A stretch of DNA of 22,254 bases from a virus, in IMG/VR virus record IMGVR_UViG_3300035107_000090, positions 1 through 22,254 of that record; one strand, 5' to 3'. Below, in pieces: positions 1-22,254 of this stretch. Below the pieces are notes generated by a model. It ran no database searches. It was not told the origin of the DNA and was given only the letters and a program-made list of their open reading frames with translations. Each line of letters opens with the position of its first letter. The stretch's first letter is position 1. The translations under genes and the position numbers were made by a program.

Positions 1-206
1 AGCCAAGTTACTGCACTTCGTCTCATCCCGCAAACGTCCCTAGTGTAAGAAACATATAATTTAGTAAGAATTAATCTTAAGCTAAATTCGGGAACTTCAA
101 TAACTGATCCATCACCACAAGTAAACTTTATTGTTGAAGCGTAGGGATTCTCAATTAAGAATCCGCCGCCTTTTGTTTGGGTGACTTTTGTTTTTAGTTC
201 TGACAT
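1..206 (-). CDS. Small unknown protein, 3' end cut by window edge
   Basis: The minus-strand frame opens at ATG 206-204 and stays open for 68 codons to the window edge, so the C-terminus is missing. A good SD (AAGGAGT, complement of 214-220) lies just upstream, which supports this start. The product begins MSELKTKVTQTKGGG and has alternating polar and hydrophobic stretches with two cysteines and no evident membrane segment. I do not recognise the family. The start lies inside the last codons of the 194-358 gene (13-nt overlap), so the two are likely translated together in a leftward operon. Confidence 0.7.
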   Translation of the reverse strand, partial: MSELKTKVTQTKGGGFLIENPYASTIKFTCGDGSVIEVPEFSLRLILTKLYVSYTRDVCGMRRSAVTW

Positions 207-358
207 TGTTTTGACTCCTTTTGTAATTGGTTTACTTTTTTTTCTAATTGTTTGATGTAAATTTTAGCGTTATCTAATTCATCAAATAACGCCAAATTTT
301 TATCTTGTAGCTTATAAATTTGTAGTTCGTAAGCATAATAAGGATTTGAATAACCCAT
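194..358 (-). CDS. 54-aa coiled-coil small protein, unknown function
   Basis: An ATG at 358-356 opens a 54-codon frame ending TAA 196-194. AAGGA lies about 10 nt upstream of the start. After a short Tyr/Pro-rich N-terminus (MGYSNPYYAYEL), residues 11-50 form a regular heptad-like pattern of Leu/Ile with Lys/Glu/Gln, so a single helix that dimerises or trimerises is likely. No family is recognised. The gene sits 3 nt after the 362-490 gene and overlaps the next leftward gene by 13 nt, with that gene's SD placed inside this one. This is typical of a tightly packed phage operon. Confidence 0.65.
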   Translation of the reverse strand: MGYSNPYYAYELQIYKLQDKNLALFDELDNAKIYIKQLEKKVNQLQKESKQCQN

Positions 359-361
359 AGT

Positions 362-490
362 TTAAATGTCCTTAAGTAGTTGATGTACTTGTTGGGTTCT
401 CTCTTCTAATCTTGTAGCTAACGTATTAGTAATAACGATAGCTTGCCAAGTTAAAATTAAGAACGAAAAAATTAAAAGATAAGTTCTCAT
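362..490 (-). CDS. 42-aa single-pass membrane protein, unknown function
   Basis: ATG 490-488 to TAA 364-362 encodes 42 residues. Residues 3-22 are strongly hydrophobic (YLLIFSFLILTWQAIVI) and read as one transmembrane helix or uncleaved signal anchor. Residues 27-42 are charged and helical (LEERTQQVHQLLKDI). There is no clear SD. The gene lies 14 nt beyond the minus-strand terminator at 504-534, so it would be expressed by read-through or a promoter not recognised here. A spanin- or holin-like role fits its size, but nothing in the sequence proves it. Confidence 0.5.
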   Translation of the reverse strand: MRTYLLIFSFLILTWQAIVITNTLATRLEERTQQVHQLLKDI

Positions 491-503
491 AATTAGGAAG
501 GGA

Positions 504-534
504 TAAAAAGGAGCTAGTAAAAAAACTAACTCCT
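504..534 (-). terminator. Rho-independent terminator, minus strand
   Basis: Read on the minus strand, AGGAGTTAGT (534-525), a six-T loop and ACTAGCTCCT (518-509) form a 10-bp stem with nine Watson-Crick pairs and one G-U. TTTTTAT follows directly. On the plus strand the G-U becomes an A-C mismatch and no T-tract follows, so the signal is strand-specific. It lies 13 nt past the stop of the 548-733 gene. Confidence 0.75.
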
Positions 535-547
535 GATGTAATTTTAT

Positions 548-733
548 TTAATCATCCAATACCAATTTTACAAAAGTTGGAATTGAATGAAAAAAGTCAA
601 AGTTGTTTGACTCATCAAAAGGATTAACCTTAAGCCAAAGCCTACCAGACCTCGAATAACATTTTTCATATCTAATTTTTTTAGATATTAAAATTTTTTC
701 GTATTCTGGAAATATACAAGTGTTACCTATCAT
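548..733 (-). CDS. 61-aa unknown protein
   Basis: ATG 733-731 to a stop at 550-548. The product is mixed in charge and rich in aromatic residues (Phe/Tyr/Trp), with two cysteines (residues 6 and 25) and no membrane helix, so it is probably a small folded cytoplasmic protein. It is not recognised. The start lies only 4 nt after the stop of the 738-905 gene, so co-translation is likely. It is the last gene before the terminator at 504-534. SD support is weak (GGGAT about 8 nt upstream). Confidence 0.6.
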   Translation of the reverse strand: MIGNTCIFPEYEKILISKKIRYEKCYSRSGRLWLKVNPFDESNNFDFFHSIPTFVKLVLDD

Positions 734-737
734 CGAA

Positions 738-905
738 TTAATCCCACGCTACTTTTATAACTAGAAATTTTCTAGTTGCATTTTCTGGATCAGAATCCAC
801 AAAACGTGACAGTGTGATTAACTCAATATCTCCCTCATTTATTACGAATGAGGGAATCCTATCTATTGCCTTAAGGATGGCTTTCTGATCTTTTGTTAAA
901 GTCAT
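738..905 (-). CDS. 55-aa unknown protein
   Basis: ATG 905-903 shares one base with the TGA (907-905) of the upstream gene. A GAGGTGG SD lies about 5 nt before the start, and the stop is TAA 740-738. The product (starting MTLTKDQKAILKAID) is acidic, with a predicted helix followed by strands, no cysteines and no membrane segment. I do not recognise it. The one-base stop/start overlap and good SD make it a confident gene despite its length. Confidence 0.65.
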   Translation of the reverse strand: MTLTKDQKAILKAIDRIPSFVINEGDIELITLSRFVDSDPENATRKFLVIKVAWD

Positions 906-1141
906 CAAGCCACCTCATATTTAAGTCTTAAGTGTTCTCTAGTTATAGAGTCCTTAAACAATAAAGTATCAGGATGTTTTGGATGCTTACTGTTAGTAGC
1001 TTCAATGAACATCATGTTATCAATAAAATATTTTTTATCGATAAACTTTTTTGATAATGCAATATCAAATGCAAGCATATAATTATTCATCATTTCTATA
1101 TTTAGAAACGATTGACGCTTGCGAAGTTCGGCAAGTTCCAT
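905..1141 (-). CDS. 78-aa unknown protein, first gene of the leftward operon
   Basis: ATG 1141-1139 to TGA 907-905. The product is basic and mostly helical, with a charged N-terminus (MELAELRKRQSF), a Met-rich middle and a C-terminal half containing a repeated HPKHP-type element. No domain is recognised. There is no SD at the ATG; the frame stays open further upstream but offers no better ATG. A candidate promoter about 170 nt upstream (1319-1347) would give a long leader. Confidence 0.6.
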   Translation of the reverse strand: MELAELRKRQSFLNIEMMNNYMLAFDIALSKKFIDKKYFIDNMMFIEATNSKHPKHPDTLLFKDSITREHLRLKYEVA

Positions 1142-1318
1142 AGGAAGGTAATAATTAAATTGTCTAGGATCTTTTATTGTCTTTTCCTTTTGTAATTTCT
1201 AAATGATGCGTAGTTATCGAAATAAGCTAGATACAGTTAGAGAGAAAAAGACAAAAGGTAGAAAATCATATATTGCACATAAGGAAAATAAATTTTCACA
1301 CCATGTGCCAATTTTGAT

Positions 1319-1347
1319 AATATACCATATTGATATAATTACATCAA
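1319..1347 (-). promoter_or_regulatory. Candidate sigma70-type promoter for the leftward operon
   Basis: On the minus strand TTGATG (1347-1342) and TATATT (1324-1319) are separated by exactly 17 nt. The -10 matches consensus at 5 of 6 positions and the -35 at 4 of 6. Transcription would start near 1312 and read the 905-1141 gene after a leader of about 170 nt. In AT-rich DNA such pairs can arise by chance. Confidence 0.4.
1330..1347. promoter_or_regulatory. Operator-like 18-bp near-palindrome
   Basis: TTGATATAATTACATCAA is symmetric at 16 of 18 positions and covers the -35 and part of the spacer of the minus-strand promoter candidate. A dimeric repressor bound here would block it. No repressor gene is visible in the window, so the reading is inference. 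Confidence 0.35.
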
Positions 1348-1563
1348 AGTAATATAAAAGTCAAGTTTATTAACAAATATTTCTAAGTCCCTCCAGAATC
1401 GCTTCAGACAGGCGATATTTTCTAAGGTACTATCATACCAAAGTTATATTACAGTGCTATCACAGAGGCTTCTAGGCACCTTAGAGCATATACGGGGAGG
1501 TGTTGCAAAAAATTTTTTTTATATGCCAGGCCGAGGAACTTAAATATATATCCTAAATCTTCG

Positions 1564-2058
1564 TTACTTTGGCTCAACTTTAATTGAAAGTTCTGGAGCT
1601 TGGATGTTTACTGTCTCTACAGATTCACCTATTACTTTACCGAGGGAGTCTAGAATCTGTGCTGCTGTTTGTAATTGACCTTTTTTAACTGCTTTATTGA
1701 AAAGACGTACTCTCATTGCTTGAAGGCGAGGAAGCATATTTTCTCTATCTTTATCCCAATCTTCGGTATTCCAGTGTTTTACTTTATCCCAATCTTGCCA
1801 AGCTGTTGTTTCTGAGATTCCTTCAATTTTTGAATGTTCTATTACAAGTTGACGAGTAGTTTGACCATCTAATTGACGAGAGTAAAGACGTTGAGCACGT
1901 TCTTGAACCTTTTCTGCTGTAGAGCGAGCTACAAATCTAGGTCTACCACGTTTTTTTGTTTGAGCTATTGGGGGTGTAATATCGTTGGGAAAGGTAGAAG
2001 AAGCCACGGACTTAATCTGAGAGGGGTTAATAATCGAATAATAACCTAAAAAAGCCAA
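1564..2058 (-). CDS. terS: Candidate terminase small subunit (AT-hook and helix-turn-helix type)
   Basis: This minus-strand frame gives up to 164 aa. The start at 2058 is TTG; a GTG at 2007-2005 (residue 18) is an alternative. Residues 36-41 (KRGRPR) resemble an AT-hook. Residues 45-90 look like a helix-turn-helix segment (RQLDGQTTRQLV, then a GISETTAWQDW recognition-helix-like part). Residues 105-145 are helical. The C-terminus (ETVNIQAPELSIKVEPK) is the short beta-like tail seen in many small terminases. TerS binds the genome end and recruits TerL. The call rests on this architecture and on lying 52 bp from terL. It is odd that it is transcribed away from terL. A DNA-binding regulator is the main alternative. 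Confidence 0.5.
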   Translation of the reverse strand: MAFLGYYSIINPSQIKSVASSTFPNDITPPIAQTKKRGRPRFVARSTAEKVQERAQRLYSRQLDGQTTRQLVIEHSKIEGISETTAWQDWDKVKHWNTEDWDKDRENMLPRLQAMRVRLFNKAVKKGQLQTAAQILDSLGKVIGESVETVNIQAPELSIKVEPK

Positions 2059-2065
2059 ATTAGGC

Positions 2066-2073
2066 TATAAATA
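2066..2073 (+). promoter_or_regulatory. TATAAATA element upstream of terL
   Basis: TATAAATA lies in the 52-bp gap between the divergent terS candidate and terL, 37 nt before the terL ATG. The same or a one-base variant motif (TATAAGTA) occurs in three other short plus-strand gaps (3885, 6321, 10376). It could be a late-promoter element or an ordinary -10 region. No convincing -35 is seen. Confidence 0.35.
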
Positions 2074-2110
2074 GGGGGTATAGATTGAAATTTCTGTTAT
2101 TTTTGAGTTT

Positions 2111-3367
2111 ATGGCGGTAAAAAACAGACCAGAAATTAGTTTAAGGTATGCACAGGGGGAGGTATTTAATTGTGATAAGAGATTTCGGGTATTAGTTGCA
2201 GGAAGAAGATTTGGAAAATCATATTTATCCTGTATTGAACTGCTCAGAGGAGCAATCAATCGACCTGGAGAGGTTTATTTTTATTGTGCTCCTACTTATC
2301 GGATGGCAAAAGATATTGCATGGAAAGAATTAAAAAGATTAGTGCCAAAAGTATGGGTTCAAAGCAAGAATGAGACAGATTTAAGGTTGGAATTGATAAA
2401 TGGATCAACTATTGAGTTGAAGGGTACAGAGAATGCGATGGCATTAAGAGGTAGGAGCCTAGCAGGGGTTGTATTGGATGAAGCAGCCTTTATGGATCGA
2501 GATGTATGGGCAGAGGTTATTAGACCTGCTCTAGCCGATAAACAAGGGTGGGCATTGTTTATTTCTACACCTGATGGAACTGCGAGTTGGTTTTATGATA
2601 TGTGGTGTTTTTGTGGTGAACAGGAGTGGGATGATTGGCAAAGATGGAGTTTTACTACGATAGAGGGGGGTAATGTTGCACCAGAAGAAGTTGAAGCAGC
2701 TAGGTCGCAATTAGATGCGAGAACGTTTAGACAGGAATTTGAGGCTAGTTTTGAAAATCTTACTGGTTTAGTTGCTGTTAGCTTTAGTGATGACAATATT
2801 GATAAGGAAGTAGAAGATTTACATATGCTGCCTTTGTTATTGGGGTTGGATTTTAACGTTGATCCTATGGCTGGAATCTGTGCATATAAACATAACAACA
2901 ATTTGTATGTTTTTGATGAGATCATGCTGACAGGAGGTGCTACCACATGGGATTTTGCTGAAGAAGTTACAAGAAGGTACGGGGTAGATAGAAGAATTAT
3001 TGCTTGTCCTGACCCTACTGGTAGTGCAAGAAAAACAAGTGGGGTCGGAGTTACTGATCATACAATCCTTAGAAGGTCTGGTTTTACTGTTCTTAGCCCT
3101 AAATCACCCTGGAAAATTAGAGATAAGATAACTGCCGTCAATACTGCATTACTTGATGCAAATGGAGATCAAAGAACTTTTATACATCCAAGATGTAAAG
3201 AATTGATAAAAGCACTTAGAACTCTTACATATACACCAAATACTGGGCTTCCTAATAAAAATCTAGGAGTTGACCATGCTTTTGATGCTTTTGGTTATCT
3301 TTGTCTACAACAATTTAATTTGGCAAAACCAGAGACATTAGGGCAGACTGCGTTTAGAATATATTAA
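2111..3367 (+). CDS. terL: Terminase large subunit (ATPase and nuclease)
   Basis: 418 aa, normal for the family. The N-terminal ATPase has a Walker A AGRRFGKS at 30-37, a Walker B VVLDE at 120-124 and a coupling motif FISTP at 150-154. The C-terminal RNase H-like nuclease shows GLDFNVDP at 245-252 (Asp247), CPDPTG at 299-304 and VDHAFDAFGY at 388-397, which supply the expected metal-binding acidic residues. The enzyme cuts concatemeric DNA and drives it into the prohead through the portal. The ATG at 2111 has no SD but begins the conserved region without excess sequence. It heads the rightward structural block. Confidence 0.95.
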   Translation: MAVKNRPEISLRYAQGEVFNCDKRFRVLVAGRRFGKSYLSCIELLRGAINRPGEVYFYCAPTYRMAKDIAWKELKRLVPKVWVQSKNETDLRLELINGSTIELKGTENAMALRGRSLAGVVLDEAAFMDRDVWAEVIRPALADKQGWALFISTPDGTASWFYDMWCFCGEQEWDDWQRWSFTTIEGGNVAPEEVEAARSQLDARTFRQEFEASFENLTGLVAVSFSDDNIDKEVEDLHMLPLLLGLDFNVDPMAGICAYKHNNNLYVFDEIMLTGGATTWDFAEEVTRRYGVDRRIIACPDPTGSARKTSGVGVTDHTILRRSGFTVLSPKSPWKIRDKITAVNTALLDANGDQRTFIHPRCKELIKALRTLTYTPNTGLPNKNLGVDHAFDAFGYLCLQQFNLAKPETLGQTAFRIY

Positions 3368-3386
3368 GAACTACCTAATTCTTACT

Positions 3387-3464
3387 ATGTACCATTCTAC
3401 GACTAAGAAAAAGAAGAAGAAAAAGAAGGGAGGTAAAAAACGTGGCGAATGTTCCTGTAAATAA
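3387..3464 (+). CDS. 25-aa poly-lysine micro-protein (putative)
   Basis: ATG 3387-3389 to TAA 3462-3464. The product starts MYHSTT, runs through eight consecutive lysines, then GGKKRGECSCK, so it is extremely basic with a CxC end. It starts 19 nt after the terL stop and has no SD. Its AAG/AAG/GGA/GGT/AAA/AAA/CGT/GGC codons form the strong SD, spacer and GTG start of the next gene (3442), overlapping it by 23 nt. It may be a real peptide or mainly a leader that couples translation of the next gene. Confidence 0.4.
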   Translation: MYHSTTKKKKKKKKGGKKRGECSCK

Positions 3465-3609
3465 AGCGTTATACTCTAGGGTAAAAGCAGAGGCTAAACG
3501 TAAATTTGCTGTTTATCCTTCTGCTTATGCCAATGCGTGGCTTGTACGAGAGTATAAGAAACGTGGTGGTACTTATCGCACTGAGGCAAAAAAACGTGGC
3601 AAGAAGTAG
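3442..3609 (+). CDS. 55-aa basic protein of a small marine-phage family, unknown function
   Basis: The GTG start at 3442 is set by a perfect SD (GGAGG 3429-3433, 8-nt spacing), and the stop is TAG 3607-3609. The product starts MANVPVNKALYSRVK; residues 10-46 (YSRVKAEAKRKF, YPSAYANAWLVREYKKRGG) match a small-protein type I remember as frequent in marine phages, with no known function. It is rich in Lys/Arg and Tyr and ends KKRGKK. A role in DNA binding or in the particle is plausible from charge and from its place in the structural operon, but it is not shown. Confidence 0.75.
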   Translation: MANVPVNKALYSRVKAEAKRKFAVYPSAYANAWLVREYKKRGGTYRTEAKKRGKK

Positions 3610-3850
3610 TGGCGGTCTTACCCGTTGGTTTAAAGAAAATTGGGTTGATGTAAAGACAGGTAAGCCTTGTGGTCGTTCAAAAGGCGAAAAACGAGGCTAT
3701 CCTGCTTGTAGACCTAAGAATCGTGTATCAAGTAAGACACCTAAGACTGTTGGAGAGATGTCAGCAGCCGAAAAAGCTAGGTTTAAAAGAGAAAAAACAG
3801 GTAGTAAAAAGATAAGTTATCAACATAGACGTAAAAAGAAGAAAAAATAA
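3596..3850 (+). CDS. 84-aa DUF5872-like basic protein
   Basis: I choose GTG 3596 because it has a GAGG element (3583-3586) at 9-nt spacing and begins exactly at the conserved core; an ATG at 3506 in the same frame would add a leader that merely overlaps the previous gene. The protein begins MARSSGGLTRWFKENWVDV and contains KPCGRSKGEKRGYPACRP, a pattern I associate with the DUF5872 family (function unknown). Two cysteines flank the Gly/Lys-rich loop. The C-terminus ends in RRKKKKK. The gene overlaps the previous one by 14 nt. Confidence 0.75.
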   Translation: MARSSGGLTRWFKENWVDVKTGKPCGRSKGEKRGYPACRPKNRVSSKTPKTVGEMSAAEKARFKREKTGSKKISYQHRRKKKKK

Positions 3851-3867
3851 CTGTGAAAAACGCAGTT
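3849..3867 (+). other. Small RNA hairpin at the 3596-3850 stop codon
   Basis: AACTGTG (3849-3855), an AAAAA loop and CGCAGTT (3861-3867) form a 7-bp stem with one G-U pair, overlapping the TAA. No T-tract follows, so it is not a classical terminator on the plus strand. It may shape or protect the 5' end of the tail-tube message. Confidence 0.35.
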
Positions 3868-3884
3868 TCAAGGTAATATATTGT

Positions 3885-3892
3885 TATAAGTA
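3885..3892 (+). promoter_or_regulatory. TATAAGTA element upstream of the tail-tube gene
   Basis: TATAAGTA lies in the 58-bp gap before 3909, 16 nt from the ATG. It is one of four related motifs in plus-strand gaps. A start about 6-7 nt downstream would give a leader of roughly 10 nt. Confidence 0.35.
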
Positions 3893-3908
3893 AATTTTTC
3901 TTAGAATC

Positions 3909-4325
3909 ATGGCATTTTTTCGTGGCGAAGAAGGCTCTGTATCATTTGATAACGGAACTGGATCAATTGGAGCTATAGCTTCTACAACAGGTTGGACTTT
4001 AGATGTAACTAAAGACACTCTTGATGTTACTGCTCATGGCGATACTTCAAGAAAAAATATTGGAAGTCTAATTTCTGGTTCTGGTACTGTTGATTTAATT
4101 TATACAGCAACATCAGGAGATGATACTGCTGAAATAATTTCAGATGTTTTAACTTCTGAAGATGCTGGCGATGCTTCATTTAACCTTTTCTTAGATACAT
4201 CAGGATCTAAAAAATTAAGTTTTAATGGAATTATTACAGGAACTACATTTAGTTCAACAGTTGGTGATTTAAGCACAGTATCAGTTAGTTTTATAACTAA
4301 TGGTGCAATTACTTCTGCTGCCTAA
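3909..4325 (+). CDS. Major tail tube protein (putative)
   Basis: 138 aa with no SD at its ATG. It has the features of siphophage tail-tube proteins: a short N-terminal strand, GWTLDVTKDTLDVTAHGD at 28-45, then alternating beta strands with Thr/Ser/Gly-rich turns, and a C-terminal strand pair (VSVSFITNGAIT). There is no Ig-like extension. Tube proteins form stacked hexamers around the tape measure. The unusual point is location: tube genes normally follow the tail terminator and precede the chaperones, but here the gene lies upstream of the portal among small basic genes. A head decoration protein is a less likely alternative. Confidence 0.7.
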   Translation: MAFFRGEEGSVSFDNGTGSIGAIASTTGWTLDVTKDTLDVTAHGDTSRKNIGSLISGSGTVDLIYTATSGDDTAEIISDVLTSEDAGDASFNLFLDTSGSKKLSFNGIITGTTFSSTVGDLSTVSVSFITNGAITSAA

Positions 4326-4447
4326 TGCCTAAAGGATCTTATTCGAGTAAACAACGTAAACTTGCTGCGGTTGCTCCACCACGGGATAAGATCACTGCTG
4401 CTGATCTTAAAAAACTACGTTCTAAGAAAAAAAAGAAAAAGAAGTGA
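4325..4447 (+). CDS. 40-aa basic protein with a seven-lysine tail
   Basis: The ATG at 4325 shares one base with the tail-tube stop (TAATG), and TGA 4445-4447 ends the frame. The product starts MPKGSYSSKQRKLAAVAPP and ends LRSKKKKKKK. No family is recognised. It is shorter than usual gene-calling limits, but the stop/start overlaps on both sides (TAATG before, GTGA after) make a real gene likely. The run of AAG/AAA codons also provides the purine-rich stretch in front of the next start. Confidence 0.6.
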   Translation: MPKGSYSSKQRKLAAVAPPRDKITAADLKKLRSKKKKKKK

Positions 4448-4593
4448 AACTTACCACTCGCCAAAAAAATCTCCTTGAAAAACACTCTGAGCATCATAGT
4501 GCGAAGCATATGGAGTTTATGAAAAGGCGAATGAGAGCAGGAGATACTTTTACTCAGGCTCATAAAAAAGCACAAGCAAAGGTAGGTAAATAA
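4444..4593 (+). CDS. 49-aa basic helical protein, marine-phage type
   Basis: A GTG start at 4444 overlaps the preceding TGA in GTGA; the stop is TAA 4591-4593. The product starts MKLTTRQKNLLEKHSEHHS and continues KHMEFMKRRMRAGDTFTQAH, then a short Lys/Gln helix. It has two basic, histidine-containing helices. I recall closely similar short proteins in marine phage contigs; their function is unknown. The upstream DNA is purine-rich with no exact SD, so initiation probably depends on the preceding gene. Confidence 0.65.
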   Translation: MKLTTRQKNLLEKHSEHHSAKHMEFMKRRMRAGDTFTQAHKKAQAKVGK

Positions 4594-4859
4594 TGGCTAG
4601 AAAAAAAGGAGTTAGTTTATCTGTAGGTAGAGGGGAAAAATCCAAGAAAGGTGGACTTACTGCAAAAGGTCGTGCCAAATATAATCGTGCTACTGGTAGT
4701 AATTTAAAAGCACCTGTTACTGAAAAGAATCCAACTGGTAAAAGAGCAGCTAGAAGAAAAAGTTTTTGTGCAAGAATGTCAGGAATGCCTGGACCATTAA
4801 AAGATAAAAAAGGCAGACCTACTAGAAAAGCGTTAGCTTTAAAAAGATGGAGGTGTTAA
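4593..4859 (+). CDS. 88-aa DUF6321-like basic protein
   Basis: ATG 4593 overlaps the previous stop by one base (TAATG) and has an AGGTAGGT SD just upstream. Residues 20-50 (GGLTAKGRAKYNRATGSNLK, APVTEKNPTGKRAARRKSF) and 58-88 (FCARMSGMPGPLKDKKGRP, RKALALKRWRC) match the pattern of DUF6321, a short basic family of unknown function. It has two cysteines, one near the end. Strong positive charge suggests nucleic-acid binding or packing with DNA in the head. The gene ends 3 nt before the portal start. Confidence 0.8.
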   Translation: MARKKGVSLSVGRGEKSKKGGLTAKGRAKYNRATGSNLKAPVTEKNPTGKRAARRKSFCARMSGMPGPLKDKKGRPTRKALALKRWRC

Positions 4860-4862
4860 TCA

Positions 4863-6305
4863 ATGACTTATGCTGTACCTGGTCCGATTAGAACCAATAT
4901 TGTTTCATCTACTTCTGTAGGTGGAATTGATAGTCCTTTTACTAGAACAAGAGCAGTTCTAGATATGATGAAAGGATGGGAAATAATGAAGGCTGTAACT
5001 GAAGGAACTGAATATTTAAGAGAAAATAGTGAAGCATTTTTACCATTAGAACCAAGAGAAGATTATGAGGCTTACCTTGCAAGAGTAAATCGTGCTGTTT
5101 TTTCTCCTTTCACACAAAGATTAATTAGAGCAGCTACAGGTCTTGTATTAAGAAAACCAATAACAATTACTGGAGATCCTTATTGGACAGAAATGTTTAA
5201 GATGGATGTTGATGGTTGTGGTTCTGATTTAGATGAATATGCAAGAAGAATATTAATGTGTTCTCTTACTTATGGTCAAAGTCATATTCTTGTAGATTAT
5301 CCTGCACCTTCTGGTGCATTAAGTTTAGCAGAAGAAAGACAGCAAAATCGTAGACCTTATTGGATTGAAGTAGATCCTACAAATCTTTATGGCTGGAGAT
5401 TAGATAGAGAATCTAATTATGGGAATCTTATACAGGCTCGAATTGCAGAAAAGGCTGTATTGCCTGATGGTCAGTTTGGTGAAAAGGTCTATGACCAAAT
5501 AAGAGTAATAGAACCTGGTAGTTACAGAGTGTTTCGTAAGAAAGAACAAATCGAAGAAATGTATGATGTCTCTGATAACAGTGTGACAGGAAATTTTGAA
5601 ATGGGATCAGCAGATAAAGATTATCAACAAGTTGAATCTGGTAGTTTTTCTCTTGGAGAAATACCTTTAGTTACTGTTTATTCTGGAAAAACTGAAAATT
5701 TAATAAGTAAACCACCTTTATTAGACATTGCATATTTAAATCTTGCACATTTTCAAAGACAAGCTGATCTTATCCATAGTTTGCACGTTGCATCTCAACC
5801 AATGCTTGTAATGGAAGGATATGATGATCAGACCAAAGACCTTGCTATATCTGTCAATTATGCAATGGCAACTCAGCCAGGTAATAAAGTTTACTATGTA
5901 GAACCAGCTTCTAGTGCTTTTGATGCCCAATCTGCTGAAATAAAAGAATTACAAATGCAAATGGCTACTCTTGGTATTAGTACTTTAAGTCAACAAAAGT
6001 TTGTAGCTGAAAGTGCTGATGCTAGAAGATTAGATAGAGTTGATACAAATTCTATGCTTGCTATGGTTTCTATGGAGTTAGAACAAAAACTTCAAAAATC
6101 ATTTAATTTATCTGCTGAATATGTGGGTATTGAACCACCAGAAGTAAAAATTAGTAGAGATTTTGATATCGAAAGATTAATTGGTCAAGATATTACAGCC
6201 TTAACATCTCTATTCGATCAGCAAGTCATTGATAGAGAGGAATTTAGAGACATTTTAGTTCAAGGTGAAGTATTACCATCAGGAAATGAAGCCAAAACTG
6301 AATAG
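4863..6305 (+). CDS. Portal protein (DUF4055 type)
   Basis: 480 aa, the usual length for this portal class. Residues 30-110 carry the helical N-terminal portion with YLRENSEAFLPLEPREDY and FTQRLIRAATGLVLRKPI, which I associate with DUF4055 portals. The wing and stem regions follow, with a helix-rich C-terminal half (residues 290-450). The protein forms the dodecameric ring at one head vertex that admits DNA and docks terminase and the neck. No SD is seen; the start is 3 nt after the preceding stop, so coupling is likely. Confidence 0.85.
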   Translation: MTYAVPGPIRTNIVSSTSVGGIDSPFTRTRAVLDMMKGWEIMKAVTEGTEYLRENSEAFLPLEPREDYEAYLARVNRAVFSPFTQRLIRAATGLVLRKPITITGDPYWTEMFKMDVDGCGSDLDEYARRILMCSLTYGQSHILVDYPAPSGALSLAEERQQNRRPYWIEVDPTNLYGWRLDRESNYGNLIQARIAEKAVLPDGQFGEKVYDQIRVIEPGSYRVFRKKEQIEEMYDVSDNSVTGNFEMGSADKDYQQVESGSFSLGEIPLVTVYSGKTENLISKPPLLDIAYLNLAHFQRQADLIHSLHVASQPMLVMEGYDDQTKDLAISVNYAMATQPGNKVYYVEPASSAFDAQSAEIKELQMQMATLGISTLSQQKFVAESADARRLDRVDTNSMLAMVSMELEQKLQKSFNLSAEYVGIEPPEVKISRDFDIERLIGQDITALTSLFDQQVIDREEFRDILVQGEVLPSGNEAKTE

Positions 6306-6320
6306 TTTGGTAAGATGATA

Positions 6321-6328
6321 TATAAATA
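6321..6328 (+). promoter_or_regulatory. TATAAATA element after the portal gene
   Basis: TATAAATA lies in the 34-bp gap before 6340, only 11 nt from the ATG. It belongs to the group of four related motifs in gaps of the structural block. If it is a promoter, the leader is only a few bases long. Confidence 0.3.
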
Positions 6329-6339
6329 CATACATTCTT

Positions 6340-6510
6340 ATGGCTAAATCTTTAGACCATGTTCTGCAACCTGACGGAACATATAAATGGGAATTAGTAG
6401 AACAAAAAGCTAAAGTACAAGAAAGTGCTGAAGTTTGTCCTGCTCCTGCACCAAAAGAAACTAAGAAGAAAGTTTCAAAAAAGAAAACTACTAGCCCATT
6501 ATCTGACTAA
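6340..6510 (+). CDS. 56-aa unknown protein between portal and scaffold
   Basis: ATG 6340 to TAA 6508-6510. The product starts MAKSLDHVLQPDGTYKWELV, then a Pro/Ala linker with one Cys and a Lys-rich stretch (KETKKKVSKKKTT). It has a small N-terminal strand-turn part and a disordered basic tail. No family is recognised. The next start follows 3 nt after its stop. Its place between portal and scaffold suggests a head-assembly accessory role, but this is inferred from position only. Confidence 0.65.
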   Translation: MAKSLDHVLQPDGTYKWELVEQKAKVQESAEVCPAPAPKETKKKVSKKKTTSPLSD

Positions 6511-6513
6511 TTC

Positions 6514-7245
6514 ATGGCAATCGAAGAAAAAGTAATTCAGCCTGAGTCTGTGACCAACGCTGAACAGCCCGTGGCTGAAACTGCTTCACAACCAACTCAA
6601 CCACAAGCACCTGATCTTACTGCTGTTAAAACACAGTATGAGGAAAAAATTGCAGCTTTGACAAAACAAATTGCAGAGGAACAAGAAAAGTTTAAAGGTG
6701 CAAAAAATAAACTTGATGAAGTTTATAAGAAAAAAGAAGAACAGAGAAAACAAGAATTAGAGGATCAAGGACAATGGAAAACTCTTTGGGAAGAAGCCAA
6801 TAATACAAATCAAGGATTACAACAGGAAAATATGTCTCTAAAACAAAGTTTAGAAGACATGAAAACCTCTAATGAATTGGCTTCAACGAAAACAAAAGCA
6901 TTAGCAGCTATAAGTAATCTTGGTGCTATAAATGCTGAACAAACTCTGGCTTTATTACAAAATAAGTTACAAAAAAATGCTGAAGGTAAAGTAGTTGTTC
7001 TTAATGGTGGAGTTGAACAAGATTTGAATACTTATCTTTCAAGTCTTAAAAATCCTGGAAGTGGTTGGGAACATCATTTCAAGCCTAGTAGTGCTGCTGG
7101 AATGGGTGCAAAGCCTAGTCCTATTGCAAATGCTTCTGGAGGTCAAGTAAATCCTTGGAAAACGGGCAACCTAACTCAACAAATGCTAATATCAGAACAA
7201 GACCCACAGCTTGCAGCAGTGCTCAAGCAAGAGGCACAAAAATAG
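6514..7245 (+). CDS. Capsid scaffolding protein
   Basis: 243 aa. The N-terminal 34 residues are Pro/Gln-rich and likely disordered. Residues 35-125 form a long charged coiled coil (KIAALTKQIAEEQEKF and following heptads). The C-terminal part has NPWKTGNLTQQMLISEQDP and a final basic helix (LAAVLKQEAQK), a pattern common at the coat-binding end of siphophage scaffolds. It directs coat protein into a closed shell and leaves before or during packaging. Its position directly before the major capsid gene fits. No protease gene is seen beside it. Confidence 0.8.
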   Translation: MAIEEKVIQPESVTNAEQPVAETASQPTQPQAPDLTAVKTQYEEKIAALTKQIAEEQEKFKGAKNKLDEVYKKKEEQRKQELEDQGQWKTLWEEANNTNQGLQQENMSLKQSLEDMKTSNELASTKTKALAAISNLGAINAEQTLALLQNKLQKNAEGKVVVLNGGVEQDLNTYLSSLKNPGSGWEHHFKPSSAAGMGAKPSPIANASGGQVNPWKTGNLTQQMLISEQDPQLAAVLKQEAQK

Positions 7246-7285
7246 TTAGTTTCTGTGAAACTAATCCCCTTATCTGTGATTAGGG
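7246..7285 (+). other. Two tandem hairpins between scaffold and capsid genes
   Basis: Hairpin 1: TTAGTTTC (7246-7253), TGT loop, GAAACTAA (7257-7264), a perfect 8-bp stem starting right after the scaffold stop. Hairpin 2: CCCTTATC (7267-7274), TGT loop, GATTAGGG (7278-7285), with one internal mismatch. No T-tract follows. The capsid ATG is 29 nt further on. Such a structure could stabilise or process the capsid mRNA. Confidence 0.5.
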
Positions 7286-7314
7286 TATCGCAAAACTTAA
7301 AAAGGTAAATCTGA

Positions 7315-8406
7315 ATGGCTGCTCCGTTTCAGAATTACTCTGGCGGTGTCCTATTAGCGGATATCGTTAAGAGAAATAATCTCAGCACATATGTTTCCGA
7401 AGCTATCAAGGAACGTAGTGCATTTATTAAATCTGGTGCTGTTGTAAGAAACTCACTTCTTGACGCATCAGAAGGTGGAACAAGAATTCAAGTTCCAGAA
7501 TTTAACCCAATCGCTCCAACTGAGGAAATCTTAGATGGTACAGCAACATGGGGTACAAGTAACTCTGGTTACTTGACACCACAAAAGATTGGTACAGGAA
7601 CACAGATCGCAACTATCTGTCATAGAGGTTTTGCGTATGCTGTTGATGATGTAGCTGTATTGGCTGCTGGTGAAGATCCAATGGGTCATATCAGAAACCA
7701 GATTGCAGATGCTATCAATAAGCTAAACTCTGCAAGACTATTTAGCTTGCTAGATGGTTTGTTCGGATCTACTTTCGGACCATTAGGTGCAAACTGCTTA
7801 GATTTAACTAAGGGTGCTGCTTCTGGTGCTGATGAAACTAACTTCTTAACAGCTTCTACAGTTGCAAGAGGTAGATCACTTCTTGGAGAAAGAGGAGAAG
7901 AGCTAGATACTCTAGTTATTCACCCATCTGTTGCTTACTACCTATATCAGGTTGGTATGTTAACATTCTCTACTTCTGCATTATCAACTGGAACTGGCAT
8001 CCAATGGGGTGGCGGTGGTGTTGGTATCACAGATAGAAGTATTGGTCAGTTTGCTGGTATGAATGTTGTCATTGACTCTCAAGTTAATACAGTTCACCCT
8101 GGTACAACAGGTCATCAAAAAGAGTTCCGTTGCTACTTAATTAAATCAGGAACAATTCTTGAAGGTGAGCAATCTCCTCTAAGTATTGAATCAGATAGAA
8201 ACATCTTATCTAAGCAAGATGTTATGTCTGTTGACTACCACAGTGCTTATCACGTTATGGGAACTAAGTGGACATCTGCTACTGACAACCCAACTAACGC
8301 ACAGTTAGCTAACGATAATAACTGGGCAATCACATACGATGCTGATTTAATTCCTATAGTTGAACTAATCGTTAACTCACCACTTGATACTGGAACCAAT
8401 CCTTAA
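7315..8406 (+). CDS. Major capsid protein (HK97-fold, gp13-like class)
   Basis: 363 aa with an AAGG SD 11 nt before the ATG. Features of the class are an N-terminal segment with ADIVKRNNLSTYV, GGTRIQVPEFNPI (52-66), the ATICHRGFAYAVDDVAVLAAG segment near 98-119 (split here only for description), a spine-helix-like GHIRNQIADAINKLNSARLF (124-143), LVIHPSVAYYLYQVGML (198-214), and a late DRNILSKQDVMSVDYHSAYH region. It follows the scaffold and is closed by a strong terminator, which suits a product needed in hundreds of copies. Its codon choice is slightly richer in C-ending codons than its neighbours, as expected for high expression. Confidence 0.85.
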   Translation: MAAPFQNYSGGVLLADIVKRNNLSTYVSEAIKERSAFIKSGAVVRNSLLDASEGGTRIQVPEFNPIAPTEEILDGTATWGTSNSGYLTPQKIGTGTQIATICHRGFAYAVDDVAVLAAGEDPMGHIRNQIADAINKLNSARLFSLLDGLFGSTFGPLGANCLDLTKGAASGADETNFLTASTVARGRSLLGERGEELDTLVIHPSVAYYLYQVGMLTFSTSALSTGTGIQWGGGGVGITDRSIGQFAGMNVVIDSQVNTVHPGTTGHQKEFRCYLIKSGTILEGEQSPLSIESDRNILSKQDVMSVDYHSAYHVMGTKWTSATDNPTNAQLANDNNWAITYDADLIPIVELIVNSPLDTGTNP

Positions 8407-8427
8407 TATCATTAAATTGTGGTCATC

Positions 8428-8460
8428 AAGCCTCATCAATTATTGGTGGGGCTTTTTCTT
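8428..8460 (+). terminator. Strong rho-independent terminator after the capsid gene
   Basis: AAGCCTCATCAA (8428-8439), a TTA loop and TTGGTGGGGCTT (8443-8454) form a 12-bp stem with two G-U pairs, followed by TTTCTTT. The reverse strand would have A-C mismatches and lacks a T-tract, so it acts on rightward transcripts. It separates the head genes from the connector and tail genes. Confidence 0.85.
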
Positions 8461-8494
8461 TACGCTACAATAAAACTAAATTACTTTATTAATC

Positions 8495-9025
8495 GTGGCA
8501 GCTACTATAGACGCAACAATAAAAGGAGAAAATGCAAATAGTTATGTCACATTGACAGAAGCTAATGATTATTTTGATACTTCTCCAGATTCTTCTACTT
8601 GGACAAATAAAACAGACGATCAAAAGAAAAGATCATTAATATCTGCTGCTAGATGGATTGATACCTTAGTTTTTTATGGAGATAGATGTGATGATGGACA
8701 GGCATTAAAGTTTCCAAGAAATAATTATCAAGTAGATGGTGTTGAACTAGCTTGTTCTAAGATTCCTAATGGTATCAAATATGCACAATATGAATTAGCT
8801 AGAGCTTTGGCAAATGATACTGATGCTATTACTGGTACTACTGGTAAAGATGGAAATTTTTCTGAAGTTAGTTTAGGAGATATACAGGTTAAATATAATA
8901 CTGAGAGTCAAGGAACTGGATCTATAAATAATATTTTAGATGTTTATCCTTGGTTACAAAGTTATCTTGGAGCATATATGCTGGGTGGAGCAGGTAGTTT
9001 TCAGATGAGGGTGGTTAGAGGATAA
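8495..9025 (+). CDS. Head-tail adaptor, DnaT-like (DnaT_2) family
   Basis: 176 aa from GTG 8495 with no SD. NSYVTLTEANDYFD at 15-28 and KRSLISAARWIDTL at 45-58 match the phage family labelled 'putative DnaT-like ssDNA binding protein', which by position and fold is generally a head-tail connector. The helical middle (KYAQYELARALAND) fits an adaptor that sits under the portal. It is the first gene after the capsid terminator; TTGGTG (8443-8448) and TACAAT (8466-8471), 17 nt apart, could form a weak promoter here. Its stop overlaps the next start (TAATG). Confidence 0.7.
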   Translation: MAATIDATIKGENANSYVTLTEANDYFDTSPDSSTWTNKTDDQKKRSLISAARWIDTLVFYGDRCDDGQALKFPRNNYQVDGVELACSKIPNGIKYAQYELARALANDTDAITGTTGKDGNFSEVSLGDIQVKYNTESQGTGSINNILDVYPWLQSYLGAYMLGGAGSFQMRVVRG

Positions 9026-9408
9026 TGGCAGGACAGTTAGATTCAGCATTCAAACAAATTGCAAAACAGATTGTTTCTGATCTAGGTTCTTCTTTTGATT
9101 CTTCTATTGTTTATACAAAAAAAGCATCTGGTAGTTACAACACAAGCACAGGAGCATTCACTACAACTGATACGACTTACAGTATAAAAGCACCAGTTGA
9201 ATATATTAGATCAACTGAAGATGATAGTAGAGAAATAAGACAGGCAAAGATTTATATAACACCTGATCTTATTGGAGACAATCAACCAGATTTAGATGAC
9301 GAAATTACATTAACTTATGCTGGATCTACAAGAGTTGCACAGATAACTGATATTGATACAAAACAAGGTGGTCAAACTTACTTGTTTACTATTTTGGTGA
9401 GGTTCTAA
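9025..9408 (+). CDS. Head closure / stopper protein (putative)
   Basis: 127 aa with a one-base overlap to each neighbour. The N-terminal helix (FKQIAKQIVSDLG) is followed by beta-rich sequence with YTKKASGSYNTSTGAF, an APVEYIRST element and IYITPDLIGDNQPDLDDEIT, ending in strands. This is the usual make-up of a head-closure protein that seals the portal channel and binds the tail. It lies between the adaptor and the neck gene as expected. The call depends on pattern and order rather than a signature motif. Confidence 0.6.
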   Translation: MAGQLDSAFKQIAKQIVSDLGSSFDSSIVYTKKASGSYNTSTGAFTTTDTTYSIKAPVEYIRSTEDDSREIRQAKIYITPDLIGDNQPDLDDEITLTYAGSTRVAQITDIDTKQGGQTYLFTILVRF

Positions 9409-9944
9409 TGGCAAGAGAACAAGAGTTTAGTGCTGATAATGTTATGAATAATCAAATGGCACAGTTAGATGCTGATTTTGCTCAAACTATTAGAGAACTT
9501 CATGCAAGTTTAAGTACTGCTGAAGCTAGTCCTGTATGGACGGGTTTTCTAGCTTCTAGTTGGAAAGTAAGAAGAAATCCTATAGATCAAGTTGATCGTG
9601 TTGAAGATCACGAACCCTGGGCAGGTTTAAAAAGAGAAGCCTCTTTAGAATTTTTTAGAACAGGAAAATCTTCAAGACCTGATAATCCAGTAATTGATCC
9701 TCGTTTTCCTGTTAATACAGATTATAAATTTAGAGAAAAAAATATTTTTATTGGTAATGCTGCTGAATATGCTGGTTATGCCTCTGAAAATCCTATAATT
9801 TCACAATTTGTTCAAGGTGAAGCTGGTCAAATTATTAAAGATAATATGAGAGATAAAGGTAAGATATTCGTAGGAGCTAAACCTTCTAGTGGATTTGGTA
9901 AAATTAAAAAAGGATCTGGTTTACGTTACATTGAACCTTCGTAA
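9408..9944 (+). CDS. Neck / tail-completion protein, HK97 gp10-like (putative)
   Basis: 178 aa. After an N-terminal helix (residues 10-37) comes SPVWTGFLASSWKV (41-54), the 'T/SG-L-x-xSW' element typical of gp10-like neck proteins, and near the end IFIGNAAEYAGYASENP (111-127), the matching 'N-x-x-x-YA' element. Basic C-terminal residues (KIKKGSGLRYIEPS) follow. The protein likely joins the neck to the tail terminator. A 1-nt stop/start overlap couples it to the upstream gene. Confidence 0.65.
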   Translation: MAREQEFSADNVMNNQMAQLDADFAQTIRELHASLSTAEASPVWTGFLASSWKVRRNPIDQVDRVEDHEPWAGLKREASLEFFRTGKSSRPDNPVIDPRFPVNTDYKFREKNIFIGNAAEYAGYASENPIISQFVQGEAGQIIKDNMRDKGKIFVGAKPSSGFGKIKKGSGLRYIEPS

Positions 9945-9946
9945 TT

Positions 9947-10375
9947 ATGACTTTAGTTAATGCCAGAGCAGCTTTTGAAAAAGCAGTAACAGATGCAGTA
10001 GTAGCAGCAGATAATACTGTTTCTGTTATTAATGATAATGTGCCATTCACAACTCCTGGAAAAACTAAAAAATATATAATTATGAATTTAAGTTTTAATC
10101 AATCAACGATACAAAATCAAGGTGCTGCTTCTGATTACTATGCTGGTGTTATTCAATGTAATATTTATGTGCCAAAAAATAAAGGAACTTCAGTTGTATC
10201 TGCTATAAGTGAATCTGTTATTGATGGACTTACTTCTGTTAATGCTTCTAACTATACTGATACATTTAGTTGTACTCCAAGAGTGGCAGATATAAATGGT
10301 CCAACTATGTTACAAATAGAGGATAGAAGTCATTTTATAGGAATTATTTCTTGTCAATTTACAGCAAATGCCTAA
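9947..10375 (+). CDS. Tail terminator protein (putative)
   Basis: 142 aa, no SD. The order helix (NARAAFEKAVTDAVVAAD), strands with NLSFNQSTIQNQG, IQCNIYVPKNKGTS, a helix (SAISESVIDGLTS) and final strands (SHFIGIISCQFTANA) matches lambda gpU / DUF4128-like tail terminators, which cap the tube after it reaches full length. It is the last neck gene, directly before the chaperones. The usual tube gene is missing from the place immediately after it. Confidence 0.65.
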   Translation: MTLVNARAAFEKAVTDAVVAADNTVSVINDNVPFTTPGKTKKYIIMNLSFNQSTIQNQGAASDYYAGVIQCNIYVPKNKGTSVVSAISESVIDGLTSVNASNYTDTFSCTPRVADINGPTMLQIEDRSHFIGIISCQFTANA

Positions 10376-10399
10376 TATAAGTATAATATAAATATTATA
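10358..10399 (+). promoter_or_regulatory. Promoter candidate with overlapping palindrome before the tail chaperone
   Basis: TTTACA (10358-10363) and TATAAT (10382-10387) are 18 nt apart, matching the sigma70 consensus at 5/6 and 6/6. TATAATATAAATATTATA (10382-10399) is a perfect palindrome with 8-bp arms and a 2-nt centre covering the -10 and probable start. A TATAAGTA element lies at 10376-10383. The leader would be about 16 nt. The AT-only composition lowers the weight of each match. Confidence 0.45.
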
Positions 10400-10409
10400 T
10401 TAAAATACT

Positions 10410-10760
10410 ATGGAAGCGATTGAACTCCTCAGAAACAAGTTTGGTGTTAGCCAAAAATATAAATATGAATTAAAAGATGGAGAAGAAACAGTATTAGAAA
10501 TTTATTGGCATCCATTAACTATTGCAGAAAGAGAATCAATAGTTGCAAAATCAAAAGCAGATGATGGAAATGAATTTGCTTTAAATCTTATGATTGAAAA
10601 AGCATTAGATGAAGATGGCAAAAGATTATTTCAAGATGGTCATAAGGCATCATTAAGAAGAGAAGTAAATGCAACTATTTTGCAAGATATACAAATGGCA
10701 ATGATGACATCTGGTGATGAATTAAAAGTGGAGGAAGCGAAAGCAGCATTAAAAAGCTAA
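10410..10760 (+). CDS. Tail assembly chaperone, upstream product (gpG-like)
   Basis: 116 aa, ATG without SD. Residues 14-40 have the beta start common to these chaperones (YELKDGEETVLEIYWHPLT), then IAERESIVAKSK and an alpha-helical half (FALNLMIEKALDEDGKRLF; ILQDIQMAMMTSG). It sits directly before the tape measure, the place held by lambda G/T-type genes. These proteins keep the tape measure soluble and help tube assembly. The frame ends ...ALKS-TAA; ribosomes that shift +1 just before the stop enter the 10753-10947 frame and make a longer G-T-type product. Confidence 0.8.
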   Translation: MEAIELLRNKFGVSQKYKYELKDGEETVLEIYWHPLTIAERESIVAKSKADDGNEFALNLMIEKALDEDGKRLFQDGHKASLRREVNATILQDIQMAMMTSGDELKVEEAKAALKS

Positions 10761-10761
10761 C
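10749..10761 (+). other. Probable +1 programmed frameshift site
   Basis: The zero frame reads TTA AAA AGC TAA at 10749-10760. The downstream frame is closed by TAA at 10750-10752, so the shift must occur between about 10753 and 10758. At the A5 run (10751-10755), lysine tRNA on AAA (10752-10754) can move +1 and pair with an identical AAA (10753-10755), then read GCT AAC. No -1 slippery heptamer gives the required frame. Confidence 0.65.
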
Positions 10762-10947
10762 AAAGATTGGTATTTTATGTTCTTTTTAGCTAAAGAGTTA
10801 GGAATGACATTAAAACAACTTACAGCAAATTTAACTAAGGAAGAATTAGTATCTTGGGCTGCATTTTTTGAATTAAAACATGAGGAAGAAGAGAAATATA
10901 AAGAACAAGTGCAAAAAAAACAAGCCATGAAACCCAGAAGGCGGTAA
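10753..10947 (+). CDS. Tail assembly chaperone, frameshifted C-terminal part (gpT-like)
   Basis: This +1 frame continues KANKDWYFMFFLAKELGMTL, QLTANLTKEELVSWAAFF and a charged coiled coil ending MKPRRR (TAA 10945-10947). The hydrophobic-aromatic start and 'KEELVSWAAFFEL' are what is expected of the T part of G-T chaperones, which contacts tube subunits. An ATG at 10777 could give a separate 56-aa product, but coding sequence clearly extends upstream of it to 10753, and there is no SD. The full fusion would be about 180 aa. Confidence 0.7.
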   Translation, partial: KANKDWYFMFFLAKELGMTLKQLTANLTKEELVSWAAFFELKHEEEEKYKEQVQKKQAMKPRRR

Positions 10948-10975
10948 GATAGAAGTAATTTATTGGGTCGAGTAA

Positions 10976-13480
10976 ATGGCAGCAGAGTACGGAATTAATA
11001 TTAATGTCAGGACTAAAGACGAACAATTAGTAAAGTTACAAAAGAATTTAACTCTTGCTGATAAAAAAGTTAAATCTTTAACTAAAGAATTAGATCAATT
11101 ATCAAAAAAGACAGGTAAAGGCCCAGGATCTGGTGGTCCATTTTCAAATGCAGCGATTGCAAAAACAAAAGAACTTGCAGATGCCACAAAACTTGCTCAA
11201 CATAATTTTGAAAAATATACCAGAGGTTTATTAAATTCTGAGTCTGCAAATAGAAAAGGTATTGTATCAACACGAGAATTAGCAACAAGAATGAAAGATG
11301 TTGCTGCTTCTGTTGGTATTACAAATGAAAAATTTGCGTTATTTACTGCTGGTTTTACAAAATTAAATTTTTCAGCACAGCTTAAATCTCTTCAAAGATT
11401 TAATGAAAGTGCAAAGATCACAGCATCTACATTTGGTGCAATGGGTTCTAAAAATGTTCCTGGTGTAACTGGTTTTAGCAATGCAGATATATCAACGCTT
11501 TTAAACTTTGCTCCTGCTAATACTATTAGTGCTATTGAAAGATATTTAGATACTTTAACTGGTGTAAGAAAACAGTTAGATATATCAGAAAAAGAATATA
11601 AAGATGTAACTGGAAGAATTAAAGAGATGAATAGGGCTTTAGAAGAGCAAAGAAATTTATTGAGAGAAAATACTAAAGAAGGGAAAATTAGTAGACAAAT
11701 GCGGTCTGAAGCTAGAGATATTAGACAAAGGATTGCTGAAAGACCTGGTGGTAGATTTAGAAGATTTATGAGAGGCAGAACTGCTGAAGATAGAAGAATA
11801 AGAAATCAAGTAGGTTCTAGTGCATTAATTGGTGGAGCTTTTCCTTTGTTATTTGGTCAAGGTCTTGGTGCTTCTGCTGGTGGTTTTACTGGAGGTGCTG
11901 GAGGTGGATTAATGGGTGGTCAGTTTGGCTTCGCATTATCTCTTGTTGGTACTCAAGTAGGTGCTCAATTTGATAAGTTGGCTCAATCAGCAATTGAGCT
12001 TGGTAAGGCATTAAGAAATCCTATAGAAAATATTGATTTACTTATTCAAAAATTAGGTGCAGCAAATACACCTTTTGCAGATACCGTTGCAACTTTGAAG
12101 AGTTTAGGACTTGAAGCAGTAGCAGCACAACAAGTTTTAGATCAATTTAATAATACATTTGGAACAAATAAAAAAACTTTAGATTCTTTATCAGAAGAAT
12201 CTATAAGATTTGAAAATGAATTACAAAAATTAGGAACAGGTATGAGTTTGTTTATAGCTGGACCTTTAACATTTTTCTTAGAAAAAATTAACAGGGCATT
12301 AGGTTTTCAAACTGTTAGTGGATTAAAAACTGAGGCACAGTCACAAGCTGTAAAAGAAGCTAGAGCAAAGGCCAACACATTTAATCAACCTGGAGGCAAA
12401 AAAACTGGTAATCCATTCTTAGACTTTTTTGGGGCGGGTCGTGATCTTTTTATGGAAAGTTTTAGTAAAGAGGGTGAATTTAGAGATAGACCTGAAGTTA
12501 AAGCAAGAGCCTTTGAAATATTTGAACAGGAAATGAATAAAATAGGTTTAGGTGGTACAGAAGGAACAAGAAACTTTGCTAATGAAGATTTACAAAAATT
12601 AATTAAAGAAAGAAGAGATTTTGAATTGTCTACATTACAAAGTCAATTAGAAATACAACAAAAGAGTTTGACATTCAGAAATGAAGATTTAGATGTATTA
12701 AAGAAAAGAATTGATTTAGCAAAAATAAATGAACAAATTACAGTTAAAGAAAAAAATCTATCAGGTCTTTTAACTGATGAAGCAAGAAATCAAGTTCAAT
12801 TTGAATTAGATAAACTTAATATTCAAAAACAAATTAGTGAAGAATTATTGAATCAATCAATAATTATGGCTGATCCTGTAAAAGCTGCATTGGTTGACTT
12901 AAATAAAGAAATGGCAAAATTTAATGATGCGAGATTTCAAGCAGTAGAGTTTGCTAAAGCATTTGAAAGTGCGTTTGAAAATTCATTTAAAGGAATAATA
13001 AAAGGAACAATGACAGTACAGGATGCGTTTAGAAGTATGTTTATGCGTATAGCAGATCATTTCTTAGATATGGCTGCACAAATGGTTTCTACTCAGATAA
13101 CAAAAGGAATTTTAGGATTAATTGCTGGTTCTTTTGGTGGTGGAGGTAGTGATGTTTTTGCGGGTAAAGGTTTTACCGCAGCAACACCAGGTGAAGTTAC
13201 GATAGCTGATTTTAACAGAGCAAATGGTGGACCAGTAAAAGGTGGTAATAGTTACATTGTCGGAGAACGTGGTCCTGAGTTGTTTAGTCCAGGTGTATCG
13301 GGAATGATTACACCAAATAATGCTTTTGGTGGTACGACAAGTGTTGTTGTGAATGTAGATGCTTCTAACAGTTCAGTTGAAGGTGATGAGTCAGGTGGAG
13401 AAGAGTTAGGTAGATTAATAGGAGCAGCAGTTCAAGCAGAACTGATTAAAGAAAGACGCCCAGGAGGTTTATTAGGATAA
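10976..13480 (+). CDS. Tail tape measure protein
   Basis: 834 aa, the second-largest protein of the window. It has a coiled coil at 15-45, long helical stretches 60-275 (with strong charged heptads at 205-255), a Gly/Ala-rich hydrophobic segment at 281-330 that may cross or enter the host membrane, more coiled coil at about 540-650, and a C-terminal region like that of lambda gpH (SFKGIIKGTMTVQDAFRSMF, MAAQMVSTQITKGILGLIAG, GGPVKGGNSYIVGERGPELF). It sets tail length: about 0.15 nm per residue gives roughly 125 nm. It starts 28 nt after the chaperone stop and overlaps gpM by one base. Confidence 0.9.
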   Translation: MAAEYGININVRTKDEQLVKLQKNLTLADKKVKSLTKELDQLSKKTGKGPGSGGPFSNAAIAKTKELADATKLAQHNFEKYTRGLLNSESANRKGIVSTRELATRMKDVAASVGITNEKFALFTAGFTKLNFSAQLKSLQRFNESAKITASTFGAMGSKNVPGVTGFSNADISTLLNFAPANTISAIERYLDTLTGVRKQLDISEKEYKDVTGRIKEMNRALEEQRNLLRENTKEGKISRQMRSEARDIRQRIAERPGGRFRRFMRGRTAEDRRIRNQVGSSALIGGAFPLLFGQGLGASAGGFTGGAGGGLMGGQFGFALSLVGTQVGAQFDKLAQSAIELGKALRNPIENIDLLIQKLGAANTPFADTVATLKSLGLEAVAAQQVLDQFNNTFGTNKKTLDSLSEESIRFENELQKLGTGMSLFIAGPLTFFLEKINRALGFQTVSGLKTEAQSQAVKEARAKANTFNQPGGKKTGNPFLDFFGAGRDLFMESFSKEGEFRDRPEVKARAFEIFEQEMNKIGLGGTEGTRNFANEDLQKLIKERRDFELSTLQSQLEIQQKSLTFRNEDLDVLKKRIDLAKINEQITVKEKNLSGLLTDEARNQVQFELDKLNIQKQISEELLNQSIIMADPVKAALVDLNKEMAKFNDARFQAVEFAKAFESAFENSFKGIIKGTMTVQDAFRSMFMRIADHFLDMAAQMVSTQITKGILGLIAGSFGGGGSDVFAGKGFTAATPGEVTIADFNRANGGPVKGGNSYIVGERGPELFSPGVSGMITPNNAFGGTTSVVVNVDASNSSVEGDESGGEELGRLIGAAVQAELIKERRPGGLLG

Positions 13481-13821
13481 TGGCTACTTTTCCCTCAATC
13501 AGTCCTACTTATCAAGCTCGTAAGACTACAACACCAAAAATAAATATTGCTCAGTTTAATGATGGCTATCAACATAGAATTAAATTTGGATTAAATACAA
13601 TTCCATATGTTTGGTCACTTAATTTTGATGTTAGTGAAGCAGATTCTGATGTTATAGAGGCATTTCTTGAGGCTAGAGCAGAAGATGGTGCTTCTTTTGA
13701 TTGGCAACCACCAGGAAGTGGTGCTGCTTATAAATGGGTATGTCTTAGATGGAGTAAATCAATTCCTTATGTTAATCGAGCTAGATTAAGTATGGTTTTT
13801 CAACAAGTATTTGAACCTTAA
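13480..13821 (+). CDS. Minor tail protein, lambda gpM-like
   Basis: 113 aa, matching the family length (about 109 in lambda). YQARKTTTPKINIAQFNDGY at 11-30 is the 'P-x-...-FGDGY' start of the Phage_min_tail family. WSLNFDVSEADSDVIEAFLE at 45-64, SFDWQPPG and a closing strand with VFQQVFEP follow. The protein is part of the tail-tip cone between tape measure and gpL. It is coupled at both ends by TAATG overlaps. Confidence 0.88.
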   Translation: MATFPSISPTYQARKTTTPKINIAQFNDGYQHRIKFGLNTIPYVWSLNFDVSEADSDVIEAFLEARAEDGASFDWQPPGSGAAYKWVCLRWSKSIPYVNRARLSMVFQQVFEP

Positions 13822-14447
13822 TGACAAGTCCTGTATCAGAGTTACAAAAAATAAATCCAAGTAGTATTATTGAGCTTTTTCAACTTGAGTTAATAACTGC
13901 TATTCATGGTTCTAATACAGTTTACTATTTTCATAATGGAGTAAACACTAATGAAAACCAAGACGTAATTTTTGCTGGTAATCAATATACACGGATGCCA
14001 ATACAGGCTACTGGTTTTGATTTTACTTCTAAAAAATTACCTCGACCTCGCTTATCTATTTCTAATATTTTAGGAACATTTACAACTTTAATATTAACTT
14101 TACCTCAAGGTTTAGAAGGAGCAAAAGTTACTCGTATTAGAACTTTGAGCAGATATATTGATAATGTTAATTTTCTTGGTGGTGATATTTTATTAGAAGA
14201 TGGTAATTTTTTATTGCAAGAAAATGGAAGTTTAATAGATATGGAGGCTGGTATAAATCCATTTGGTACACCTGATCCTACTGCTACATTTGCAACTCAA
14301 ATATTTTTTATAGATAGAAAAGTTGCAGAAAACAGAAATGGAGTAGAATTTGAATTAAGTGCTAGTTTTGATCTTGATGGAGTACGATTACCAAAACGGC
14401 AGGTGCTACCTCAAGATTTTCCTGGCGTTGGATCGTTTTTCGCATGA
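13821..14447 (+). CDS. Minor tail protein, lambda gpL-like, without cysteines
   Basis: 208 aa. [20 protein letters not shown] opens the family pattern; [19 protein letters not shown] (51-69), [13 protein letters not shown] and [17 protein letters not shown] follow, then [24 protein letters not shown] and [18 protein letters not shown]. Lambda gpL ends in a cysteine-rich iron-sulfur domain; this protein stops just after the 'LPKRQVL' element and has no cysteine at all. A stretch at 122-144 ([17 protein letters not shown]) interrupts the usual 'NF-x-NP...DPT' link. The gene ends in an ATGA overlap with the next one. Confidence 0.85.
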
Positions 14448-15157
14448 CTTGGCAAGATAAAGCATTAGAACACGCAATACAAGAACAACCAAGAGAATCT
14501 TGTGGTCTTTTAGTTATTAAAAAAGGAAAAGAAGTTTATTTTCCCTGTAAAAATTTAGCGTTTGATCCGTCAGATCAATTTATTATTGATGCTGATGATT
14601 GGGTAAGAATTGAAGATAATGAAGGAGAGATAGTTGGTGTTGTTCATAGTCATCCAGTTACAAGTGCAAAACCGAGTGAAGCAGATAGAGTTGCTTGTGA
14701 AAAGTCAGATTTAAAATGGTGGATAGTACAGCCACAGCTAAAAGATTGGCAGTATTGCGAACCATGTGGTTATAAAGCACCTCTAATTGGCAGAAAATGG
14801 GTCTGGGGTGTTACTGATTGTTGGAGTTTATGTAGAGATTGGTATAAAGAAGAATTAGGAATAGAACTTATTGATTGGATTAGACCAAATAATCCAGAAG
14901 ATTTTATAAAGAACCCAATGTTTGTAGATTGTTTTGCAAAAACAGGATTTAGAGAATTACATCCAGAAGAAGATTTAGAATATGGAGATTTATTATTAAT
15001 GTCAATAAGCAGTAGCGGATTAAATCATATTGGTGTTTACTTAGGACAGCAAACAGTTTTGCATCATTTACAAAATAGGTTATCAAGTCGTGATCTATTA
15101 GATGAATGGTTGTTAAAATGTACAGGTAAGAGGATTCGTTATGTTAAGGAAAATTAG
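14444..15157 (+). CDS. Tail-tip endopeptidase, lambda gpK-like (JAMM + NlpC/P60)
   Basis: 237 aa with two domains. The N-terminal JAMM/Mov34 metalloprotease has Glu18 (RESCGLL) and H68-S-H70 followed after seven residues by S78-x-x-D81, a complete zinc site. The C-terminal NlpC/P60 cysteine peptidase has Cys126 ([12 protein letters not shown]) and His195 (LNHIGVYLG), with a likely third catalytic residue at His207 or His208. Proteins of this type process tail-tip proteins and help penetrate peptidoglycan. ATGA coupling links it to gpL, and its last 17 nt overlap the gpI start. Confidence 0.9.
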
Positions 15158-15749
15158 ATTATACGGAGAACTCGCTAAGTTTTTAGGTCAGAAAACTTTT
15201 GAAGCTGAAGTCCATAGTGCTGCACAGGCAGTAAGGTTTTTAGTTGTTAATTTTCCACAGCTAGAAGCACATATGGGAAATAGATATTACAAAGTATTAG
15301 TTGGTAATTGGGAAATAAAAGAAGAAGAAATACATTATCCAAATGGACAAGAAGATATAAAAATTGTTCCTATTGTTGGAGGAGAAGGAGGTAGAGGTAC
15401 TCGTCAATTTTTATTAGGAGTGGCTTTAATTGGTACAGCTATATTATTACCTGGTGCAGCTCCAGTATTTAGTGGTTCTTTTACAGCAGGAGCTAGTGGA
15501 TTTGCTGCAACAAGTGCTGCAATCATTGGAAATGTTGGTCTTGCTTTAGCTTTCTCAGGACTTGCTCAAATGTTAACTCCTGTTGAAAATATAAAAGAAA
15601 ATGAACAAGATCCTAGATTGTCATTTAATTTTAGTGGAATACAAAATACATCAAGGGCTGGTGTTCCAGTGCCTGTAATCTATGGAGAAACTATGGTTGG
15701 ATCTGTTGTTATTTCAGCAGCGATTGAAAACGAACAGGTAGAAGTATGA
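15141..15749 (+). CDS. Tail assembly protein, lambda gpI-like
   Basis: 202 aa from ATG 15141, preceded by an AAGAGG SD inside the gpK gene. The N-terminal 80 residues have a ubiquitin-like pattern ([20 protein letters not shown] ... [10 protein letters not shown]). A Gly-rich turn leads to two hydrophobic segments (90-112 and 127-145), then a soluble tail with [20 protein letters not shown]. This is the standard layout of the lambda_tail_I family, which is needed to assemble gpJ but may not remain in the tail. The stop overlaps the gpJ start as ATGA. Confidence 0.88.
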
Positions 15750-18700
15750 AGATTATAGGTTCTGGTGGAGGAAAAGGAGGAGGAGGTGGTGGTGGCACTC
15801 CGCATGAAGATAAAGATAACCTTGATTCAAAATCTTTTGCTAGGATTCTTGATCTTATAGGAGAAGGTGAAATAAGTGGTTTAGTTGATGGTGCTAAATC
15901 TATATTTTTTAACAACACACCATTACAAGCTGCTGATGGTAGTTTTAATTTTAAAGATGTTTCATTTGAGACAAGAACTGGAACATCTAGTCAGACTGTA
16001 ATACCAATAACTAGAAATGTTGCTACAACAAAAACAGTAGCTGGTGCTGGAACAGCTATTCCTTCTGGTAGTGCTGGTAGGGTTATACAAATAACTGATT
16101 CAGATGTTGATGCAGTTTCTCTTCAAATAACTGTTCCTGCTTTGCAACGATTTAGTGATGAAGGAGATATTTTTGGTACTGATGTAGAACTAGCAATTCT
16201 TGTTCAATATAGCGGTGGTGGTTATCAAACTGTTTTGTCTGGTGGTTCGGCAAAAATTGCTGGTAGAACACCTGATCCATATGTAAGAGACTATCTTGTA
16301 AATCTTAATGGTGCGTTTCCTGTAAATATAAAAGTACAAAGGATTACAGCAGATAGTACATCATCAAAATTACAAAATGAAATTCAATTTAACAGTTATG
16401 TTGAAATTAAATATGACAAAAGAAGTTATCCAAACAGTGCATTAATTGGATTAAAAGTAGATGCAGAACAATTTTCATCAATTCCTTCTAGAAAATATTT
16501 AGTAAAAGGTATCAAAGTAAAGATTCCACATAATGCAACAGTTAATGCTGATGGCAGTTTATCTTATACAGGAACATTTAATGGAACACTAGGTGCAGCA
16601 CAATATACAAACGATCCAGCTTGGTGTTTATACGATCTTCTTACGTCCTCTAGATATGGATTAGGTGCTCATGTTGTTGAGACTGAAATAGATAAATTTA
16701 GTTTTTATGCAGCTTCAGTTTATTGCTCACAACAAGTTGATGACGGCACAGGAACAGGTGCTACTGAGCCACGTTTTTCTTGTAATGTAAATATCAATAA
16801 TCAACAAGAAGCATATAACGTGATAAATCAGATGTGTTCTGTATTTAGAGCTATGCCATACTATGAAGCTGGCAATATAACTGTTACACAAGATTCTCCA
16901 AAAGATTCTAGCTATTTATTTACACTTGCTAATGTATTAGAACCTGGATTTAATTATTCAAATACAAGTCAAAGGCAAAGACCTACAGTTGTAGTTGCAA
17001 AATATTTAGATTTAGAGTTAAGAGATATAAATTATGTTGAAGAAATTGATACCGCAAACCAAGCAAGGTATGGATCAGTTGTCCGAAATATAGATGCGTT
17101 TGCCTGTACATCAAGAGGTCAAGCTGCAAGATTAGCAAAATGGCTACTTTATATGAGCAATGTGGAACGTGAGGTTGTTTCATTTACCACCTCTATAGAT
17201 GCTGGTGCGGTTGTAAGACCAGGCCAGATTATTGAAATAGCTGATCCTGTTCGTAGCGGAGAAAGAAGAGGTGGTCGTATTGTTTCTGCAACAACTAATT
17301 CTGTAACTGTAGATGATGCTACTGGACTAAGTATTCAAGGTGCATCAACACTAAGTGTTGTTTTACCCGATGGCACAGTGGAACAAGTTACAGTCTCAGG
17401 TATTACTAATAATGTTTTTAGTCTTGGTCAGCATTTTTCTGCTGCACCAAATCCTAATAGTGTTTGGATATTTGAAACGAGTACTATTCTTACAACAACT
17501 TGGAGAGTATTAGAAGTTCAAGAACAAGATAGAATTAATTATGTTATTACTGCCAGTGAATATAATTCTGGTAAATATAATCATATTGAAAATGGTATAG
17601 CGTTACCAGTAAGAGATGTAACTAATTTAGACATCCCACCAGCCGCACCATCAAATGTCAGTGCAACAGAAGTTATTTATGAAAACACTGGAATAGCAAG
17701 AGTAAAGATTGTTGTTAGTTGGACAAGTACTTCAGATACACATTACATACGTTATAGATTACAGAATGGAAACTTTATATCAAGAACTGTAGATAATTCA
17801 AAAAGTTATGAAATTTTAGATACTATCGCTGGTAATTATCAAATTGAAGTTTATAGCGTAAGTTCTTCTGGTTTACGATCTACGACCTTTAACACACCTC
17901 AGAGTCCATTTTTTGTAGCAAGAGGTAAAACTGATCCTCCATCTAATGTTAGTGGGGTTAGTTTATTACCGATTGACGAGACAAGTGCGATATTAAGCTG
18001 GAATCGTGCCACAGAACTTGATGTATTGTTAGGTGGCAAGACTTTGATCAGACACTCTAGCAAAACAACAGGTGCTCAATGGAAGGATGGACAGAATATA
18101 GTTGTAGCTGCCGCTGGAAACCAAACACAGAAGATTGTTCCTTTATTAGCAGGAACCTATTTAATTAAATTTGAAGATGATGGAGGTCGTGAAAGTCCTT
18201 CACCAGGCTCACAGGATTCTGCTTGGAATAATACTAGAGTCACTACTAATTTACCTGCACCATCTGAAAGATTGTTAGTAGGAAATGTAGATGAACATAC
18301 ACCAAACTTTACTGGTTCAAAGACAAATACAGTTTATGATTCTTCTTTAGATGCTTTAAAACTTGCGATAACTAATAATGCGGTATCTACTACTGGAGAA
18401 TATGTTTTTGCTAATTCTGTAGACTTGACGCAGCCATATGACGTAAACCTAAGAAAAGTTCTTGAAGCATCTAGTTTTAATTTAAATAATTTATGGGATG
18501 ATAGAGTTGATTTAGTAGATGATTGGGGATATATAGATCAAGTTGGTGGATTAACTGAAGCCACAAAATGTAATGCTGCTGTTTATGTAAGATCAACAAA
18601 TGATGACCCATCAGGTTCACCAACATGGAGTGCTTATAAAGAGTTTAGTAATGTTCTAATTACAGGTAGGGCATTTCAATTTAAAGCAATATTAACAAGT

Positions 18701-19003
18701 AATGACACTAACCAAAATATAGCTGTCACTAAATTAGGTGCTAAATTAGAATTACAAGGAAGAACAGAATCTATTTCGACTCCAGTTACTACTGGTTCGC
18801 AACAATATTCTGTTTCTTTTACAAACGCATTTAAGCAAACACCAACTGTAGTAGTGACTCCAACTAATCAACAATCTGGGGATTTCCATGAACTTGCTAA
18901 TATAAGTAGGACGGGTTTTCAAGTCACTTTTAAAAATGGCAGTTCAGCAGTTGCAAGATCATTTGTATGGGCAGCATCAGGTTTTGGTAAGGAGGTCACA
19001 TAA
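15746..19003 (+). CDS. Tail tip / central fibre protein, lambda gpJ-like
   Basis: 1085 aa, close to lambda gpJ (about 1130). The start has the characteristic Gly/Lys-rich leader and EDKDNLDSKSFARILDLIGE with GEISGLVDG. The middle carries the hub domains (AWCLYDLLTSSRYGLGAHV near 292-310; RGQAARLAKWLLYMSNVERE near 454-473). Two fibronectin type III-like domains follow (about residues 630-720 and 728-818). The C-terminal 60 residues form a beta-rich end (TPTVVVTPTNQQSG ... VWAASGFGK) likely to contact the next fibre or the receptor. gpJ forms the trimeric hub and host-recognition tip. It overlaps the next gene by one base (TAATG). Confidence 0.92.
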   Translation: MKIIGSGGGKGGGGGGGTPHEDKDNLDSKSFARILDLIGEGEISGLVDGAKSIFFNNTPLQAADGSFNFKDVSFETRTGTSSQTVIPITRNVATTKTVAGAGTAIPSGSAGRVIQITDSDVDAVSLQITVPALQRFSDEGDIFGTDVELAILVQYSGGGYQTVLSGGSAKIAGRTPDPYVRDYLVNLNGAFPVNIKVQRITADSTSSKLQNEIQFNSYVEIKYDKRSYPNSALIGLKVDAEQFSSIPSRKYLVKGIKVKIPHNATVNADGSLSYTGTFNGTLGAAQYTNDPAWCLYDLLTSSRYGLGAHVVETEIDKFSFYAASVYCSQQVDDGTGTGATEPRFSCNVNINNQQEAYNVINQMCSVFRAMPYYEAGNITVTQDSPKDSSYLFTLANVLEPGFNYSNTSQRQRPTVVVAKYLDLELRDINYVEEIDTANQARYGSVVRNIDAFACTSRGQAARLAKWLLYMSNVEREVVSFTTSIDAGAVVRPGQIIEIADPVRSGERRGGRIVSATTNSVTVDDATGLSIQGASTLSVVLPDGTVEQVTVSGITNNVFSLGQHFSAAPNPNSVWIFETSTILTTTWRVLEVQEQDRINYVITASEYNSGKYNHIENGIALPVRDVTNLDIPPAAPSNVSATEVIYENTGIARVKIVVSWTSTSDTHYIRYRLQNGNFISRTVDNSKSYEILDTIAGNYQIEVYSVSSSGLRSTTFNTPQSPFFVARGKTDPPSNVSGVSLLPIDETSAILSWNRATELDVLLGGKTLIRHSSKTTGAQWKDGQNIVVAAAGNQTQKIVPLLAGTYLIKFEDDGGRESPSPGSQDSAWNNTRVTTNLPAPSERLLVGNVDEHTPNFTGSKTNTVYDSSLDALKLAITNNAVSTTGEYVFANSVDLTQPYDVNLRKVLEASSFNLNNLWDDRVDLVDDWGYIDQVGGLTEATKCNAAVYVRSTNDDPSGSPTWSAYKEFSNVLITGRAFQFKAILTSNDTNQNIAVTKLGAKLELQGRTESISTPVTTGSQQYSVSFTNAFKQTPTVVVTPTNQQSGDFHELANISRTGFQVTFKNGSSAVARSFVWAASGFGKEVT

Positions 19004-19965
19004 TGAGTAATACGTCAGATTATAATTTAGCTAACCAAGTCGGTTCTTCTTTTAGAGCCGAACTTAATACTGTATTAGGGGATGTTCAGTCTTTAAATAG
19101 TGGATCGTCAGATCCTACAACTACTGTTGCTTACAAGATATGGGTAGATACTTCAACAAACTTACTAAAAATTAGGAATAGTTCAAATAATGGCTGGTTG
19201 GTTTTAGGAAGTCTGACAGATGCAGCACATACTAATAACTTTGGATTAGCAACAAAAGCTGATCCAGATTTTACAGGCACAGTAGATTCTGCTGGTGATA
19301 TTGTTATGGCTGGTACAGGAGCATTAAAATTACCAAGTGGTACAACCGCCCAAAGACCAACAGCAGCTACAGGTCAGATAAGATTTAACAACACCACGAC
19401 AGAATTTGAAGGATATAACGGATCAGCTTGGGGTGGTTTAGCTTCTGGAGTGCCTGTAGGTACAATCCTTGCTCATGCAGCCAATACACCACCAACAGGA
19501 TTTTTAGAATGTAATGGATCGAATATTAGTAGATCAACTTATGCAACATTGTTCTCTACCATATCTACAACATTTGGTGTAGGAGATGGATCATCAACTT
19601 TTGCTTTACCTGATCTAAGAGGACAATTTATTAGAGGTTGGGCTAATACTGGCAGCACTGATGCAAGTAGAGTTTTTGGTTCGACACAAACAGATCAAAA
19701 CAAGAATCACACTCATACAACAGATTCAACAACTTTAACTGGTGGTATCAGAAAAATATCAGAAGGTTTTTTAGCTGGAGGAAGTGCAACTGGTGTATTT
19801 ACAAAAACAAGTGATGGCAACAACTCTATTACAGGTAGTTCTTCTACTAGCCCTGTGGGTGGTGTAGATTTCGATGGCACTCACACTCATACAATATCAA
19901 GTAGTGGTGGTGGAACTGAGGCACGACCCACAAACCTTGCTTTAATGTACATAATCAAGTTTTAA
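19003..19965 (+). CDS. Tail fibre protein with collar domain
   Basis: 320 aa. Residues 1-75 (YNLANQVGSSFRAELNTVL, then IWVDTSTNLLKIRNSSNNGW) resemble an attachment module common in marine-phage fibres. Residues 86-144 are a module shared with the next gene. Residues 149-212 form a phage tail-collar domain (VPVGTILAHAANTPPTGFLE, FALPDLRGQFIRGW). The end contains NHTHTT (235-240) and THTHT (293-297), HxH pairs similar in spirit to the iron-binding histidines of T4 gp12-type fibres, and closes with ARPTNLALMYIIKF. It is probably a trimeric host-binding fibre. Confidence 0.85.
   Translation: MSNTSDYNLANQVGSSFRAELNTVLGDVQSLNSGSSDPTTTVAYKIWVDTSTNLLKIRNSSNNGWLVLGSLTDAAHTNNFGLATKADPDFTGTVDSAGDIVMAGTGALKLPSGTTAQRPTAATGQIRFNNTTTEFEGYNGSAWGGLASGVPVGTILAHAANTPPTGFLECNGSNISRSTYATLFSTISTTFGVGDGSSTFALPDLRGQFIRGWANTGSTDASRVFGSTQTDQNKNHTHTTDSTTLTGGIRKISEGFLAGGSATGVFTKTSDGNNSITGSSSTSPVGGVDFDGTHTHTISSSGGGTEARPTNLALMYIIKF
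19300..19434 (+). repeat. Fibre module, copy 1
   Basis: This codes for residues 100-144 of the 320-aa fibre (GTGALKLPSGTTAQRP ... EFEGYNGSAWG). It is related to 21156-21293 in the next gene, with 'SGTTAQRP', 'RFN' and 'EFEGY-x-GSAWG' kept. It is a protein-level repeat, diverged in DNA, most likely from module sharing between fibre genes. Confidence 0.75.
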
Positions 19966-19967
19966 TT

Positions 19968-22025
19968 ATGACAAATAAAAAGATAACCGAATTTACAGAG
20001 CTTACCGCACCAGCGAGCACTGATGTCCTACCGATTATTGATGCAAGTGATACAAGTAATAAGAAGATAAGTTATGCAAATTTACTAAGTAAAGCTCCAG
20101 ATGGATCTACTTCTGCTCCTGCATTTAGTTTTAATTCTGATCCAAACACAGGAATAAGTGGAGGATCGGATACTTTAACCTTTAGCACAGGTGGAACTGG
20201 CAGAATGTCTATCAGTTCTGCTGGTCTTGTAAATATCGTAGGAGATTTAACTGTTGGTGGAACGACTACCACAATAAATACAACCACACTTGATGTTGAG
20301 GATAAAAATATTACTCTTGGAAAAGTATCAACTCCAACTGATACAACTGCCGATGGCGGTGGTTTAACTCTTAAAGGTGCATCTGATAAAACATTCAATT
20401 GGGTAAATGCAACAGATTCATGGACAAGTAGTGAACATTTATCTGTTTCTGGTCAAAAAGAAGTTAGATATTTAGATGCTGATTCATCTCATTATGTTGG
20501 TTTTAAATCTCCTGCAACAGTCTCATCTAATGTGGTTTGGACATTACCTTCTGCTGATTCTTCTGTAAGTGGATATGTTTTATCAAGTAATGCTTCTGGA
20601 GTTCTTAGTTGGGTAGCTCCTGGTCAAAATGCAGATCCTAATTTTACTGGTACGCTAACTCTTACTGATGATGGAAATATTAGAGGATTTGCTTCTACTC
20701 AGGCTACATATACTGGATCTGTCAAAACTTTTACTGTTACTGTTGCAACAAAGACCGCAGCACATAGATATAACGGAAGTGGCTCTAGTAATGGATATGT
20801 AATAGATGGTAAAGAAGCACCATTTTTAACTCTCACACCTGGTCGTACTTATAAATTTGATCAATCACATTCAAGTAATACTGGTCATCCTTTACGTTTT
20901 TATCTTGAAGCAAATAAAACTACAGCTTATACAACAAACGTAACTGTAAATGGCACAGCAGGTCAAAGTGGTGCATATGTGCAGATTGTCATAGGAGATA
21001 CTACTCCGATGGTTATTCATTATCAATGTTCATCTCATGCGTTGATGGGTAATGCGATCCAGACAAACTCTGCAACAGCTACAGGAACTCTATTGTCCAG
21101 CCTAAGTGTTAGTGGAAATATGGATGTTACTGGCACATTTACTGTTAGCGACAATATTTTGATGACAGGAACAGGAGCTATTGATGTTGCTTCTGGAACT
21201 ACAGCACAAAGACCAGGATCTCCTTCTGCTGGTATGTTCAGATTTAATAGTCAGACATCAGAGTTTGAAGGGTACGATGGTAGTGCTTGGGGAGAAATCG
21301 GTGGATCAGCAGCTACAGGAACAGCAGATTTATTAGACATTGCTTCATCTTCTGGAACGGGTGGTGGATCGGCTACATTTAATGGATCTGCTTACAGATT
21401 TAAGCTAGTCACAAAAGGTACAAGTACAGCAGTAACACCAGTTAATGCTGAGATATTAAGAGTATCTATCAATGGTGTTATGCAACAGCCTAATGATGGA
21501 TCTGGACAAGGGGATATGACAGATGGATATGTTGTAAGCGGTACTGATATTATCTTTGATTCTGCTCCTCCTAGTGGATCTACATATTTCATCATTAATA
21601 TGGGAACTCAAATTGCTGTTGGCAATGCAACTACTTCTACGATTGCTGATGAGAGTTCTGATACTACTTGTTTTCCTCTGTTTACCACCGCAGCAACAGG
21701 AGATTTAGGGTTAAAGTCAGGATCAAATCTTACATTTAACTCTTCTACAGGATTATTAACAGCGACTACATTTAGTGGATCAGGTGCAAGTTTAACTAAT
21801 TTACCTTCTTCTGCACTTACTGGAGCGTTGCCAGCTATAGATGGATCTGCGTTAACTGGAGTTTCATCACAAAAAGCTGATGGTTGCGTTACAGAAAATT
21901 CGCTAACAATTTCAAATAATTATACTATGACCACAAACAAGTCAGGTATAAGTGCAGGGGATATAATAGTAGCAAGTGGGGTAACAGTTACCATTCCGTC
22001 AGGTTCACGTTATGTTATTGTCTAG
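19968..22025 (+). CDS. Large tail fibre with internal cupredoxin-like domain
   Basis: 685 aa, Ser/Thr/Gly-rich and beta-structured. Residues 1-40 (KKITEFTELTAPASTDVLPI) are a fibre N-terminal element. Residues 50-215 carry repeats common in marine phage fibres (TTTLDVEDKNITLGKVSTPT, TDSWTSSEHLSV). Residues 262-367 form a cupredoxin-like domain with His307, Cys354, His357 and Met360. Residues 397-442 repeat the module of the previous fibre. The C-terminus (SLTISNNYTMTTNKSGISAG ... VTIPSGSRYVIV) is a stereotyped beta end. It begins 2 nt after the previous stop and lacks an SD. The likely role is host-surface recognition. Confidence 0.85.
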   Translation: MTNKKITEFTELTAPASTDVLPIIDASDTSNKKISYANLLSKAPDGSTSAPAFSFNSDPNTGISGGSDTLTFSTGGTGRMSISSAGLVNIVGDLTVGGTTTTINTTTLDVEDKNITLGKVSTPTDTTADGGGLTLKGASDKTFNWVNATDSWTSSEHLSVSGQKEVRYLDADSSHYVGFKSPATVSSNVVWTLPSADSSVSGYVLSSNASGVLSWVAPGQNADPNFTGTLTLTDDGNIRGFASTQATYTGSVKTFTVTVATKTAAHRYNGSGSSNGYVIDGKEAPFLTLTPGRTYKFDQSHSSNTGHPLRFYLEANKTTAYTTNVTVNGTAGQSGAYVQIVIGDTTPMVIHYQCSSHALMGNAIQTNSATATGTLLSSLSVSGNMDVTGTFTVSDNILMTGTGAIDVASGTTAQRPGSPSAGMFRFNSQTSEFEGYDGSAWGEIGGSAATGTADLLDIASSSGTGGGSATFNGSAYRFKLVTKGTSTAVTPVNAEILRVSINGVMQQPNDGSGQGDMTDGYVVSGTDIIFDSAPPSGSTYFIINMGTQIAVGNATTSTIADESSDTTCFPLFTTAATGDLGLKSGSNLTFNSSTGLLTATTFSGSGASLTNLPSSALTGALPAIDGSALTGVSSQKADGCVTENSLTISNNYTMTTNKSGISAGDIIVASGVTVTIPSGSRYVIV
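20751..21068 (+). other. Cupredoxin-like domain inside the fibre gene
   Basis: Residues 262-367 of the 685-aa fibre. The strand LTLTPGRTYKFDQSHSSNTG leads to His307 (GHPLRF), then AYVQIVIGDTTPMVIHYQ leads to the ligand loop Cys354-S-S-His357-A-L-Met360. C-x2-H-x2-M is the ligand-loop spacing of amicyanin; plastocyanin has C-x2-H-x4-M. All four type-1 copper ligands are present. Metal binding itself is not shown by sequence. Confidence 0.7.
21156..21293 (+). repeat. Fibre module, copy 2
   Basis: This codes for residues 397-442 of the large fibre (GTGAIDVASGTTAQRP ... EFEGYDGSAWG), aligning with copy 1 at 19300-19434 with a one-residue gap. A shorter shared element, ADP(D/N)FTGT, precedes both copies in their proteins (residues 86-93 in the 320-aa fibre; 222-229 here, much further upstream). 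Confidence 0.75.
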
Positions 22026-22035
22026 GGGGTAAATT

Positions 22036-22254
22036 ATGCCAATAGTATTAAACGGATCAGGAACAGTAACAGGAATATCGGCAGGGGGATTACCTGATGG
22101 CTGTATAACTGCTGCTGAATTAGCTACTGGAGTTGGCGGTAAGGTTCTTCAAGTAAAACAAGCAACAAAAACAGATACAGCATCATTGTCAACTCAAACT
22201 TTTACAGAAATAACTGATCTTACACAAACAATAACAACTGTTGCAGGTAGTAAA
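22036..22254 (+). CDS. Fibre-type protein, 5' part only (cut by window end)
   Basis: ATG 22036, preceded by a GGGGGT SD-like run, opens 73 codons to the window edge. The product starts MPIVLNGSGTVTGISAGGLP and continues ...AAELATGVGGKVLQV and KTDTASLSTQTFTEITDL. This start is a familiar one for fibre proteins of marine cyanophages and relatives, and the second part looks like the beginning of a beta-sandwich domain. The C-terminal portion lies outside the window. Confidence 0.75.
   Translation, partial: MPIVLNGSGTVTGISAGGLPDGCITAAELATGVGGKVLQVKQATKTDTASLSTQTFTEITDLTQTITTVAGSK

Follow-up and report, generated by a model that had tools for sequence, protein, structure and literature searches.

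We found that a tail fibre protein encoded in the window, the window being the whole stretch of DNA analysed here (a 22,254-base virus record), carries a cupredoxin domain with four predicted copper ligands that are conserved together. With moderate confidence, we propose that this domain is a mobile cupredoxin on the fibre, probably copper-binding, and that it acts as an accessory module for surface contact. Copper loading of the predicted His-Cys-His-Met site is likely, considering the joint selection of the ligands and the loop precedent of amicyanin and PDB entry 2vmj; the contact role, suggested by the mobile and adhesin-associated pattern of the sequences, is put forward tentatively.

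The cupredoxin domain is located in a tail fibre, on the basis of family assignment and gene position. Residues 223-673 of the ORF match PHROG 30742, annotated as "tail fiber protein" (E 1.2e-50), and the ORF stands directly after the genes of a J-like tip protein and a collar fibre, which close an upstream lambda-like tail set including also minor tail protein L (PF05100) and a JAB plus NlpC/P60 protein. The latter (window 14444-15157) is a single protein combining a JAB peptidase-like and an NlpC/P60 domain, comparable to lambda tail protein K. No Pfam or NCBIfam model matched the 685-residue fibre protein, its full-length model was poor (pLDDT 39), and the nearest terminases of the phage are only about 43% identical. 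Display of the domain on the phage particle is very probable. The features of this region are:

15746-19003, + strand: J-like tail tip attachment protein (PF24801, E 1.6e-27; PF13550, E 5.3e-21)
19003-19965, + strand: adjoining fibre with phage tail collar domain (PF07484, E 2.7e-22)
19968-22025, + strand: tail fibre protein with cupredoxin domain, 685 residues (ORF; PHROG 30742; gene order)
about 20700-21074, + strand: cupredoxin domain, approximately residues 245-369 (AlphaFold2 model and cupredoxin matches in PDB)
20721-20750, + strand: first long beta strand of the cupredoxin domain, residues 252-261 (DSSP strand E8-17 of the model)
20886-20888, + strand: codon of His307, the first of the predicted copper ligands (retained by 240 distinct copies)
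21027-21029, + strand: Cys354 codon, predicted copper thiolate ligand (strand end in the model; codon conservation)
21036-21038, + strand: codon of His357, a predicted copper ligand (in model loop 111-117)
21045-21047, + strand: codon of Met360, the predicted axial ligand of the copper (also in model loop 111-117)
21102-21323, + strand: fibre repeat, residues 379-452, common to the adjoining collar fibre (BLASTP)
21324-22025, + strand: C-terminal part of the fibre, replaced or variable in relatives (coverage among relatives; differing ends)

An earlier note on this DNA had placed a domain of about 105 residues at 20751-21068, with the full His/Cys/His/Met set of a type-1 copper site and a short C-x2-H-x2-M loop. 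The translation of this segment yields 106 residues including GHPLRF and IHYQCSSHALMG, and the ligands are found exactly at the positions given, His307, Cys354, His357 and Met360 in the numbering of the 685-residue ORF, with a spacing of 47 residues between His307 and Cys354 and with CSSHALM as the loop; their order and distances along the chain fit a type-1 copper site. The sequence therefore stands as written and the boundary has to be shifted, as the domain starts some 17 residues further upstream, with VKTFTVTVAT as one of its strands. The description of the domain as embedded between fibre repeats holds at least for the C-terminal side, where a segment of the collar fibre recurs as residues 379-452 (BLASTP, 74 columns at 49% identity, E 2e-17). 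The pattern H-(25-80)-C-x2-H-x2-M is present in this fibre only among the 18 window proteins, and it appeared in 7 of 20,000 composition shuffles of the fibre ORF and in 11 of 3,000 shuffles of the 18 window proteins. Being so rare in shuffles, the motif is unlikely to be a product of chance, an explanation that we rejected on the ORF shuffles together with the conservation of the ligands.

The structure prediction that the earlier note had called for returned a cupredoxin fold. The AlphaFold2 model of residues 245-369, for which the input was alignment A2 of 39 diverse copies, has eight strands, with a pLDDT of 92.2 and a pTM of 0.87. By VIA-align, the top match was the N-terminal cupredoxin domain of 2dv6 (Z 9.2 over 99 residues, 2.7 A, 18% identity, where a Z of 7 to 9 by itself may reflect merely a common arrangement), followed by two-domain laccases and rusticyanin, nearly all the matches listed being cupredoxins; the best solved matches by Foldseek were rusticyanins (E 1.9e-4). 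It is difficult to account in any other way for such a uniform list of cupredoxins combined with the ligand set. In the model, His307 (model residue 63) comes just before strand 65-68, Cys354 is the last residue of strand 105-110, and His357 and Met360 lie in loop 111-117, which follows the Cys354 strand; according to the strand list of the model, the predicted ligand positions are as in type-1 copper proteins. Giant-virus "beta-sandwich" proteins in BFVD (Pithovirus and Marseillevirus of the LCPAC/LCMAC series) also matched the domain model (Foldseek E 1e-8 to 1e-5).

The conservation of the site was followed at increasing distance from the window copy. All four ligands are kept in 80 of the 80 nearest IMG/VR relatives, H and CxxHxxM in 245 of 245 copies of a wider set, and the profile over all loci gave 240 distinct copies complete for H-C-H-M, in a sample biased to intact sites as some search peptides included the Cys motif, although exceptions still turned up. 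In A2, only five columns are invariant, and four of them are the ligands. Among 56 distinct close relatives, both CAT and CAC are used at His307 and at His357, both TGT and TGC at Cys354 with no other residue, and ATG at Met360 in all 56. Given this synonymous variation of the His and Cys codons, and a dN/dS of about 0.14 for the domain in close relatives, purifying selection is indicated.

Free replacement of the ligands in homologues, which would have spoken against a copper site, is not what we saw: the few exceptions to the 240 complete copies are losses of the site as a block. Indeed, in the named phages ACG-2014b, Syn30, S-TIM4, PSS2 (gp080), P-RSM6 and S-SZBM1, either the C-x2-H-x2-M loop is gone as a whole or three of the four ligands are changed, and no replacement of a single ligand was seen among the copies compared. 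In a rough tree, built with no support values, the ligand-free copies of ACG-2014b, Syn30 and S-TIM4 form one group and PSS2 stands apart, suggesting that the site was probably lost at least twice. The copy of cyanophage PSS2 (gp080; L310 592-930, + strand) is a stand-alone protein of 112 residues, annotated as a baseplate wedge subunit, in which three of the four ligands are lost. Since some cyanophage copies exist without the site, neither the fold nor the location in fibres requires copper.

Of 50,697 phage records, 63 contained related copies by one query and 97 by another, and no match was obtained in the plasmids searched for the domain. The named hosts shown for isolates are all marine (Synechococcus, Prochlorococcus, Pelagibacter and Methylophilales OM43), and the presence of similar domains in marine phage fibres, mentioned in the earlier note, was confirmed for phages of cyanobacteria, pelagiphages and OM43 phages. 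An initial set of 18 copies from named phages has little likeness to the window protein outside the domain, and the viral carriers fall in 14 flank clusters, which include fibres, a small protein of about 246 residues, and baseplate or other structural proteins. In one cluster, 85 viral ORFs (for example L114; L335 1288-2070, + strand) encode small proteins of about 246-260 residues that end in the domain, which shows that it also occurs outside fibres. Among the 80 relatives, coverage decreases from 80 to 43 loci toward the fibre C-terminus, partly since contigs end there, and the cupredoxin domain is kept while the C-terminus changes. The C-terminal end itself (21324-22025) varies even between relatives that are nearly identical elsewhere, as a host-range region would. 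As judged from these sequence contexts, the cupredoxin domain is a mobile module.

The domain is carried by cells as well. Single-cell and metagenome-assembled genomes encode it, several of them on long contigs and in clearly cellular proteins, such as lipoprotein-like proteins of SAR86, SAR92 and OM182, Marine Group II archaeal lipoproteins, a Prochlorococcus protein ending in DUF4214 and very long proteins of Bacteroidetes and Prochlorococcus; some "cellular" matches (L259-L262, L299-L300) look like phage genes within assemblies. Within the SAR86 family, 33 of 61 genomes have a match, mostly in one protein of about 635 residues. The SAR86 lipoprotein-like protein of about 632 residues (L331 1605-3497 and L332 1966-3861, both - strand) combines cadherin-like repeats with the copper-ligand domain and adjoins the same neighbouring gene in both loci. 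A Marine Group II archaeal lipoprotein (L281 3230-4324, + strand) has collagen-like repeats (PF01391) and a C-terminal cupredoxin domain, and in a SAR92 protein (L294 3293-4270, + strand) a phosphatidylethanolamine-binding (YbhB-like) domain is joined to it. The Pfam domains beside cellular copies are cadherin-like, Ig-like, collagen and FG-GAP, and the fusions with cadherin, Ig-like, collagen and DUF4214 domains point to extracellular contact. In the rough tree the window copy is near Prochlorococcus and Bacteroidetes copies, a position consistent with exchange between phages and cells.

In the mechanism that we propose, the domain sits in the conserved portion of the siphophage fibre and would bind one copper ion, most likely via His307, Cys354, His357 and Met360, the copper being taken from the host, the lysate or seawater. 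Most phage tail fibres are trimers, and three copies of the domain would be present per fibre if this fibre is a trimer. The copper would pin the ligand loops together and so stabilise the beta sandwich, and the resulting rigid face may help the particle to hold cell surfaces, as thought for Ig-like domains of other phages. Host-specific receptor binding is usual for the variable C-terminus of a fibre; since the domain lies outside it, in the conserved part, we consider a role in specific receptor recognition unlikely. An extended version, in which the copper module is swapped among phages and the adhesins of planktonic bacteria and archaea, the copper form is needed for adsorption and copper availability tunes infection in the sea, is speculative and we consider it unlikely.

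Copper might instead simply fold or harden the domain during assembly, with no contact with hosts or with metals of the sea, a less probable view that nevertheless deserves serious weight. It would agree with the position of the domain in a part of the fibre that is kept while the C-terminus changes, and with the conservation of the ligands across very different carriers, including the proteins of about 246 residues. However, ligand-free copies are still recognisable as the domain, which makes the metal unnecessary for the fold, and the repeated capture of the domain by unrelated virion and cell-surface proteins is not easily explained by a structural lock. Our preferred reading remains that of a copper-binding contact module.

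The window domain is below the curated cut-off of PF00127 (Copper-bind) and thus not matched by it, and among 39 relatives the same model matches 5 weakly, with a best E of 0.018. A Bacteroidetes protein (L330) links the domain to this family, as it passes PF00127 (32.3 bits, cut-off 21.2) and its HP, C, H and M align with those of the window domain in a match of E 2e-5. By hhalign, comparison with six classical copper proteins gave a probability of 58%, suggestive only, with Cys and the second His aligned and the first His not; the residue after the first His is Pro in the window domain versus Asn in the classical proteins of alignment A3. Single-domain queries of Pfam, NCBIfam and PDB sequences gave nothing usable, and a PDB profile search matched pseudoazurin 3tu6 weakly (E 0.023 with alignment A1, 0.52 with A2). 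Matches to At5g54830, CBM_4_9 and Ig were weak and below cut-off, and were discarded. The description that fits these comparisons best is that of a divergent branch of the cupredoxins, one that no curated family covers.

This weak likeness to classical blue-copper proteins (no Pfam cut-off reached, 58% by hhalign) would suit a different use of the four residues, for instance the binding of another metal such as zinc or thiol chemistry of the Cys, in a cupredoxin-like fold that is copper-free in nature. We regard such a use as rather unlikely, given that the four ligands reproduce the type-1 set and order exactly and are jointly invariant, and that the bridging protein L330 passes the copper-binding Pfam model. 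The title of PDB entry 2vmj also describes a CTPHPFM loop grafted into nitrite reductase, and the equal length of the loop in the window domain argues for copper.

Another possibility, a Trojan-horse model with copper, is that the copper of the fibre serves as bait or cargo for the metal uptake of the host, or that the particle scavenges copper. Metal-binding tail fibres of marine phages have been proposed in this sense for iron (PMC11705849), and every named host of the domain-bearing isolates is marine. We find this possibility quite doubtful, as cells themselves have the domain in adhesin-like proteins. Moreover, a type-1 site holds copper tightly and partly buried, and we know of no host copper receptor for these bacteria. 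Finally, type-1 copper proteins are usually electron carriers, and the domain could pass electrons to or from host surface proteins during adsorption, but this is very improbable, and the least likely reading of all, since no partner enzyme was recognised within the 22-kb fragment and electron shuttling is difficult to picture for a domain that is built into a fibre or, in cells, into an adhesin-like protein.

Among open-access journal papers, we found none on a cupredoxin or copper in phage tails or particles, and the annotation of the homologues goes no further than tail fibre or virion structural protein. What appears undescribed is not the fold or the site, both of them known, but their use as a virion module that is displayed and widely shared. 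The type-1 copper domains known so far are electron carriers or parts of enzymes, and here the site is strictly selected in a module of phage fibres, of baseplate and other virion proteins and of adhesin-like proteins of abundant ocean microbes, suggesting that a predicted copper-binding module is displayed on the particles of many marine viruses. If copper is indeed bound, marine virions carry an unassigned metal cofactor, and this would affect adsorption, the stability of the particles and how much trace metal viruses contain. Cultured cyanophages with the domain, and those without the site, make the question directly testable.

Several known systems resemble the window domain in part. Amicyanin, to which the earlier note had compared it, holds its type-1 copper with a His/Cys/His/Met set and a C-x2-H-x2-M loop, and the window domain has the same set and loop length. 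The name fits this loop only: among the matches listed, the closest folds are other cupredoxins, amicyanin is absent from the structural and sequence matches listed for the window domain, an absence that by itself does not speak against it, and the His-Cys spacing of plastocyanin is nearer to 47 than that of amicyanin. Amicyanin is also a soluble periplasmic electron carrier and partner of methylamine dehydrogenase, whereas the window domain is part of a fibre ORF. The best structural match, 2dv6, is the three-domain copper nitrite reductase of Hyphomicrobium denitrificans, where the domain is part of an enzyme and has no display function. Rusticyanin shares the type-1 copper fold at about 12% identity, but is an acid-stable soluble electron carrier. 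Compared with the plastocyanin/azurin family PF00127, to which it is connected through L330, the window domain has a short Met loop, is modular and is built into virion proteins.

Among phage proteins, the same domain is found in the tail fibres of PHROG 30742 and PHROG 693 (for example in Prochlorococcus phage P-SSM2) and in the baseplate connector of PHROG 677; the entries seen for these families are annotated as fibre or baseplate only and name no metal site. Ig-like domains are mobile beta-sandwich accessories on many virion proteins and are thought to aid the hold on cell surfaces; the window domain resembles them in this respect, but they have a different fold and no metal site. Metal is also held in the HxH tail fibres of T4 (gp37) and of Alteromonas phage R22Y, as octahedral iron (PMC11705849), but not in a type-1 copper site within a separate domain, as predicted for the fibre of the window.
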